Assembly (NCBI GenBank): GCA_002256985.1
Contig: NCGO01000009.1
Span: forward strand, 62,001-126,000
DNA: 64,000 nucleotides
Direction of reading: 5' to 3'
Origin: Novosphingobium sp. 28-62-57
GTDB taxonomy: Bacteria > Pseudomonadota > Alphaproteobacteria > Sphingomonadales > Sphingomonadaceae
The notes beneath the pieces are model-generated. The model was not told the origin of the DNA. It searched no databases and saw only the letters and a program-made list of their open reading frames with translations. The translations under genes were made by a program, and so were the position numbers. Positions 1-64,000 of the stretch are shown here, piece by piece; the stretch's first letter is position 1; each line of letters opens with the position of its first letter.

Positions 1-139
1 AGCCGGTCTGCGCCGAAACGACCAGATCGCGCCCCTTGGCTTCGGGTTCGGAAACAGCGGTCTGGACCGGGGTCAGCGCGGTATAGCCATGCGCTTCGAG
101 AGCCTGCGCGAGCGGGCTGGGGAGGTGTGAAAAAGTCAT
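1..139 (-). CDS. DEAD-box ATP-dependent RNA helicase, N-terminal fragment
   Basis: The first 46 codons of a minus-strand gene that leaves the window at base 1. The translation starts MTFSHLPSPLAQALEAHGY and continues through a typical Q-motif region (TALTPVQ) to VVSAQTG, the beginning of Walker A (AQTGSGKT) in DEAD-box helicases. The family unwinds short RNA duplexes in ribosome assembly or RNA turnover; which subfamily cannot be told from this fragment. The ATG at 139 is the first in-frame start before the Q motif. Family assignment is good; the rest of the gene is unseen. Confidence 0.8.
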   Translation of the reverse strand, partial: MTFSHLPSPLAQALEAHGYTALTPVQTAVSEPEAKGRDLVVSAQTG

Positions 140-422
140 CGTCAAAGTCGCCATTCCTGCCGCGTGCGCGGCATTTCGCAAAGTGTTGGGCCTATCGGCT
201 TGGTTCCGGGGCGCCATTCCAGCCGAATTGCCTTCGGTCGAATCGCCCCCGGTTGAATCGCCAAAGCCCGTTCCCACACAGTGCACGGCGATACCTGTGG
301 CGCGGCCCTTACACAGGTTTTTCCGTTTTGGCGCATATTTCTTTTGTGAAACGCTCACTTGATTAGGCACACTAACATATGTGATGGTGGCAAAAGCCCG
401 AAAACAGGGCGTGGAGAGGCCA

Positions 423-1358
423 ATGACCGAACTTGCTGAGCCCCGCTTGCCAGAGCCCGATGCAATCGAGGGCACTGCCCGCAGCGCGCCTGCGCTGATC
501 CGCTACCTTGGGCCGGGGGAATACGTGACGCGGCGCTATGTGTCGCAAGGGGCCGAAATGAACACCGGCGACTACTTCGATTATGCCAGCGAAGTGCGCG
601 ATGGCATGCCGATCCGCGATCATTTTTCGCTGGATGTCCACGGGTTCATGCTGGGCAAGCACCGCTCTGCCATTGCTGACTTTCATGACAAGGCGGCGGT
701 AGATGAAGGCTATCTGCAAGAGGTTGAAGCGCTGGTAACCCACCTGTGCGGTGCCACCCGCACAGCCGCGCAAGGCTGGATGATCCGCACATCGGCCGAT
801 CTTTCCGCCCGCGCCAAGCAGAAGGTCGAAGGGTATCAGCATTCCGGCGGTATCCAACCACCCGCTGGTGAAGCGCATGTCGATTACAACGAGATCACCG
901 GGCGCAGGGCGGCGGCGCGCGTCTATCAGGACCGCTTTCCCGATGGTCCGGGCTACAGCCGCTATATCTGCTTCTCGCTCTGGCGCACATTCTCACCCGG
1001 CCCGCAGGACTGGCCGCTGGCCGTGTGTGACGGACGCACCGTGCAGGACGAGGAGACGGCATCAAACACGCTGTTCGTGGTCGATGAATTTCCCACCGGC
1101 GATGCGCTGACGGCACCGGTCGAAGGCGAAGACCAGATGATCGCCGCCACGATCTTTCGCCATCGCGATCGCCATCGCTGGTGGTATTTCTCGAACATGC
1201 AGGCCGATGATGTGCTGCTGTTCAAGTTTCAGGACAGCGACCACGCCGTGACCTGGCGCTGCCCGCACACGGCGTTTCACGATACCAGCCTGCCCGATGC
1301 CAGAACTCGCGAGAGCATTGAGGTGCGCTGTATCGCGTACTTCGAAAATCGGACTTGA
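423..1358 (+). CDS. CmcJ/NvfI family oxidoreductase (GA4-desaturase-like)
   Basis: A 311-residue protein resembling the CmcJ/NvfI (AsaB/GA4 desaturase) family, thought to be non-heme iron oxygenases. Visible family features are AHVDYNE with a possible metal pair H152-x-D154, the block YICFSLWRTFSPGPQDWPLA near 181-200, WYFSNMQADDVLLFKFQDSD near 254-273, and CPHTAF with H282. The start is set at 423 because GGAGAG lies just upstream; an upstream ATG at 381 is in frame but has no clear ribosome site. A flavin reductase gene follows after 22 bases and may share its transcript. The family is often tied to secondary metabolism or unusual substrates. The substrate here is unknown. Confidence 0.75.
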   Translation: MTELAEPRLPEPDAIEGTARSAPALIRYLGPGEYVTRRYVSQGAEMNTGDYFDYASEVRDGMPIRDHFSLDVHGFMLGKHRSAIADFHDKAAVDEGYLQEVEALVTHLCGATRTAAQGWMIRTSADLSARAKQKVEGYQHSGGIQPPAGEAHVDYNEITGRRAAARVYQDRFPDGPGYSRYICFSLWRTFSPGPQDWPLAVCDGRTVQDEETASNTLFVVDEFPTGDALTAPVEGEDQMIAATIFRHRDRHRWWYFSNMQADDVLLFKFQDSDHAVTWRCPHTAFHDTSLPDARTRESIEVRCIAYFENRT

Positions 1359-1380
1359 ACCAAGAGGGCGGTTGACGCGC

Positions 1381-1896
1381 GTGCCGTTTGCCGACACGCA
1401 GCCGCGCATGATTGACCCTCGCCATTTTCGCAATGTTCTGGGCACCTGGCCAACCGGTGTCTGCGTGATCACTTCGGTCGATCCTGACGGGACTCGTCAT
1501 GGATTGGTGGTCGGATCGTTCACATCGATCTCGCTCGATCCTCCGCTGGTCGGGTTCTTCCCTGACAAGCGATCCAGCACCTGGCCGAAAATTCAGGCTG
1601 GAGGACGGTTTTGCGTCAATGTGCTCGGTTCGCGGCAATTGGAGCTGTGCAAGCGCTTTGCCGCGCGGGCGGAGGACAAGTTTGCCGAATTGGCGCACGG
1701 CCACACGCCTTCGGGGCAGCCGCTGCTGGAAGATGCGCTGGCATGGATCGATTGCACGGTCGAACGGATCGAAGATATCGGCGATCATTTGCTCGTTGTG
1801 GGGGCGGTGCAAGCGATGGACCGCAGTGAACATGGCACGCCATTGCTGTTCTTTCGTGGCCAATACCACGACGTTACTGATTTGCCCGAGGTCTAA
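1381..1896 (+). CDS. Flavin reductase domain protein
   Basis: About 171 residues of the flavin-reductase-like split-barrel fold (HpaC/RutF type), which binds FMN or FAD and uses NAD(P)H to supply reduced flavin to a partner oxygenase. The typical run FRNVLGTWPTGVCVIT is followed by the flavin-contact region GLVVGSFTSISLDPPLVGFF and FCVNVLG. The GTG at 1381 has AAGAGGGCGG upstream and is chosen, but the ATG at 1408 (MIDPRHF) would also give a complete domain. It sits 22 bases after the CmcJ-like gene. No flavin monooxygenase partner is visible nearby, so its client is unknown. Confidence 0.75.
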   Translation: MPFADTQPRMIDPRHFRNVLGTWPTGVCVITSVDPDGTRHGLVVGSFTSISLDPPLVGFFPDKRSSTWPKIQAGGRFCVNVLGSRQLELCKRFAARAEDKFAELAHGHTPSGQPLLEDALAWIDCTVERIEDIGDHLLVVGAVQAMDRSEHGTPLLFFRGQYHDVTDLPEV

Positions 1897-1936
1897 GCGA
1901 AGAAAATCGACAATCGACGCGCCTTTTTCGGGTGTT

Positions 1937-1950
1937 TTGATTTTCGTCAA
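1937..1950. promoter_or_regulatory. FNR/FixK-type box upstream of fnrL
   Basis: TTGAT-TTTC-GTCAA is a 14-base site matching the FNR/CRP-family consensus TTGAT-N4-ATCAA at 9 of 10 specified bases. It lies about 180 bases before the fnrL start, so it may serve autoregulation from a promoter well upstream of the gene. The match is seen directly; function is inferred. Confidence 0.55.
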
Positions 1951-2126
1951 GGTTCGGCTGGGCAAGGGCCGTTAGGCAGGTTTTCGACAAGGCCGACCGG
2001 TGGCTCCTACCACCACCCGCCCGCCGCGTCGATTTCTCCCCAACTTGGGCGGTCGCAAGGCCGCCCTGTTTTTTTGCGCCGTATTTGCGCATTCTCACCA
2101 CGTCATGGCAATTGCCCCGGCCTGCG

Positions 2127-2843
2127 ATGAGTGGTAGCGGTAAGCGCATGGCTTCATGCGATACTTGCGTTGTCCGCAACCGCGCTATTTGCGCCGGGCT
2201 GAATAATCTCGAACTCGAAACGCTTAATGCGATTGGACGTCGGCGCAATGTGACGGCGGGTGAATCGCTGATCTGGGAAGATGACGATTCGCTGCTGGTT
2301 GCCAACGTCATCGAAGGCGTGCTCAAGCTTACCACCAGCACCGAAGATGGGCGCGAACAGATCGTTGGCGTGGCCTATCCATCGGATTTCATCGGCCGCC
2401 CGTTCGGCCAGACCAGCAGCGCCAGCGTGGTTGCACTGACAGACGCGCGGGTCTGTGTGTTCTCCCGCAACGATTTTGATCGCTATGCGCGCGAACATCC
2501 CGAACTTGAGCACAAGCTGCTGGAACGCACGCTGGCTGAACTGGACCGCACCCGGTCATGGATGATGCTGCTGGGCCGGAAAAACGCGACCGAGAAGATT
2601 GCCACCTTCCTGCTCGAAATGTCCGATCGCCTTGCCGAAACCGGCTGCGCTCCGGTGATCGGTCCGGCCAAGCGCTTTGCGCTGCCATTCTCGCGCCAGC
2701 AGGTGGCCGATGTGCTGGGCTTGACGATTGAGACAGTCAGCCGTCAATTTACGCGGCTGAAGAATGAGCAGGTGATCGAACTGCCATCGCGGCGCGAGGT
2801 CGAGATTATCGATCGCGCTGCCTTGATTGCGCTGGCCGGATAG
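2127..2843 (+). CDS. fnrL: FNR-type oxygen-sensing transcription regulator (FnrL)
   Basis: A CRP/FNR-family activator of about 238 residues. Counting from the ATG at 2127, cysteines C11, C14 and C22 form an N-terminal cluster (CDTCVVRNRAIC), and C110 in ARVCVF gives the fourth ligand expected for an oxygen-labile 4Fe-4S cluster. A cyclic-nucleotide-like beta-roll follows, then a dimer helix and the C-terminal winged helix FSRQQVADVLGLTIETVSR, whose E-T-V-S-R matches FNR proteins that read TTGAT half-sites. It sits directly beside the cbb3 oxidase genes, and FNR boxes lie before itself and before ccoN, so it very likely activates that operon in low oxygen. The ATG at 2148 is an alternative start; no strong ribosome site decides between them. 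Confidence 0.9.
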   Translation: MSGSGKRMASCDTCVVRNRAICAGLNNLELETLNAIGRRRNVTAGESLIWEDDDSLLVANVIEGVLKLTTSTEDGREQIVGVAYPSDFIGRPFGQTSSASVVALTDARVCVFSRNDFDRYAREHPELEHKLLERTLAELDRTRSWMMLLGRKNATEKIATFLLEMSDRLAETGCAPVIGPAKRFALPFSRQQVADVLGLTIETVSRQFTRLKNEQVIELPSRREVEIIDRAALIALAG

Positions 2844-2853
2844 CCGGCAAGAT

Positions 2854-2907
2854 AGCGGGCAGGAACGTGCCAAGGTGATCCCAGAACCTTGCCATGTCCT
2901 GCCCGCT
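2854..2907. terminator. Long hairpin between convergent genes
   Basis: Outer arms AGCGGGCAGGA (2854-2864) and TCCTGCCCGCT (2897-2907) pair perfectly, and the stem continues inward with two mismatches to AAGGT/ACCTT around a short loop. It lies between the ends of fnrL (plus) and the OmpW gene (minus), so it could stop transcription from both sides. There is no T tract, so intrinsic termination is not certain. Confidence 0.5.
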
Positions 2908-2968
2908 GTCCCCGGCTCCGGCGCGCGTGGGGTTGCCGGATTGCCAGGGATTTCGTCAGAAGTTTCAA

Positions 2969-3658
2969 TCAGAAGCGATAGCTGATCCCGGCGCTCAGCA
3001 CCCACGGATCAAGCGTATGCTTGGTGGTCAGAACTTCGGCATTTCCGGCAAAGAAGCGGGCGGTCGTGTCCACGAAATACTTCTTGGCATCGAGGCTGAG
3101 GCCCATGCCTTTGTCGTTGATGGGGATGTCGATCCCCGCCTGCAGCGCAAAGCCGACATTGTTCGACATCCGAACCTTGTCCACGCCCAGCGCGGTCACG
3201 CTGCTGCCCGGCTTTTCACCGAAGATCAGGAACATGGCAGGGCCTGCGCCAACGTAGGGCTTGATCCCGCCTTTGAGCGGCACGTGATACTTCAGCGTCA
3301 GCGTTGCCGGCAGGATCATCACGTGGTCGACGATGTCGGTGGCGGGCGCCAGCGTGCCCGTGCCGCTGACACCGTGTGTGGTGAAGCAGCAAATCGTTTC
3401 AGCCGAAATGTTCGGCGTGAAGAAATACTCTACGGCCAGCGTTGGCACATAATTGTCGTTGGCTTTGGTGTTTGCGCCCATCGTCAGGGCAAGCGGGTCG
3501 TTCTTTACGTCCACGATCTTGCCGTCGGGCAGCACAGCCGTGCCCAGAACCTTGATTTGCAGTTTGCCATCTGACGAACCGGCAAAGGCCTGTCCCGGAG
3601 CCAGCAGCGCAGCAGCGGTGGCGAGGGCGGGGAGGGCGGCGGTGATCAGCATCTTCAT
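2969..3658 (-). CDS. OmpW-family outer membrane protein
   Basis: A 229-residue outer-membrane beta-barrel. The ATG at 3658 is preceded by AGGATAAG and gives a normal signal peptide (MKMLITAALPALATAAALLA... ending AFA-GS). The mature part has alternating strands with the OmpW signatures LAVEYFFTPNISAE and YVGAGP and ends in the aromatic ISYRF expected for barrel insertion. OmpW proteins form narrow channels for small hydrophobic molecules and are often induced when oxygen falls. Its position between fnrL and ccoN fits that. A poor FNR-like sequence (TTGAC-GAAG-CGCAA, 3755-3768) lies in its upstream region, but two mismatches make it weak. Confidence 0.85.
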   Translation of the reverse strand: MKMLITAALPALATAAALLAPGQAFAGSSDGKLQIKVLGTAVLPDGKIVDVKNDPLALTMGANTKANDNYVPTLAVEYFFTPNISAETICCFTTHGVSGTGTLAPATDIVDHVMILPATLTLKYHVPLKGGIKPYVGAGPAMFLIFGEKPGSSVTALGVDKVRMSNNVGFALQAGIDIPINDKGMGLSLDAKKYFVDTTARFFAGNAEVLTTKHTLDPWVLSAGISYRF

Positions 3659-3819
3659 TGCTCTTATCCTGCACCACGGCTGGCCAACCCCTCGTTGGCC
3701 CAAGCGCGTTCCGTGGCTTGAACAGGCTGATGCACGGCGGCAAATCGTCAGACATTGACGAAGCGCAAAAATCGGAAATTGCCGCCTACGACCAAAGTAT
3801 AACGGGCGATTTCCGATAA

Positions 3820-3833
3820 TTGACCGGGGTCAA
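3820..3833. promoter_or_regulatory. FNR box upstream of ccoN
   Basis: TTGAC-CGGG-GTCAA is a perfect 5+5 inverted repeat of the FNR/FixK type, ending 60 bases before the ccoN start codon. That distance suits a class II activator site near -41 with a short leader. The sequence is seen directly; binding by the neighbouring FnrL is inferred. Confidence 0.75.
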
Positions 3834-3893
3834 TGTTCCTTCCTCGATGCAGGTGCAGCGCAGCCTCAACATCACTCATGGAAGGAAGGCTCC

Positions 3894-5558
3894 ATGGTTT
3901 CTGCACTATCGCGCTCGAGCCTTTGGCTCTTGTCGCTGCTCATTGCCGTTGTCGCTTATGCATTGGCTGTCGATACCGGCTTTGCCATTCACATGTTCAT
4001 CGTGGCGGTTGCCTGCATCATCGGGCTGGTCGTCACCCTGCGCGGGGTCGATCTGTCCAAGGCGATCCTGGCACCTGATCAGGGCCGGTACGACGATGAT
4101 CCGATCCGCTGGGGCGTGATCGCTACCGTATTCTGGGGCATGGCCGGGTTCCTTGCAGGTCTCGTCATCGCGCTGCAACTGGCGCTGCCGGTCCTGAACC
4201 TCGGCCTCGAATGGACCGCGTTCGGACGCTTGCGCCCGCTGCACACTTCTGCGGTCATTTTCGCATTCGGGGGCAACGCGCTGATCGCCACGTCGTTCTA
4301 CGTCGTGCAGCGCACTTGCCGGGCGAGGCTGGCCTTCCCCGGCCTCGCCCGCTTTGTCTTCTGGGGCTACCAGCTGTTCATCGTGCTGGCCGCCACCGGC
4401 TATCTGCTCGGCATCACGCAGGGCAAGGAATATGCCGAGCCTGAATGGTACGTCGATCTGTGGCTCACCGTCGTGTGGGTTGCCTATCTGGCAGTCTTTG
4501 TCGGCACCATTGTCAAGCGCACCGAACCCCACATCTATGTGGCCAACTGGTTCTACCTGTCGTTCATCATCACCGTGGCGATGCTCCACATCGTCAACAA
4601 TCTGAACTGGCCGGTCAGCTTCACCGGCAGCCGCAGCTATCCGATCTTTGCCGGTGTGCAGGGCGCGCTGGTGCAGTGGTGGTATGGCCACAACGCGGTC
4701 GGCTTTTTCCTGACTGCCGGCTTCCTGGCGATGATGTACTACTTCGTGCCCAAGCAGGCCGAACGCCCGGTGTTCTCCTATCGCCTGTCGATCATCCACT
4801 TCTGGGCGCTGATCTTCCTCTATATCTGGGCGGGGCCCCATCACCTTCACTACACCGCGCTGCCCGATTGGGCGCAGACGCTGGGCATGGTGTTCTCGAT
4901 CATGCTGTGGATGCCCAGCTGGGGCGGCATGATCAACGGGCTGATGACGCTGAACGGCGCATGGGACAAGGTCCGCACCGATCCGATCATCCGCATGATG
5001 GTGATGGCGCTCGCCTTCTACGGCATGAGCACCTTCGAAGGCCCGATGATGTCGATCAAGTCGGTCAACAGCCTGTCGCACTATACCGACTGGACGATTG
5101 GCCACGTGCACTCCGGCGCGCTCGGCTGGAACGGCATGATCACCTTTGCCAGCGTTTACTACCTGGTGCCGCGCCTGTGGAACCGCTCGCGCCTTTACAG
5201 CCTGCGCATGGTCAACTGGCACTTCTGGCTCGCGACAGTCGGCATCGTTTTCTACGCCTCGTCGATGTGGGTGGCGGGCATCACGCAAGGTCTGATGTGG
5301 CGCGAATATGGCGCTGACGGATACCTGGTGAACAGCTTCGTCGAAACCGTCGCTGCGCTGAAGCCGATGTACTTCCTGCGCGCATTTGGCGGATTTCTGT
5401 ACCTCACCGGAGCCGTCATCATGACGATCAACGTGTGGCGCACGATCCTCGGCCACCTGCGCGAAGAAGCGCCGATGGCAGACACCGCCTTTGATCCCGA
5501 AAAGGATCGCCCTGTCGTCCAACCTGCGCCCGTCCACGCCGCTCCCGTAGCCGCCTGA
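3894..5558 (+). CDS. ccoN: cbb3-type cytochrome c oxidase subunit I
   Basis: The 554-residue catalytic heme-copper subunit, with about twelve membrane helices. Metal ligands are visible: H117 (RPLHTSA) and H406 for low-spin heme b, H266 in [11 protein letters not shown] and H316/H317 in GPHHLHY for CuB, and H404 in [12 protein letters not shown] for high-spin heme b3. It reduces oxygen to water with high affinity and pumps protons. The start follows GGAAGGAAGG. It heads ccoNOQP under a clear FNR box. The C-terminal 30 residues are a soluble, Pro/Ala-rich tail. Confidence 0.97.
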
Positions 5559-5586
5559 ACCTGACGCCAAGGCAAGGAACACAGCC

Positions 5587-6336
5587 ATGACCACAATCGT
5601 GGAAAAACATAAGAAGCTTGAACGCAACGTCACCCTGCTGGGCGTCGCCGCCTTTGTGGCGGTGATCATTGGCGGGATCGTGGAAATCGCCCCGCTGTTC
5701 TGGATCGACAACACGATCGAGAAGGTGGAGGGGATGCGCCCCTATACCCCGCTCGAACAGGCCGGGCGCGACATCTACATCCGCGAAGGCTGCTACAACT
5801 GCCACAGCCAGATGATCCGCCCCTTCCGGGACGAGGTTGAGCGCTATGGCCATTACAGCCTTGCTGCGGAATCGATGTACGACCATCCGTTCCAGTGGGG
5901 ATCGAAGCGCACCGGGCCGGACCTTGCCCGCGTAGGCATGCGCTATTCGGATGAATGGCAGGTCCAGCATCTGAAAGATCCGCGCGCTCTTGTGCCGGAA
6001 TCGATCATGCCGGGCTATGCGCACTTGGCCGAACATGACCTCAACATGGGCGACATGACCGCGACGCTGCGCACGCTCTACCAGATCGGCGTTCCCTATT
6101 CGCAAGACGATATCGCCAAGGCCAACGACGACCTGAAAGCACAGGCCGATCCGAGCGCCGACGCCAGCGATCTGCAAAAGCGCTACCCCAAGGCGCAAGT
6201 GCGCGACTTTGACGGCGATCCTGCTCGGCTGACCGAGATGGATGCGCTGGTCGCCTATCTGCAGATGCTGGGCACGCTGGTCGATGTGAACGCGCCTGCC
6301 GCGCAGGAAGCTCTGGCCAAGGAGAAGGGCCGGTGA
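5587..6336 (+). CDS. ccoO: cbb3-type cytochrome c oxidase subunit II (monoheme cytochrome c)
   Basis: A 249-residue cytochrome c anchored by one N-terminal helix (about residues 15-37). The heme site is [12 protein letters not shown] (C69, C72, H73), and IMPGYAHL supplies a likely axial Met. It passes electrons from CcoP or soluble cytochrome c to the CcoN heme b. The gene starts 28 bases after ccoN, and its TGA overlaps the GTG of ccoQ, which indicates translational coupling. The length is normal for the family. Confidence 0.96.
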
Positions 6337-6503
6337 GCGATCATTCGACATACGAGGTGCTGCGGCATTTGGCTGACAGCTGGGGCCTGCTGCTGATGAC
6401 GGTCATCTTCGTGGGGCTGAGCGCGTGGCCATTCCGGCCCGGTGCCAAGCCGCTCAACCGCGAAGCTGCCACTTCGATCTTCAAGGACGAAAGCGATGTC
6501 TAA
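6333..6503 (+). CDS. ccoQ: cbb3 oxidase small subunit CcoQ/FixQ
   Basis: A 56-residue single-span protein starting with GTG inside the ccoO stop (GTGA). The helix [18 protein letters not shown] is followed by a charged tail [19 protein letters not shown], which is the CcoQ pattern (helix, then a conserved FRPG-like turn). It stabilises the CcoNOP core. The last 8 bases (ATGTCTAA) overlap the ccoP start. Identity comes from position and topology together. Confidence 0.9.
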
Positions 6504-7428
6504 ACCACGCTTGGATGATGCGACCGGGGTTGAAACCGTCGGTCACGAATGGGACGGTATCGAGGAGTTGAACAATCCACTGCCGCGCTGGTGGCTCTGG
6601 TCGTTCTATGCCTGCATCGTGTTCGCGATTGGCTATAGCGTGGTCTATCCCGCGATACCACTGCGCAACACGGCCACCGCTGGCACGTTCGGCTGGTCCA
6701 GCCGCGGCGATCTGGCCAAGGAAATGAGGGCTGAAGCGGCCCGCACTGCCGGGCTGATGGCCGAACTTGGCAACGCCTCGATCGAACAGATCGCCACCGA
6801 TCCCCGCCTGCGCCGCGCCGCGATTGATGGCGGACGCGCCGCGTTCAAGGTCAACTGCATTCAGTGCCATGGCAATGGCGCGGCGGGCAGCGTCGGCTAC
6901 CCGAACCTTAACGATGATGACTGGCTTTGGGGCGGCGATGCGGCCACCATTCACCGGACTGTCATCAACGGCATTCGCCAGCCCGGCAACGATGCGACCC
7001 TGATGAGCCAGATGCCCGCCTTTGGCCGCGATGGCATTCTGACCGCCGATCAGGTGCAGAACGTGGTCAGCCACGTGCGTGTGCTGGCGGGCGAGGATAA
7101 GCCAAACGCTTCGGCGCAGCAGGGCGCGCAGCTCTATGCCGACAACTGCGTCGTCTGCCACGGCGCTGTGGGCGAGGGAAGCCGCACCGTGGGCGCGCCG
7201 CGGCTGAACGATGCGATCTGGCTCTATGGCGGCAGCCGCGCTGCGCTGACCCAGACCATCACCAACGCTCGGTATGGCGTGATGCCATCATGGGGCAACC
7301 GGCTCGATCCGGTGACGGTCAAGATGCTCGCCACATATGTCCATTCGCTGGGCGGCGGTGAAGAAGCACCTGCGCCTGAACCGGCACCCGAAGCTGTTGC
7401 AGCAGCCCCAGCCGATGCAACCGAGTAA
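6496..7428 (+). CDS. ccoP: cbb3-type cytochrome c oxidase subunit III (diheme cytochrome c)
   Basis: A 310-residue membrane-anchored diheme cytochrome c. The N-terminus has the CcoP signature WDGIEELNNPLPRWWLW followed by one helix to about residue 55. Two heme sites are present, CIQCH (C121-C124-H125) and CVVCH (C218-C221-H222), with axial Mets probably in QMPAFG and GVMPSWG. It takes electrons from the bc1/cytochrome c pool into the oxidase. The ATG overlaps the end of ccoQ, so the longer open frame from 6442 is not the real start. The C-terminus is an Ala/Pro/Glu tail. Confidence 0.96.
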   Translation: MSKPRLDDATGVETVGHEWDGIEELNNPLPRWWLWSFYACIVFAIGYSVVYPAIPLRNTATAGTFGWSSRGDLAKEMRAEAARTAGLMAELGNASIEQIATDPRLRRAAIDGGRAAFKVNCIQCHGNGAAGSVGYPNLNDDDWLWGGDAATIHRTVINGIRQPGNDATLMSQMPAFGRDGILTADQVQNVVSHVRVLAGEDKPNASAQQGAQLYADNCVVCHGAVGEGSRTVGAPRLNDAIWLYGGSRAALTQTITNARYGVMPSWGNRLDPVTVKMLATYVHSLGGGEEAPAPEPAPEAVAAAPADATE

Positions 7429-7449
7429 GCCAATCAAGGACACACGGTT

Positions 7450-8919
7450 ATGACTGCGCACGATCCCAAACTCAGCGCGGACCATTCAAACGACATCAGC
7501 CTCTATGCCAAGCGCAAGGGGGTGTTTCCCAAGGCCATTGATGGCGCGTTCCGGCGCTTCAAATGGCTGGTCATGGCCGTGTGCCTTCTTATCTACTGGG
7601 GCACGCCGTGGATCCGCTGGGATCGCGGCGCTTATGCCTCTGATCAGGCGGTGCTGATCGATCTGGGCAACCGCCGCTTCTTCATGTTCGACATCGAAAT
7701 CTGGCCGCATGAGTTCTACTTCGTGGCCGGGCTGCTGATCATGGCGGGCATTGGCCTGTTCCTTGTTACCTCGGCTGTGGGCCGCGCCTGGTGCGGCTAT
7801 GCCTGCCCGCAGACGGTCTGGACCGACCTGTTCCAGCATGTTGATCGGCTGGTCGATGGCGACCGCAATGCCCAACTGCGTTTGCAGAAAGCGCCGTGGG
7901 GCCCGCAAAAGATTGGCAAACGCGCGCTGAAGTGGGGGCTCTATCTCACGATCAGCTTCCTCACCGGCGGCGCATGGATCTTCTACTTCGCTGATGCGCC
8001 CACGCTCCAGCGCGAATTCTGGACCGGCACCGCCGCGCCTGTGGCCTATGCCACCACATTTGTGCTGACGATGACCACGCTGATCTTCGGCGGTTTCATG
8101 CGCGAACAGGTGTGCATCTACATGTGCCCATGGCCGCGCATCCAGACCGCGATGCTCGATGAAAAGAGCCTTGTCGTCACCTACAAGGACTGGCGCGGAG
8201 AGCCGCGCGGGTCGGTCAAGTCCGCGCTCAAAGCCGCCACGCCGCTGGGCGATTGCATCGATTGCCTGCAGTGCGTGGCTGTGTGCCCCACCGGCATCGA
8301 TATCCGCGAAGGGCCGCAGATCGGCTGCATTACATGCGCGCTGTGCATCGATGCTTGTGACAAGGCGATGGCCGATGTTGGCCGTCCGCGCGGGCTGATC
8401 GATTACTGCACGCTCGACGATGCCGAACGCGAAAAGCGCGGGGAAGAGCCAAAGCCGCTGCTGAAAACCATCTTCCGCCCGCGCACGCTGGTTTACCTCG
8501 GCGCGTGGAGTGCCATCGGCCTTGCTTTGCTGTTCATGCTGGGCCAGCGCACCCGGCTCGATCTGTCGGTCGCCAAGGACCGCAACCCCGAATACGTGAT
8601 GCTGTCTGGCGGCCAGATCCGCAATGCCTACACGCTGAAACTGCGCAACATGGAAACGCGCCCGCGCACGTTCACCGTGGCCCTCGATGGTCTTGAAGGC
8701 GGGGCGATGTTCACCGACGAGATGGACGCCGCTGCCGCACAGCGCAAGCTTAGCGTGGAAGTTCCCTCGGACACGACCAAGCCACTGCGCGTCTACACCG
8801 TGCTGCCACGCGGCGCACAGCCTGCTGAATTCGCGTTCGTCCTGACCGCGACAGACAAGGAAGGCGGCACCGATCGCAGCGAAACGACCTTTACTACTGC
8901 CCAAGGAAACGGCCGATGA
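7450..8919 (+). CDS. ccoG: cbb3 oxidase assembly ferredoxin-like protein CcoG (FixG/RdxA)
   Basis: A 489-residue membrane protein with several helices, the conserved GRAWCGYACPQTVWTD motif (C115, C119), and a cytoplasmic 2x4Fe-4S ferredoxin domain: CIDCLQCVAVCP (C269, C272, C275, C279) and CITCALCIDAC (C293, C296, C299, C303). A C-terminal immunoglobulin-like domain follows the last helix. In the family, CcoG reduces Cu(II) to Cu(I) for CcoI during cbb3 assembly. It lies 21 bases after ccoP, and its TGA overlaps the fixH ATG. Confidence 0.95.
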   Translation: MTAHDPKLSADHSNDISLYAKRKGVFPKAIDGAFRRFKWLVMAVCLLIYWGTPWIRWDRGAYASDQAVLIDLGNRRFFMFDIEIWPHEFYFVAGLLIMAGIGLFLVTSAVGRAWCGYACPQTVWTDLFQHVDRLVDGDRNAQLRLQKAPWGPQKIGKRALKWGLYLTISFLTGGAWIFYFADAPTLQREFWTGTAAPVAYATTFVLTMTTLIFGGFMREQVCIYMCPWPRIQTAMLDEKSLVVTYKDWRGEPRGSVKSALKAATPLGDCIDCLQCVAVCPTGIDIREGPQIGCITCALCIDACDKAMADVGRPRGLIDYCTLDDAEREKRGEEPKPLLKTIFRPRTLVYLGAWSAIGLALLFMLGQRTRLDLSVAKDRNPEYVMLSGGQIRNAYTLKLRNMETRPRTFTVALDGLEGGAMFTDEMDAAAAQRKLSVEVPSDTTKPLRVYTVLPRGAQPAEFAFVLTATDKEGGTDRSETTFTTAQGNGR

Positions 8920-9386
8920 CCCAGCCACGCCGCAAGGATCGCCCGTTTACCGGGCGCAAGATGGCCCTGCTGCTCGTCAGCTTCTTTGCCGTGGTGGTCG
9001 GCGTCAACATGCTGATGGCGCGCCTTGCCAGTGCGACCTTCGGTGGCGTTGTGGTCGATAACTCCTATGTCGCCAGTCAGGAGTTCAACGGCTGGCTCAA
9101 ACAGGCACAGGCCGAAAAGGCGCTGGGCTGGAAGCGCGTGATCGCGCGCGATGCCGCCAGCCGTGTTGTGGTCACGGTGATCGACAGCGCAGACCATCCG
9201 ATTGCCGCCGCCAAGGTTACGGCTGTGGCCGAACATCCACTTGGCCAGCGCCCCACCACCACGCTCACGCTGCAGGAAACGGCTCCCGGTGCTTATGGCG
9301 CGGCGCTGGAACCGGGCCGCTGGCGTCTGAACGTCATGGTCGAGGCCGATGGCCAGATCTGGCGCACTGTGGGGGAAGTGCAATGA
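8916..9386 (+). CDS. fixH: FixH/CcoH-family cbb3 assembly protein
   Basis: A 156-residue protein with one N-terminal helix (KMALLLVSFFAVVVGVNMLM) and a periplasmic beta-rich domain with the FixH hallmarks ATFGGVVVDNSYVASQEFN and a terminal strand. FixH is needed for cbb3 assembly and interacts with the complex; its exact chemistry is unsettled. ATGA overlaps join it to ccoG upstream and ccoI downstream, so the whole block is one operon. Confidence 0.93.
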   Translation: MTQPRRKDRPFTGRKMALLLVSFFAVVVGVNMLMARLASATFGGVVVDNSYVASQEFNGWLKQAQAEKALGWKRVIARDAASRVVVTVIDSADHPIAAAKVTAVAEHPLGQRPTTTLTLQETAPGAYGAALEPGRWRLNVMVEADGQIWRTVGEVQ

Positions 9387-11506
9387 CCGCGCCCGCCCAG
9401 AACATCGCCATCCCAGACGATGCCGTTCACTCTATGCTGGCCGTTCCTGGCATGCATTGTGCCGGTTGCATGGGCAAAGTCGAACGCGCGCTGAGCGCGG
9501 TTGAAGGCGTTGCCAGCGCGCGGACGAACCTTACCGCCCGAACGGTGGAAGTGGTGCACGCCCCATATGTGGAGGTGCCCGCGCTGGTCGCCGCTCTGGC
9601 CGCCACCGGCTTTGATGCCCAGCCGCGCGAGATTGCGGCGGAACCGATCTCGGCGGTCAAGCCCTTGCTCGCCCCGCTTGGCGTTGCGGCCTTTGCCTGC
9701 ATGAACGTGATGCTGATGTCGGTCAGCGTCTGGTCGGGCGCGGATGGCACCACGCGGTCCTTGTTTCACTGGGTTTCGGCGCTGATCGGCGTGCCCGCCA
9801 TTGTCTATGCGGGCCGTCCGTTCTTCGCCTCGGCATGGAAAGTTCTGCGCCATGGCAAGACCAACATGGACGTGCCGATCTCCATCGGCGTGACCATCGC
9901 CACCGGCCTGTCGTTCTACGAAACCATCATTGGCGGGGCCGAGGCATGGTTCGATGGCGTGCTGATGCTGCTGATGTTCCTGCTGGCAGGCCGCGTGCTC
10001 GATGCGATGATGCGTGATCGCGCGCGTTCGGGGGTCGATGCGCTGTTGCGGCAGGTAGCGACTGGCACGATGGTCGTCGCTGCCGATGGCGCAACGCGCT
10101 GGGTTGAAACCAAGGCGTTGCAACCGGGCATGCTGATGCGCGTCGCCGCCGGAGAGCGCCTTGCCGCCGATGGCGAAGTGCTGCGCGGGCAGACCCGGTT
10201 CGATATGTCGCTCCTTACCGGAGAAAGCGCGCCGGTGCCCGCCGGGCCAGGAACGCTGGTCCACGCCGGAACGCTCAACATCGAAGCCCCCATCGACGTG
10301 CGCGTGACCGCCAGCGGGCAGGATACCGCGCTGTCCGAAATCGCCCGCCTGATGGACGTGGCCGGCCAATCGCGGTCCAAATACGTGCGCATCGCAGACC
10401 GCGCCGCGCGGCTCTATGCGCCTGCGGTTCACACGCTGGCGGCGTTGACGTTCGCCGGGTGGATGCTGGCCGGTGCCGGGTGGTATCAGTCGCTGGTCAT
10501 TTCCATCGCCGTGCTGATCATCACCTGCCCATGCGCGCTCGGCCTTGCCGTGCCGGTGGCGCAAGTCGTGGCGGCAGGCGCGCTACTGAAAAAGGGCGTG
10601 CTGGTGAAGGATGGCTCTGCACTGGAACGCATGGCCGAAATCGATCGGATCCTGATCGACAAGACCGGCACGCTCACACTGGGCCGCCCGGTACCTGATG
10701 ACGTGGCGCTTGGCGCGCTGTCGGCAGCACAAGCCTCGGTCGCACTCGCACTGGCCAGCCATAGCCGCCATCCGCTCTCGCTCGGGCTGGTGCAGGCGCT
10801 TGGCGCAAGGGGCATCCGGGCCGCGACACTTGAAGATGTGCGCGAAGAAGCAGGGCAGGGCGTGACCGCGCGCTGGAATGGTCTGGCGGTCGCTCTCGGG
10901 CGTCCAGCTTCGGCCCAGGGCATGGCTACGGCTTTGCGGATACACGGCGATGCCGTTCGTCTGATCCCCTTTGCTGATCGTCTGCGTCCCGATGCCGAAG
11001 CTGCGCTCACCCGGCTAGCAGCGCTCGGCGTCGAAGCCTCGATCCTGTCGGGCGATTCCGTGCCCGCAGTAGCGGCCATTTCTCGCGCCACCGGGCTTAC
11101 CGCGCAAGCTGCGGCCTCTCCGCTGCAAAAGCAGGAAGCGATTCAGCGGCTGCAAGGGGCCGGCCGCAAAGTGATGATGGCAGGCGATGGCCTGAACGAT
11201 GGCCCGGCGCTGGCCGCCGCCCACGCCTCCATCGCACCGGGTTCGGCCAGCGATGTCGGGCGGCAGGCGGCGGACATGGTGTTCACCGCAGATTCGCTGC
11301 TCGCCATCCCGCGCGCGATCCGCGTTGCGCGCAAGACCATGCAGGTGGTGCGGCAGAACTTCGTGCTGGCCATCGGGTACAATGTGCTGGCGGTGCCGCT
11401 GGCCATCCTCGGCCATGTCACCCCGCTGATTGCCGCGATTGCCATGTCCACCAGTTCGCTGATCGTGGTGGCCAATTCGCTGCGCCTTGCCGGAGAAGCC
11501 AAATGA
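9383..11506 (+). CDS. ccoI: Copper-exporting P1B-type ATPase for cbb3 assembly (CcoI/FixI)
   Basis: A 707-residue P-type ATPase. The N-terminal heavy-metal domain carries GMHCAGC (C26, C29). Membrane helices include the metal-gating C382-P-C384 (ITCPCALG), the phosphorylation site is DKTGTLT (D426), and the hinge GDGLNDGPAL is near the C-terminus. CcoI moves Cu(I) outwards so that CuB can be loaded into CcoN; it is a low-rate, assembly-type pump rather than a resistance pump. The ATG overlaps fixH and the TGA overlaps ccoS. Confidence 0.95.
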   Translation: MTAPAQNIAIPDDAVHSMLAVPGMHCAGCMGKVERALSAVEGVASARTNLTARTVEVVHAPYVEVPALVAALAATGFDAQPREIAAEPISAVKPLLAPLGVAAFACMNVMLMSVSVWSGADGTTRSLFHWVSALIGVPAIVYAGRPFFASAWKVLRHGKTNMDVPISIGVTIATGLSFYETIIGGAEAWFDGVLMLLMFLLAGRVLDAMMRDRARSGVDALLRQVATGTMVVAADGATRWVETKALQPGMLMRVAAGERLAADGEVLRGQTRFDMSLLTGESAPVPAGPGTLVHAGTLNIEAPIDVRVTASGQDTALSEIARLMDVAGQSRSKYVRIADRAARLYAPAVHTLAALTFAGWMLAGAGWYQSLVISIAVLIITCPCALGLAVPVAQVVAAGALLKKGVLVKDGSALERMAEIDRILIDKTGTLTLGRPVPDDVALGALSAAQASVALALASHSRHPLSLGLVQALGARGIRAATLEDVREEAGQGVTARWNGLAVALGRPASAQGMATALRIHGDAVRLIPFADRLRPDAEAALTRLAALGVEASILSGDSVPAVAAISRATGLTAQAAASPLQKQEAIQRLQGAGRKVMMAGDGLNDGPALAAAHASIAPGSASDVGRQAADMVFTADSLLAIPRAIRVARKTMQVVRQNFVLAIGYNVLAVPLAILGHVTPLIAAIAMSTSSLIVVANSLRLAGEAK

Positions 11507-11652
11507 ACGGTGTCGCCTTTATGCTACCCATCGCGCTTGGCATGGGCCTGTTCGGGCTGGCCTCGTTCTTCTGGGCGCTCAAGCGCGGGCAGTTCGGCGA
11601 TCTGGACGGCGCGGCGGCGCGCATCCTGATCGAAGAGGAGGACCTGCCATGA
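11503..11652 (+). CDS. ccoS: cbb3 oxidase maturation protein CcoS
   Basis: A 49-residue single-helix protein. A membrane span (PIALGMGLFGLASFFWAL) is followed by KRGQFGDLDGAAARILIEEE, the CcoS signature (the KRGQFDDL/D-x-x-GxxxRIL pattern). CcoS is needed for cofactor insertion (heme b and CuB) into CcoN. It overlaps ccoI by ATGA upstream and the next small gene by ATGA downstream. Confidence 0.93.
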   Translation: MNGVAFMLPIALGMGLFGLASFFWALKRGQFGDLDGAAARILIEEEDLP

Positions 11653-11903
11653 ACAGCCGTGCCTTGCGCCTGCTCGCCCCGCTGGCGGTGCTGCAAATGG
11701 CCGCGCCGGGCCCGGCCAATGCCTCGATCATCATGGTGGCGTCATGCGGCGGAAGCGGCGGCATGGTGCCGCTGCGTGTGCCGCAAAACGATGATGGCAG
11801 CAAAAATCTGCCCTGCTGCAAAGTTTGTCATATCGCAATGCGCAAGCGCGCATCGGCCGATAGCTGTTGTGATGATGGGGACGAAGGCCCCGAACGCGAA
11901 TAG
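11649..11903 (+). CDS. Small exported cysteine-rich protein with a CxxCH motif
   Basis: An 84-residue protein I do not recognise. The start ATG overlaps the ccoS stop (ATGA), so it belongs to the cbb3 assembly operon. The first 26 residues look like a signal peptide (RALRLLAPLAVLQMAA... ending ANA). The mature part has C33, then PCCKVCHIAMRKR with C56, C57, C60 and H61, and a tail SCCDDGDEGPERE with C73 and C74. C57-x-x-C60-H61 fits the heme c attachment motif and M64 could be a ligand; zinc or copper binding, or disulfides, are equally possible. The acidic C-terminus is notable. A role in copper or heme handling for cbb3 is inference from position. Confidence 0.8.
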   Translation: MNSRALRLLAPLAVLQMAAPGPANASIIMVASCGGSGGMVPLRVPQNDDGSKNLPCCKVCHIAMRKRASADSCCDDGDEGPERE

Positions 11904-11913
11904 GACCGATCCC

Positions 11914-13278
11914 ATGGCAGCTGATGTGATAACCGCAAACGGCACGACCGCCTCTGAACGCTTCGGAGGCTGGACATATTGGCCCGAACTGCTGGAACAG
12001 CCCGTTCCGCGGTACACGAGTTATCCCACAGCTGCTGAATTCGTTGAAGAAAGTTTCGAAGAGCGCCAGCGTGATGCCCTTCGCGCCCTGCGCGGCACGG
12101 TCTCGCTCTATCTGCACATCCCCTATTGCCGCGAAATTTGCTGGTACTGCGGTTGCAACACTGGGGCCGCCAACAAGACTCAGCGCCTTGCCGCCTATCT
12201 TGAAGCGCTGCATCACGAGGTTGAGCTGGTTGCACGCAATCTGCACCCCTCGGTCAAAGTCTCGCGCATTGCCTTCGGTGGCGGCAGTCCCAACGCGATC
12301 AAACCCACCGATTTCGTGCGATTGATCGATTGCCTGACGGTCAATTTCCGGCTCGATAAGCCGGTTCTATCCATCGAACTCGATCCGCGCACGCTGGAGC
12401 CCGACTGGTTCCGCGCGATCCGCGGCATCGGCGTGATCAAGGCCAGCCTTGGCGTCCAGACACTCGATCCACGCGTGCAAGAGGCCATTGGCCGGGTCCA
12501 ACCGCGTGACATGATTGCCCGCGCCACCGATGGCCTGCGCGGGGCAGGGGTCAGCTCGATCAACTTCGATCTGATGTATGGCCTGCCGTTCCAGACCGAT
12601 GAAATCCTTCGCGATACGCTGGACCAGTCGATTGCCATGGGGGCCGATCGTGTGGCGCTGTTCGGCTATGCCCATGTGCCCCACGTGATTCCGCGCCAGC
12701 AGCGCATCGATGCCAGCGAACTGCCCGATCAGCGCGCGCGTTTTCGCATGGCTGCGCAAGGGTACGCCCAGTTGGGGGCGGCGGGCTATCAGCCGGTCGG
12801 CTTCGATCATTTTGCCCTGCCCCAAGATGATCTGGCCATCGCCGCCCGCACCGGCACTCTGCGCCGCAATTTTCAGGGCTTTACCGATGACCAATCGCCG
12901 GTGTTGATCGGCCTTGGCGCATCGTCGATCAGCGAATTTCCCGATCTGTTCGTCCAGACCGAAAAGAACGCAGGCCGCTATCGCATGCTCATTGGCGCAG
13001 GCCAGCTGCCGGGCCGCAAGGGCGTGGTGCGTTCCACCGAAGACCGCCGCCGAGGCGACGTCATCACCGATCTGCTGTGCCGGGGCAGGGCAGTGGTGCC
13101 CGCAGACCTGCTGGCCAGCAGCCGCGACCGGATTGCCCCCTTCATCGCGCGCGGTCTGGCCCGGCTGGATGACAGCGTGCTGACGCTTGAAAAGGGCTCG
13201 GAACCCTATGCCCGCTCGGTCGCCGCCGTGTTCGATGGCTATCGGTTGGGGGCCCGCCAGTTCAGCTCGGCTGTCTGA
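11914..13278 (+). CDS. hemN: Oxygen-independent coproporphyrinogen III oxidase family radical-SAM protein
   Basis: A 454-residue radical-SAM enzyme with the HemN cluster motif YLHIPYCREICWYCGCNT (C72, C76, C79 and C81), an AFGGGSPN nucleotide-binding-like loop, and the conserved stretch INFDLMYGLPFQT. HemN makes protoporphyrinogen IX without oxygen, which suits a microaerobic operon next to the cbb3 oxidase. The length and the N-terminal PVPRYTSYPTA match true HemN rather than the shorter HemW. It starts 10 bases after the preceding small gene. FNR control through the shared transcript is inferred. Confidence 0.92.
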   Translation: MAADVITANGTTASERFGGWTYWPELLEQPVPRYTSYPTAAEFVEESFEERQRDALRALRGTVSLYLHIPYCREICWYCGCNTGAANKTQRLAAYLEALHHEVELVARNLHPSVKVSRIAFGGGSPNAIKPTDFVRLIDCLTVNFRLDKPVLSIELDPRTLEPDWFRAIRGIGVIKASLGVQTLDPRVQEAIGRVQPRDMIARATDGLRGAGVSSINFDLMYGLPFQTDEILRDTLDQSIAMGADRVALFGYAHVPHVIPRQQRIDASELPDQRARFRMAAQGYAQLGAAGYQPVGFDHFALPQDDLAIAARTGTLRRNFQGFTDDQSPVLIGLGASSISEFPDLFVQTEKNAGRYRMLIGAGQLPGRKGVVRSTEDRRRGDVITDLLCRGRAVVPADLLASSRDRIAPFIARGLARLDDSVLTLEKGSEPYARSVAAVFDGYRLGARQFSSAV

Positions 13279-13381
13279 AGAATAGCTATGCACCCGGTTA
13301 TCGCAGGTGCACATTAAGTCTGACTCGCGTTAAGCCCGCATCCACACGGGATTTGCGCGTTGCAAACGCGAGGGAGACTTT

Positions 13382-13996
13382 ATGAAGCCGATCGAAACCA
13401 TCATGCGCACCGCGCCGGTTATTCCGGTGCTGGTTGTCGACAATGTCGATCACGCGCTTCCCATCGCCCGCGCGCTGGTCAAAGGGGGACTGCGCGTCCT
13501 CGAAGTCACCTTGCGCACCGCTGCTGCGCTCGATGTGATCCACGCGATGAAGGCAGTCGAAGGCGCGATTGTTGGCGCAGGCACGGTCACCAATCCCGAT
13601 GAATTGAAGGCCGCCATCGATGCAGGCGCAGAATTCATCGTCTCGCCGGGTCTTACCGAAACTCTGGGCAAGGCCGCCGTTGCCTCGGGCATCCCGTTCC
13701 TGCCCGGCACCGCCAGCGCGGGCGATATCATGCGCGGGCTGGATTTGGGCCTCACGCACTTCAAGTTCTTCCCTGCCTCCACTTCGGGCGGACTTCCGGC
13801 ATTAAAGGCGTTGGCAGCCCCGTTCTATCAGTGCAAATTCTGCCCCACCGGCGGCATCACTGCTGCCACCGCACCGGAATGGCTGGGTTTTGACCCGGTC
13901 CTGTGCGTTGGCGGAAGCTGGGTGGTGGGCAAGGGCACGCCCGATGAAGCGGCCATCGAAGCGGCCGCGCGCGAAGCGTGTCTGCTGGGGCGATAG
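13382..13996 (+). CDS. eda: 2-dehydro-3-deoxy-phosphogluconate (KDPG) aldolase
   Basis: A 204-residue class I aldolase that splits KDPG to pyruvate and glyceraldehyde 3-phosphate, the last step of the Entner-Doudoroff route. The Schiff-base lysine is K128 in THFKFFPA, the general base E41 is in LEVTLRT, and the phosphate loop CPTGGI is near the C-terminus. The ribosome site GAGGGAG precedes the ATG. Sphingomonads use this route as main glycolysis. It stands apart from edd and glk here; the following gene is a PEP carboxylase-like protein 38 bases downstream. Confidence 0.93.
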   Translation: MKPIETIMRTAPVIPVLVVDNVDHALPIARALVKGGLRVLEVTLRTAAALDVIHAMKAVEGAIVGAGTVTNPDELKAAIDAGAEFIVSPGLTETLGKAAVASGIPFLPGTASAGDIMRGLDLGLTHFKFFPASTSGGLPALKALAAPFYQCKFCPTGGITAATAPEWLGFDPVLCVGGSWVVGKGTPDEAAIEAAAREACLLGR

Positions 13997-14034
13997 TCCT
14001 GCAACGCCAACGAATTCAGAGGAATACATCGGGC

Positions 14035-16818
14035 ATGAAGACGGTCGCCAAGCTCAAGGCACGGTTGCAGAAACTTCATGAGCGGACGGCCGATACGCCG
14101 CTGTTCAATCCGGTGTTTCAGCTCAGCCATGATCTGTCCCGCCAGCTTGAGGCGGGGGAGCTGTCACTGGCTGATGTTGAAAGTCTGGTCGCCGAACTGG
14201 AATGCGAAGCGCTGCAAAGCCGCGCCGCGCGCCTGAAGCGTCTGATCGCGCCCACATCGGCGAGTGAAAACCTTGCCCGGATCGAAGCGCTGAACCCCGA
14301 AGAAGCGGGCTTTTCCGAATTCCGCAGGCGTTGGGAAAAGCCGCTGCTGCATGCCGTGTTCACCGCGCACCCCACGTTCCTGCTCTCGCCCGCCCAGTCC
14401 GATGCGGTTGCCACCGCAGCCCTGACGGACGATCCGCAGACCACAACCGTCTGCACCGTCCCGTCTGAGGGGCCGAAGATCACGCTCGGCTTCGAACACG
14501 TCGAAGTTTGCAACGCCATTCAGCGCGCTGCCCATGCGCGTGACCGGATCAACGCCATGCTGCTGGGCCATGCCCGCCAGCGCTGGCCGGGCCGCTGGCT
14601 CGATTTCCGCCCGCTGCCGTTCCGCTTCGCCACGTGGGTCGGCTATGACATGGATGGCCGCACCGATATCGGCTGGACCACCTCCATCGCCTTCCGCCTG
14701 CGCGAAAAGGCGCTGCGTCTGGCAAGCTACGCCGCCAGCCTGCGCGCGATTGATGATGCCCATCCGCTGCTGGCCACGCTGGATGCAGCCCACGGCCATT
14801 CGGCGGAAATGGCGGACCTGTTTGCGTCTGACCTGTCAGACAGCGAAGCGCTCACCGCCGCCGCCAACCGGCTGAGCGCCGAAGACCCGGCCAAACTGCT
14901 CAGTCTTGCGCCGATGATCGCGGCACTCGAAGCCGAAGCGAAGACTGCTGACGACGCCAAAGCCATCCCGCTTGCCACGCTGGCCGCCGCCATGCGCGCC
15001 GATGGTCTTGGCATTGGCTGGATCCACTTCCGCGTCAATTCCTCGCAGCTTCTCAATGCCTTGCGCCGCCGGATCGACCCGGAAGGCACGCTTGATCTTG
15101 GTAGCAAAAGCGCGCTCTCGCGCCTGCGCGAACTGCTGGCCGAGGTAAAGCCGCTGCGCGTAAACTTCGGCGCACTGGCGATCGAAACCAGCACCGCGAT
15201 GCGCCAGTTTCTGGTCATGGCCAAGATGCTGCAGCACATCGATGCCGATGCGCCGATCCGCATGCTGATTGCCGAATGCGAACAGCCGCAAACCGTGCTG
15301 GCCGCACTCTATTTCGCCAAGCTGTTCGGCATCGAAGGCAAAGTCGATGTCTCGCCCCTGTTCGAAACCGAAGCCGCGCTGGAACACGGCGGGCGTTTCC
15401 TCGAAGCGCTCCTGTCCGAAGAAGCCTACCGCAGCTACGCCCGCGGCCGCGGCCGCGTGTCGATCCAGACCGGCTTTTCGGATGCGGGCCGCTTCATGGG
15501 CCAGATCCCTGCTGCCCTGGCCATCGAACGCTTGCAGGGCCGCCTTGCCGAAGCGATGAAGGCCAACGATCTGACCGATGTGGCCGCTCTGATCTTCAAC
15601 ACCCATGGCGAATCCATGGGTCGCGGCGCGCATCCTTCGGGCTTTGCTGACCGGCTCACCTGGCCGCTCTCCGGCTGGGCACGCCGCCGCTTTGCCAAGG
15701 CTGGCGTCACCATCGAACCCGAAGCCAGCTTCCAGGGCGGCGATGGCTACCTGTTCTTCCGCAACGATGATCTGGCGCTCGCCACGCTCACCCGCATTGC
15801 CGAGGAAGAGGCAAAGGATCAGGACCTTACCGTCAAGGACCCGTTCTACGACCGGACGGACCTGAGCCTCGATTTCTACCGCTCGATCCGCCGCGTGCAG
15901 CGCGAACACCTTGAAAGCGCAACCTATTCGCGCGCTCTCACGGCCTTCGGCCTCGGCCTGCTGAAGGGCACTGGCAGCCGTGTTTCGCGCCGCCAGTCTG
16001 ACATTGGCGCAGACCGCACGATGAGCCTGCGCCAAATCCGCGCGATCCCGCACAACGCGATCCTGCAGCAGATCGGCTATCCGGTAAACGTGATTGCCGG
16101 TGCCGGAATGGCTGCGGGCGAGGAAATGGAATCTGTTGCCGAACTGCTTGGCCGCTCCACGCGCGGCAACCAGTTGGTCCGCCTGTTGCGCGCAGCCAAC
16201 GGCATTGCCTCGGTCAAGACCGTGGCGGCCCATGGCGAACTGTTCAACTCCGCCTATTGGGCCAGCCGCCCCTATCGCGGCACCGAAACCGCGCTGGAAT
16301 CGGCCTGCCTTGCGCTCGCCGAATACCTGACCAAGGACGACAGGGCAGGAGTCTTCCGCCGCCTGACTTCGCGTCTGCGGGTGGACTGGATGAAGCTCCA
16401 CCGCCTGCTATCGCTGGTCCCCGGCCACAAGGCGGGCCGCGATCCGGCGCAGGATTCTGACCGCCGCAACATCGGCCTGCTGCAATCAGTGCGCCTCGCG
16501 CTGCTGATGCACATGTTCATCCGTGCGGTGCAGGTGCCGCCCTTTGCCCGGTCGAACGATGTCAGCCGCGACGATGTGCTCGAAATGGTCCTGTCACTGC
16601 GCGTGGACGATGCACTGGCCCAGTTGCGCCGTGCCTACCCGGTAATAGAGCCTGAAATCACCGATTTCGCGGTCGACGAGGAAACCGATTACCCCGACCA
16701 TCGCGGCGAAGACTACGGTGCCATCCGCGCCCGCTTCATCGACCCGATCGAACGCGCCCACGCGCTCAACATCCGCATCGCCGTGGCCATCGCCAACTAC
16801 TTCGGCGCGCACGGGTAA
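14035..16818 (+). CDS. Divergent phosphoenolpyruvate carboxylase-like protein
   Basis: A 927-residue protein with bacterial PEP carboxylase length and order of blocks: FTAHPTF with H112 near the N-terminus, GYDMDGRTDIGW where the family has GGDRDGNP, SPLFETEAALEHGG, then IQTGFSDAGRFMG, where canonical enzymes have the GYSDSNKD region. The glycine-rich catalytic loop, normally FHGRGGSVGRGG, reads THGESMGRGAHP (H524 to P534). It is two residues shorter and lacks the arginine that contacts bicarbonate or phosphate in canonical enzymes. Family membership is fairly clear; activity as PEP carboxylase is doubtful or altered. The start is at 14035 (MKTVAKLK); the longer frame into eda is rejected. 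It may be co-transcribed with eda. Confidence 0.75.
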   Translation: MKTVAKLKARLQKLHERTADTPLFNPVFQLSHDLSRQLEAGELSLADVESLVAELECEALQSRAARLKRLIAPTSASENLARIEALNPEEAGFSEFRRRWEKPLLHAVFTAHPTFLLSPAQSDAVATAALTDDPQTTTVCTVPSEGPKITLGFEHVEVCNAIQRAAHARDRINAMLLGHARQRWPGRWLDFRPLPFRFATWVGYDMDGRTDIGWTTSIAFRLREKALRLASYAASLRAIDDAHPLLATLDAAHGHSAEMADLFASDLSDSEALTAAANRLSAEDPAKLLSLAPMIAALEAEAKTADDAKAIPLATLAAAMRADGLGIGWIHFRVNSSQLLNALRRRIDPEGTLDLGSKSALSRLRELLAEVKPLRVNFGALAIETSTAMRQFLVMAKMLQHIDADAPIRMLIAECEQPQTVLAALYFAKLFGIEGKVDVSPLFETEAALEHGGRFLEALLSEEAYRSYARGRGRVSIQTGFSDAGRFMGQIPAALAIERLQGRLAEAMKANDLTDVAALIFNTHGESMGRGAHPSGFADRLTWPLSGWARRRFAKAGVTIEPEASFQGGDGYLFFRNDDLALATLTRIAEEEAKDQDLTVKDPFYDRTDLSLDFYRSIRRVQREHLESATYSRALTAFGLGLLKGTGSRVSRRQSDIGADRTMSLRQIRAIPHNAILQQIGYPVNVIAGAGMAAGEEMESVAELLGRSTRGNQLVRLLRAANGIASVKTVAAHGELFNSAYWASRPYRGTETALESACLALAEYLTKDDRAGVFRRLTSRLRVDWMKLHRLLSLVPGHKAGRDPAQDSDRRNIGLLQSVRLALLMHMFIRAVQVPPFARSNDVSRDDVLEMVLSLRVDDALAQLRRAYPVIEPEITDFAVDEETDYPDHRGEDYGAIRARFIDPIERAHALNIRIAVAIANYFGAHG

Positions 16819-16843
16819 AAGCCACGCGCAAAAAGGATATATT

Positions 16844-16933
16844 CCCAACCCCGCTCATGCTGAGCCTGTCGAAGCACAGCACGCAACATTTGTGCTGACA
16901 CCCTTCGACAAGCTCAGGGTGAGCGGGATTGGG
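16844..16933. repeat. Palindromic intergenic repeat, family B copy 1
   Basis: Imperfect inverted repeat. The left arm carries CCCGCTCATGCTGAGCCTGT then CGAAG; the right arm carries CTTCGACAAGCTCAGGGTGA then GCGGG. The same sequence occurs at 37580-37659. It lies between the convergent PEPC-like and potassium-channel genes and may act as a terminator or REP-like element. Confidence 0.85.
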
Positions 16934-16952
16934 TGTTCAGCGGAGAGCAGTT

Positions 16953-18050
16953 TTAACCCACAAAAGTCCGCCCATGCTTCACCCGCGTCTTCACCGCGCT
17001 GAACACCGCGCCTGCGGAAAGCCTGCTTCCGCGCACCACCAGCATCACCTTGTCGCCAGTCTCCAGCGTCACGTCCTCGCCGGGATGATGGATCGACTGG
17101 CCGCTTGCCCGGTCAATCTGCACCACAAAGAACGCGCCATTGCCGCGCCGCTCGGCCTCGCCCACGCTCTCGCCGTTCAGGGCACTGCCGGGCACGATCT
17201 CCACCATTTCGATATCGAGCCCGAAGTCGTGCAGATTGCGCCGCACCGCGCCGATATCCTCCAGCGCATCGGTAGCAGGATAGAGGATCATCTCCACGAT
17301 ACGCTCGGCCCCGATGTGTGTCGGCATCACTACCTTGTCGGCGCCTGCGTGAAACAGCTTGTTCTCGGTGGTCGGAGCCTCACCGCGCGCGATGATCTCT
17401 ATCGCCGGGTTCAGATTGCGCGCCGATAGCGTGATGAACACATTGGCGGCATCATCGGGCAGGACCGTCGCCAGCACTTTGGCCCGCGCAATCCCTGCGC
17501 TTTTCAGCGTTTCTTCATGCGTCGCCTCGCCCACCATGCACAGGAAGCCATGCGCCTTGGCGTCCTCGGCCTTGGCATGGTCCCGCTCAAGGATCAGGAA
17601 CGGGCGCTTGGCCTCGGTCATGGCCTTGGCCAGTTGCACCCCGATCCGGCCATAGCCGCAGATGATCACATGCCCGTCCAGCTTCTCGATTTCGGTTATC
17701 ATACGGTCCAGCCCCAGCAGGCGTCGGAATTGAAACAGGGTGAAAACCTGCACCAGTGCGCCGGTCAGCACGATCATGCCGGTGCAGCCCAGCATGATCG
17801 TCGCGCTCGTCCACCAGCGCAGAAAGGTCGTGTCGACCGGGCGGATTTCGCCATAGCCGACCGAGAAGATCGTCAGCAGCACCATGTAGGCGGCATCGCC
17901 CATCGGCCATCCGGCAAAGACAAAACCGCAGGTCGAAACCACGAATACCGCCAGCACGAAGATCAGCGTGCCGGTCAACAGCCGCAGCGGCGAACCCAGC
18001 ACCGAGTTCGCCCCCTGCGTCAGCGCAGAAGCGTCACCATCCCGTTCCAT
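16953..18050 (-). CDS. Voltage-independent K+ channel with RCK (TrkA-N) domain
   Basis: A 365-residue two-helix ion channel. The first helix is at about 25-47; the pore loop holds the potassium selectivity filter TIFSVGYGE (60-68), and the second helix is at about 82-107. A Rossmann RCK/TrkA-N domain starts at GHVIICGYGRIG (from 126) and is followed by a TrkA-C domain. It likely gates potassium flow in response to nucleotide or ion binding to the RCK ring. The start at 18050 is chosen because GGAAGGGG precedes it; an in-frame ATG at 18071 is less well placed. Confidence 0.88.
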   Translation of the reverse strand: MERDGDASALTQGANSVLGSPLRLLTGTLIFVLAVFVVSTCGFVFAGWPMGDAAYMVLLTIFSVGYGEIRPVDTTFLRWWTSATIMLGCTGMIVLTGALVQVFTLFQFRRLLGLDRMITEIEKLDGHVIICGYGRIGVQLAKAMTEAKRPFLILERDHAKAEDAKAHGFLCMVGEATHEETLKSAGIARAKVLATVLPDDAANVFITLSARNLNPAIEIIARGEAPTTENKLFHAGADKVVMPTHIGAERIVEMILYPATDALEDIGAVRRNLHDFGLDIEMVEIVPGSALNGESVGEAERRGNGAFFVVQIDRASGQSIHHPGEDVTLETGDKVMLVVRGSRLSAGAVFSAVKTRVKHGRTFVG

Positions 18051-18117
18051 CAAGACCCCTTCCACCGCCATTTTTGCGGGCGTTGGGGCTGGTTGTCTAT
18101 ACGCGGGTGAACCTTTG

Positions 18118-19527
18118 TCAGATCACCGCGCTGATCGCCCAGACCACGCCGACCAGCAGGAACACGCCCGCCACATCCAGCGCAAACCCGGCCTTGACCA
18201 TCGCGCGCATCGAACAATGCCCGGTCGCCCAGGCCAACGCATTCGGCCCGGTTCCGGCAGGCAGCATGAAGCCCCATGTTGCGGCAAAGGCGGCGGGCAG
18301 GGCCAGCAGGATCGGGTCTGCTCCCAATGCAGCCACCAGCGCTGCGATCACGGGCAAGATCCCGCTGGCCGCCGCGATATTGCTGGCAAATTCGGTCACG
18401 ATGATCACGAATGCTACCAGCACCAGCGCCACAATCGGCAGCGGCACGTTGGCAAGGGGGAGCAGCATTTCGCCCATCCATTTGGTCAGGCCGCTGTCGG
18501 TCATGCCCATGGCCATGGCAAGGCCACCGCCGAACATCAGCACCACGTCCCACGGCGCGCGGTTGGCTTCAGGCCATGTCAGCATCGGCCGCCCCGTCCC
18601 GTCTGGCAGCACGAACAGCACGAGGCCCGCAATCGCTGCCACCGTGCCATCGGTAAACCCGCCTGCGGGAAACCAGCTTTCGATCACCGGCTGGAATACC
18701 CACGCCAGAAACGCCAGCACCACCACCGGCACCAGCCGCTGTTCAGCCACGGTCCACTGCGTGGCTTGGGCGATGGCGGCGCGCGCTGCTGCAGGATCAA
18801 AACTGTCCGCCTGAAGCTTTTGTACGCGTGAAATGATCCAGGCCGCCAGTGGCACGGCCAGCAACACAATCGGCACACCATAGAGGGCCCACTGCAGGAA
18901 CGTGATGCGCACCCCCAGCGCGGTCTCGATCAGGCCCGCCGCAATCGCATTGGTAGGCGTGCCGATCAACGTGCCAAGGCCGCCGATAGAGGCCGCAAAG
19001 GCAATTCCCATTGGCAGCGCGCCCGCCATACCGGAAGTTTCGCCCTCCTCGATGCCCCCTGCGCGCAACATGGCAATCGCCATCGGCATCATGATCAGTG
19101 CAGTGGAGGTATTGGAAATGAAGCTCGACAGCACCGCTGTCGCCATCATCACGCCCATCAGCAATTGCCACGGTTTCGTGCCTGCCAGCCCCATGATGAA
19201 CAGCGCCAGCCGCCGGTGCAGCCCGGTGCGTTCAATCGCCAGAGCCAGAAACGCCCCGCCAATGAACAGGAAAATGATCGACGAGTAGTATGAACTTGCC
19301 GTCTTGTTGGCATTGGCCACACCGGTCAACGGCAGCACCAGAAACGGCAACAACGCCGTGGCCGAAAGCGGCAGGGCCTCGGTCATCCAACACGCCGCCA
19401 TCCACCACACCAGCCCCGCCGCGCTCCACCCGGCATCGGGCATTCCAGCAGGCGCGGCGACCAGTTGCGTCACCGCAAACCCCAGCGGCCCCGCCCAAAG
19501 CCCTATCCTGCGCGCATCCAATGCCAA
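18118..19527 (-). CDS. SLC13/DASS-family anion transporter
   Basis: A 469-residue membrane protein with about 12 helices and the two repeated SNT-type motifs of the divalent anion:sodium symporter family: SFISNTSTALIMMPMA and TEFASNIAAASGILPV, plus GTPTNAIAAG in the first half. Substrates in the family are dicarboxylates (succinate, malate) or sulfate. The nearby sulfate-assimilation operon makes sulfate possible, but this is only context. The start is a TTG at 19527 with GGGGGACAGG just upstream; no ATG is well placed. Confidence 0.85.
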   Translation of the reverse strand: MALDARRIGLWAGPLGFAVTQLVAAPAGMPDAGWSAAGLVWWMAACWMTEALPLSATALLPFLVLPLTGVANANKTASSYYSSIIFLFIGGAFLALAIERTGLHRRLALFIMGLAGTKPWQLLMGVMMATAVLSSFISNTSTALIMMPMAIAMLRAGGIEEGETSGMAGALPMGIAFAASIGGLGTLIGTPTNAIAAGLIETALGVRITFLQWALYGVPIVLLAVPLAAWIISRVQKLQADSFDPAAARAAIAQATQWTVAEQRLVPVVVLAFLAWVFQPVIESWFPAGGFTDGTVAAIAGLVLFVLPDGTGRPMLTWPEANRAPWDVVLMFGGGLAMAMGMTDSGLTKWMGEMLLPLANVPLPIVALVLVAFVIIVTEFASNIAAASGILPVIAALVAALGADPILLALPAAFAATWGFMLPAGTGPNALAWATGHCSMRAMVKAGFALDVAGVFLLVGVVWAISAVI

Positions 19528-19631
19528 TTGCCTGTCCCCCGTAGGGTGACGACTAGCAGAGCGTTGGGTTGGCTGGCAAACTTAGTTCAGCTAACCTTCG
19601 CGTTCCGAGGCTCACAAAAACGCAAAAAGTT

Positions 19632-19704
19632 CCGTTCGTGTCGAGCGAAGTCGAGACATCCCCGCGCTCAGCAAGCGTGTCTCGACTTCGCGCGACACGA
19701 ACGG
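19632..19704. terminator. Palindromic element with flanking T/A tracts, family C
   Basis: Arms at 19632-19658 and 19678-19704, based on GTTCGTGTCGAGCGAAGTCG, form a long stem with a few mismatches. The right side is followed by ATTTTT and the left side, read on the other strand, by a TTTTT run. It sits downstream of cysH and upstream of the SLC13 gene, so a bidirectional terminator or REP-like element is likely. Confidence 0.6.
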
Positions 19705-19727
19705 ATTTTTCGCAAAACGGGAAGGCC

Positions 19728-20528
19728 TCAGAAAACCGGATCATATCCCGGCGGCAGTTCATCGCCCGGTGTTTTGCCGTCGGTGGGCGTATGAATTCCG
19801 CATTCCACCTTGTCCCAGCCCTTCCACCGGCCCGAACGCGGGTCTTCGCCCGGCGCAACCTTGCTGGTGCAGGGCGCGCAGCCGATTGAGGGGTAACCCT
19901 GCGCCACCAGCGGGTGTGCGGGCAGATTATGCTCCACAAAATAGGCCGCAAGCGCGTCCTTGTCCCACGATGCCAGCGGGTTGATCTTCAGCCGCCCTTG
20001 CGCGTCCGAATGGTCGATCTCGAAGCGCGGCAGGCCCGCGCGCGTCTTGGACTGGAAGCCCTTGCGGCCGGTCAACGAGGCATCGAAGCGCAGCAGCGCC
20101 TTGGCCAGCGGCTCTACCTTGCGGATTTCGCAGCAACCATCCGGGTCCCACGACCACCGCAGCCCGTTCTCATCCTTCTTGGCAATGGCCTCGGGATCGG
20201 GTTCGATGATCTGGAGATTGGTCATCCCCAGAAAAGCGATCAGCTCATCACGATAGGCCACTGTTTCGGGAAAGTGCTTGCCCGTTTCCAGAAACAGCAC
20301 CGGCACCGATGGATCAACCTCGGCAATAAGGTGAAGCAATACAGCGCTTTCTGCGCCAAAGCTCGAAACCACCGCAAGATCACCGGCCAGCCCGTCACGG
20401 ATCACCGAACGCAGCATTTCCTGCGTGTCGCTGCCCCGGAACAACTGGTTCAGGCGGATCGCATCCGTTTCGACGAAGCGCGGGCGCGCGTCGATCAGGT
20501 CGATCTTGCGGTTGACGGTGCTGGTCAT
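19728..20528 (-). CDS. cysH: Adenylylsulfate (APS) reductase, CysH family
   Basis: A 266-residue reductase that turns activated sulfate into sulfite using thioredoxin. The PP-loop region is VSSFGAESAVLLHL. The cysteine pairs C132-C133 (DGCCEIRK) and C217/C220 (GCAPC) are the four ligands of the 4Fe-4S cluster that marks APS-type enzymes, and the catalytic cysteine is C243 in ECGIH. So the enzyme probably uses APS rather than PAPS. The ATG at 20528 has TTGAGGA upstream. It is the last gene of cobA-DUF2849-cysI-DUF934-cysH. Confidence 0.93.
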   Translation of the reverse strand: MTSTVNRKIDLIDARPRFVETDAIRLNQLFRGSDTQEMLRSVIRDGLAGDLAVVSSFGAESAVLLHLIAEVDPSVPVLFLETGKHFPETVAYRDELIAFLGMTNLQIIEPDPEAIAKKDENGLRWSWDPDGCCEIRKVEPLAKALLRFDASLTGRKGFQSKTRAGLPRFEIDHSDAQGRLKINPLASWDKDALAAYFVEHNLPAHPLVAQGYPSIGCAPCTSKVAPGEDPRSGRWKGWDKVECGIHTPTDGKTPGDELPPGYDPVF

Positions 20529-20539
20529 GTCATCTGTCC

Positions 20540-20971
20540 TCAAGCCGGATGGCGCTTCGCCCAGATTGCCGGGCGGCCATCAACGGTCTTCTGGTAAACC
20601 TCCGGCCATGTGCCAAAGGCCTGTTCGGCAGCTTCGGAACTGATCGGCTGGTTGGGGGCAAAGCTGTCAAACCCGCAGCGGCGCATGTGGCTCAACTGGT
20701 CCAGCAGCACATCGCCCACCGCGCGCAATTCACCGGCATAGCCATGTTCGCGCAGGATCCGCGCCGCCGAATAGCCGCGCCCATCGGTATAGGCCGGGAA
20801 GTTCACCTCAACCAACGCGATCCGGTCAAGATGCGGCAACAGCAGGCGGGCATCGTCGCCCGGCTCGATCCGCACGGCAGTCGCGTTGCTCTGGTCGGCA
20901 AAAGCATCCACCGTTACCGCCGGATCAGCTACCGGCTCGTCTGCGCGATAGCGCAAGTTCTGCTCAACCAT
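20540..20971 (-). CDS. DUF934 protein of the sulfate-assimilation operon
   Basis: A 143-residue protein matching DUF934 (oxidoreductase-associated), with the conserved core VEVNFPAYTDGRGYSAARIL, followed by LREHGYAGELRAVGDVLLDQ and MRRCGFDSFA. It is nearly always found between the ferredoxin-type sulfite/nitrite reductase gene and cysH. Its job is not established; electron delivery or assembly for CysI has been suggested. The ATG overlaps the end of cysI by 8 bases, and cysH starts 11 bases on. Confidence 0.88.
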   Translation of the reverse strand: MVEQNLRYRADEPVADPAVTVDAFADQSNATAVRIEPGDDARLLLPHLDRIALVEVNFPAYTDGRGYSAARILREHGYAGELRAVGDVLLDQLSHMRRCGFDSFAPNQPISSEAAEQAFGTWPEVYQKTVDGRPAIWAKRHPA

Positions 20972-22616
20972 GGGCCGGCTCCTTGGCATAGATCGCCTCC
21001 TTGAACGGCGCCATGCCGATGCGGCGATATGTATCGACGAAACGCTCACCCTCCGCGCGGTGTGCGAGATAAACGTCGGTGGCCTTCTCCACTGCATCCA
21101 CCACACCGTCTTCGCTAAAGCCGGGGCCGGTGATCTGGCCGAGCGAGGTATCCGCGCCTTCACAGCCGCCCAGCGAAAGCTGGTAGTTCTCCACGCCCTT
21201 CTTATCCACGCCGAGGATGCCGATGTGGCCTGCATGGTGGTGCCCGCAGGCATTGATGCAGCCCGAAATCTTCAGCTTCAGCTCGCCCAGATCGCGCTGG
21301 CGGCCAAGGTCGGCAAAGCGGTTCGAAATCTTCTGCGCCAGCGGGATCGACCGCGCATTGGCCAGCGCGCAGTAATCCAGCCCCGGACAAGCGATGATAT
21401 CGCCGATCAGATCAAGGTTCGCCGCTGCCAGCCCCGCTTCATCCAGCTTCTGCCAGATGCCATAGAGATCAGCCTTCTTCACATGCGGCAGCACGATGTT
21501 CTGCGCATGCGTCACGCGCAATTCGTCGAACGAATGGTCGCGAGCCAGATCGGCCATCAGCCGGATCTGATCGGCCGTCGCATCGCCCGGAATGCCGCCG
21601 GTTGGCTTCAGGCTGATGTTGACGATGGCATAGCCCGGCTGCTTGTGCGCATGGACATTCTGATCCACCCACAGCGCGAAATCGGGATCGGACAAGTCCA
21701 GCTCGTCCGAAGCGCCCACCTCAAAGCCCGGCTGCTCGAAGAAGCCCTTGATCCGCTCCAGTTCCTCCGCAGGCGGCTCAAGCCCCAGCGTCAGGATATG
21801 CGCGAACTCTTCCTCCACCTGACGGCGGTATTCCGCCGCGCCAATCTCATGGACCAGGATCTTGATACGCGCCTTGTACTTGTTGTCGCGGCGGCCATAG
21901 CGGTTGTAGACGCGAAGGCACGCTTCCAGATAGCTGATCATCTGCAGCGCAGGCACGAACTCTGCAATCACCGGCGCGATCATCGGCGTGCGGCCCATGC
22001 CGCCGCCTGCGTGAAACTTGCAGCCGATCTCGCCCGCGTCGTTCTTCACCAGCTGGATGCCGATGTCGTGCAGCCGCATCGCCGCGCGGTCAGTCTCGCT
22101 GGCGATGATCGCAATCTTGAACTTGCGCGGCAGGTAATCGAACTCCGGGTGGAAGGTCGACCACTGGCGCAGCAGCTCGGCATAGGGGCGCGGATCGGTC
22201 AACTCGTCCGCCGCAGCGCCGGCAAACTGATCAGACGTCGTGTTGCGGATGCAGTTGCCGCTGGTCTGGATCGCGTGCATCTCCACCGTCGCCAGCTCGG
22301 CCAGAATATTCGGCGCGTCCGACAGCTTGATCCAGTTGTACTGGATATTCTGCCGCGTGGTGAAGTGGCCGTAACCCCGGTCATACTTGTCGGCAATATC
22401 GCCCAGCAGCCGCATCTGGCGACTGTTCAGCGTGCCATAGGGGATCGCCACCCGCAGCATATAGGCATGCAATTGCAGGTACAGCCCGTTCTTCAGCCGC
22501 AACGGCTTGAACTGGTCCTCGGTCAGGTCACCCGCCAGACGGCGCTCCACCTGTCCGCGAAATTCCGCCACACGGGCGTCGACCATCGAACGGTCATATT
22601 GATCGTACTGATACAT
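20964..22616 (-). CDS. cysI: Sulfite reductase hemoprotein (nitrite/sulfite reductase family)
   Basis: A 550-residue siroheme and 4Fe-4S enzyme reducing sulfite to sulfide in six electrons. The cluster ligands are C410 and C416 (CPGLDYCALANAR) and C453 and C457 (SGCINACGHHHAG); the last cysteine bridges to siroheme. It has two ferredoxin-like half domains and the substrate-binding stretch GRTPMIAPVIAEFV. It could be taken for an assimilatory nitrite reductase by family alone, but the operon with cysH and cobA makes sulfite the likely substrate. Confidence 0.92.
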   Translation of the reverse strand: MYQYDQYDRSMVDARVAEFRGQVERRLAGDLTEDQFKPLRLKNGLYLQLHAYMLRVAIPYGTLNSRQMRLLGDIADKYDRGYGHFTTRQNIQYNWIKLSDAPNILAELATVEMHAIQTSGNCIRNTTSDQFAGAAADELTDPRPYAELLRQWSTFHPEFDYLPRKFKIAIIASETDRAAMRLHDIGIQLVKNDAGEIGCKFHAGGGMGRTPMIAPVIAEFVPALQMISYLEACLRVYNRYGRRDNKYKARIKILVHEIGAAEYRRQVEEEFAHILTLGLEPPAEELERIKGFFEQPGFEVGASDELDLSDPDFALWVDQNVHAHKQPGYAIVNISLKPTGGIPGDATADQIRLMADLARDHSFDELRVTHAQNIVLPHVKKADLYGIWQKLDEAGLAAANLDLIGDIIACPGLDYCALANARSIPLAQKISNRFADLGRQRDLGELKLKISGCINACGHHHAGHIGILGVDKKGVENYQLSLGGCEGADTSLGQITGPGFSEDGVVDAVEKATDVYLAHRAEGERFVDTYRRIGMAPFKEAIYAKEPAHG

Positions 22617-22617
22617 C

Positions 22618-22914
22618 TCAGATCACCCAGTTTCCCGCCGCAGGATCGGCAGGCTTGAGAGAAAGGTCGAGCCGCACCGTGGGGCCAAGCGCCCGGATGC
22701 GGTCCTTGATATGTGCCGGGCGCACGCCTTCGTCGGTGCGCGTCGCTTCGATCACTTGCGTGTCGGTGACGATCTGTTTGGCGTTCTCGCGCGCGATCAC
22801 TGCCTCGGCGTGTTCGCCCGCCTCCACCGCATCGTTGACATGGCGCGACCAGCCATCGCCGGTCCACCACACCACATCGCCGGTGCGCAGATCGCTTGCG
22901 GTAATGATCTTCAT
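22618..22914 (-). CDS. DUF2849 small protein
   Basis: A 98-residue soluble protein of the DUF2849 type (MKIITASDLRTGDVVWWTGD at the start, RPAHIKDRIRALGPTVRLDL near the end), typically found between cobA/cysG and cysI in alphaproteobacteria. Biochemical function is unknown; the constant partnership suggests a role in sulfite reductase assembly or regulation. The ATG overlaps the cobA stop by 4 bases, and cysI follows after 1 base. Confidence 0.88.
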   Translation of the reverse strand: MKIITASDLRTGDVVWWTGDGWSRHVNDAVEAGEHAEAVIARENAKQIVTDTQVIEATRTDEGVRPAHIKDRIRALGPTVRLDLSLKPADPAAGNWVI

Positions 22915-23681
22915 TGCGCCGACTCCAAAACTTGCTTCAATTCCATCATGTCTCCCCGGCCCGCCACATCGCCGATCACGATGAGGGCAGGGCTCTTGAC
23001 CTTGTTGTCCGCCACCAGCGGCCCCAGCGCAGCCAGCGCGCCGCGCAAAACCCGCATCTGCGGACGGCTGGCGTTCTCGATCACCGCCACTGGCATCGCG
23101 GGCGAAAGCCCGTCCGCCATCAGCTTTTCGGCAATCGCGTCTACCGTTGCCACGCCCATATAGATCACCAGCGTCCGGCCAACGCCTGCAAGCCCGGCCC
23201 AGTTCTGCTCGGTCAATCCCTTGCACTGCCCGGCCACAAACGTGACGATGCTGGCCGCATCACGGTGCGTAAGCGGGATCATGGCCGAAGCCGCCGCCCC
23301 CATCGCCGCGCTCACGCCCGGCACCACCTGCACCGGCACGCCCGCTGCAAAGCAATCCTCGGCCTCTTCGCCGCCGCGCCCGAACACGAACGGATCGCCG
23401 CCCTTCAGCCGCACCACATCGTTCCCGGCCAAAGCTTCGCGCACCAGCAGCGCGTTGATCTCTTCCTGCCGCATCGTGTGGCGCGACCGCTGCTTGGCCA
23501 CGCTGATCATCCGGCACCCCTTGGGCGCCATCGCCAGGATCGATGGATCAACCAGCCCATCGTGCACCAGCACGCGCGCATTCATCACCAGCCGCGCGGC
23601 CCGCAGCGTCAGCAGGTCGGCATCACCGGGGCCAGCACCCACCAGGAACACGGTTCCGATTCTGTCACAGGGATTTGTCAT
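22911..23681 (-). CDS. cobA: Uroporphyrinogen-III C-methyltransferase (SUMT)
   Basis: A 256-residue SAM-dependent enzyme making precorrin-2, the precursor of siroheme. Family motifs are visible: VFLVGAGPGDADLLTLRA at the N-terminus, VRLKGGDPFVFGRGGEE in the middle, and VVPGVSA, followed by PLTHRDAAS. It lacks the CysG dehydrogenase/chelatase half, so the later siroheme steps must be encoded elsewhere. As first gene of the sulfate-assimilation operon it supplies siroheme to CysI. Confidence 0.92.
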   Translation of the reverse strand: MTNPCDRIGTVFLVGAGPGDADLLTLRAARLVMNARVLVHDGLVDPSILAMAPKGCRMISVAKQRSRHTMRQEEINALLVREALAGNDVVRLKGGDPFVFGRGGEEAEDCFAAGVPVQVVPGVSAAMGAAASAMIPLTHRDAASIVTFVAGQCKGLTEQNWAGLAGVGRTLVIYMGVATVDAIAEKLMADGLSPAMPVAVIENASRPQMRVLRGALAALGPLVADNKVKSPALIVIGDVAGRGDMMELKQVLESAQ

Positions 23682-23779
23682 GAAGCGCAGATGGGCGTGC
23701 CTGTGCCAACCTGCCAGCGAGAAACCTTTGTCCCCCGCCTAGATCAGCTTTAGCGCTGCTAAGGAGCAACCTACGAAGA

Positions 23780-23923
23780 CCCGTCACCCTGAACTTGTTT
23801 CAGGGTCCATCCATCGTCTGAAGCGGTGGTGGCCGGGTAACAACTACGCTCGCAGGTTGCTTCTCTCAACCGCGCCCAGCGCTTAAGGAGAGATGGACCC
23901 TGAAACAAGTTCAGGGTGACGGG
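23780..23923. repeat. Long perfect inverted repeat, family A copy 1
   Basis: A 31-base left arm at 23780-23810 (begins CCCGTCACCCTGAACTTG) is the exact reverse complement of the right arm at 23893-23923, around an 82-base spacer. The left arm is identical to that of another copy at 46018-46048. It lies between mscS and cobA, both on the minus strand. Confidence 0.9.
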
Positions 23924-23936
23924 AACTCTAGGAAAA

Positions 23937-24860
23937 TCAATCCCCCTCAGCTCCCCGCGTCCCCACCGCCGCCGCCAGCGCGCGCAAACCAGCGCTATCC
24001 TTCAAATTCACGTCCGATTGCGGAAAGGGGATTTCCACTCCGTGCTCCTTGAACAGCCGCCACACGCGCCACAGCACGTCCGATTTCACATTGCCCACGC
24101 CGCCTTCGGGATCATCGATCCACACGATCATCGTCATGTCGATGCTGCTCGCGCCAAACCCGCTCAGCAGCACGCCGGGTGAGGGGAAGGGCAGAACCCG
24201 CGGCGTGGAATTGATCGCCTCCAGCAGCAGCTTTTCCACTTTGTCCAGATCGCTGCCATAGGCCACGCCGATCGGGATATTGATCGCCACCTCGCGCGAT
24301 GAATAGGACCAGTTCTCCACCTGCTGCGTCATCAGGTTTTCGTTCGGAATCAGATACTCACGATTATCGCGCGTGGTGACGGACACCGCGCGGATGCCGA
24401 TCTTCTTGACCTCGCCAAATGAATTGCCCTTGCCATCGTTCACCGCAATCACATCACCCGGCTTGATCGACCTGTCCATCAGCAGGATGATCCCGGCGAT
24501 CAGATTGCCGAAGGTTTTTTGCAGACCAAACCCGATGGCAAGGCCAAACGCGCCCGAAAACACCGTCAGCGCGGTCAGGCTGATGCCCAAAACGTCGATC
24601 GCAACAAAGAATGATATGCCCCACACCACGATGGTAGCGATCTTTTCACCCAGCAATTGCTGCGTGCGGTCAAGACTGTCGATCCGCCGTAGCAACCGCC
24701 TGGCAAACTTGGCCAGCAACCGTGCAAAGGCGATCACCAGAATGACCACGATCACGATGCGCAGCGCACCCCAGACAGATATGTGATACGTGCCAAGATC
24801 AAAGCCGATTTCGTTCAAAGCTTTGACAGCACGCGCCACTTGATCGCCAAACCCGGTCAT
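23937..24860 (-). CDS. mscS: MscS-family mechanosensitive channel
   Basis: A 307-residue small-conductance channel: three N-terminal helices, with the pore helix region FSGAFGLAIGFGLQKTFGNL rich in Gly/Ala, followed by the beta domain (GDVIAVNDGKGNSFGEVKKI) and a C-terminal mixed domain. It releases solutes on osmotic downshift. The ATG overlaps the metC stop by 4 bases, so it is translated with metC although the two have no obvious functional link. Confidence 0.9.
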   Translation of the reverse strand: MTGFGDQVARAVKALNEIGFDLGTYHISVWGALRIVIVVILVIAFARLLAKFARRLLRRIDSLDRTQQLLGEKIATIVVWGISFFVAIDVLGISLTALTVFSGAFGLAIGFGLQKTFGNLIAGIILLMDRSIKPGDVIAVNDGKGNSFGEVKKIGIRAVSVTTRDNREYLIPNENLMTQQVENWSYSSREVAINIPIGVAYGSDLDKVEKLLLEAINSTPRVLPFPSPGVLLSGFGASSIDMTMIVWIDDPEGGVGNVKSDVLWRVWRLFKEHGVEIPFPQSDVNLKDSAGLRALAAAVGTRGAEGD

Positions 24861-26098
24861 GCCTGCCCCTCATGCGCTGCCCAGATAGAAAGCCCGCGCT
24901 CCAGATCGGCTATCAGATCCGCCGTATCTTCCAGCCCGATTGACAGCCGAACCCCGAAGCGGTCATCCGGTTCCATGCCCTTGAGCGGCCAAGCGCTAGC
25001 CGTGCGGATGCTGGCGGGATCGACCGGCGTGGCAAGGCTCTCAAACCCGCCCCATGAATAGCCGATGCCGAACAATTGCAACGCATCGATCAGGGCATCA
25101 CGCGCCGCACTCGTTCCGCCTTTCAACACAAAGCTGAACAGCCCGCACCCGCCGGTAAAGTCTCGCTTCCAAAGGTCGTGCCCCGGTGATCCCGGCAACA
25201 TCGGGCACAGCACCCGCGCCACTTCGGGCCGCGCTTCCAGCCACTGTGCAATGGCCAGCGCCGAAGCGGTCTCCGCCTCCAACCGCAGATTCATCGTGCG
25301 CAGGCCGCGCAGCATCAGCGATGCATCGTCGGGCGAAACCACATTGCCCAACCCCTGCGCCCGCACCCGCAACTTGCGATACAACTCTTCGCCCGCGCTG
25401 GCAGAGCCCATCATGCAGTCCGAATGGCCGGAAACGTGCTTGGTCAGGCTCATGATGGAGATATCCACGCCCTTCGCCAACGCGGCAAAGCCCAAGGGCG
25501 AGGCCCAGGTATTGTCCAGCACAGACACGATCCCCCGCGCCCGAGCCGCCGCTGCCAGCGCCGGAATATCCTGCACTTCCATCGTCAAACTGCCGGGGCT
25601 TTCCAGCAAAACGCACCGCGTCCGCTCACAACAGGCAGCCTCGAAAGAGGCCAAGTCGGTTGGATCAAACCATCGCGTCTCCACCCCGAAATCCCGCAGC
25701 AACCCACGCCCCATCGCGCGGCTCGGCTCATAGGCATTGTCAGTCATCAACAGCACATCGCCGGGCCGCAACACGGTCAGCAAAACGCCCGCAATCGCCG
25801 CCACGCCGGAGGGGTAAAGCACCGTGCCAGAGGCCCCCGGCTCCAACTGCGTCAGCGCCTCAGCCAAAGCCCACTGCGTAGGCCCCCCACGCCGTCCATA
25901 ATAAAACCGCCCATCCTCGTTGGCAGGATGCGCCCTCAGAGCCGCCATATCGGAATAGAGATGCGTAGAAGCCCGCCAAACCGCCGGATTGACCACCGCC
26001 CCCGGATGCTCCGGCGTCCCGGTCCAAGCCTCACGCCGCCCGGCGAGCACACCGCGCGTTGCTGGGCCGAGGGCTTCGAAATCGTCAGAACTGCTCAT
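24857..26098 (-). CDS. metC: Cystathionine beta-lyase (PLP-dependent, Cys/Met metabolism family)
   Basis: A 413-residue PLP enzyme with the pattern RGGPTQWALAEALTQLEPGA, the PLP lysine in SIMSLTKHVSGHSD, and a C-terminal GYSWGGFESLATP, which is typical of cystathionine beta-lyases in this family. It converts cystathionine to homocysteine, pyruvate and ammonia. The start is at 26098 (MSSSDDFEALG); in-frame upstream starts lead only into unstructured sequence. Its place near the sulfur operon fits. Gamma-synthase or another family member is less likely but not excluded. Confidence 0.88.
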   Translation of the reverse strand: MSSSDDFEALGPATRGVLAGRREAWTGTPEHPGAVVNPAVWRASTHLYSDMAALRAHPANEDGRFYYGRRGGPTQWALAEALTQLEPGASGTVLYPSGVAAIAGVLLTVLRPGDVLLMTDNAYEPSRAMGRGLLRDFGVETRWFDPTDLASFEAACCERTRCVLLESPGSLTMEVQDIPALAAAARARGIVSVLDNTWASPLGFAALAKGVDISIMSLTKHVSGHSDCMMGSASAGEELYRKLRVRAQGLGNVVSPDDASLMLRGLRTMNLRLEAETASALAIAQWLEARPEVARVLCPMLPGSPGHDLWKRDFTGGCGLFSFVLKGGTSAARDALIDALQLFGIGYSWGGFESLATPVDPASIRTASAWPLKGMEPDDRFGVRLSIGLEDTADLIADLERGLSIWAAHEGQA

Positions 26099-26303
26099 GG
26101 TTGGGGGATAGCAGAGGGAAGGGGCGGGAGTCATGGGGTAAGGTGCTGCGATCGTTATTCGTTCTTCCCACCCCCGTGCTTCGTCATTCCCGCTATAACG
26201 TATCAAACGCACCAACCCAGATGCAGACGTCATCGTTTGCGATGGCAGGTATCAAGCTTCACGATGCCTCTCTTAGAAGTCGGCAATCGTGCTAAACATT
26301 CGT

Positions 26304-27209
26304 CTAATCTGCGAAGCCATTAAAATGATCACGCTTTCTGACCCTTATGGCGGAAGCGTTCGCTTTGAAGTCCACGACAAGGGTGTGCTTCGTCGAGTCA
26401 TAGAGGTCAAAAATCTGGCATGTGTAATAAAATCTTCGATAGTTGGTCGGGGACATATATCTAGCGACCACAACAATAGATGCTTGATTGGGATGTTTAG
26501 CGAAATCCGTAGACTCAACCCGCTTTGTGTCGGAGAATTTGTCACCACTAAAAAGAGTTGTTTCCTGCCATCTGGCGTTATCTTCGCTAAAAAAGCCACG
26601 CATAACGTTAAGTATTCGGGGGGAGGGCCAATCCCCCTCAAGCATCTTAACGCAAACGGACAGGTTGTTAGCCGGAGCTTGGCCTACGTTGACGCTATCA
26701 ACATACACGCGAACGTGAACGTCATCGTTAGCCTGTATTATTTTGCTGACTTCCGCTTTGATTTTTATCCACGGTCTAACTTGGTACTCAAATGCTGTCT
26801 GAGCAATTTGGTTGGCTTTCTTTGTGGCGTTAAACGTAGTCCAGACCAGCGCGACACCAACGGCGCTTAAACCCATTCCTACGACAGCAGAGGCCCCCAT
26901 GATGAAAGCCCAAAGGGCGGATTGCTTCTGAGCAACAAGGTCTTGCTCATCACGCTCATAAGCGCGGTGTTCTTCGGTCTTCTTTGTCGCGCATTCATTC
27001 GGCTTTCTGAGGGCGATGACGCCGCAGGATTGCCTTATCTCCTGCCTCGTGTTTTCAGCATGATGGCGAGTCTCATCATAGGCCCTGCGTTGATACTCGG
27101 CGGATTTTGATTGCCCCCACACAATCACCGAGGCGGTAAGGACTACAGTCGCCAGAATGGCAGCTATCAGTCCAATCTTTGGTTTGTTGCGCCGATGGCT
27201 TGTAAACAT
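26304..27209 (-). CDS. Hypothetical two-helix membrane protein in AT-richer DNA
   Basis: A 301-residue protein of unknown family. Helix 1 is at about 12-31 (GLIAAILATVVLTASVIVWG); a charged, coiled-coil-like stretch with two cysteines follows; helix 2 is at about 98-123 (LWAFIMGASAVVGMGLSAVG); then comes a soluble C-terminal domain with beta-strand character (YQVRPWIKIKAEVSKI...). Proteins of this layout are common as cargo in variable regions. Base composition and codon use are visibly less GC-rich than the flanks, suggesting acquisition. It lies next to a duplicated gene fragment. Confidence 0.65.
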   Translation of the reverse strand: MFTSHRRNKPKIGLIAAILATVVLTASVIVWGQSKSAEYQRRAYDETRHHAENTRQEIRQSCGVIALRKPNECATKKTEEHRAYERDEQDLVAQKQSALWAFIMGASAVVGMGLSAVGVALVWTTFNATKKANQIAQTAFEYQVRPWIKIKAEVSKIIQANDDVHVRVYVDSVNVGQAPANNLSVCVKMLEGDWPSPRILNVMRGFFSEDNARWQETTLFSGDKFSDTKRVESTDFAKHPNQASIVVVARYMSPTNYRRFYYTCQIFDLYDSTKHTLVVDFKANASAIRVRKRDHFNGFAD

Positions 27210-27325
27210 TGAAATAAGGACACCGCTATAAATTTATCCTGCCTGATCTTGTTCCTGATATTCGGCTCAGAGTCCATCACGCCAATGTCAGCCAGCTTGC
27301 CGATCTGTTTTACCGATCCCCAAAC

Positions 27326-27450
27326 TCAAGCCATCCCCGTCTCCTTCGGCGTAGCCGGGTCCAACCCCCACTCACTCCACGATCCATCTTAGAGCGAAAC
27401 GTCCTCCTTGCCCATCAAATGCGCGGCGAAGATCAGCACTGTGGCAGTCA
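27326..27450 (-). pseudogene. Decayed duplicate of the sseA 3' end
   Basis: These 125 bases align without gaps to 27810-27934 (the 3' end of the sulfurtransferase gene) with 115 identities, at a fixed offset of 484 bases. In the copy the codon for the Tyr of SLYDGSW is TAA, an in-frame stop, so it cannot be functional. Similarity fades beyond 27450. It marks a past duplication or insertion between the two copies. Confidence 0.85.
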
Positions 27451-27461
27451 CTCCCATCTGC

Positions 27462-27794
27462 TCAAACGTGCAAACCACCGACCCCCGCCGCCCCGCGAGG
27501 GCTGACAGTGACAGACACTTGCATCTTGCGGTTAAGCCGGTCGAGAATTGTCATCAGTCGATCGATGGTAAAGCTTTTCAGCCGTGCTTGCCGGATGCGG
27601 GAAAAGTCGGCAGCGGCAACCCCGGTGATCTTCTCGGCAGCGCGGACGGTCAGCTTCTCGGCGACGAGCGTCTTGCTGATTTCGGCGGCGAGGATGGCGC
27701 GGAGTTGTTCCAGTTCGGCATCGGGCAGGCCCAGATCGGCAAAGACATTGCCGGAACCACGAATTAGTTCGAAATCTACGCCTTGCTTGGTCAT
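27462..27794 (-). CDS. XRE-type helix-turn-helix protein, orphan antitoxin-like
   Basis: A 110-residue protein with one helix-turn-helix in the C-terminal half (SKTLVAEKLTVRAAEKITGV, then AAADFSRIRQARLKSF) and a conserved tail TIDRLMTILDRLNRKMQVSV. This is the HTH_37-like type found as the antitoxin of RelE/HigB-like pairs and in phage repressors. No toxin gene lies beside it: the neighbours are sseA and its decayed copy. The ATG at 27794 (MTKQGVDF) is chosen over 27806. It is probably cargo brought in with, or during, the sseA duplication. Confidence 0.75.
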   Translation of the reverse strand: MTKQGVDFELIRGSGNVFADLGLPDAELEQLRAILAAEISKTLVAEKLTVRAAEKITGVAAADFSRIRQARLKSFTIDRLMTILDRLNRKMQVSVTVSPRGAAGVGGLHV

Positions 27795-27809
27795 CCCACC
27801 CCGCACAAA

Positions 27810-28652
27810 TCAAGCCACCCCCGTCGCCTTCGGCGTAGCCGGGTCCAGCCCCCACTCACTCCACGATCCATCGTAGAGCGAAACGTCCTCCTTGCCGATC
27901 AGATGCGCGGCGAAGATCAGGACGTTGGCGGTCATGCCCGATCCGCATGAGGTGATCAGCGGGCGCGCAAGGTCCACGCCTGCCGCTTCGAACAGCGCCT
28001 TGATCGCGTCGGGCGCTTTCCACGTGCCGTCGGGGTTGAACAGGCTGGCATATGGCACGTTGCGCGCGCCGGGGATGTGGCCGCTGGCCAGCGCCGGGTT
28101 GGCTTCGGGCATATCGCCGGTGAAGCGGCCCGGCCCCCGCGCGTCCACCACCTGTTCGGCGTTGCTTTGCAGGTTGGCCAGAACATCGGCCTTGCTGCGG
28201 ACGTGGCTGTCATCGGACCACACGGTAAAGTGCCGCTGGCGCAGAGTTTCGGTGCCTTGAGCGCATTTGCGGCCTTCGGCTTTCCATTTGGCGATGCCAC
28301 CATCGAGCAGCGCCACGTTCTGGGCGCCGAACATCGTCAGCATGAACCACGCGCGGGTGGAGGTCTTCACCGGGCTGTCGTCATAGATCACGATGCGGCT
28401 GCCATCGCCAAGGCCCAGCGCTTGCATGCGGCTCGCGAATTTTTCGGGCGAGGGCAGGGTGTTAGGCACCGGCGATGCAGAGTCGACCAGCTCGGAAAGG
28501 TCCATGAACACCGCGCCGGGGATGTGGCAGGCTTCGTATTCCAGCAGCGGCACCCGGCCATGCTCGGGCAGAAACGCGGTGGCGTCGACAATGCGCAAGT
28601 CGCTCGCGCCCATTTCGTCGGCGAGCCACTGGGTGGAAACCAGCGAATCCAT
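27810..28652 (-). CDS. sseA: 3-mercaptopyruvate sulfurtransferase (two-domain rhodanese)
   Basis: A 280-residue protein of two rhodanese domains. The C-terminal active-site loop is CGSGMTANV with catalytic C236; the CGSG start of the loop favours mercaptopyruvate over thiosulfate, as in SseA. The N-terminal domain has the interdomain block RIVIYDDSPVKTSTRAWFML. It transfers sulfane sulfur to thiol or cyanide acceptors. The 3' end is duplicated as a pseudogene 484 bases downstream. Thiosulfate sulfurtransferase activity cannot be excluded. Confidence 0.9.
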   Translation of the reverse strand: MDSLVSTQWLADEMGASDLRIVDATAFLPEHGRVPLLEYEACHIPGAVFMDLSELVDSASPVPNTLPSPEKFASRMQALGLGDGSRIVIYDDSPVKTSTRAWFMLTMFGAQNVALLDGGIAKWKAEGRKCAQGTETLRQRHFTVWSDDSHVRSKADVLANLQSNAEQVVDARGPGRFTGDMPEANPALASGHIPGARNVPYASLFNPDGTWKAPDAIKALFEAAGVDLARPLITSCGSGMTANVLIFAAHLIGKEDVSLYDGSWSEWGLDPATPKATGVA

Positions 28653-28978
28653 AAATTTTTGTGCTCCTACCTGCCTGCGGGCGACCCGTCTTTGCGAGTT
28701 CGCACATGCAGCACACTAGTCGCGGGTGTGACCTGCGTCACCATCAAATTGTGGTCAATCGGCAACGAAGACGTAACGACCATTGCTGGCATCTGCATCG
28801 GTCCAACACCCAAGCAACACCCGCCCGACACTGGCCCAACGGGCACGATCGGTCCCCCTTGCCCGAAGGCGGTGACGGGTGCATGGGGGCGCGCATTCTT
28901 GCACCGTCAAAGCACGTGTTCGCGCGTTTAGGTGCGGCTAGGTGCATCTAGGTGCACTTCGGAAAAACAGGCTGAATC
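28653..28978. other. Intergenic region between sseA and queF
   Basis: Divergent promoter region of 326 bases. I see no open frame with coding character and no clear preQ1 riboswitch before queF. The only distinct structure is the threefold TAGGTGC repeat near 28929-28955, listed separately. Confidence 0.6.
28929..28955 (+). repeat. Three TAGGTGC repeats with 10-base spacing
   Basis: TAGGTGC occurs at 28929, 28939 and 28949, exactly one helical turn apart, ending 23 bases before the queF ATG. The position overlaps the likely promoter or leader, so a protein-binding site is possible; no known consensus is matched. Confidence 0.6.
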
Positions 28979-29431
28979 ATGACCAATACACCCCTTTTTC
29001 TGGGACAGAACAGCAGCTTACCCGCCTCGCCAGAGGAAGCCGTGCTCGATTACGTGCCGAACCCGCGGATCGGCGCGCTCTATCTGGTCCGCTTTGCCGC
29101 GCCTGAATTCACCTCGCTCTGCCCGGTCACCGGCCAGCCCGATTTCGCGCATCTGGTGATCGATTATGCGCCGGGCGAAACTATCGTGGAATCAAAGGCT
29201 TTGAAGCTGTTCCTGGGATCGTTTCGCAACCATGCGGGCTTTCATGAGGATGTGACAGTCGGCATCGGCCAGCGCCTGTTCGATGAAATGAAGCCGCAAT
29301 GGCTGCGCATCGGCGGATACTGGTACCCGCGCGGCGGGATTCCGATCGATGTGTTCTGGCAAAGCGGCCCGCCGCCGGCTGCACTTTGGCTTCCCGATCA
29401 AGGGGTTGCTTCATATCGTGGGCGCGGTTGA
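28979..29431 (+). CDS. queF: NADPH-dependent 7-cyano-7-deazaguanine reductase
   Basis: A 150-residue unimodular QueF, which reduces preQ0 to preQ1 in queuosine synthesis for tRNA. Catalytic residues are visible: C48 in [13 protein letters not shown] (thioimide nucleophile) with D55, the family signature [15 protein letters not shown], and H89/E90 in GFHED. The fold is a tunnelling-fold unit that assembles as decamers. It stands alone here, with no other queuosine genes in the window. Confidence 0.95.
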
Positions 29432-29473
29432 GCGGAAGTTTACGCGCCGATCCCTAAATCCGGTGTCAAAAAA

Positions 29474-29746
29474 TCAGGCGCGGCGCGCGCTGCCATTTTC
29501 TCCGCGTGCAGTCTCCACATTTTCGGGCGAGGAAGGTTGGCTGCGGAAATCGGGGAGGGGCGTCAGCTTGACGGTGACCCATTTGCCCTTTGCTACGCGG
29601 CGCAATGGCTTGTTGCAGCCCGCGCAAGTCGTACCGAAATAGTGCGGTTCGCGCGCGCTGCTGTGTCGACCGGGCTTGTGCAAGCCTAAGAGGCATCTCA
29701 GGTTTGGCAACGTTTGATCCGATTTCGATGTTGTTTGTTCCTCCAT
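29474..29746 (-). CDS. Small zinc-ribbon-like hypothetical protein
   Basis: A 90-residue protein with CLLGLHKPGR near residue 18 and, after a YFGTTC strand, a CAGC pair (C41, C44) followed by NKPLRRVAKGKW. This layout (LHxPxR, then CxxC, then a basic GKW segment) recalls small sphingomonad proteins with a single zinc-ribbon-like knuckle; none has a known function to my knowledge. ATG at 29746 or TTG at 29755 are both possible; no good ribosome site is seen. Another overlapping frame exists but lacks such motifs. Confidence 0.5.
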   Translation of the reverse strand: MEEQTTSKSDQTLPNLRCLLGLHKPGRHSSAREPHYFGTTCAGCNKPLRRVAKGKWVTVKLTPLPDFRSQPSSPENVETARGENGSARRA

Positions 29747-29889
29747 TAAAGTCAAACAAAATCCGATTCGGATAGTTTACCGAAAGTTATAGTCATTCCA
29801 CTTTATTCCAAGTGGCTGATTTTCAGAAAGAAAACAGCACTAATCCTTTTGTGCAGGGTCCTTTTGAAGATCAGCCGTCCGCTTGCAGA

Positions 29890-30291
29890 TCAACGCAGCG
29901 CGAGGACTTCGTCCCGGCCAAGCCCTGCCATGGCAAGTGTAGCGGCGCGGCGCGAATCCACCCAGCGGCCATTGGCCAGCTGCACATCATAGCGCTCATC
30001 GCTGTTGGCGGCGGAGCGATAGAGGCTCGCGGCCTTATCCTTGCGGCCGACCATCTTGTAAGCCGTACCCAGATTGATCAGCGCCAGCGGATCGCCCGCG
30101 CGGGCCAAGTCACTGTTTTCAATGCGTGCAATCGCCGCGAGCGGGCGTCCGGCCATAATCTCGTGATATCCCACATCACCGCTTGGCAGCGATGGCGCCG
30201 GTACGGTCAGGGGCGGGGTGATCATCACCGCGGACGAGGCTATGAAGGGCTGCACCACCAGTGCGGCGGCAAGGATCAGGCTGGTCGACAT
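29890..30291 (-). CDS. Exported TPR-like hypothetical protein
   Basis: A 133-residue protein with a signal-like N-terminus (MSTSLILAAALVVQPFIASS) and one or two helical hairpins of tetratricopeptide type in the middle (DPLALINLGTAYKMVGRKDK, then AASLYRSAANSDERY). The start has GGAGAG upstream. It is divergent from the lipoprotein gene, sharing a 263-base promoter region with PHO-box-like sites. No specific function is recognised. Confidence 0.7.
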   Translation of the reverse strand: MSTSLILAAALVVQPFIASSAVMITPPLTVPAPSLPSGDVGYHEIMAGRPLAAIARIENSDLARAGDPLALINLGTAYKMVGRKDKAASLYRSAANSDERYDVQLANGRWVDSRRAATLAMAGLGRDEVLALR

Positions 30292-30368
30292 CGGGGCTCT
30301 CCGTTTCTGATTGCGATTGTTGATTCGAATATGCGCCGATTCTCGGCATCTGCAATCAAAGTGTAACA

Positions 30369-30386
30369 TTGTCATAAAACTGCAAT
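30369..30386. promoter_or_regulatory. PHO-box-like site in the divergent promoter
   Basis: TTGTCATAAAACTGCAAT matches the 18-base PhoB box consensus (two CTGTCAT-type repeats, 11 bases apart) at 16 of 18 positions. It lies 78 bases upstream of the TPR-like gene start and about 170 upstream of the lipoprotein start. Binding by a PhoB-type regulator is inferred. Confidence 0.5.
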
Positions 30387-30456
30387 CAACGAATCCCCGC
30401 AAACCCTGACTTTTCGTCAAAAATGTCGAGCAACCGTCAAAGTCTTTGAAACAAAT

Positions 30457-30485
30457 CTGTCAGGAAACCGCAAACAGCCTGTCAC
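30457..30485. promoter_or_regulatory. Second run of CTGTCA-type repeats before the lipoprotein gene
   Basis: CTGTCAG-GAAA-CCGCAAA-CAGC-CTGTCAC shows outer 7-base units exactly 22 bases apart (two 11-base steps) with a poor middle unit. The run ends 69 bases before the lipoprotein start, where an activator site would be expected. It is weaker than a full PHO box. Confidence 0.35.
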
Positions 30486-30554
30486 TTTGCCCCCCTAGAC
30501 GGTCCCTCGCGACGGCAGGAATTTGCTCCGGCCGCTATCCATGGGGGATTTCAA

Positions 30555-32129
30555 GTGAAGACCAACCACGGCCTGTTCCTCGTCGGCTGCAGTGCTCTTG
30601 CGCTCGCCGGTTGCGGCCCAACCGACATTGCCTCGCCCGGTACCGGCGGCAATGTGACCATCAACAACACCACCAACAACCCGCCCGCTCCGGCCCCGAC
30701 GCCGACGCCGACTTCGACGCTGGTGACGCCTGCTTCGGAATGCCCGTCGATCGCCGATCCGCAGGGCCTGACCAACGCCGGCGTGATCACCGGCCCCGAA
30801 GGCACGTGGCGCGTTTGCCGTCTGCCGGCACGTTTCAACGTGTCGAGCACGCTGGTGAAGACGCCCGGCGTTCTTTATGAAATCAACGGCCGCGTTGACG
30901 TGGGCACCGATGGTGGCTTCACGGCTTCTGCTGCTGACACCAACGTGACGCTCACGTTTGAGCCCGGCGTAGTGACTTATGCCAGCAGCTCCACGGCGTG
31001 GATTGCGGTCAACCGCGGCAACCGTATCAATGCCAGCGGCACGGCCACGCAGCCGATCATCTTCACCAGCCTGCAGAACGTGCGTGGCCAGAACGATGAA
31101 GCCGCGCAGCAGCAGTGGGGCGGCCTCGTGCTGCTCGGCCGCGCGCCGATCACCGACTGCGGCACCGGAACGGTGGCTTCGGGCGGCACGGCCAGCACCT
31201 GCCAGCGCCAGACCGAAGGCGCAGCTTCGCCAGCGCTTTACGGCGGCACCAATGCTGCCGACAACAGCGGCACCGTTCGCTATGTCCAGATCCGCTACTC
31301 GGGCGCCGTTCTCAGCCAGAACAGCGAACTTCAGTCGCTGACCACCGGCGGCACGGGTTCGGGCACGCAGTTCGACTATATCCAGTCGTTCAACAGCTCT
31401 GACGATGCCATGGAACTGTTCGGCGGCGTGGTGAACATGAAGCACCTCGTGCTGGTTGGCGCCGACGATGACATGGTCGACGTCGACACGGGTTCGCAGG
31501 CCAACCTGCAGTTCGTGCTGATGATCCAGCGCTCTGGCCAGGGCGATGGCCTGATGGAAATCGATTCGAACAACAACGAAACCGATACGCCGCGCACCCG
31601 CCTGCGTCTGGCGAACTTCACCGCTGTGCAGACGGCCGTGAGCAGCAACAACGAAGCCAACGCACAGGCCTCGCTGTTCATGCGCGGCAACTCGGATGTT
31701 GAACTGTACAACGGTGTGGTCGTCTCGCCGAACAACGAGTGCATCCGCATGAACCGTTCGGGCGGTGCAAATGCAACCACGTTGCTGGCGCGTTCGGTGG
31801 TGATGCAGTGCAATGCCACGAAGTACATCGGTTCGCCTGTCAGCGGCGGTTACACGGCTGCTGAAGTTGCCACTTTCTTCGGTTCGGGTTCGAACGGCAA
31901 CAATGATGCCTTCACCCCGACCCTGACCGGTGGCTTCATCAACGGCGCAAACGAAACTGCGGTCACCGCGTTCAACGTGACCACGCTGTCTTCGTTCTTC
32001 AGCAGCGTTGCCTACATCGGCGCAGTGCGCGATGCGAGCGACACGTGGTATGCTGGCTGGACCTGCAACAGCGCGGCGGCCAACTTCGGCACGACCAGCC
32101 GCTCGTGCTTCGCGATCCCGACGACCTGA
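30555..32129 (+). CDS. Large lipoprotein of beta-helix type, partner of TonB receptor
   Basis: A 524-residue lipoprotein: the lipobox LALAGC puts the lipidated cysteine at residue 20. A Thr/Pro/Asn-rich linker (PAPAPTPTPTSTL) leads into a repetitive, Gly/Asn-rich domain that looks like a right-handed parallel beta-helix, with the well-conserved stretch FNSSDDAMELFGGVVNMKHL followed by VLVGADDDMVDVDTG. Scattered cysteines may pair. It is followed by a TonB-dependent receptor gene after 106 bases that contain a hairpin, so it is probably the surface-exposed binding partner. The substrate is unknown; the PHO-like promoter hints at phosphate-containing ligands, which is inference. Confidence 0.75.
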   Translation: MKTNHGLFLVGCSALALAGCGPTDIASPGTGGNVTINNTTNNPPAPAPTPTPTSTLVTPASECPSIADPQGLTNAGVITGPEGTWRVCRLPARFNVSSTLVKTPGVLYEINGRVDVGTDGGFTASAADTNVTLTFEPGVVTYASSSTAWIAVNRGNRINASGTATQPIIFTSLQNVRGQNDEAAQQQWGGLVLLGRAPITDCGTGTVASGGTASTCQRQTEGAASPALYGGTNAADNSGTVRYVQIRYSGAVLSQNSELQSLTTGGTGSGTQFDYIQSFNSSDDAMELFGGVVNMKHLVLVGADDDMVDVDTGSQANLQFVLMIQRSGQGDGLMEIDSNNNETDTPRTRLRLANFTAVQTAVSSNNEANAQASLFMRGNSDVELYNGVVVSPNNECIRMNRSGGANATTLLARSVVMQCNATKYIGSPVSGGYTAAEVATFFGSGSNGNNDAFTPTLTGGFINGANETAVTAFNVTTLSSFFSSVAYIGAVRDASDTWYAGWTCNSAAANFGTTSRSCFAIPTT

Positions 32130-32152
32130 TCGGCTGCCTTTCGGGAAAACGG

Positions 32153-32181
32153 GGGGTAGTCGGCAACGGCTGCCCCCCTTT
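32153..32181 (+). terminator. Hairpin between lipoprotein and TonB receptor genes
   Basis: GGGGG-TAGTCG (32153-32163) pairs with CGGCTG-CCCCC (32068-32078 relative form, that is 32168-32178) around a GCAA tetraloop and is followed by TTT. The short T run suggests partial termination, letting the upstream gene be expressed more than the receptor. Confidence 0.6.
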
Positions 32182-32235
32182 CTCGCTGATATTGCACAAT
32201 ATTCCTCAGGATGATCTCCCAGGGGGGACAAGGAC

Positions 32236-34914
32236 ATGACCATGCTGCGGCTCGCAACAACGCTGCTGCTTTCCACCGCGCTGCTTTCGCCAGCGCTGGC
32301 CCACGCGCAGGACGCCGCACCGCCGGCTGATGGCACACCTCCTGCCCCGGCAACCGATCCGGCGGTTGACGCGCCTGCCGAAGAAGCCCCGCAGGACGAA
32401 CCGATTGAAGTTTCCATTCCCGGCGGTGAAATCGTTGTTACCGGCCAGCGGGATCGCAACATTCAGCGCGCTGCACCGCAGGTCGTCTCGGTGCTGGGCA
32501 CCGCAGAAATCGCACGTACCGGTGAAGGCAATATTGCCGGCGCGCTTGGCCGTGTCACCGGCCTGAGCGTGGTCGGCAATGGCTATGTCTATGTGCGCGG
32601 CCTTGGGGATCGCTACTCGCTGGCGCTGCTCAACGGATCGCCGCTGCCAAGCCCCGAACCGCTGAAGCGCGTTGTCCCGCTGGATCTGTTCCCGTCGAGC
32701 ATCATCGCCTCGTCGCTGGTGCAGAAGTCCTATTCGGTGAACTATCCGGGTGAATTCGGTGGCGGTGTTATCAACCTGACCACCAAGTCTGTCCCCAGCG
32801 AAGGTTTCGTGACCTTCGGCGTCGGGGGGGCATGGGATACCGAAACGACCAACCAGCTTGGCTACACCTATTACGGTTCGAGCACAGACTGGACCGGTTT
32901 TGACAACGGTCAGCGCGATCTGACATCTGGCCTTCAAGCCTATTTTGCCAGTGGCGAACGCTTGAGCGCCGGTGGCATCGATGCTGGAGAGCTCGCCAAG
33001 GGTATCGTCAATACCCGCAATGGCCTGACCCAGCGCATCCCCAACATGCCGGCAAACGGCAGCATGACGCTTTCGGCCGGCAAGTCCTTTGAACTGGGCG
33101 GATCGACGCTGGGTGTGATTGCCACGGCGGGATATAGCAACAAGTGGATCACGCGCGACATCACGAGCCAGACTTCGTTTGCTGACCAGCTGGACACGCT
33201 GCAGACCGATTTCCGCCGCGTGGTGACTGACAACCGCATCGTGGCCAACGGCATGCTGGGCATGGCGCTGGAATTTGGCCGCAACAAGATCAAGTGGACC
33301 AATCTGTACATTCGCGACACGCAGAAGAACACGCGCGTCAGCCTTGGGAATGCCAACCAGACTTCGGTTGATATTCAGCAGCAGGAGACGGCCTGGTTCG
33401 AACGCCAGCTGATCGACACGCAGTTGCTGGCCGAACTGAAGCCCGCTGATGGCCTGAGCGTCGATCTGCGCGGGGCCTTTGCCAATTCGCAGCGCGAAGC
33501 CCCTTATGAATTGGGCTTTGAATATGTGCGCACCAACGTGGCTGCAGACCCGCTGGGCGATCTGTTTGTCAACAACCTCGATGGAAACGCCGGGCAGGCG
33601 ACCGTCAGCTTCTCCGACCTGAACGAAGACTTGTGGTCGGGCGGTATTGACGTTTCCTATAAGTTCTCGCCCAGCCTGACCGGGACGATCGGCTATGCTT
33701 ATGCCGATTACACCCGCAACAGCTCGCGCCGCGATTTTCAGTGGCGCGCAATCAATCTGCCCGACGGCGTCAACACATTGCGGCCCGATTACCTGCTGAG
33801 CAATGCGGTGATCGATGCTTTCAACGTGCAATTGGTTGACACCAACGAAGGCTTCCCGGCCTTTTTGGCGACGCTGAAGAACCATGCAGCCTATGCCAAG
33901 ATTGATGCACAGATCAGCGATTCATTGCAGCTGGATGCGGGGGTGCGCTTTGAAAAGGGCAACATGGTGGTTGGCCCGACGCAAGTCTTTGCCGATATCC
34001 CGGCAGGCGAAGCGCAGACGCGGCTCAACAACGATTACTGGTTGCCTGCGGCTACGCTGACCTGGCAGTTGCGCGATGACATGCAGATGCGGTTTAACGC
34101 ATCGAAGACCATCGCGCGTCCGCAGTTCCGCGAGTTGATCTTCCAGTTCTATTTCGATCCGGACACCAACCGCACCTTCCGCGGCAACCCCAATCTGCAG
34201 GACAGCACGCTGACCAACGCAGAGGCGCGCTATGAGTGGTACTTCGCGCGTGATCAGCGGTTCTCGGTCTCCGGCTTCTTCAAGCGGATCGACAAGCCGG
34301 TGGAAACGTTCGTGATCATTGAGGCCGACAACCCGATCACCAGCTTTGCCAACGCGCCGAGTGCGGACCTTTATGGTGCGGAATTCGAACTGCAGAAGTA
34401 TTTCGATCTTTCGGACTGGGGCGGCATGTGGAGCGCGCGGCGCGGGGTATTGGTGGCGAACTACACCTACACCAAGTCCAAGCTGCGCGTGAACGCGGGG
34501 GATACCACCTCGTACTTCCAGGCGGCATCAAGCCGTGCGCTCGATTACTTCGACAATGGCGCACCGCTGACTGGCCAGTCTGAACACATCGCCAACGTGC
34601 AGATCGGCCTTGAAGACACCGACAAGCTTTCGCAGCAGACACTGCTGATCAGCTACGCCAGCAAGCGCGTGTTCAGCCGCGGCCTGCTGAACACGGCTCA
34701 ACCAGACGTTGTCGAAGATCCGGGCCTGCGCATCGATTTCGTGGCACGGCAGGGCTTCGATCTGTTCAAGAAGCAGGTTGAGCTGAAATTCGAAGCACGC
34801 AACATCACCGGGCGTCGTCATATCGAATTCCAGCAGTCTGGCGCAAACCGCGTGGAGATCAACTCCTACGATGTGGGCCGGACGTTTGCGATTTCGGCGT
34901 CGATGACGTTCTAA
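32236..34914 (+). CDS. TonB-dependent outer membrane receptor
   Basis: An 892-residue receptor. A signal peptide (to LAHAQ, about residue 26) is followed by an acidic Pro/Ala-rich stretch and the TonB box EIVVTGQRD. The plug domain carries VYVRGLGDRYSLALLNGSPL, then DLFPSS and GEFGGGVINLTTKS. A 22-strand barrel ends in a terminal aromatic (SASMTF). The plug pattern resembles OAR-like and protein/glycan-import receptors more than siderophore receptors. It forms a pair with the upstream beta-helix lipoprotein. GGGGGACAAGG upstream supports the start at 32236. Confidence 0.9.
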   Translation: MTMLRLATTLLLSTALLSPALAHAQDAAPPADGTPPAPATDPAVDAPAEEAPQDEPIEVSIPGGEIVVTGQRDRNIQRAAPQVVSVLGTAEIARTGEGNIAGALGRVTGLSVVGNGYVYVRGLGDRYSLALLNGSPLPSPEPLKRVVPLDLFPSSIIASSLVQKSYSVNYPGEFGGGVINLTTKSVPSEGFVTFGVGGAWDTETTNQLGYTYYGSSTDWTGFDNGQRDLTSGLQAYFASGERLSAGGIDAGELAKGIVNTRNGLTQRIPNMPANGSMTLSAGKSFELGGSTLGVIATAGYSNKWITRDITSQTSFADQLDTLQTDFRRVVTDNRIVANGMLGMALEFGRNKIKWTNLYIRDTQKNTRVSLGNANQTSVDIQQQETAWFERQLIDTQLLAELKPADGLSVDLRGAFANSQREAPYELGFEYVRTNVAADPLGDLFVNNLDGNAGQATVSFSDLNEDLWSGGIDVSYKFSPSLTGTIGYAYADYTRNSSRRDFQWRAINLPDGVNTLRPDYLLSNAVIDAFNVQLVDTNEGFPAFLATLKNHAAYAKIDAQISDSLQLDAGVRFEKGNMVVGPTQVFADIPAGEAQTRLNNDYWLPAATLTWQLRDDMQMRFNASKTIARPQFRELIFQFYFDPDTNRTFRGNPNLQDSTLTNAEARYEWYFARDQRFSVSGFFKRIDKPVETFVIIEADNPITSFANAPSADLYGAEFELQKYFDLSDWGGMWSARRGVLVANYTYTKSKLRVNAGDTTSYFQAASSRALDYFDNGAPLTGQSEHIANVQIGLEDTDKLSQQTLLISYASKRVFSRGLLNTAQPDVVEDPGLRIDFVARQGFDLFKKQVELKFEARNITGRRHIEFQQSGANRVEINSYDVGRTFAISASMTF

Positions 34915-34941
34915 GCCAGTTTAACAGTCAACCACCCTCAG

Positions 34942-34974
34942 GAGGCGGCCCTTCACCGGGGCCGCCTCTTTTTT
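34942..34974 (+). terminator. Rho-independent terminator after the TonB receptor gene
   Basis: GAGGCGGCCC (34942-34951) and GGGCCGCCTC (34959-34968) form a perfect 10-base stem with a 7-base loop, followed by TTTTTT. It ends the receptor transcript 28 bases after the stop codon. Confidence 0.9.
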
Positions 34975-34985
34975 GTGGGGTCCGC

Positions 34986-36653
34986 TTATTCCTGTGATCC
35001 GTCCAAGCTGAAATTGGTGCCGATGAAGATCGACCAGACAGAGACGTTCTTGGTCTTGTCGGTGTTGCCCCATTCGCGTGCATATTGCACGCCGCCGCTG
35101 AACTTTCCGTCCTTGTCCACCGCCAAGAATGCCGGAACGGCGAGACGCGTGCGGCTTTCGTGGGAGCTGTAGGAAATCGTCGGCGATAATCCGATGCTTG
35201 GCACGTAGCGCCTCGTCCATGCATTGCCCTTTGCGAAACCAAGCTTTGTTCTGAAGTTCAAGCTTGGTTCGATCGCCTCGTAGGCCTCTGGTGCTGCAAT
35301 GTTGAACGTCTTGCATTCGGTGACTGGCGAGACCGTGATTCTGCAGAATTGCTTGCTGGCAAAGTCACTGGCTACTTCCCAACGTCTTGCCAGAGTGACG
35401 CTGGGGCGAACTGTAAACCCTTCGAAAATAGAGTTTTTTATTGGGACGTGGCCGAAGATAAATGCTGTCCCTTCAAACGACCATTCTCGCTGAACCTGCT
35501 GACCAAGATTGGGCGTTGTCAGATCGTCGGTGTTCAGCGTGGAAACGAATATGGGGTCTTTGTTGGGCACATAGCCTTGTGGTGCGAAAACCGATGTGGG
35601 AATGTATTTGAAGTTCTGTGTGCCAACGGTTGCCTTAAAGCCGAGTCCACGGCGCGGAATGCTGTCGTCGGACGGCTCCCAAAATGCCTTGTTGTAAGCT
35701 GCCACGTTGTCCTTGAAGTTTGCTCCATCGGGGTCGAACGCCCATTCCAGAAGTTGGTCGCCTTCGCAGGCGGTGGGCTTCGATGGCGATGCACCGAATA
35801 CGGGAGCAGGTGCAGATAGCGCTGCTTTGCACTGGCTGATCAACTTGTCGGCGAGATTCATTCCGCGCGCTGCAAAAGACTCTTCCTTGCCGGCTTTTTC
35901 GGGAACACCATGCAGTTTCAGCTTTTTGTGGTAGGAACGTGACCACGTGACGCTGGCCGTGATCGGGCTATCGTTGAACTTGCCGGCGCGCGCGATTAGT
36001 CCCGCCTTCTTGTTATCGCCGTCAAACGCAGCTGATACGCCAACGATCAGTGTATCGTTCACTGGGGTAATGTTTTCGCGGTTTGCGGACACAATCCTTT
36101 TTCGGGTTAAAGGTATTGCATAGTCTAATCCAATCGCCTTTTCACCTGTTGAAGTGGAGATGCGCGAGGTAATCGGGAGGTCTTTGCGCTGAAAACTCAA
36201 TTTATCCGATTTTTCTTTGGAATTTATTCTGGCTTGGAGCTTGGATTCTGCAGAATCTGAATATGGTGGAGATTCTTTAGATTGATTTTTCGGATCGAAG
36301 CTGGCGTAGAAAGTTAGATCTTCCTTTTTTCCATTGCCGGGAGACGGGCAATTCGATCCCTTACCTTTCGCTCCATCGTAGCAATCCAAGCGGGCGAGAT
36401 CATACGTTATCTTCGGCTCCGGTGGATTCCCTCGCCTTTTCAGCGCTTCATCAACGTCTTTTTCAGCATCCTGAGCCATTTTGAGGGCAGCTTTTGCGCT
36501 AACAACCGCAGCTTCTGCCTGTGACTTCAGCTTCTTCAGTTCTTCGAGCGTAGCTGTGTCTTGCGCCATTGCTGGTGAAGCCGTGGACAGTAGCATCGCG
36601 ATAATAGAAATGCCTGCTGACATCCCCCCAAAACGCTGGTGATTTTCTATCAT
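34986..36653 (-). CDS. Hypothetical exported protein, probable outer-membrane beta-barrel
   Basis: A 555-residue protein not recognised by family. A signal peptide ends near PAMAQDTATL, followed by a Lys/Ala/Glu coiled coil (LEELKKLKSQAEAAVVSAKA). The rest is rich in alternating strands (GLDYAIPLTRKRIVS, VTWSRSYHKKLKLHG, GFTVRPSVTLARRWE, GIGLSPTISYSS-like runs) and ends VSVWSIFIGTNFSLDGSQE, so a barrel is likely, though the last residue is not aromatic. Its base composition is visibly lower in GC than the neighbours, suggesting transfer. The start at 36653 has GGGGGC upstream; one at 36623 is possible. Confidence 0.65.
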   Translation of the reverse strand: MIENHQRFGGMSAGISIIAMLLSTASPAMAQDTATLEELKKLKSQAEAAVVSAKAALKMAQDAEKDVDEALKRRGNPPEPKITYDLARLDCYDGAKGKGSNCPSPGNGKKEDLTFYASFDPKNQSKESPPYSDSAESKLQARINSKEKSDKLSFQRKDLPITSRISTSTGEKAIGLDYAIPLTRKRIVSANRENITPVNDTLIVGVSAAFDGDNKKAGLIARAGKFNDSPITASVTWSRSYHKKLKLHGVPEKAGKEESFAARGMNLADKLISQCKAALSAPAPVFGASPSKPTACEGDQLLEWAFDPDGANFKDNVAAYNKAFWEPSDDSIPRRGLGFKATVGTQNFKYIPTSVFAPQGYVPNKDPIFVSTLNTDDLTTPNLGQQVQREWSFEGTAFIFGHVPIKNSIFEGFTVRPSVTLARRWEVASDFASKQFCRITVSPVTECKTFNIAAPEAYEAIEPSLNFRTKLGFAKGNAWTRRYVPSIGLSPTISYSSHESRTRLAVPAFLAVDKDGKFSGGVQYAREWGNTDKTKNVSVWSIFIGTNFSLDGSQE

Positions 36654-36801
36654 TGTTGCCCCCATGCAAATGAATTGCATAAGGTGAAGTGACAGGGGAC
36701 TATCTGTCAATTCTATCCTGCAGAAATGGAACTAAAAAATAATGTGCAGGAGGGGACCAATAATGAAGATTTTCGGCCGTAAAAGTAAAATCATACTTGT
36801 T

Positions 36802-37476
36802 CTACGGCCGATCCAGCACATACCCCAACGACCGCACGGTGCGCAGCGGCGATCCTGCACCTACATCGCGCAGGGCGCGGCGCAGTCGGCTGACCCAAGC
36901 GTCGACGGTGCGTTCGTCGATGGGTTGATCGGTTTTGCCCAGGGCGGTGATAAGCTGCTGGCGGCTGAAGACGTGGCCGGGCTGTTCCATCAGATAGCGC
37001 AGCAGGCGCAGTTCGTTGGGCATCAGCAGCAGGGGCCGGTCACGCCAGCGGGCCTGGAGCGCCGACAGATCAAGGGTGAGATCGCCCAGCCGGAGGACGC
37101 GGGCAGGGGCTTCCTGTTCGGGCAACTGGATCGACAGCACCCGGTCGAGCAGGCCGTTGCGGTCTACCGGGCCGAGGATGTAATCATCCGCTCCGGCCCG
37201 CAGCGCGCGGCGCTTGGCGTCGGCGTCGTCTTCCTCAAGGATCATGGTGATATGCGCGTCGTGGCCCAGACTGTCGGCACAGCGCAGGCGGCGGCATAGC
37301 TCAAGGCCAGACATTTCGGGCAGGACCCAGTCGATGAAGGCCCATGGGCGTCCTTCCATCAGGGGCAGAGGGCCATCGGACTTCCAGCGGTGGAACACCA
37401 CGCGCAAGTCCGAATGCTGGAAGGTGTCACGCCCGCCGTGAAGGTCATCCGTCAGCAGAATGTCGATACGCCGCAT
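36802..37476 (-). CDS. OmpR/PhoB-family response regulator
   Basis: A 224-residue regulator. The receiver has an acidic pair D10-D11 (LLTDD), phospho-acceptor D49 in FIDWVLPEMSG, and a degenerate end where the usual KP is replaced (YILGPVDRNG), so the conserved lysine appears missing. The C-terminal winged helix is of PhoB/OmpR type (LRLGDLTLDLSALQARW to VRSLGYVLDRP). No histidine kinase gene is adjacent, so it is an orphan, or it acts without standard phosphorylation. A link to the PHO-like sites 6 kb away is speculative. Confidence 0.85.
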   Translation of the reverse strand: MRRIDILLTDDLHGGRDTFQHSDLRVVFHRWKSDGPLPLMEGRPWAFIDWVLPEMSGLELCRRLRCADSLGHDAHITMILEEDDADAKRRALRAGADDYILGPVDRNGLLDRVLSIQLPEQEAPARVLRLGDLTLDLSALQARWRDRPLLLMPNELRLLRYLMEQPGHVFSRQQLITALGKTDQPIDERTVDAWVSRLRRALRDVGAGSPLRTVRSLGYVLDRP

Positions 37477-37579
37477 GTGAAAAAAGCCCCCGTAGATGAG
37501 GCTTTGTGTCGCGGCTTTGTGACGGGTGAATGACGATGTTACAGCGACGGCGGGACTTTAGGTCAGGTGCGATGGGGTG

Positions 37580-37659
37580 ATCCTTCGACAAGCTCAGGAT
37601 GAGCGGGATTGGGGGCGTATAAATCCCTTAATCCGCTCGTCCTGAGCCTGTCGAAGGAC
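37580..37659. repeat. Palindromic intergenic repeat, family B copy 2
   Basis: Inverted repeat with arms TCCTTCGACAAGCTCAGGAT then GAGCGGGATT on the left, and AATCCGCTCGTCCTGAGCCT then GTCGAAGGA on the right. The same element is at 16844-16933. It lies just downstream of pobA and could terminate it. Confidence 0.85.
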
Positions 37660-37672
37660 GCCATGCGCACGT

Positions 37673-38842
37673 TCAGACCGGCAGACCCACGTAGTTTTCC
37701 GCAATGCTCGTCTGCGCGGCCACGCTGCTGGAGATGTAGTCCAGTTCGGCCACCTGCATCGCGCGCTCGAACGGGCCGTCTTCGGGGAAGCGGTGCATCA
37801 GCTTGGTCAGGACCCACGAGAAGCGCTCGGACTTCCACACGCGGGCCAAGGCCTTGGCTGCGTAGCCTTCGATGGCATCATTGTCGGCATGCTTGAAATA
37901 GGCGGTGAGGGCTGCTGCCGCGTAATGGACGTCACTGGCGGCAAGGTTCAGGCCCTTGGCTCCAGTAGGCGGCACGATATGCGCAGAATCCCCGCACAGC
38001 AGCAGGCTCCCGTGGCGCATCGGTTCGAACACATAGGAACGCAACGGAGCGATGGATTTCTCGATCGAGGGGCCGCGCGTCATGTTGGCGGCGGCTTCGG
38101 GGCCGAGGCGCACGGCCAGTTCGTCCCAGATGCGATCATCGGACCAGTCCTCGACCTTTTCAGTCAGCGCGACGTCTACGTAGTAGCGGCTGCGAGTGTG
38201 GCTGCGCATCGAGGCCAGCGCGAAGCCGCGTTCGTGGTTGGCATAGATTAGTTCGTGGTTGCACGGCGGCACATCGGCGAGAATGCCGAGCCAGCCGAAG
38301 GGGTAGACGCGTTCATATTCGCGCACGGCGCTGGCGGGAATAGCCTTGCGGCTGGGGCCGTGGAAACCATCGCAGCCGACGATGAAGCGCGCGTCGATGC
38401 GCTGGGTGGTGCCATTCAGCGTGTAGGTGACTGCTGGAGCATCGCTTTCGATATCGTGCAGGGCGACGTCTTCGGCACCGTAGATGACCTCAAGCCCGCG
38501 CGACGGGGCGGCGTCCATCAGGTCCTTGGTGATTTCGGTCTGGCCATAGACGACCACAGTCTTGCCGGTGAGGGCTGCCACATCGATGCGGATCAGGCGT
38601 TCGCCATCTGCAAGATTGAAGCCTTCTTCGACCAGCCCTTCGGCCTTCAGGCGGGCATCGAGGCCGAGGCGCTCCATCAGGCCGACGGTGATCTGTTCGA
38701 GGACGCCTGCGCGGATACGGCCGAGGATGTAATCGGGCTGCTGGCGTTCGATCACCACGCAATCGATGCCTTCGGCCTTCAGCAAGTGTCCGATCAGCAG
38801 GCCAGCGGGGCCTGCGCCAATGATGGCGACCTGAGTTTTCAT
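37673..38842 (-). CDS. pobA: 4-hydroxybenzoate 3-monooxygenase
   Basis: A 389-residue FAD monooxygenase that turns 4-hydroxybenzoate into protocatechuate with NADPH and oxygen. The N-terminal dinucleotide fold is VAIIGAGPAGLLIGHLLKAE, the RIRAGVLEQ segment is typical of PobA, the second flavin motif is LLLCGDSAHIVPPTGAKGLN, and GCDGFHGPSR is the DG motif. The length matches PobA exactly. It is divergent from an AraC-type regulator gene, the usual pobA/pobR arrangement in this group. Confidence 0.94.
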   Translation of the reverse strand: MKTQVAIIGAGPAGLLIGHLLKAEGIDCVVIERQQPDYILGRIRAGVLEQITVGLMERLGLDARLKAEGLVEEGFNLADGERLIRIDVAALTGKTVVVYGQTEITKDLMDAAPSRGLEVIYGAEDVALHDIESDAPAVTYTLNGTTQRIDARFIVGCDGFHGPSRKAIPASAVREYERVYPFGWLGILADVPPCNHELIYANHERGFALASMRSHTRSRYYVDVALTEKVEDWSDDRIWDELAVRLGPEAAANMTRGPSIEKSIAPLRSYVFEPMRHGSLLLCGDSAHIVPPTGAKGLNLAASDVHYAAAALTAYFKHADNDAIEGYAAKALARVWKSERFSWVLTKLMHRFPEDGPFERAMQVAELDYISSSVAAQTSIAENYVGLPV

Positions 38843-38925
38843 GACAATTCTCCCACGCGCCCGCGCTGGGATGCGAGCGACTATGGACAGAAATTGACAG
38901 AGCGGGCCCAATCGCGGAAGGCAGT

Positions 38926-38941
38926 AGCAGGACAAACTGCT
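38926..38941. promoter_or_regulatory. Inverted repeat in the pobA/regulator promoter region
   Basis: AGCAG-GACAAA-CTGCT is an inverted repeat midway between the divergent pobA and AraC-type genes. The nearby direct repeat GGACAGA/TGACAGA (about 38885-38900) may be another contact. It could be an operator; no database consensus is claimed. Confidence 0.3.
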
Positions 38942-38955
38942 GGCACTTTCAGGAC

Positions 38956-39804
38956 ATGAACAAGGCGATCCCGACATATGCGCTTTATGGCGAAGGCGCG
39001 GTGCGAACGGCGGGTGGCTTTGTGCATCTTGAGACGATTGCGGCGCGGAGCGCGCTGCATGACTGGGAGATCGGGGTGCATCGGCACGACCATTTCGTGC
39101 AGGTCTTGCTGGTAGAAGAAGGACATGCCGCCGTTGTTCTGGATGGTGCGGAATGTAGTCTGGAGGGGCCAGGACGGGTGATCGTGCCCGCAGGGGTGGT
39201 GCACGGATTTCGCTTTCGGCAGGATACGCGCGGATTTGTCCTCACCCTGTCCACAGACTTTTCCACACGGGCAAGCGGGGGTGCAGACCCGTTGCTCGCG
39301 GCATTGGCAAGGGGCGGGGTGGCCACGCTCACCGCCGACGCGGCGCGGCGCGGATTCTGGCTGGCGCGCGAGATGCTGGGGCTGCAGCAGGAATGGCAGG
39401 CGCAGGACCCGCTGTTCATGGCGCTGGCCGAAGCGCTGATCCGCTGCGTCTCGGCGCAAGCATCGCCGGATGCAGAGGAGCGCGCGGACCGGCGGTTGGA
39501 GCGGTTCCGGCAACTGGTGGAACTGCATTACCGCGAGCACCGCGATCTCGACTTTTATGCCAGCGCGCTGGGCATGACGCGGCGCACGCTGTCTCGCATG
39601 ACAGCAGCGGCGCTGGGGTGCAGCCCGCTTGACGTGATCCACCGCCGCTTGACGCTGGAAGCGCACCGGTTGCTGCGTTTTACCAACGCGACGGCGGCGC
39701 AAGTGGCGGCGGAACTTGGGTTTGAGGACCCGAGCTACTTTTCGCGCTTTTACCAGCGGATGACCGGGCGGCGGCCATCAGCAGACAAGGTTGCGGGGCG
39801 CTGA
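38956..39804 (+). CDS. pobR: AraC-family regulator, probable activator of pobA
   Basis: A 282-residue regulator: an N-terminal cupin-like sensor domain (HRHDHFVQVLLVEEGHAAVV, PAGVVHGFRF) and a C-terminal double helix-turn-helix (LDFYASALGMTRRTLSRMTA; ATAAQVAAELGFEDPSYFSR, followed by FYQRMTGRRPS). The AraC-type PobR class is known to activate pobA with 4-hydroxybenzoate as inducer. The divergent position supports that role. The symbol is by analogy and context. Confidence 0.8.
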   Translation: MNKAIPTYALYGEGAVRTAGGFVHLETIAARSALHDWEIGVHRHDHFVQVLLVEEGHAAVVLDGAECSLEGPGRVIVPAGVVHGFRFRQDTRGFVLTLSTDFSTRASGGADPLLAALARGGVATLTADAARRGFWLAREMLGLQQEWQAQDPLFMALAEALIRCVSAQASPDAEERADRRLERFRQLVELHYREHRDLDFYASALGMTRRTLSRMTAAALGCSPLDVIHRRLTLEAHRLLRFTNATAAQVAAELGFEDPSYFSRFYQRMTGRRPSADKVAGR

Positions 39805-39874
39805 AACTGCTTGTCTCTCCACCAAACTCCGCTATGAATTTTTCACAGATATGAATTGGCGGAGAGTTTGCGAA

Positions 39875-41008
39875 ATGGCCCGGATCAAGACCACCCACGT
39901 TGGCAGCCTCCCGCGCGGGGATGAACTGACCCCGCTGTTGCTGGCGCGCGACAAGGGTGAGCCTTATGACGCGGCAGAGTTTGACCGCGTGGTTTCAGCC
40001 GCTGTTGATGCCGGGGTGAAGGCGCAAGTCGAAGCCGGCGTGTCAGTCGTATCGGACGGCGAACTGGGGAAGGTCGGCTATTCAACCTACATGATTGAGC
40101 GGCTTTCGGGCTTTGGCGGGCACATTGATCGCAAGCCTGCCGCGGACCTTGCCGAAGTGCCGAACCTTGCCAAGAAGCTGTCGGTCATGATGGGCAGCCA
40201 GGAATTCGTGCGCGCATCGTGCATCGGCCCGGTGCGCAAGGTGACGCTGCAGCCGCTGCACGACGATATCCGCCGCTTCCGCGCTGCGCTTGATAACCAT
40301 GCCGCGCCCGATACCGAAGCCTTCATGAACGCCGCCTCCCCGGGGCTGATCACCGCGTTTCAGGTGAACCGCCACTATCCCAGCCACGAAGCCTATCTGG
40401 CCGATCTGGCCGATGCGATGCGTGAGGAATACGAGACGATTGTGGATGCAGGCTTTTACCTGCAGCTCGATTGCCCGGACCTCGCGATGAGCCGCCACAC
40501 TGGCTATCAGGACCTGAGCGACGAGGAATTCGTCAAGGTGGCCGCCGCCAACGTCGAAGCGCTGAACGCGGCGACGGCCAACATTCCGCCCGAAAAGATG
40601 CGCATGCACATCTGTTGGGGCAATTACGAAGGCCCGCACGATCACGATATCCCGCTGGAGCGCGTGGTGGATATCATCATCGGTGCGCGCCCGGCCACGA
40701 TCCTGTTCGAAGCGGCCAACCCGCGCCACGAACACGAATGGAAGGTCTGGAAGGATGCCAAGCTGCCCGACCACAAGATCCTTGCGCCGGGTCTGATCGA
40801 TACCTGTTCGAACTATATCGAGCATCCCGAACTGATCGCGCAGCGCATTGAACGCTTTGCCGATTTTGTCGGCGCAGACCGCGTGGTGGCCAGCACCGAT
40901 TGTGGTTTCGGCACGTTCGCAGGGTACGGCAAGCTTGATCCCATCGTGACCTGGCGCAAACTCAAGTCCTTGCGCGAAGGCGCGGATATCGCCGCGAGCC
41001 GCCTGTGA
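39875..41008 (+). CDS. Single-domain MetE-type (cobalamin-independent) methyltransferase
   Basis: A 377-residue protein equal to the catalytic C-terminal half of MetE. All four zinc ligands are present: H245 and C247 (MRMHICWGN), E279 (ILFEAANPRHE) and C343 (STDCGFGTF). MetE itself is about twice as long; this short form lacks the N-terminal half that helps bind polyglutamyl-folate. Its place beside pobA and aromatic regulators suggests it may act on a methoxy-type or other methyl donor, or accept one, instead of making methionine. The start at 39875 has GGAG upstream. The TGA overlaps the next gene. Confidence 0.75.
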   Translation: MARIKTTHVGSLPRGDELTPLLLARDKGEPYDAAEFDRVVSAAVDAGVKAQVEAGVSVVSDGELGKVGYSTYMIERLSGFGGHIDRKPAADLAEVPNLAKKLSVMMGSQEFVRASCIGPVRKVTLQPLHDDIRRFRAALDNHAAPDTEAFMNAASPGLITAFQVNRHYPSHEAYLADLADAMREEYETIVDAGFYLQLDCPDLAMSRHTGYQDLSDEEFVKVAAANVEALNAATANIPPEKMRMHICWGNYEGPHDHDIPLERVVDIIIGARPATILFEAANPRHEHEWKVWKDAKLPDHKILAPGLIDTCSNYIEHPELIAQRIERFADFVGADRVVASTDCGFGTFAGYGKLDPIVTWRKLKSLREGADIAASRL

Positions 41009-41409
41009 AAAGCGCTATGAAAAACAAGGATCGCCGCGCCGCCGAGGCCGATTGCGCGCGCCTGATCGCGCTATACGCCAACCTCAACGACGAGGCGCGC
41101 TGGGACGAGGTGGCTGCGCTCTATGCCGAAGATGGCGTGATGTTCCGCCCCACCGCGCCCGATGCGCCGGTGGTGGGGCGCGAGGCGATTCTGGCCGCGT
41201 TCAAATCGCGCCCGCCGCGCACCACGCGGCACGTCTGTTCGAACGTGGTGATTGATGTGGAAAGCGACGACACGGCGCGCGGCACGAGCGCGATGCTGCT
41301 GTTTACAGGCGAGGGCGCGCCGCTGGTCGGCTCGTTCCATGATCGCTTCGTGCTGACAGACGATGGCTGGCGCTTTGCCGAGCGGCGGGGTAGCCTGCTG
41401 TTCAAGTGA
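41005..41409 (+). CDS. NTF2-like/SnoaL-type small protein
   Basis: A 134-residue alpha+beta cone-fold protein: a helix (DCARLIALYANLNDEARWDE), an acidic patch (LYAEDGVMFRP), GREAILAAF, and a beta sheet ending DGWRFAERRGSLLFK. Such proteins are small-molecule binding domains, isomerases or hydrolases. GTG at 41005 overlaps the methyltransferase stop; ATG at 41017 is the other start. The TGA overlaps the IclR start, so the three genes form one coupled operon. Its substrate is unknown. Confidence 0.7.
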   Translation: MKSAMKNKDRRAAEADCARLIALYANLNDEARWDEVAALYAEDGVMFRPTAPDAPVVGREAILAAFKSRPPRTTRHVCSNVVIDVESDDTARGTSAMLLFTGEGAPLVGSFHDRFVLTDDGWRFAERRGSLLFK

Positions 41410-42158
41410 CCACGCCTGCCGCCTCCAACCCCGTCAAGTCCGCGATGCGCACGCTCGACGTGATCGAGTATGTCGTCGCGCATCGGCAGGGCGCGGTGGC
41501 GCAGGAGATTGCGGGCGCATTGGCGATCCCGGTCAGCAGCCTGTCCTACCTGCTCGCCACGCTGGCTGAGCGGGGATATCTGGTGCGGCAGGGGCGACGC
41601 TATCTGCCCGGGCCGGGGCTGGAGCGCTTGCGCGCGCCCGATGGGGCACTGACGCTGGAAGACCGGGTCACGCCGCTGGTGCGGGCCTTGCGCAGCGAAC
41701 TGAACGAAACATCATCGTTCATGGTGCGGCGCAATTGGGACGTGGAAGCGCTGGTGACCGAAGCCAGCGATCAGGCGCTGCGCTATGCGGTCGATCCCGG
41801 CACGCGGCGGCCTTTGCATGCGCTGGCGGCGGGCAAGGTCATGCTCGCTTGGTTGCCCGAGGCTGAACTGGCGCAGTTTTTTGCCGAGGCCGAGCGCTTG
41901 GCATTCACCCCGCAGACCCGCACCAACGAGGCGGATCTGCGCGCTGATCTGGCTGCGATCCGGGCCAGTGGCGTATCGATCGCGCGCGAAGAGGCCACCC
42001 CGGGCATCTGCGGCGTGGCGGTTCCGGCTTTCATCGATGGCGTATTTGCAGGAGCGTTCAGCGTGGCCGTGCCTGCCGTCCGGTTCAGCCCCGAACTGGA
42101 GCAAAAGGTAAGCCAGTTGCTGTGCCGCACCGCTGCGGCTTTGACAGGTGAGGGCTGA
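41406..42158 (+). CDS. IclR-family transcription regulator
   Basis: A 250-residue regulator: an N-terminal winged helix (AMRTLDVIEYVVAHRQGAVA, IPVSSLSYLLATLAERGYL) and a C-terminal IclR effector domain (RRPLHALAAGKVMLAWLPEA, SGVSIAREEATPGICGVAVP). It starts with GTG in the stop of the NTF2-like gene. IclR proteins often control aromatic degradation. Likely it governs the methyltransferase/NTF2 operon to which it is coupled, possibly with pobA; the effector is unknown. Confidence 0.85.
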   Translation: MTTPAASNPVKSAMRTLDVIEYVVAHRQGAVAQEIAGALAIPVSSLSYLLATLAERGYLVRQGRRYLPGPGLERLRAPDGALTLEDRVTPLVRALRSELNETSSFMVRRNWDVEALVTEASDQALRYAVDPGTRRPLHALAAGKVMLAWLPEAELAQFFAEAERLAFTPQTRTNEADLRADLAAIRASGVSIAREEATPGICGVAVPAFIDGVFAGAFSVAVPAVRFSPELEQKVSQLLCRTAAALTGEG

Positions 42159-42225
42159 GGGTCTTGACCCGAACCTGCAACATAGGGTTGCAACAGCGGG
42201 ACATCGCAGCAATCAGGACCGCATC

Positions 42226-43788
42226 ATGAGCTTTACTCCCACACGCCGTAGTGTTTTGGCCGGATTGACGGCCACGGGTACGCTTTTTGGCGCGCCTGCC
42301 CTGCTGCGGGCACAGCAGCTGTTCACCGCTTGGCCCTTCACGCTGGGGGTTGCAGCCGGTGATCCATCGCCCGATGGCTTTGTGATCTGGACGCGACTTG
42401 CGCCTGATCCGCTGGCTGAACATGGCGGCATGCCAATCGCTCCAGTGCCAGTGGACTGGGAAGTCGCTACGGATGAGCGCTTTCGCCAGGTGGTGGCCAA
42501 GGGATCGGTGATTGCGCGTCCGGAACTGGCCCATGCCGTGCATGTCGAAGTGGCCGGATTGCAAAGTGGCCGCCAGCATTTCTACCGCTTTATGGTGGGC
42601 CGTGAACGATCGATGCGGGGGCGCGCGAAGACCTTGCCGATGGCAGGCAATGCGCTGGATCGGCTGCGTTTTGGTGTGGCCGGGTGCCAAGCCTATGAGG
42701 ACGGACTGTACACCGCCTATCGCCATCTGGCGAACGAGGATGTGGATTTCATCTACCATTACGGCGATTACATCTACGAAAACCGCGGATCGCCCGTGCG
42801 CTTTGCTTATGACGGCAACCCGCGCCCGTTCGTGCGGCAGCATGTAGGGCAGGAGATCCACTCGCTCGACGATTATCGCCGCCGCTATGCGCAATACAAG
42901 CTGGATGCCGATTTGCAGGCAGCCCACGCCAGCGCCGCATGGTTCCCGACTTTTGACGATCACGAGGTCGACAACAATTGGGTGCAGGACATTGCCGAAG
43001 ACGGCACCCCGCCCGACGTGTTCCGCCTGCGCCGGGCGATGGCGTGGCAGGCCTATTACGAGCATCTGCCGTTCCGCAAGGCATCGTTCCCGCAAGCTGG
43101 CGGCATGCAGATCCACCGGCGCGCGGTGATCGGCAATCTGGTTGATCTGCACTTGCTCGATACGCGCCAGTTCCGCACCGATCAGCCGTGCGGGGATTCG
43201 CTGAAGGCGTGGTGCAAGGATATCGCCGATCCCAAGGCGCAAGTGCTGGGCGAGGCGCAGGAGAAGTGGCTCGGTGCCAACCTTGCGCAGAAGGCCGCGC
43301 GGTGGAATGTCTTGGCGCAGCAGATCATGATGATGCCGCTGGACCGCAAGCTTGAGGGCGTTGACGGCCTTTCGCGCAACCTTGACTCCTGGGGCGGCTA
43401 TGATGTGCCCCGCGAACGCCTGTTCGAACGCTTCAAGGGCCTGCGCAATGTCGTGGTGCTGACCGGGGACGAACACCAGAACTATGCCGGTGAATTGCGC
43501 ACGAAAGTGGGCACAGGCGATGTGGCGGCGGTGGAATTCGTCTCCACCTCGATTTCGTCTGGCGGGGATGGGGCCGATCACCGCGCGGGGAATGAGCGGA
43601 TCGAAGCGGCCAATCCATACCTGAAATACACGAATGACCGGCGCGGTTACTTGCTGTGTGACGTTACGCCGGAACGCTGGCAGACCTCTTTCCGCACGGT
43701 GGAGAAAGTCTCGGTGCCGGGCGTTCCAATCAAGACCGCGCGCGTTGCGACCGTCGAACACGGCAGCAACGCACTGGCGTTCGATTAA
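42226..43788 (+). CDS. phoD: PhoD-like alkaline phosphatase/phosphodiesterase
   Basis: A 520-residue exported enzyme with a twin-arginine signal (TRRSVLAGLTATGTLFGAPA). The metallophosphatase core shows FGVAGCQAYEDGLYTAYRHL, HYGDYIYEN, DDHEVDNNW and VLTGDEHQNYAGEL, matching the PhoD metal-binding segments for iron and calcium. It hydrolyses phosphate monoesters or diesters outside the membrane. The start at 42226 is set by the Tat signal. It converges on the LigE-like gene, overlapping by 4 bases. Confidence 0.9.
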   Translation: MSFTPTRRSVLAGLTATGTLFGAPALLRAQQLFTAWPFTLGVAAGDPSPDGFVIWTRLAPDPLAEHGGMPIAPVPVDWEVATDERFRQVVAKGSVIARPELAHAVHVEVAGLQSGRQHFYRFMVGRERSMRGRAKTLPMAGNALDRLRFGVAGCQAYEDGLYTAYRHLANEDVDFIYHYGDYIYENRGSPVRFAYDGNPRPFVRQHVGQEIHSLDDYRRRYAQYKLDADLQAAHASAAWFPTFDDHEVDNNWVQDIAEDGTPPDVFRLRRAMAWQAYYEHLPFRKASFPQAGGMQIHRRAVIGNLVDLHLLDTRQFRTDQPCGDSLKAWCKDIADPKAQVLGEAQEKWLGANLAQKAARWNVLAQQIMMMPLDRKLEGVDGLSRNLDSWGGYDVPRERLFERFKGLRNVVVLTGDEHQNYAGELRTKVGTGDVAAVEFVSTSISSGGDGADHRAGNERIEAANPYLKYTNDRRGYLLCDVTPERWQTSFRTVEKVSVPGVPIKTARVATVEHGSNALAFD

Positions 43789-44627
43789 GCTGTCTTCATA
43801 CCCTCGGTAATGCGCTGGGTTTCGGCGCGGGTCGAATCCGGGCCAGTGTTGCGCTTGTAGATGCCGCCTTGGCCGGCAGCGCGGTTGAACAGGTCCGGAT
43901 CATCCTCGCGCTGTTCAAGACCGAACAGCGGGAACAAGCCGGGGTGACGGCCAAGGCCGCCATAGAGATCAAGGCAGCGTTCGATCCAGTCACGCAGCGG
44001 ATCGTCATTGGCAAGGACAGGCGTCTTGCATACCGATGCGGTGAACAGGATGCCGCCCATGATGCGGTAATCGGCATAGTTGGGCGTTGATCCGCCCAGC
44101 CATTGGTGCTGACCCAATGCAGCGCGCAGAGGTTCAAGCGCGGCACTGATGCCGGGCAGGCGGTCTTCACGGCCGGCCTGAACCTCTTCCAGCTTGCGGC
44201 CAAGCATCTTTTCGCGGCTGTGAGTCACATATTCGTGGTCCTGCGGCAGCGACAGGTCGCGGTAATCCTGACAGAAGCAGAACATCCATGGGCCGACGGC
44301 GGCCTTCCAGAACCAGTTGTCGAGCGCCTTGACCGTGGCGGCCACGCTTTCGTGCGGGATCAGGGCCGGACGGTCAGGATACTTGGCGTCGAGGTATTCG
44401 ACGATGCCCCAGCTATCGAGCACCCATTCGCCATCATCAACGATGGCGGGCAGGCGCTCAGTCTTGCCGCCGGTCCGCTCCAGAATGCCGGTAAAGCCGC
44501 CGGGCACGACATCAAGGTCGAAGCCCTTGTGCTTCAGCGCATATTTGGTGGCCCACACAAATGGGCTGATCGTCGCACCGGTGGAAAGGGCAAGGTCGTA
44601 GAAAGTGATAGTGTTGTTGACGGCCAT
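43785..44627 (-). CDS. Glutathione S-transferase of the LigE/LigP beta-etherase type
   Basis: A 280-residue protein closely resembling LigE/LigP, the stereospecific enzymes that cleave beta-aryl ether bonds of lignin dimers with glutathione. Family stretches include NNTITFYDLALSTGATISPF, YALKHKGFDLDVVPGGFTGI, DDGEWVLDSWGIVEYLDAKY and YRDLSLPQDHEYV. The N-terminal thioredoxin-like part and the all-helical C-terminal part are of normal length. No ligD, ligF or ligG gene is near, so the role is inferred from similarity alone, and a related GST with another substrate is possible. Confidence 0.75.
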   Translation of the reverse strand: MAVNNTITFYDLALSTGATISPFVWATKYALKHKGFDLDVVPGGFTGILERTGGKTERLPAIVDDGEWVLDSWGIVEYLDAKYPDRPALIPHESVAATVKALDNWFWKAAVGPWMFCFCQDYRDLSLPQDHEYVTHSREKMLGRKLEEVQAGREDRLPGISAALEPLRAALGQHQWLGGSTPNYADYRIMGGILFTASVCKTPVLANDDPLRDWIERCLDLYGGLGRHPGLFPLFGLEQREDDPDLFNRAAGQGGIYKRNTGPDSTRAETQRITEGMKTA

Positions 44628-44946
44628 GGCATCCTCGTTTCTGTTCGGAGCATAGTGCCAGATATTGTTAGTAACACAAACGAAATTTGCGATCTGACCG
44701 TCTCCAGCAGCGACTACACCCGTCCGTTGATCCGGGGCGGCGTTTGCTTCTCTACCGCGGGATAGCTCTGCCACAGGCCGATCACGGATCACGTCTGCGG
44801 TGAGGCAAACTTCGCACAATTTTTGGGTCCCGAAGCCTTGGTTCCGCTGCGCGCGTTAAGGATTTATGCGTATTCGGCTGGTAAGCAAATGCTTGTCGGT
44901 TGTGGTTAACACCGGCTCAATGAACTGTGAGTTGGGGATCAAAACA
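44628..44946. other. Intergenic region between divergent genes
   Basis: A 319-base divergent region between the LigE-like and exported hypothetical genes. In-frame extensions exist on both sides but lack coding character. I see no repeat or consensus operator beyond short AT-rich stretches near 44650-44690. Confidence 0.5.
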
Positions 44947-45987
44947 ATGTCGCGCTCCGCATCCATCATGCTCGCTGCCGCGCTGGCAGCTGTGCCAGCA
45001 CAGGCTCTGGCCGAAGGTGTTGTCTCATCGCAGGCGGATTGGCATCTGGCAGAGGCTGGCAGCACCGCGCTGGTTTCCGCCGGAAAGCAGCAGTCCGGTG
45101 CCATGCTGGGCGTGCAGTGCGATCCCAACGATATGCGCGGGCGGCGCTTGATTTTCGGTGCCTATCGCAACGAGGACGGCTCTGGCCTGCTCCGAGCGCT
45201 CACCACCACGCGGCCCAAAGTCATCAACATCTCGGTTGAATCCCAGTCCGCCTGGGCCGAATTCGGCGTAGCGCTCGAAGGCAGGGGGCAGCTTAGCCAG
45301 ACCGGCGTTGCCGATTATGTCGCAGGCTATCTCTCGGCAGAGCAGTATAACCTGATCCGTTCGGCCCGCTCGTTGACCATCAAGGTCGGCGAAAAGGTGT
45401 TCTGGTTCACCGGCAATGGCTCGCTCACCGCCACCAATGCGCTGGTCTGCGGCGGGGCATCACCGATCCGCGCCAGCCGCATGGCTGTGGAAACGTCCAG
45501 CCGCCCGAAGCCGCCGGTCCAGTCACGTTGGGTTTTCGCACCCGGCCTGCTCACGCCCGATCCGGCGCGCGGCAGCTATCAGGCGTTTTCGTCGGTCTCG
45601 GGCTTTCCCGGCAATGAACTGGCCAGCTTCAATTTCGAAGTCACCTGCCGGGCCGGGCAGCTTCACGCCATGTTCCGCAACGGCGCGGTGCACGCCAGCG
45701 TCAAGGACGCTGCGGCCCACAATGCACTGGCGTTCATGAAGTCGGTCAATGGCCCGGCCAACACCGCCGAAGTCTATGCCAAAGGCCAGATGCTCGCCCG
45801 CTTCCCGGTGGAGCCCGGCAAGGATGGCAAAGGCCACCCGCTTACGGCCAAGGAACTGCAGGCGCTGATGAAGTTCGATCAGATCGTTGTCGCCGGACAG
45901 GCCACCACGGTCGAATTCGGCAGCAAGGAAGGCCCGTCCAGCATCCTCGCGCTGGCGCAAGCCTGCGGCGCGTCGAAGCGGAGTTAA
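44947..45987 (+). CDS. Exported hypothetical protein
   Basis: A 346-residue protein with a signal peptide (MSRSASIMLAAALAAVPAQALAEG split after ALA), GGGGAT upstream of the ATG, and no recognised family. The mature part is mixed, with four cysteines (VQCDPN, LVCGG, EVTCRAG, AQACG) that may form disulfides. Two similar halves are suggested: AEFGVALEGRGQLSQTGVAD versus ARFPVEPGKDGKGHPLTAKE, each followed by L-x-x-F/Y. It precedes a family A palindrome. Function unknown. Confidence 0.7.
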   Translation: MSRSASIMLAAALAAVPAQALAEGVVSSQADWHLAEAGSTALVSAGKQQSGAMLGVQCDPNDMRGRRLIFGAYRNEDGSGLLRALTTTRPKVINISVESQSAWAEFGVALEGRGQLSQTGVADYVAGYLSAEQYNLIRSARSLTIKVGEKVFWFTGNGSLTATNALVCGGASPIRASRMAVETSSRPKPPVQSRWVFAPGLLTPDPARGSYQAFSSVSGFPGNELASFNFEVTCRAGQLHAMFRNGAVHASVKDAAAHNALAFMKSVNGPANTAEVYAKGQMLARFPVEPGKDGKGHPLTAKELQALMKFDQIVVAGQATTVEFGSKEGPSSILALAQACGASKRS

Positions 45988-46017
45988 GTCACACTAATCT
46001 CATCTTTGCACCACACT

Positions 46018-46111
46018 CCCGTCACCCTGAACTTGTTTCAGGGTCCATCTCGCGCCGCAAACTGCGGTCTGATTGGCGAAATGGATCCTGAAACAAGTTC
46101 AGGATGACGAA
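46018..46111. repeat. Long inverted repeat, family A copy 2
   Basis: The left arm 46018-46048 is identical to that at 23780-23810. The right arm 46081-46111 matches with a few substitutions (ATGGATCCTGAAACAAG...). The spacer differs and is shorter than in copy 1, so only the arms are conserved. It lies between convergent genes. Confidence 0.9.
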
Positions 46112-46147
46112 GTGTGAGCTAAAAATGACTTTGGCAGTCTGGCCAAG

Positions 46148-46762
46148 TTAACTCGCCGTCGCCACCTTGGCAAAACGGGCCAGATCGCGGGGCGCAAGCT
46201 GCAACGTGCGGTCATGCGGGACCGACACGGTCAGCGCATAGAACGCCCGCGCATCGGCTTCGGACAGACCCATGTCGCGATAGTAACGCTCATAGGCGGT
46301 GCGTGCCGGATCGTCGGCGCGCGCCGTACTGGCATCGCGCCCATCTGCTGAAAGCCACGCATGCACTGCAAAGCGCGCATCGGATGCCGCCTTGCGGGTT
46401 GATCCGGCAAGGAAAATGTCCACCGCGCCTGACCGTACCGAAGCCCCTGCGGGTGCCACCGTCGTGATCCCGCGCTGGCGAATCATGCGCCCGAGCCGCA
46501 AGTTGGCGATATCGTCGCTCGTTCCCGCGCAATCGACCAGTTCGAGGATACGGATCGCCGGATAAGCCTCAATCATCGCAAGAAACGCTGCCGGAGAGCG
46601 GCTGTCGGTAATCCCTACCAGCCGCGCTTTACTGGCCGAAACGACCGCAAATGGCCCGAAACGCTCCTGCTTTACCGCAACCGGGGGCTTTGCCGGAACA
46701 GCCATCGGCACCGCCAGCCCAAAGCTGGCACAGGCAAACACAATGGCGGCGCGGATCGTCAT
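46148..46762 (-). CDS. Exported protein resembling COG3904 (ClpP/crotonase-like fold)
   Basis: A 204-residue protein with a signal peptide (to about residue 24). The middle shows DDIANLRLGRMIRQRGITTV, then APAGASVRSGAVDIFLAGST and ARFAVHAWLS, the pattern of periplasmic ClpP-like proteins in which a Ser or Cys sits in the ASxxS position and a His follows after the second strand. It may be a peptidase-like remnant without full activity. The assignment is moderate; no neighbour explains it. Confidence 0.55.
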   Translation of the reverse strand: MTIRAAIVFACASFGLAVPMAVPAKPPVAVKQERFGPFAVVSASKARLVGITDSRSPAAFLAMIEAYPAIRILELVDCAGTSDDIANLRLGRMIRQRGITTVAPAGASVRSGAVDIFLAGSTRKAASDARFAVHAWLSADGRDASTARADDPARTAYERYYRDMGLSEADARAFYALTVSVPHDRTLQLAPRDLARFAKVATAS

Positions 46763-46838
46763 GCCACCATATGATCACGCCGCGCTTAGCACCAACCCAA
46801 GAAACGAGGTTAAGTCCGCACTAACACTTACGACCGTT

Positions 46839-48217
<1,379 letters not shown>

Positions 48218-48221
<4 letters not shown>

Positions 48222-48628
48222 GTTCGGTCCAGCAGGTGTTCAACGGTATCCCCGGTCGTATCCTTGCGCCCATTGGTTGCGCCAACTTCACGCTCCAGCG
48301 CATCGCGCAGCTTTTCGATTTGATCTTCGGTCAAATGCTCGATCCCGACAAAGCCCGTCCGCGCCTTGTCGACAGCGCGGATCAGTTCGTCGAGCTTGGC
48401 CTGCATGGCTGCGGCATCGCGGTTCTGGCTGTTCTGAATCAGGAACACCATCAGGAATGTCACGATCGTGGTTCCGGTGTTGATCACCAGTTGCCAGGTA
48501 TCGCTCCACTTGAACAGCGGCCCGGTTATGCCCCAGACCAAGATGATAGACAGTGCCAGTATGAAAGTGCCAGCCTGCCCCGCCCACAGAGAGACGTGAT
48601 TGGCGATACGGGTGAAGACTTTGTCCAT
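48218..48628 (-). CDS. Low-affinity iron permease-family small membrane protein
   Basis: A 136-residue protein with two helices (GTFILALSIILVWGITGPLF and WQLVINTGTTIVTFLMVFLI) followed by QNSQNRDAAAMQAKLDELIR, the signature of the Fet4-like family (PF04120). Bacterial members are single two-helix units whose iron-transport role is assumed from yeast Fet4 and not well proven. The C-terminus is an acidic, soluble helix. The stop overlaps fumC. Confidence 0.85.
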
Positions 48629-48876
48629 GAAGGCTCACTTCTTGAATATGCGGTCCGGTCGGTCAGTCCGGCGTAGCATGACACCTATCCCGTGTTTCGT
48701 CCGCTGCCCAGAACGCATGATCGGTTGCGCCGTTCCCCGACTTTGGTCGGGCGATGCGTCATTTGGCGTAGCAATGAAGCCTTGCGCGGTCGCTACGCAC
48801 GTGGCTCAACCAGATTGAGGTGAGGCAGGAGACGCCGAGTGAAACGGACCGCGTTGAAACAGATCGTGCGACGGGG

Positions 48877-50445
48877 ATGATGCAATCCGCTTCGCCCACG
48901 CCGCGCGCACTCCTCGCCTCGGGCGATGTGGCAAAGGCGCTGGCGGCTGCAGGCGAGGCACTGGCGCGCAATCCGTCTGATGCAGACGCTGGATTCGTCG
49001 CGGCCATGGCGCTGGCTGAAACCGGCAGGATCTCCGATGCGGTAAAGGCCATGGGCGCGGTGGTGCGGGCCGTGCCGACCAACCCTGAATATCTTGCCCA
49101 GCACGCGCGTCTGCTGCTCACTGCCCGGCGCGAGGCCGATGCGCTTGGCGCGGCCCGCGCAGCCGTTGCCTGTGATCCTTCCGATCCACTCGTGCTCGAT
49201 ACCATCGGCTGCGTCTTTGCCCGGCTCGGCGCGCATGAAGAGGCGCTGCCGCTGTTCGAACGGGTCGTGCGCGCAAGGCCCGATGTGGTGGATTATCGCT
49301 TCAACCTTGCCAGTACGCTGGGCTTTTTTGGCCGGGTTGAGGATGCCGCTGCACATTATGAAGCGATCCTTGAGCGCGAGCCCGCCCACGGTCGTGCGCA
49401 TCTTGGCCTTGCTGGATTGCGGCGCAAGGCGCGGCCCGATGGGGTTGCCCGGATCGAGTCCCTGCTGGTGACCGTCGCCGATCCGCTGGAGAAAGTGCGC
49501 CTGCACTATGCGGCGGCAGCGGCTTTGGAAGACTTGAAGGATCACGACCGCGCCTTTGACCATCTGGCACAGGGCAATGCCGTCCACCGCGCGCAACTGG
49601 CCTATGATCTGGCCGATGATGTGGCGGTGTTCGATGCCGTGCGGCAGACCTTCGCCGGTGCGCTGCCACTGCGGTCTGACAGCACACTCACCGATGCGCC
49701 GCTGTTTGTGGTGGGCCTGCCGCGCACCGGCACAACGTTGGTGGACCGCATCGTATCGTCGCACCATGCGGTCACCTCAGCCGGAGAGCTGCAGGCCATG
49801 CCATTGGCGGTAAAGCAATTGGCGCAAACGCCATCGCGTCTGGTGCTTGATCCGGCAACCGTCATGGCCACGCAAGGGGAATCGGCGCAAGCGCTGGGCG
49901 AGCTCTATCTGGCCCGCGCAAGGCAGAATGCCGGGGCGCAAAGCCCGCGCTTTACCGACAAGTTCCCGCTGAATTTCCTCTACATCGGTTGGATCATGCA
50001 GGCATTTCCCCATGCCAAAGTGCTGTGCTTGCGGCGCGGGGCGATGGACAGCGTCTGGTCCAACTACAAACACCTGTTTGCCATCGGCTCACCCTACTAT
50101 CGCTGGTCCTATGATCTGATGGACACGGCGCGCTATGTCCTGGAATTCCAGCGCCTGATGTCGTTCTGGCGGCAGCGCTTTCCGGGCCGCGTCCACGAAG
50201 TCACCTATGAATGGCTGGTCGCCGATCAGGAAGCAAACACGCGCAAGATGCTGGCCCATTGCGCGCTTGACTGGGATCCGGCCACACTGGCATTCCAGAA
50301 CAATACCGCCGCCGTTGCCACTCCCAGCGCGCAGCAAGTGCGCGAGCCGATCAATGCGCGCGCGATTGGCCGGTGGCGATCGTATGAAAAGCATCTGGGC
50401 GAGGTGATGGACTTCTTCACCGCCAACGGTATTCCGCTCGATTGA
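48877..50445 (+). CDS. TPR-repeat sulfotransferase
   Basis: A 522-residue protein. The first half has tetratricopeptide repeats (ALLASGDVAKALAAAGEALA and further units of 34 residues), the second half a sulfotransferase domain with the PAPS 5'-phosphosulfate loop VGLPRTGTTLVDRIVSSH and the 3'-phosphate segment CLRRGAMDSVWSNY. Such fused proteins transfer sulfate to peptides or surface glycans, with the repeats holding the partner. An in-frame GTG at 48820 is the longer start; neither has a good ribosome site. A cytosolic soluble protein, no signal seen. Confidence 0.8.
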   Translation: MMQSASPTPRALLASGDVAKALAAAGEALARNPSDADAGFVAAMALAETGRISDAVKAMGAVVRAVPTNPEYLAQHARLLLTARREADALGAARAAVACDPSDPLVLDTIGCVFARLGAHEEALPLFERVVRARPDVVDYRFNLASTLGFFGRVEDAAAHYEAILEREPAHGRAHLGLAGLRRKARPDGVARIESLLVTVADPLEKVRLHYAAAAALEDLKDHDRAFDHLAQGNAVHRAQLAYDLADDVAVFDAVRQTFAGALPLRSDSTLTDAPLFVVGLPRTGTTLVDRIVSSHHAVTSAGELQAMPLAVKQLAQTPSRLVLDPATVMATQGESAQALGELYLARARQNAGAQSPRFTDKFPLNFLYIGWIMQAFPHAKVLCLRRGAMDSVWSNYKHLFAIGSPYYRWSYDLMDTARYVLEFQRLMSFWRQRFPGRVHEVTYEWLVADQEANTRKMLAHCALDWDPATLAFQNNTAAVATPSAQQVREPINARAIGRWRSYEKHLGEVMDFFTANGIPLD

Positions 50446-50465
50446 ATGCTTGTGGTGCAAATGGT

Positions 50466-50528
50466 CGGCCCAACCTTCTGGCACGGCCTAACCTTCCAGC
50501 ACGGCCTAACCTTCTGGCACGGTCCAAC
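50466..50528. repeat. Tandem repeat of 18 bases, 3.5 copies
   Basis: Units CGGCCCAACCTTCTGGCA, CGGCCTAACCTTCCAGCA and CGGCCTAACCTTCTGGCA start at 50466, 50484 and 50502, with a half unit CGGTCCAAC at 50520. They lie in a noncoding gap 180 bases before the transporter-kinase gene. Open frames through it lack coding support. Confidence 0.85.
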
Positions 50529-50707
50529 TGGGCATACGTAAATCGGCCCATCCTCGGCAGAGCATTGGGGGCGCACTATCCCCCCATGAGGACGCCATGG
50601 AATATCGCGATGCGTCGCCCAGCCACGTCAGCACCGGCGAGTGGTCAGCCTGTAGCAGGTTTTGTTGCACATGATGCTGCCTGTCCCACAGGTGGGGTAG
50701 CATAACC

Positions 50708-53700
50708 TTGGCACGCGCCGCCTCCGTCCTTCCCGAACGCCGGTCTTATGGGCAATGGGTTGCGGCCCAGACCCGCGACGATCCGGCCTTGCGCTATACC
50801 CCGGAAGACGCGCGCCAGTGGAGCGCGACGACCGTGCTGCAAACGGCGCTGGGCGGCACCGCGTTTCTGGCGTGTGAGGCTGCGGGCGCATCGATAACGC
50901 TGCTCCATGGCGTGCCGGTTGCCATTGCCGCCATCGCCACGGCCTGCTTGCTGATGTTCGTGACCGGCCTGCCGATTGCGATCCACGCGGCGCGGCGCGG
51001 GCTGGATATCGATCTGCTCACGCGCGGAGCGGGCTTCGGCTATCTCGGCTCCACGATCACATCTCTGATCTATGCCGCTTTCACCTTCCTGTTCTTTGCA
51101 GTGGAGGCGGGTATCATGGCCGTGGCGGTGCGCGCGGCGACCGGATTGCCGCTGCCGCTCGGCTATATCGTCTGCGCGCTGGTGGTGATCCCGGTGGCGC
51201 AATATGGCCTGAGCGCGATTTCACGCTTTCAGGTGTGGACACAGCCTGCATGGATCGTGCTGCAATTGCTGCCGGTGGCATACCTGCTGGTGCGGGGCGG
51301 CGATGTGCTTGATGAGTGGGGAGAATTCACCGGGATCTATGCCACCCGCCCGCCGATCATTGCCTTTGGTCTGGCGCTGTCACTGCTGTTGTCGCTGCTG
51401 CCGCGCATCGGCGTGCAGGCAGAATATCTGCGGTTTTTGCCAAAGCCCGAAGTGATCGGCGCGCGCCGGTGGTGGACGGCGGTTGTGCTGGGCGGGCCGG
51501 GCTGGACGCTGATTGGCGGGGCAAAGATGCTGCTTGGGTCAATGCTCGCTGCGTGGGCCGTCTCGTCAGGTGTGTCACCAGTTCTGTCAGAATCGCCCAC
51601 CGGCATGTTCCGCCATGCCTATGAGCCGCTGGTCGGCAGCCCGCGCGCTGCCCTGCTGATGGCCGCTCTGCTGATCGTGGTGTGTCAGACCAAGGCCAAC
51701 GTCACCAATGCCTATGCCGGGTCGGTAGCCTGGTCGAGCTTCTTCTCCCGCCTGACGCAAAGCCATTCGGGCCGGGTGGTGTGGCTGCTGTTCAATGCAG
51801 GCCTCGTGGCCATCATGCTGCTGTTTGGCATCACGCAATCGATGGAAACCGTGCTGCTGTTCTATGCCAGCCTTGCCGCGGGCTGGATCGGGGCGCTTTC
51901 GGCCGATTTGATGATCTCGAAACCGCTTGGCCTGCGCCCGCCAGAGTTGGAATTTCAGCGGGCCTATCTCTACGATATCAACCCGGTGGGTATCGGGGCG
52001 ATGCTGCTGTCGATCACGGCCTCGGCCCTGTGCCAGCTCCACCTGTTCGGCCCTGTGGCACAGGCGCTGGCGCCGCTGATCGGCCTTGGCGTGGCCTTCA
52101 CCGCTGCGCCGCTGATCGCCGCCATCACGCGCGGGCGCTTCTATCTTGCCCGCAAGCGCGAAGCAGAAGGCGGGGAACAGCGCCGGTGCGCCGTGTGCGA
52201 AAGCCACTACCAGCCTGCCGATACCGCGCATTGCCCGCTCTATGCCGGGCCCATCTGCTCGATGTGCTGTTCGCTGGAAACGCGCTGCCACGATATGTGC
52301 AAGCAGGGAAGCCGGGCCACGCAGCAAGTCACCAATCTGGCAGAACGGCTGCTGCCGCGCCGCCTTGCGCGCTATGTCCATACCGCCACCGGGCATTTCA
52401 TTGGCGTGATCGGCGCGTTCACCGTGGCCAATATGGTCGTGATCGGCCTGATCGGGCGGGAATATGCGCGCACGCACCCGGCGCTCACCAGCCATGTCTG
52501 GGCCATCCTGCTCGCGGTGTTCATCGTATTCTTCTTCATGTCCGGCCTTGGCAGCTGGATCATCGTGCTGGCACACCAAAGCCGCCGCGCCGCGCAAGAG
52601 GAAACCCGCCGCCATCTGGCCGAACTGCAACAGGAAATCGCCGCGCACGAAGAAACCGACGCCGCTCTGCAAAAGGCACGCGAAGTGGCCGAAGCCGCCA
52701 ATGCCGCCAAGAGCCGCTATCTCGTCTCGGTCAGCCACGAAATTCGCTCGCCGCTCAATTCGATCTATGGCTATGCCCAGTTGCTCGAACGCGGCAGTGA
52801 TCTGAAACCCGAAGAGGCAGGCAAAGTGATCTGCCGGTCGAGCGAGCACCTGTCGAACCTCGTCGATGGCCTGCTGGATATTGCGCAAGTCGAAGCAGGC
52901 GTGCTGCGCCTTTCGCGCGATACCATTCGCCTGCCCGCCTTTGTTGAGCAGATCGCCAATATGTTCCGCCCGCAGGCCGGGGCCAAGGGCGTAACCTTCA
53001 CGCTCGATGTGCCCAAATCCTTGCCCGAATTCGTGCGCGGCGATCAGAAGCGCTTGCGGCAGGTCTTGATCAACCTGCTGTCCAATGCGATCAAGTTCAC
53101 GCCCTCAGGCTCGGTCACGCTGCGCATCGGTTGGCGCGGGGAAATCGCCACGTTCGAAGTGATCGACACCGGCATCGGCATCGCGCCCGAGGACATGGAC
53201 CGCATCTTCGTGGCATTTGAACGCGGCAGCAGCAAATCCGCTGCAGGGCAGCCGGGCATTGGCCTTGGTCTGGCGATCACGTCCACGCTCGTCCACGTGA
53301 TGGGCGGAGACCTGAGCGTGGAAAGCGAACCGGGGAAGGGCACACGCTTTGCCTTGCGGCTGATGCTGTCGCAGCCGGTGACCCAACCGGTGCAAAGCCA
53401 CCGCGCCGAAGTGATCACCGGCTATCAGGGCAAGCGTCGCACCGTGCTGGTGGCCGATGATGATGCCGCGCAGGCCGCCGTGATCGAAAACCTGCTGCGC
53501 CCGCTGGGGTTCACGGTGATTGGTGCGCGCGATGGCGAAACCGCGATCGTGCTGGCCGCCGCGTCCCGGCCCGATATTGCGCTCCTCGATATCTCGATGC
53601 CGGGCAAGAATGGCTGGGAAACCGCTGCTGCCCTGCGCGCGGCGCACGGTGATGCCTTCCGCATCGTCATGGTCTCGGCCGATGCCCACCAGTTCCGCCG

Positions 53701-54070
53701 GGGTGGTGATGGCCATGATCCGCACGACATGTTTCTGACCAAGCCGATTGAACTTGATAACCTGCTCGACGCCCTGTCCTGGCAGCTCGATCTGACATGG
53801 ACCGTGGCCGATGGGTCACCACGCCGCGCCGCCCCTGCCAATGCAGGGGTCGAATTGCACTTGCCCGCCGCCGCCCTGCCGTTCGTGCCCGAGATCGAAG
53901 GTCTCGCAAGGATCGGCAATGTCAGGGCAATCCAGACCCGCCTGTCCGAACTTGAGGATGCCGTACCTGATGCAGCCCGCTTTGTCGCCCACCTCCGCAC
54001 CTGCCTTGAATGCTTCAATTTCAAGGGGTTACGCGAAGCCCTTCGAAGTGGTGTCGTCCACACCGGATAG
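50708..54070 (+). CDS. NCS1 transporter-hybrid histidine kinase fusion
   Basis: A 1120-residue membrane sensor. Residues 20-480 resemble an NCS1 (purine/cytosine/hydantoin) permease with about 12 helices and an FGYLGSTITSLIYAAFTFLF block. A cysteine cluster follows at 494-531 (CAVC, CPLY, CSMCC, CHDMC), then two more helices (about 565-622), a coiled coil, and a complete kinase core: H677 (SHEIRSP), N793, DTGIGIAP near 820, GIGLGLAI. A receiver domain ends the chain with D961 (LLDISMPG) and K1012 (TKP). It probably senses substrate binding or transport and signals by phosphorelay. The TTG start at 50708 has GGTGGGG upstream. The following regulator overlaps it. Confidence 0.88.
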   Translation: MARAASVLPERRSYGQWVAAQTRDDPALRYTPEDARQWSATTVLQTALGGTAFLACEAAGASITLLHGVPVAIAAIATACLLMFVTGLPIAIHAARRGLDIDLLTRGAGFGYLGSTITSLIYAAFTFLFFAVEAGIMAVAVRAATGLPLPLGYIVCALVVIPVAQYGLSAISRFQVWTQPAWIVLQLLPVAYLLVRGGDVLDEWGEFTGIYATRPPIIAFGLALSLLLSLLPRIGVQAEYLRFLPKPEVIGARRWWTAVVLGGPGWTLIGGAKMLLGSMLAAWAVSSGVSPVLSESPTGMFRHAYEPLVGSPRAALLMAALLIVVCQTKANVTNAYAGSVAWSSFFSRLTQSHSGRVVWLLFNAGLVAIMLLFGITQSMETVLLFYASLAAGWIGALSADLMISKPLGLRPPELEFQRAYLYDINPVGIGAMLLSITASALCQLHLFGPVAQALAPLIGLGVAFTAAPLIAAITRGRFYLARKREAEGGEQRRCAVCESHYQPADTAHCPLYAGPICSMCCSLETRCHDMCKQGSRATQQVTNLAERLLPRRLARYVHTATGHFIGVIGAFTVANMVVIGLIGREYARTHPALTSHVWAILLAVFIVFFFMSGLGSWIIVLAHQSRRAAQEETRRHLAELQQEIAAHEETDAALQKAREVAEAANAAKSRYLVSVSHEIRSPLNSIYGYAQLLERGSDLKPEEAGKVICRSSEHLSNLVDGLLDIAQVEAGVLRLSRDTIRLPAFVEQIANMFRPQAGAKGVTFTLDVPKSLPEFVRGDQKRLRQVLINLLSNAIKFTPSGSVTLRIGWRGEIATFEVIDTGIGIAPEDMDRIFVAFERGSSKSAAGQPGIGLGLAITSTLVHVMGGDLSVESEPGKGTRFALRLMLSQPVTQPVQSHRAEVITGYQGKRRTVLVADDDAAQAAVIENLLRPLGFTVIGARDGETAIVLAAASRPDIALLDISMPGKNGWETAAALRAAHGDAFRIVMVSADAHQFRRGGDGHDPHDMFLTKPIELDNLLDALSWQLDLTWTVADGSPRRAAPANAGVELHLPAAALPFVPEIEGLARIGNVRAIQTRLSELEDAVPDAARFVAHLRTCLECFNFKGLREALRSGVVHTG

Positions 54071-54965
54071 CGAGGTTGTTGGCCGGGACACCGTGCTGGT
54101 GGTGGATGACAACCCGGAATCCTTGCACTTCCTGATCGATACCATCGAACGTGCCGGCATGACCGTGCTGATTGCCACCAATGGCGATGATGCGCTCGAA
54201 CTGCTGGGCCATGTTGCGCCGGATCTGATCCTGATCGATGCGATCATGCCGGGCCTTGATGGCTTTGATACTACCCGCGCAATCAAGAAGCAGCCGCGCC
54301 TTGCCGATATTCCGGTGATCTTCATGACCGGCCTGACCGAGACCGAACATGCCGTGCGCGCGCTTGAGGCAGGCGGGGTTGACTACGTGCGCAAACCGCT
54401 GGCGATCGAGGAATTGCTGGCCCGGATGCGGGTCCACTTGTCGTCCGCGCGGGTCTCACAATCTGGCCGAAGTGCGCTGGATGCCACCGGGCGGCATCTC
54501 CTGGCGGTAACGGCAGAGGGGAACCTGCTGTGGGCCACACCGCAAGTTGAGCATCTGCTGGAACGGTTGGGCAGCAGCGATTGCCTGCCCGAAGCCTTCA
54601 CCGCGCCGCTTGCGCGCCTGCTGGTGCCCGATGAAAACCCCGGAACATCGCTGCGGTTCGAAGCGGGCGGACACACCATCGAACTCGTGCTGGTCGGGTC
54701 AATGCGCAGCGATGAAGTGCTGGTGCGGCTGAATGTCATCCGCGAAGGGGCCGAAGTTGAACTGCTGCGCAATCGCTATGGCCTGACCCAGCGTGAGGCC
54801 GAAGTGCTGCTGTGGATCAGCTATGGCAAGCCCAACCGCGTGATCAGCGAAATTCTCGGCATCAGCCCGCGCACAGTGAATAAGCATCTGGAACAAGTGT
54901 TTGAAAAGCTTGGCGTTGAAACCCGCGCGGCGGCGGCGGCCTTTGCGGTGCGGACGATTACATGA
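54051..54965 (+). CDS. LuxR-type response regulator of the transporter-kinase
   Basis: About 304 residues: receiver domain with VVDDN, phospho-acceptor in LILIDAIMPGLDG and the lysine in YVRKPLA; a middle domain of unknown type (about 115 residues, PAS-like in size); and a LuxR/FixJ helix-turn-helix (LTQREAEVLLWISYGKPNRV, ISPRTVNKHLEQVFEKLGV). A GTG at 54051 inside the kinase gene is taken as start; 54048 is equally possible. The 20-base overlap with the kinase gene makes it the cognate output. Targets are unknown; the acylase just downstream is a candidate. Confidence 0.85.
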   Translation: MSSTPDSEVVGRDTVLVVDDNPESLHFLIDTIERAGMTVLIATNGDDALELLGHVAPDLILIDAIMPGLDGFDTTRAIKKQPRLADIPVIFMTGLTETEHAVRALEAGGVDYVRKPLAIEELLARMRVHLSSARVSQSGRSALDATGRHLLAVTAEGNLLWATPQVEHLLERLGSSDCLPEAFTAPLARLLVPDENPGTSLRFEAGGHTIELVLVGSMRSDEVLVRLNVIREGAEVELLRNRYGLTQREAEVLLWISYGKPNRVISEILGISPRTVNKHLEQVFEKLGVETRAAAAAFAVRTIT

Positions 54966-55017
54966 ACCGGGCGACGGTATCTCGCCCAATGCTGTGAAGT
55001 TCGATAGGCTGCCTTCC

Positions 55018-57138
55018 ATGCGAAACACCCTCCTTTGTCACAGCACCCTGCTGTTCGCCCTGCTCGCCACCCCTGCTGCCGCCTCTGCACACAGTCATGA
55101 CGTCACCATCATGCGCGATACGTGGGGCATAGCCCATGTGCAGGGGAAGACCGATGCCGATGCCGTGTTCGGGGCCATCTACGCGCAAGCAGAGGATGAT
55201 TTTCCCCGGGTCGAAGCCAATCTGCTGACTGCGCTGGGCCGCTTGGCCGAGGCGAAGGGTGAGGACGCGGTATGGCAGGACTTGCGCCAGCGTCTGTGGA
55301 TCGATCACGCTGCGCTGAAGCGCGATTATGCCGCATCGCCTGCATGGTTGCGCAAGCTGATGGATGCCTGGGCCGAAGGGCTGAACCACTATCTGGCCAC
55401 CCATCCCGAAGAAAAGCCATTGGTGCTCAAACACTTCGAGCCGTGGATGGCGCTGTCCTTCACCGAAGGCTCAATTGGCGGTGACATTGAATCGGTCGAT
55501 CTTGCCTTGCTGGCCCAATTCCACGGCGGCGCGGCAAGCGCCAAGGCGCTGGCGCTGGCGAAGGTCCGGGATGATGAGCCGCGCGGGTCCAATGGGTTGG
55601 CCATTGCGCCCAAGCTTTCCGCCAGTGGCAATGCACTGCTGCTGATCAACCCGCACACCTCGCTGTTCTTCCGCTCTGAATTGGGCATGGAAAGCAAGGA
55701 GGGCCTGCATGCCTATGGCGCGTCCACATGGGGCCAGTTCTTCATCTATCAGGGCTTCAACGAACACCTTGGCTGGATGCACACCAGCAGCGGTGCGGAC
55801 AATATCGACGAATTTTCAGAAAAGGTCGAAAGACGCGGTGACAAGTGGTTCTATTGGCACGCAAATGTGTGGAAGCCGGTAACCGAAAAAGCGATCACGC
55901 TGCAGGTCCGTCAGCCCGATGGCACGCTGGCCGAGCGTACTTTCACGACCTATTCCACCCACCATGGCCCAGTCGTCCGCACCGAAGGGGACCGGTGGAT
56001 TTCCGTCGCGCTGATGAACACGCCGATTGCCGCGCTCAGCCAATCGTGGTTGCGGACCAAGGCGAAGAGCCAGCAGGACTATCTCAAGGCGCTGGATTTC
56101 AACGCCAATTCGTCGAACAACACGCTCTATGCCGATCGGGATGGCAACATCGCCTTCCTGATGCCCGAATTCGCGCCGCGCCGCTCGGCCAAGTTCGATT
56201 ATCGCGATCCGGTGGATGGCAGCGATCCGGCGGCGGATTGGCAGGGGATCTATGCGCGCAAGGAAACGCCGCATGTGATCAATCCGGCATCGGGCTGGGC
56301 CTATAACGCCAACGATGCACCGTGGCGCGCGGCGGGGGAGGGGACGTTCGATTCCGGACAATGGCCCGCCACTTTTGATACGTTCGGCCCCAATCCGCGC
56401 GGCGATCATATGATGGATTTGCTGGGCAAAGCCAAGGGCTTGACGCTCGAAAGCCTGCATGCGCTGGCCTATGATCCGCACATGCCGCTGTTCGATGATC
56501 TGATCCCCGGGCTTGCCGTCCCGGCGGCAGACGATGCGCTGTCGGGCCCGGTCGCGCTGCTCAAAGGGTGGGATCGGCGCTGGATCGAAGAGTCTGAGGC
56601 GATGAGCCTTGCGCACTATTGGGCCGACGATCTGCAGACGACAGTGCGCGCCAAAATGCCCAAGCATGCCAATGCTTTCGCTGAGATACGCAAGACTTCA
56701 CCTGAAGAACGCGCCGCTGCTCTTCAGCGCGCGACAGCCAAGTTGACGGCGGACTTTGGCACTTGGAAAGTGCCATGGGGGCAGGTCAATCGCTATCAGC
56801 GCGTCACGTCCGATATCGTGCAACCTTTTGCCGACGACAAGCCGAGCTTGCCGGTCGTGTTCGGATCGGCGCGTTGGGGCTCGCTCGCCTCGTTCGGCAC
56901 AAAACAGTATCCGGGGACGAAGCGCTGGTATGGCACCAGTGGGAACAGCTTTGTGGCCGTGGTGGAGTTCGGACCACGCGTGAAGGCCTATGCGGTGTCC
57001 TCTGGCGGGGCCAGCGGGCGTGAAAAATCGCCGCATTTCAATGATCAGGCCGCGCTCTACGCCGCTGGAAAGCTGCGCGAGGTGTACTTTTACCTGAACG
57101 ACACCAAGATGCACCTAGAGCGCACTTACAAGCCCTGA
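55018..57138 (+). CDS. Penicillin acylase-family N-terminal nucleophile hydrolase
   Basis: A 706-residue exported amidase precursor with a signal peptide (LLFALLATPAAASA). The alpha chain region has VTIMRDTWGIAHVQGKTDAD and YAQAEDDFPRVEANL; self-cleavage would expose S191 in RGSNGLAIAPK, the nucleophile of the beta chain, followed by LLLINPHTSLFFR. Members hydrolyse penicillins, cyclic lipopeptides or acyl-homoserine lactones; substrate cannot be told. Starts 52 bases after the response regulator, same strand, so it could be part of that transcript. It converges on and overlaps mocA by 13 bases. Confidence 0.88.
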   Translation: MRNTLLCHSTLLFALLATPAAASAHSHDVTIMRDTWGIAHVQGKTDADAVFGAIYAQAEDDFPRVEANLLTALGRLAEAKGEDAVWQDLRQRLWIDHAALKRDYAASPAWLRKLMDAWAEGLNHYLATHPEEKPLVLKHFEPWMALSFTEGSIGGDIESVDLALLAQFHGGAASAKALALAKVRDDEPRGSNGLAIAPKLSASGNALLLINPHTSLFFRSELGMESKEGLHAYGASTWGQFFIYQGFNEHLGWMHTSSGADNIDEFSEKVERRGDKWFYWHANVWKPVTEKAITLQVRQPDGTLAERTFTTYSTHHGPVVRTEGDRWISVALMNTPIAALSQSWLRTKAKSQQDYLKALDFNANSSNNTLYADRDGNIAFLMPEFAPRRSAKFDYRDPVDGSDPAADWQGIYARKETPHVINPASGWAYNANDAPWRAAGEGTFDSGQWPATFDTFGPNPRGDHMMDLLGKAKGLTLESLHALAYDPHMPLFDDLIPGLAVPAADDALSGPVALLKGWDRRWIEESEAMSLAHYWADDLQTTVRAKMPKHANAFAEIRKTSPEERAAALQRATAKLTADFGTWKVPWGQVNRYQRVTSDIVQPFADDKPSLPVVFGSARWGSLASFGTKQYPGTKRWYGTSGNSFVAVVEFGPRVKAYAVSSGGASGREKSPHFNDQAALYAAGKLREVYFYLNDTKMHLERTYKP

Positions 57139-57686
57139 AGTTGCTCTTTCGCGCTCTGCAAGTCGTCTGGCGTGTCAATATCGAGCGCGAGGTGTGCGGG
57201 CAGATCAACCCATGGGGCATCGGCCAGCAATTCCCCGCCGCCCCGGTCTCCGACCAGCGCGGCAAGCGCCGGGAAATGCTGCTTGCCAAAGATCGCAGGC
57301 ACCATGTTGCGCCCGTCAACTTGCGTGGCGATCCTGTCGCCATCGAACCGTGCGACCAGCTCGGCAAAGTGCGCCGCCGGCACAAGCGGCATGTCAGCCA
57401 GCGCGAACAGCGCCGCATCAACATCGCCCAGCGCGGCAACGGCAGCAGCAATCGAGTGTGAAAGCGGGGCTTCTGGCGGATCGAGCAGCAGCCGGGAAAA
57501 TCCCGGAAGATCAGGCGTCTGCGTGGAGCAGACAGCGATGCGTTGAACGTGCGGCAGAGTGCTGAGGCTGTCTGCCGCATGGCGCGCCAGCGGCTTTCCG
57601 GCCAGCGTCGTGCCCAATTTGCCGCCGCCAAAGCGGGTGGCCCGCCCTGCGGCGAGCAGGATGATCGCGATGCGGGGGGTGGTCAC
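57126..57686 (-). CDS. mocA: Molybdenum cofactor cytidylyltransferase (MocA-like)
   Basis: A 186-residue nucleotidyltransferase with the signature LLAAGRATRFGGGKLGTTLA, DMPLV near residue 99 and NMVPAIFG. It attaches CMP to molybdopterin-Mo to give the MCD form used by xanthine-oxidase-type enzymes. The operon with XdhC and the two hydroxylase subunits supports this over MobA (GMP). It is the last gene, overlapping xdhC by 4 bases. Confidence 0.85.
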   Translation of the reverse strand: MTTPRIAIILLAAGRATRFGGGKLGTTLAGKPLARHAADSLSTLPHVQRIAVCSTQTPDLPGFSRLLLDPPEAPLSHSIAAAVAALGDVDAALFALADMPLVPAAHFAELVARFDGDRIATQVDGRNMVPAIFGKQHFPALAALVGDRGGGELLADAPWVDLPAHLALDIDTPDDLQSAKEQLQGL

Positions 57687-58660
57687 CGCAAGTTTGCGGC
57701 GGTGAGGGGCTGGCCTGTCCAGTAGGAGAAGTTGGCCAAAGCATTGTATTCCGTAACGATTTCCCCAAGGATTGAGAGTGCCAGCGTGGCCGGATCGCGT
57801 GTTGCCGGGATCAGGCCGATATGTCCGCGCAGACTTCCGATCACGCGCTCATCCATTCCTGCAGCGCGCAGTGCCGCAAGCCGTGCCGCGTGGGTGCGGC
57901 GGCTGCCTATGGCGCCATGATAGAAGGCAGGCAGGGCAAGCGCTTGCGGCAGAAGGAATTCCTCCCAATCGCGCCCATGAAACAGGAACACAATGGCCGT
58001 CCACGGATCGGTTGCAAGCTGTGGTAGCGCCTTGCGCGTGGGCAAGGCGATGGCAGCAATGCCCGATTGCTCCAGCAGTTGCTGCGTCCCGCCATCGGGC
58101 GTCAGCGCGGTAACCTGTGTGCCGAAAGCTTTGGAAAGCTGGCAAAAAGCGGTGAGGTCCTCCCCCTGGCCGAGCGCGATTACCCGCAGTGGCGGCTGAT
58201 AGACCAGCGTTACATCGCGGCCATCCCAGCTTTTCTGCACCATCGCATCGGCCAGCGTCACCCGATCACAGTCGAGCCGCAGCGCCGCCGCCTCCCGCTT
58301 GTCGAGCAAGTCCAAAGCGGCGATGATGGCTTCGGGCGATGGGCGCGGGGTGAACAGCAAGTCGATCCCGCCGCCACAGGGCAGGCGGATATCGATATAG
58401 GGCGAGCCGATGCCGTACCGCACCACGTGGCCCCAGCCATCGGCCAGCGTTTCGAGCGCTTCGGTGGCGACGGCATCTTCGACACAGCCCCCCGAAAGCG
58501 ATCCGGTCCGCCGTCCATCAGCCGCAACGGCCATCTGCGTGCCGACGCTGCGCGATGCGCCGCCTTCGATCCCGACCAGCGTTACCAGCACGCACTCCAC
58601 CCCCTCTGCCGCACGCGCGGCAAGGAAGCGGAGGATATCGAGGGGTGTCGCAGCGACCAT
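57683..58660 (-). CDS. xdhC: XdhC-family molybdenum hydroxylase maturation protein
   Basis: A 325-residue XdhC/CoxI-type chaperone. The N-terminal domain has GGASRSVGTQMAVAADGRRT and GSLSGGCVEDAV, the C-terminal Rossmann domain AFYHGAIGSRRTHAARLAAL and RVIGSLRGHIGLIPATRDPA. It protects the cofactor and helps sulfuration and insertion into the large subunit. The gene starts 10 bases after the Mo subunit and overlaps mocA. Confidence 0.9.
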   Translation of the reverse strand: MVAATPLDILRFLAARAAEGVECVLVTLVGIEGGASRSVGTQMAVAADGRRTGSLSGGCVEDAVATEALETLADGWGHVVRYGIGSPYIDIRLPCGGGIDLLFTPRPSPEAIIAALDLLDKREAAALRLDCDRVTLADAMVQKSWDGRDVTLVYQPPLRVIALGQGEDLTAFCQLSKAFGTQVTALTPDGGTQQLLEQSGIAAIALPTRKALPQLATDPWTAIVFLFHGRDWEEFLLPQALALPAFYHGAIGSRRTHAARLAALRAAGMDERVIGSLRGHIGLIPATRDPATLALSILGEIVTEYNALANFSYWTGQPLTAANLR

Positions 58661-58670
58661 CAGGTGCGCG

Positions 58671-60833
58671 CTATACCATCTCCAAGGGCAGACGGCGATG
58701 CCGTTTACCGGTCAGCGAGTAGATTGCATTGGCCAACGCTGGAATGACCGGGGGCAGGGCCGGTTCACCAAGGCCGGTGGGCGGAAAATCGGTCTTTACG
58801 AACTCCACCGCAATCTCGCGCGGGGCCGCATCGATCCGCATCAGCGCAAAATCGCCAAAGTTTTCAGCGGTAATCGCGCCTGCTTCCTGCACGATCTTCT
58901 GGCCGATCATGGCCTGGCCCAGTCCTTCGATAACACAGCCATGCGCCTGATTGAGCGCATTGAGCGGGTTGATGATATGCGCGCCGATGTCGCCCGCCAC
59001 CCACACTTTGTCCACTTTCACCGCGCCTCCGGCCATCGAGATATCGACGACTTCGGCGAAGTATCCCAAGTGGCTGAAGTAGAACCCGAAACCGCGCCCC
59101 TTTTCGCGGCCCTTCCAGCCTGCGGATTTGCATACCGCATCAATCACACCGCGCGCCCGGCCGGTGTTAAACTTGGCTCGCTCGCCCGGAAGCTCGCGCG
59201 CTTCGCCCAGCGTGCGGCGCATCAGTTCGGGCAAGTCCAGCCCGGCAGCTTCGGCCACTTCATCGAGGAACGACTGAAACACAAAGGCCATCGCGTTTGA
59301 CGAAGGCGCGCGCAGCCAGCCGGTGGCCAGATTGGTGGCCATGTAGGTGACGCCCAGGTCAACGTTTGGAACGACTGGCGCCGGATATTCGCCCGGGGCC
59401 ATTTGCGCGGCGCGGATCGGCTTGCCATCGGTGCCGAAGGTGGCGAAGTGGTCCTTGAACGCGACCAGCCCGCCATCGGCGCCAAGGCCTGCGGTCAGCC
59501 GGTGCCAGCCTGCGGGGCGATAGAAATCGTTGCGGAAATCATCCGTGCGGTCGAACAGGACCTTCACCGGCTTGCCCGGCATCGCTTTTGCCACCTGGCC
59601 TGCGATCACCATGTAATCGTTGAGCAAGCGCCGCCCGAACCCGCCCCCGATGCGGGTGAGGTGGATCGTCAAGTCGTCGGGCGTGAGGCCGCAGAACTTG
59701 GCGGTTTCGTTGCGGCCATTGGCAGGCGACTGGCTTGGCGCCCAAAGCTCCAGCTTGCCATCCTTGAACAGCCCGGTGCAGTTTTGCGGCTCTAGCGAGG
59801 CGTGGGCGAGGAACGGATACTCATAGTCTGCCGTGATCACCTTGGCCGCATTGGCCAGAGCGGCATCGGGATCGCCCGCCTTGAACACGCTGGTCTGCGG
59901 AGTTCCGGCCACGATCTTGGCAGCATCGGCTTCATACTTGGCGGTGGAGAAGCCGGTGACTGCGGCATCGTCCCACTTCACCGCCAGCTTTTCGCGCGCT
60001 TTGCTGGCCTTCCACCAGCTGTCGGCCACGATCACCAGCGTATCGTTCTTGCCCTCGGGCACAAAGCCGCTGTTGACCGCCACGACGCCCATCACGCCGG
60101 GGATGGCCTTGACCGCCGCATCATCGAACGAGGCCACCGTGCCGCCGTGCGCCGGGCATTTGACGACCGCGCCGTGGGCCATACCGGCCACGCGCGTATC
60201 GATGCCGAACAGCGGTTCCCCCTTGACGATTTTCGGAACATCCACGCCGGGTTTGGACGTGCCGATGATCTTGAAGGCAGCAGGCTCTTTCAGCGTGACC
60301 TTGGCCAGATCGGGCGGAGTCTGCGTTGCGGCAACTTTCGCCAGCGAGGCGTAAGTGGCGCTTTTGCCAGACGATGCCTGAAGTACGGCGCCGTTTGCAG
60401 TGGAAAGTGTGGCAGCATCAACGCCCCAGGTCTTTGCCGCGGCCATGACCAGCATTTCGCGCGCAGCCGCGCCGACTTGCCGCATCGGCAGCCAGTTGCG
60501 CGGCGTGGCGGTGCTGCCACCGGCCACTTGCGGGCCATAGCGCTTTTCATCGGCATCGGTCTGTTCGATGCGGACCTGTTCCCACGCGAGGTCCATTTCC
60601 TCGGCGATCAGCATCGGCAGCATGACCTTTACGCCCTGACCGATCTCGGGATTCTTGGCGCCGATCGTCACGGTGTTGTCGGCATTGATGCGCACGAAGG
60701 CGTTCAGCACGTCTGCAGGGGCCGTGCTGGACACAGCAGACAGCACGACCGACGCATCGAGCGTCAGCACCGCGCCGCCTGCCACCGAGGCGACGAGGAA
60801 TGAGCGGCGCGAAACAGAGACAGTCCCGGTCAT
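58671..60833 (-). CDS. Molybdenum hydroxylase large subunit (IorB-like)
   Basis: A 720-residue xanthine-oxidase-family subunit of the isoquinoline 1-oxidoreductase/aldehyde dehydrogenase type, with a twin-arginine signal ([20 protein letters not shown]). Cofactor segments are visible: [60 protein letters not shown], and a final [20 protein letters not shown] with the active-site glutamate. It hydroxylates an aldehyde or N-heterocycle in the periplasm. The ATG overlaps the stop of the 2Fe-2S subunit. The substrate cannot be read from sequence. Confidence 0.9.
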
Positions 60834-61363
60834 GCCAGTTGCTCCGCATTGGTAGCAGGTGAGGGTAAGGCTGATGAGGGCAGGGCAGAGGCATCGGCCA
60901 TTTCGGCAGGCAGGCCCGCGGCCTTTCGGATGGCGGCCCGGATGCGCAGGTAGGTGGCGCAGCGGCAGATGTTGCCGCTCATCCAGCCGTCAATGTCATC
61001 GGGCGTGGGCTTCGGGTTCTGCTTGAGCAGCGCCGTGGCCGACATGATCTGTCCGGCCTGACAATAACCGCACTGCGGCACGTCAAGCGCAGTCCAAGCT
61101 TCAACAACGCGCTTGCCGAGGTCATTGGTGGCGATGCCTTCGATCGTCGTCACCTGCTTGCCCGCAGCATCGGCAATCGGCGTCTGGCAGGAGCGGACCG
61201 CTTCGCCATCGAGATGAACGGTGCAGGCCCCGCACAGGCCAGCGCCGCAGCCGAACTTCGTGCCGGGCATGTCAAGGTCCTCCCGCAGGACCCAGAGCAG
61301 GGGCTTGTCAGCCTCTGCCTCGACCGTGCGTTTACGGCCGTTGACGGTGAAAGAAACGCTCAT
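60830..61363 (-). CDS. Molybdenum hydroxylase 2Fe-2S subunit (IorA-like)
   Basis: A 177-residue small subunit with two 2Fe-2S clusters: plant-type C39, C44, C47 and C59 ([17 protein letters not shown]) and helical-type C98, C101, C133 and C135 ([17 protein letters not shown]). It passes electrons from the Mo site to an outside acceptor, perhaps a cytochrome c. The C-terminal Ser/Ala/Pro tail is longer than usual. It is the first gene of the minus-strand operon with the large subunit, xdhC and mocA. The start at 61363 is set by the domain. Confidence 0.92.
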
Positions 61364-61564
61364 CGTGTTGTTTCCTTGGACAAAGCGAATCCGATTGTCG
61401 CTGCAGTGCCTGAACGGCACGGTGGTGCTGCGGAAACTGGACAGAGGGGTGCTTTGGGTCAAGCGCCTTGTTCGGCAACTTGGGGTTGCTTGCCGCAAAT
61501 GGGGCATTGAGTGCAGGTCATTGCCCTTGGCGCTGTTGCAATCTTGGTGTTATGCGCGTGGCAT

Positions 61565-62245
61565 ATGCCCGCACAACTGGACCTTGCTGATACCGAACTG
61601 CCGTCTGCTCCGCGTCCGGGGACATATGCGCGCGGTACGGAAACTGTCGATGCGATCATTCAGGCCGCGCTGCGGGTGCTGATCGACGAGGGATCGGGCG
61701 CTTTCACGATCCGCCGGATCGCGACCGAATGCGGGATGAAAGTTGGCAATGTCAGCTACCATTTCCCCAAGAAGGAACTGCTCGTCCAGACCCTGCTGGA
61801 CGATATCATCAGCAGTTACGACAAGCTGCTGGAGCGCACCGTGCGCCAGCCCGGCCTTGATGCCGAGGAGCGTTTGCGCCTGATCGTCGTGCTATGTCTG
61901 GATGATATTGCGGGCAAGCGCACCACGCGGCTCTTTCCCGAGCTTTGGGCCTTGGCCAATCACAACGAGTTCGTGGCCGACCGGGTGCGGGTGTTCTATC
62001 AGCGCGTGCACGATTTCATTGCGGAATATGTGGGCCAGCTCAATCCGGTGCTTAATCATCAGCAAGTGCGCGATGTAGCCTTGTTTATCAGTGCATCGAT
62101 GGAAGGTGCGACCCCGTTTCTCGGCTATGAAAAGCCATGGGCAGACCGGATGTCGGCCTTTACCGCGATTGCTGCGCACAGTCTGGTGCATCTTGCCAAG
62201 ACGATCACGCCGGCGCAGATTGCAGGCGTTGCCAACCGGGCTTGA
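61565..62245 (+). CDS. TetR-family transcription regulator
   Basis: A 226-residue regulator with an N-terminal TetR helix-turn-helix (AFTIRRIATECGMKVGNVSY, HFPKKELLVQTLLDDI) and an all-helical ligand domain. Divergent from the molybdenum hydroxylase operon (about 200 bases apart) and followed by amine dehydrogenase genes, so it may control either. The ATG at 61565 is preferred to a GTG at 61511 whose extra residues look like noncoding sequence. Confidence 0.8.
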   Translation: MPAQLDLADTELPSAPRPGTYARGTETVDAIIQAALRVLIDEGSGAFTIRRIATECGMKVGNVSYHFPKKELLVQTLLDDIISSYDKLLERTVRQPGLDAEERLRLIVVLCLDDIAGKRTTRLFPELWALANHNEFVADRVRVFYQRVHDFIAEYVGQLNPVLNHQQVRDVALFISASMEGATPFLGYEKPWADRMSAFTAIAAHSLVHLAKTITPAQIAGVANRA

Positions 62246-62380
62246 CGACCAGATCGGCGTTGGAATCGCAGGTGTGATACCGAAGGTTTTCATTCGCAAC
62301 TGCAACAAGGCACTTGACCGAATCTGGACAATCGTCAAGCCTTGGCCCACGCAGGGAACTGGCGACAGGTAGCGGGGGCC

Positions 62381-63583
62381 ATGATGACGTTTATCGGCGC
62401 AGGGAAGAACAGGCTCGGAAGTAAGCCGGCATCGCTTGCCGTGGGGCTCGCCTTGGGCGCATCTGCGATTGCGGGGACCTTCGCATCGCCGCTGCTGGCC
62501 GAAACCATGGTTGAGGCCGAAGAGGCCGAAGTCAACACGATCGAGCCACCCAAGCCGAACTGGTTCTTTGTGCGTGGTGGCTGGGGCTCTGCCGGATCGA
62601 GCATTTTTGACGCTGGCACCGGCAAGATGATCGGCATGGTTTCCACCAGCCGCGATTCCGATCTGGCCATCGATCCTGATGGCAAGTTCTATTACGTGGC
62701 CGAAACAATGTGGACCAAGGTCAACCGTGGCACGCGGATGGATCTGGTTTCGGTCTATGACAGCAAAACGCTCAAACTGGTCACCGAAATCCCCACACCG
62801 GGCCGCCTGATCATCGGCGGGTTTAACACCAACTTCGTGCTGAGCGATGATGGCAAGACCGCCTACGATTACAATTTCGATCCGGCCTCGTCGGTCAACG
62901 TGATCGACATGGTAAAGCGCAAGTTCGTGCGTGCGATTGAATTGCCGGGCTGTGCCAGCCTCATTCCCAATCCGGGCGTCGGTTTCTCAGCGCTCTGCGC
63001 CGATGGCACGTTGGCGACCGTGGCGGTGAAGGGCGCAACGCAGGACATCACGCGCACGGCAGAGTTCTTTGACGCTGCCGCCGATCCGATCTTCTCCAAC
63101 GTGGTCTATGATCGCAAGAAGAAGCTTGCTGTGATGGTGAGCTACACTGGCCAGGTCCGCACAGTGGCCATGGGCGCCGCGCCAGTGGTCAGCGCGCCGT
63201 TTTCCATTCAGGAAGCAGGCGGGATGCGCGCTGCCGATGTGAAGCCACTCGACGTGGCGTGGTATCCCGGCGGGATGCAGCCGACCGCTTTGCACCGGCC
63301 CACTGGCATGCTCTGGGTATTGATGCACAAGGGCGAATACTGGAGCCACAAGGAAGGGGCCGAGGAAATCTGGGGTCTCGACCTTGCGACCAAGAAAGTG
63401 GTCAAGCGCTATCCGGTCAAAGGCCATCCGCGCAATATCGAGATCACGCAGGATGATGCCGCGCTGATCATGGTCAATGGCATGGAAAACAATGCGATGA
63501 TCATCGATTCCAAGACGGGTGAGACCAAGCACGAGATCGAAAACGCAGGCGGCGGATTGATCACGGTGGTCGAACCGAAGTGA
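62381..63583 (+). CDS. mauB: Amine dehydrogenase heavy chain (methylamine/aromatic amine type)
   Basis: A 400-residue exported beta-propeller chain. The signal region ends near SPLLAETM; repeated blades include RDSDLAIDPDGKFYYVAETM, GGFNTNFVLSDDGKTAYDYN and KGHPRNIEITQDDAALIMVN. In the family it pairs with a small TTQ-bearing light chain that oxidises primary amines to aldehyde and ammonia. The symbol could equally be aauB; the light chain that would decide lies beyond the window. GCGGGGGCC precedes the ATG pair at 62381/62384. The TGA overlaps mauE. Confidence 0.82.
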   Translation: MMTFIGAGKNRLGSKPASLAVGLALGASAIAGTFASPLLAETMVEAEEAEVNTIEPPKPNWFFVRGGWGSAGSSIFDAGTGKMIGMVSTSRDSDLAIDPDGKFYYVAETMWTKVNRGTRMDLVSVYDSKTLKLVTEIPTPGRLIIGGFNTNFVLSDDGKTAYDYNFDPASSVNVIDMVKRKFVRAIELPGCASLIPNPGVGFSALCADGTLATVAVKGATQDITRTAEFFDAAADPIFSNVVYDRKKKLAVMVSYTGQVRTVAMGAAPVVSAPFSIQEAGGMRAADVKPLDVAWYPGGMQPTALHRPTGMLWVLMHKGEYWSHKEGAEEIWGLDLATKKVVKRYPVKGHPRNIEITQDDAALIMVNGMENNAMIIDSKTGETKHEIENAGGGLITVVEPK

Positions 63584-64000
63584 GCGAAACTGTCAACACG
63601 GCCCTTGCAATCTGCGGCGGTGTTGCCGCGGTCGGCAATGGTCTGGTTTTTCTGACAGCGGGCCTTGCCAAGTTGCGCAATCGCCGGGTCTTTCCGGGCG
63701 TGGTTGCCAACTACCGGCTCTTGCCTGAAAAGCTGATTGGCCCGGTTGCGACGGCGCTGCCCGTGGCCGAAGTGCTGATTGGTGCGGCGCTTCTGGGCGG
63801 GGTTTGGCTTGCGGTGGTTCCGGCGAGCGCGCTGCTGATCGCCTTTGCTGCGGCAATGGCGGTGAACATCGGGCGGGGGCGGGCGCATATCGATTGCGGC
63901 TGCGGCCGGTCTGAACTGCGCCAGCCGCTCAGCCGCACGCTGGTGCTGCGCAATCTGGTGCTGGCAGCCTTGTTGATCCCGGCGCTGTTTGCGCTGCCGC
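63580..64000 (+). CDS. mauE: MauE-family membrane protein, 5' part
   Basis: The first 140 codons of a polytopic protein starting with GTG in the heavy-chain stop. Helices at about 8-28, 52-77, 79-93 and 118-138 surround the family motif HIDCGCGRSELRQPLS. MauE (DoxX-like) is needed for maturation of the amine dehydrogenase light chain, probably by helping disulfide formation with MauD. The end is outside the window; mauD and the light chain gene would be expected next. Confidence 0.85.
   Translation, partial: MSETVNTALAICGGVAAVGNGLVFLTAGLAKLRNRRVFPGVVANYRLLPEKLIGPVATALPVAEVLIGAALLGGVWLAVVPASALLIAFAAAMAVNIGRGRAHIDCGCGRSELRQPLSRTLVLRNLVLAALLIPALFALP

Follow-up and report, generated by a model that had tools for sequence, protein, structure and literature searches.

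An NCS1-like permease fused to a hybrid histidine kinase: a putative urea/short-amide sensor family with an apparently rewired member in Novosphingobium

Transporter-coupled kinases and the fused chain

UhpC, a separate MFS protein, is a transporter-like sensor found beside the homologous transporter UhpT. In CrbS/CrbR and CbrA/CbrB, two systems of nutrient control, a transporter domain is fused to the histidine kinase, and the available text of PMC5715377 and PMC7918813 presents CrbS as a hybrid kinase, CrbR as a LuxR-type regulator and the operator as an inverted repeat. The features of CrbS/CrbR and CbrA/CbrB named here recur, the operator and the nutrient control as predictions, in the family described below, a member of which is encoded in the window, the whole 64,000-nucleotide stretch of Novosphingobium sp. 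28-62-57 DNA that was analysed. The palindrome of this family is unlike the ACTU sequences quoted in the available text of PMC5715377. Unlike CrbS and CbrA, which have an SSS/SLC5 transporter, the window's protein has an NCS1-like one (its permease part does not match PF00474 at E ≤ 10), a Cys module and two transmembrane segments seem to take the place of STAC and PAS, and the genomic context is urea/amide rather than acetate or histidine. As with UhpC/UhpT, a sensor can stand beside a homologous transporter, fused and stand-alone permeases occurring together in one Methylovirgula locus, but here the sensor is fused to its kinase.

No paper on an NCS1-kinase fusion was found in CC-licensed PMC text, which is no proof of absence. 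NCS1 does not occur in the available text of PMC7918813, and the available text of PMC8399564 names it solely where a thesis on transporters and kinases is cited by title. In Ectopseudomonas, hybrid kinase and LuxR genes have been described together with an urtABCDE operon (PMC13296017, with no permease in the available text), and for Pseudomonas pseudoalcaligenes the available text of PMC6368324 lists a membrane hybrid kinase near allophanate hydrolase.

Table 1. Features of the sensor locus (window coordinates).
Feature	Position	Strand	Remarks
TPR-sulfotransferase (Sulfotransfer_3), predicted target	48820..50445	+	likelier start ATG 48877; beside the system in 9/9 sub-clade members
Fused sensor gene	50708..54070	+	NCS1-like permease, Cys module, 2 TM, HisKA, HATPase_c, receiver, short helical tail
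Response regulator, receiver + LuxR-type HTH	54051..54965	+	GTG start 54048 or 54051
Penicillin-amidase-family enzyme	55018..57138	+	same strand, ~52 bp after regulator; start inferred
Predicted operator	48754..48771	.	upstream of TPR-sulfotransferase gene; score 23.9, best in the 201-kb contig
Predicted operator, weak	50534..50551	.	upstream of kinase gene; score 13.4

The fused gene starts with TTG and encodes 1120 residues with zero internal stops, so that the single chain from permease to receiver proposed in the sequence-only reading is borne out (Table 1). Pfam places HisKA at 668-731, HATPase_c at 778-887 (E 1.6e-28) and the receiver at 913-1023, and the family-mean hydropathy shows the two further helices as hydrophobic segments (565-582 and 599-620) downstream of the Cys module. 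According to Pfam and an 83-row alignment (the window and 82 relatives; the duplicates L001-L005 and the broken frames L026 and L063 were left out), all features of a hybrid kinase are present: the phospho-His H677, kept in 83/83 rows, the ATPase, and the receiver Asp D961, kept in 81/83 with two gaps. Pfam returned nothing above the cut-off for residues 484-667 of the window's fusion, in a library that may lack a STAC model. The tail (residues 1030-1120), previously suggested as a possible phosphotransfer (HPt) domain, was rejected as such, since its best His column reaches 24/83 and it is missing in 5 complete relatives (3 further relatives are cut by contig ends). Among 54 tails, W6 and G45 are the sole invariant positions.

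Could two separate genes have been joined here through error? The fusion is a single open frame in 20/20 class-level genomes that have it and in 20/21 congeners (it is split in G417), and therefore is not a sequencing error. The LuxR partner is adjacent in 70/74 relatives having at least 1.2 kb downstream, which agrees with its description as a dedicated regulator; by the criterion used it was not found in L026, L081, L086 and L087, all with at least 1.2 kb. Both GTG codons of Table 1 are in the regulator's frame, and the start at 54051 gives the reported 20-base overlap with the kinase gene. A permease-derived sensor kinase is the best explanation of the protein, and the fused architecture supports the view that the transporter itself may be the sensor.

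NCS1 ancestry, pocket and Cys module

The N-terminal half had been read as NCS1-like, and the profile comparison agrees. In hhalign, window residues 22-470 matched an alignment of 28 genuine NCS1 permeases (L158 and L164 left out) at 99.2% (E 1.4e-19, 412 columns), while five controls (UrtB, UrtC and three column-shuffled) all stayed below 1%. By this measure, the NCS1 homology of the permease part is distant but clear. The cytosine-permease model NF008241 matches residues 29-192 with an E of 8.4e-7, far under the model's cut-off; the Pfam search of the window's permease part gave no match, the PF02133 gathering score not being reached, and for 51 members PF02133 was not among the best 25 of 35 Pfam families. 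Searched against the PDB, the permease part had no match by sequence and four weak matches by profile (E 1.1-9.9), none of them a permease. One of the searches with NCS1 relatives found Mhp1 and one found nothing.

The hydantoin permease Mhp1 (PDB 2jln, 4d1a) is related to the fusion at the family level by profile; unlike it, the fusion carries a kinase, and the identity is 17%. Its ligand contacts include Gln121 and Asn318, according to the available text of PMC4195764. At alignment confidence 9, Asn318 is kept as N334, the slot of Gln121 is taken by the invariant E133, and Phe129 stands at Trp117; Phe129 and Glu133 are conservative changes. The mapping of TM6, including 233-237, is of low confidence, and Gly219/Trp220 are not reliably mapped. 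The Na+ ligands, given as Ser312/Thr313 in the available text of PMC3812048, are replaced by Lys329 and Ile330; the window has Ala330, and this position is Ala or Val in most of its sub-clade. We infer that the permease part of the family works sodium-independently.

Instead of the "about eight" cysteines at 494-531 that had been reported, there are exactly eight (494, 497, 509, 517, 520, 521, 527 and 531), each invariant in 83/83 rows. The usual NCS1 topology, together with hydropathy, puts the cluster on the cytosolic side, as had been suggested. Because stand-alone permeases without a kinase already carry part of this module, and one of them all of it (it is degenerate in 3/8), the module seems to belong to the permease.

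Genomic context and a shared palindrome

Relatives of the permease part are encoded on at least 588 contig stretches, and the fusion was checked in 80 of these, two with broken frames; this sample of relatives is weighted towards sequences most like the window's. Plasmid records with a match number 528, of which 506 match across 80% or more of the query and 342 come from Klebsiella. Where the fusion is annotated, it is most commonly called "ATP-binding protein".

Genes for urtABCDE, urease or formamidase occur at 69/80 loci and at 62/65 with both flanks of at least 5 kb, and urtA lies divergent within 1.5 kb of the fusion in 39/80. In the class sample, urtA was above the cut-off in 19/20 genomes with the fusion, compared to 41/221 without it (p 4.7e-12), and urease was present in 17/20 and 58/221, respectively. 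An SSF search intended as a control yielded a single locus and did not enter the comparison. Within the genus 11/195 genomes have urtA, and all 11 have the fusion, one of them split. Genes for urt, ure, formamidase or amidase stand beside 10/11 annotated fusion loci inspected, the exception being A. lipoferum, and six of eight inspected stand-alone permease cousins lie beside urease, formamidase or aliphatic amidase; the other two point away from urea/amide. No urea genes were found near the fusion in the full-flank relatives L019, L060 and L076, nor near that of A. lipoferum. G346 has urea-type residues and no urtA; it was grouped with the no-urtA genomes in the genome count and, on account of its urea-type residues and place in the tree, with the urea-type rows in the residue and rate comparisons.

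The palindrome ATACGTCAAATGACGTAT is found at many urtA, ureD and kinase promoters, with at most three mismatches in 22/34 intergenic regions (5/39 regions, whose lengths fell outside 60-900 bases, were dropped from the motif search). In 58 held-out loci, 26/32 sites fall upstream of urtA, ureD or the fusion (zones 13.8%, p 1.8e-17). No site precedes these genes in 34/58 held-out loci, including all 17 held-out Bradyrhizobium, and the operator is therefore not universal.

The best reading of the family is a permease-derived urea/short-amide sensor with its LuxR regulator, although the context could reflect nitrogen control instead of urea sensing. We hypothesize that across the family in general the NCS1-like pocket receives urea or a short amide (formamide, acetamide), with E133 and N334 as predicted contacts. 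The resulting conformational change would be passed to the cytosolic Cys module, from there through the two transmembrane segments to the kinase and, by putative phosphotransfer, to the LuxR-type regulator, which in its phosphorylated form would bind the palindrome and activate urtABCDE, urease/formamidase genes and its own operon.

The earlier expectation of a nucleobase or hydantoin ligand, to which allantoin may be added, follows from the NCS1 ancestry. Three of the eight stand-alone cousins are annotated as allantoin permease and one as cytosine permease, xanthine-dehydrogenase-family genes are close to the A. lipoferum fusion, and genes for XdhC and a molybdopterin-binding oxidoreductase are close to the window's fusion. 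Nevertheless, the neighbours of the fusion and of the cousins indicate urea and short amides, leaving these ligands unsupported and, in our view, very improbable. Alternatively, the permease might be a working transporter and the Cys module the real sensor, binding zinc or reading redox, with the urea genes merely co-regulated. This would fit the invariance of the cysteines, their persistence in 9/9 sub-clade members with a changed permease, and two weak resemblances to CRIPT (the Pfam family in 1/51 members, E 0.0011, place within the protein not given; profile stretch 493-526 against PDB 7dvq, E 1.6). On the other hand, a module partly present in kinase-less permeases looks like a permease piece, and the context of the family is neither metal nor redox; we consider this explanation unlikely.

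The window's copy and its sub-clade

The window's copy sits in a nine-genome sub-clade that yielded no urtA (the urease search covered 2/9 of these genomes); the sub-clade with G003 is supported 100/100 in a tree that left out L019 (no H-box pattern match). Searches of the window's own genome returned no match to urtA, urease or FmdA_AmdA, and six CN_hydrolase matches that are too general to interpret. Positions 239, 330, 354 and 371, identical in 98/98 other rows (near-copies included, L008-L011 represented via their genomes' congener loci and G417 left out) and otherwise fixed even in actinobacterial transporters, are changed in 8, 8, 9 and 9 of the nine members, respectively. E133, N334 and all eight cysteines are retained in 9/9. 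The permease/kinase dN ratio is 2.2-10 in six chosen sub-clade pairs versus 0.65-0.97 in three urea-type pairs, and permease dN/dS in the sub-clade is still 0.07-0.22. The TPR-sulfotransferase gene is preceded by the palindrome in all nine members at a score of at least 10 (two score only 10.2 and 13.7). A TonB-dependent receptor, absent at the window's locus, neighbours the system in 8/9, with the palindrome between kinase and receptor.

The window's copy is apparently a rewired sensor. It would descend from a urea-type system whose DNA-binding end and operator were retained and whose permease was altered; the operator now lies ahead of the TPR-sulfotransferase gene, a predicted target, and, in 8/9, in the interval between kinase and receptor. 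With the permease changed and the operator moved to new neighbours, the window's sensor most likely detects another small polar molecule, whose acquisition it would control. In essence, the rewiring amounts to a single event in a single clade. That we are looking at a two-component system mid-rewiring, derived from a urea permease and residing in genomes that lack urtA, its operator commanding TonB receptor and TPR-sulfotransferase, its permease changed and its regulator kept, seems to us evenly balanced, while the whole explanation, urea/short-amide sensing by the family plus a rewired copy in the window, is in our judgement rather probable. If true, function, ligand class and operator would be assigned to a large sensor family, and the NCS1 fold would join the transporters serving as kinase inputs. 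Stand-alone permease, fused sensor, altered sensor and permease-less kinase would then form a natural series on the change from transporter to receptor and on how regulators change targets.

Could the window's system instead be the decaying remnant of a urea sensor, with no function today? Its genome yielded neither urtA nor urease, the sub-clade permease evolves relatively faster than in urea-type pairs, and seven congeners have kinase and regulator without the permease part. Set against this are the dN/dS values between G000 and G018 (0.083 for the permease, 0.038 for kinase-receiver), the complete retention of the cysteines, E133 and N334, and the operator kept upstream of the neighbouring gene in 9/9, all of which make decay improbable.

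Permease-less systems occur on two other branches of the genus, where kinase, regulator and operator remain. The penicillin-amidase-family gene, near the system in 6/9 sub-clade members, is a possible operon member. In G350, whose fusion is of the urea type, the genes close to it include weak paralogues of both the TPR-sulfotransferase (30%) and the TonB receptor (27%).

Architecture and kinship of the fused sensor

The sequence-only reading had taken the permease, the cysteine cluster, the histidine kinase and the receiver for a single chain, and the gene is indeed one unbroken frame of 1120 residues. A joining created by error, which that reading had counted against itself, does not fit an even sample of the class, where the fusion occurs in 20 of 241 genomes and is one long frame in all 20. 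The kinase, ATPase and receiver domains gave clear Pfam matches; no Pfam model matched residues 1-490, and the N-terminal part matched the cytosine-permease model NF008241 with an E-value of 8.4e-7, far under that model's own cut-off. Because a 51-sequence profile and a set of 28 genuine NCS1 permeases could be aligned across 412 columns (probability 99.2%), and none of the controls (UrtB, UrtC and three NCS1 alignments with shuffled columns) reached 1%, the fusion family is, by profile comparison, a distant NCS1 branch, and the NCS1 similarity proposed for the N-terminal half is borne out.

Features of the fused-sensor locus and related stretches
Feature	Sequence	Position	Strand	Score	Remark
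Low-affinity iron permease gene (PF04120)	window	48218-48628	-
Predicted operator, best in window	window	48754-48771		23.9	ends 48 bases before longest sulfotransferase frame
Predicted operator, weaker	window	50534		13.4	upstream of kinase gene
Fused sensor gene	window	50708-54070
Receiver-LuxR gene	window	3' end at 54965
MobA-like, XdhC and molybdopterin-binding oxidoreductase genes	window	57126-60833	-
Stand-alone permease gene, Klebsiella	L216	6971-8578			annotated 'cytosine permease'
Fused member and adjoining stand-alone permease, Acinetobacter baumannii	NZ_CP104448.1	3582511-3586239	opposite strands		match positions; stretch unannotated

The eight cysteines, together with D505, D529 and K532, are invariant in 83/83 aligned rows. 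Hydropathy places the permease helices first, then the hydrophilic cysteine stretch, segments 565-582 and 599-620, and the kinase; this order and the usual NCS1 topology put the cysteine stretch on the cytosolic side. H677 and D961 are conserved in the fused sensors. The suggestion that the tail (1030-1120) acts as a phosphotransfer domain was not upheld, since no conserved histidine lies beyond the receiver in the 83-row alignment and the tail is absent from five complete relatives. Phosphate may pass from H677 straight to the regulator or by way of a separate HPt protein.

In the permease pocket, F129, E133 and N334 align at top confidence with Trp117, Gln121 and Asn318 of the hydantoin permease Mhp1, which bind hydantoin (PMC4195764). 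K329 and residue 330 take the places of Ser312 and Thr313, the sodium-holding residues of Mhp1 (PMC3812048). TM6 aligned unreliably, at confidence 2-3. Lysine 329 is invariant outside the window's sub-clade (nine genomes including the window's, plus the truncated G003) and is arginine in 3/9 of its members. From these alignments, the glutamate and asparagine would fit a small amide as ligand, and a lysine at the Mhp1-type sodium site suggests sodium-independent operation.

Distribution and urea or amide context

A scan of genome contigs gave at least 588 confirmed relatives, the best 80 of which were retained for study, a sample biased to those most similar to the window's copy; frames are broken in two of them (L026, L063). 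Plasmid records gave 528 matches, 506 spanning at least 80% of the query, and where the feature is annotated the commonest label is 'ATP-binding protein'. Klebsiella accounts for 342 records, matching the sensor's permease part (L093 is one example). Of 195 congeners, 21 carry the full fusion and seven a kinase without permease. One of the 21 fusions, in G417 (L214), is broken into two overlapping frames, either by assembly error or by a genuine break; this genome has urtA.

Urea or amide genes lie at 69/80 contig loci and at 62/65 where both flanks reach 5 kb; L019, L060 and L076 have none nearby despite flanks of at least 5 kb. Thirteen fusion loci from plasmid records were read, 11 of them annotated, and such genes stand beside the fusion in ten. 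The fusion adjoins urtABCDE with formamidase in Klebsiella, urtABCDE with urease in Methylosinus, Sphingobium and Methylovirgula, urtABCDE with neither enzyme in Rhizobium and Sinorhizobium, urt genes with formamidase or amidase at three further loci, and formamidase with amidase, without urt, at a second Methylovirgula locus. No urea or amide genes were found beside the Azospirillum lipoferum fusion. At two Klebsiella plasmid loci the sensor stands beside urt-like and formamidase genes, with an amidase too in one. In the class sample, urtA above the curated cut-off occurs in 19/20 fusion genomes vs 41/221 others (p 4.7e-12) and urease in 17/20 vs 58/221, associations whose p-values are indicative, related genomes not being independent; in 15/20 such a urtA lies within 10 kb of the fusion.

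Eight stand-alone cousins of the permease part, all from plasmid records, were also read. Their neighbours include urease (2/8), a nearby formamidase (2/8) and an adjoining aliphatic amidase (2/8); in the stretches read around the other two, none of these was seen. Since kinase-less permeases carry stretches homologous to the fused module, the cysteine module seems to have arrived with the permease: a CxxC...CxxC stretch is present in four of the eight, a Methylovirgula permease has all of the eight-cysteine stretch without a kinase, and in three the stretch is degenerate. One Methylovirgula locus holds formamidase, fused sensor, regulator, stand-alone permease and amidase. The Klebsiella member of this NCS1 branch at L216 immediately follows ureG in a urease cluster and is a candidate urea or amide permease. 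In an Acinetobacter baumannii record, match positions place a fusion directly next to a stand-alone permease.

A predicted operator for the regulator

The motif set comprised the 34 of 39 divergent urtA-fusion intergenic regions that are 60-900 bases long. The dyad CGTCA-nn-TGACG occurs in 12/34; in 20 shuffled sets any dyad reached at most 2. The longer palindrome TACGTCAnnTGACGTA, with up to 3 mismatches, occurs in 22/34 regions vs 0.8% of shuffled regions. A matrix built from these 22 sites was applied to 58 loci kept out of training and gave 32 sites scoring at least 16, of which 26 lie in zones preceding the start of a urt, ure, fmd or fusion gene; these zones account for 13.8% of all sequence (p 1.8e-17). 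The nearest gene is urtA for 11, the fusion for 10 and ureD for 5. No such site was found in the upstream zones of 34/58 held-out loci, including all 17 from Bradyrhizobium. Most positions of the regulator's recognition helix, SPRTVNKHLEQ, are conserved in 83-94 of 94 sequences (N in 68). The ACTU sequences of CrbR, LuxR-type partner of the transporter-fused kinase CrbS, as quoted in PMC5715377, look unlike the predicted operator.

The window's sub-clade and kinases without permease

The kinase tree groups the nine genomes and G003 with support of 100/100. Neither urtA nor urease was found in the window's own genome, rated 100% complete, and none of the nine genomes has urtA above the cut-off, G018 among them being only 80% complete; the urease search covered two of the nine (G000, G018). 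D239, I330, P354 and M371, identical in 98/98 rows outside the sub-clade (8 stand-alone permeases and, counting near-copies, 90 fusions), are altered in 8/9, 8/9, 9/9 and 9/9 members, with E236V additionally in the window's copy and G018, and the cysteines, E133 and N334 are all retained. Permease dN is 2.2-10 times kinase dN in six chosen sub-clade pairs, with permease dN/dS of 0.07-0.22, and 0.65-0.97 times in three urea-type pairs.

The locus is syntenic, with a TPR-sulfotransferase gene at 9/9, a divergent TonB receptor gene at 8/9 (missing from the window's locus) and a downstream penicillin-amidase gene at 6/9. No sub-clade site was used to train the matrix. An operator scoring at least 10 lies upstream of the TPR-sulfotransferase at 9/9 loci (two score just 10.2 and 13.7), and the TonB-fusion intergenic regions hold a site of at least 18.9 in 7/8 (11.8 in G018). 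The window's two sites are its only ones scoring at least 12, vs 0.17 expected per 64 kb; the remaining 137 kb of the contig holds a single site of 12.7. The most economical reading of these comparisons is that regulator and operator were retained, and that sensor specificity and target genes changed. G350, whose fusion is urea-type, has weak paralogues of the TPR-sulfotransferase and TonB receptor near that fusion. The window's iron permease and TPR-sulfotransferase genes are divergently oriented, and the best operator lies in the intergenic region between them. The MobA-like, XdhC and molybdopterin-binding oxidoreductase genes after the locus keep their synteny across most sub-clade members.

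Seven congeners carry the kinase-regulator pair and lack both permease and cysteines. They fall on two separate tree branches: G003 (L012) inside the sub-clade, and six genomes (G319, G343, G355, G372, G411 and G458; L206-L211) beside the urea-type G014. A site of 24.6 lies upstream of the kinase in 5/6, although in G411 the called frame extends at its 5' end to include it; scores are weaker in G458 (12.6) and G003 (15.6).
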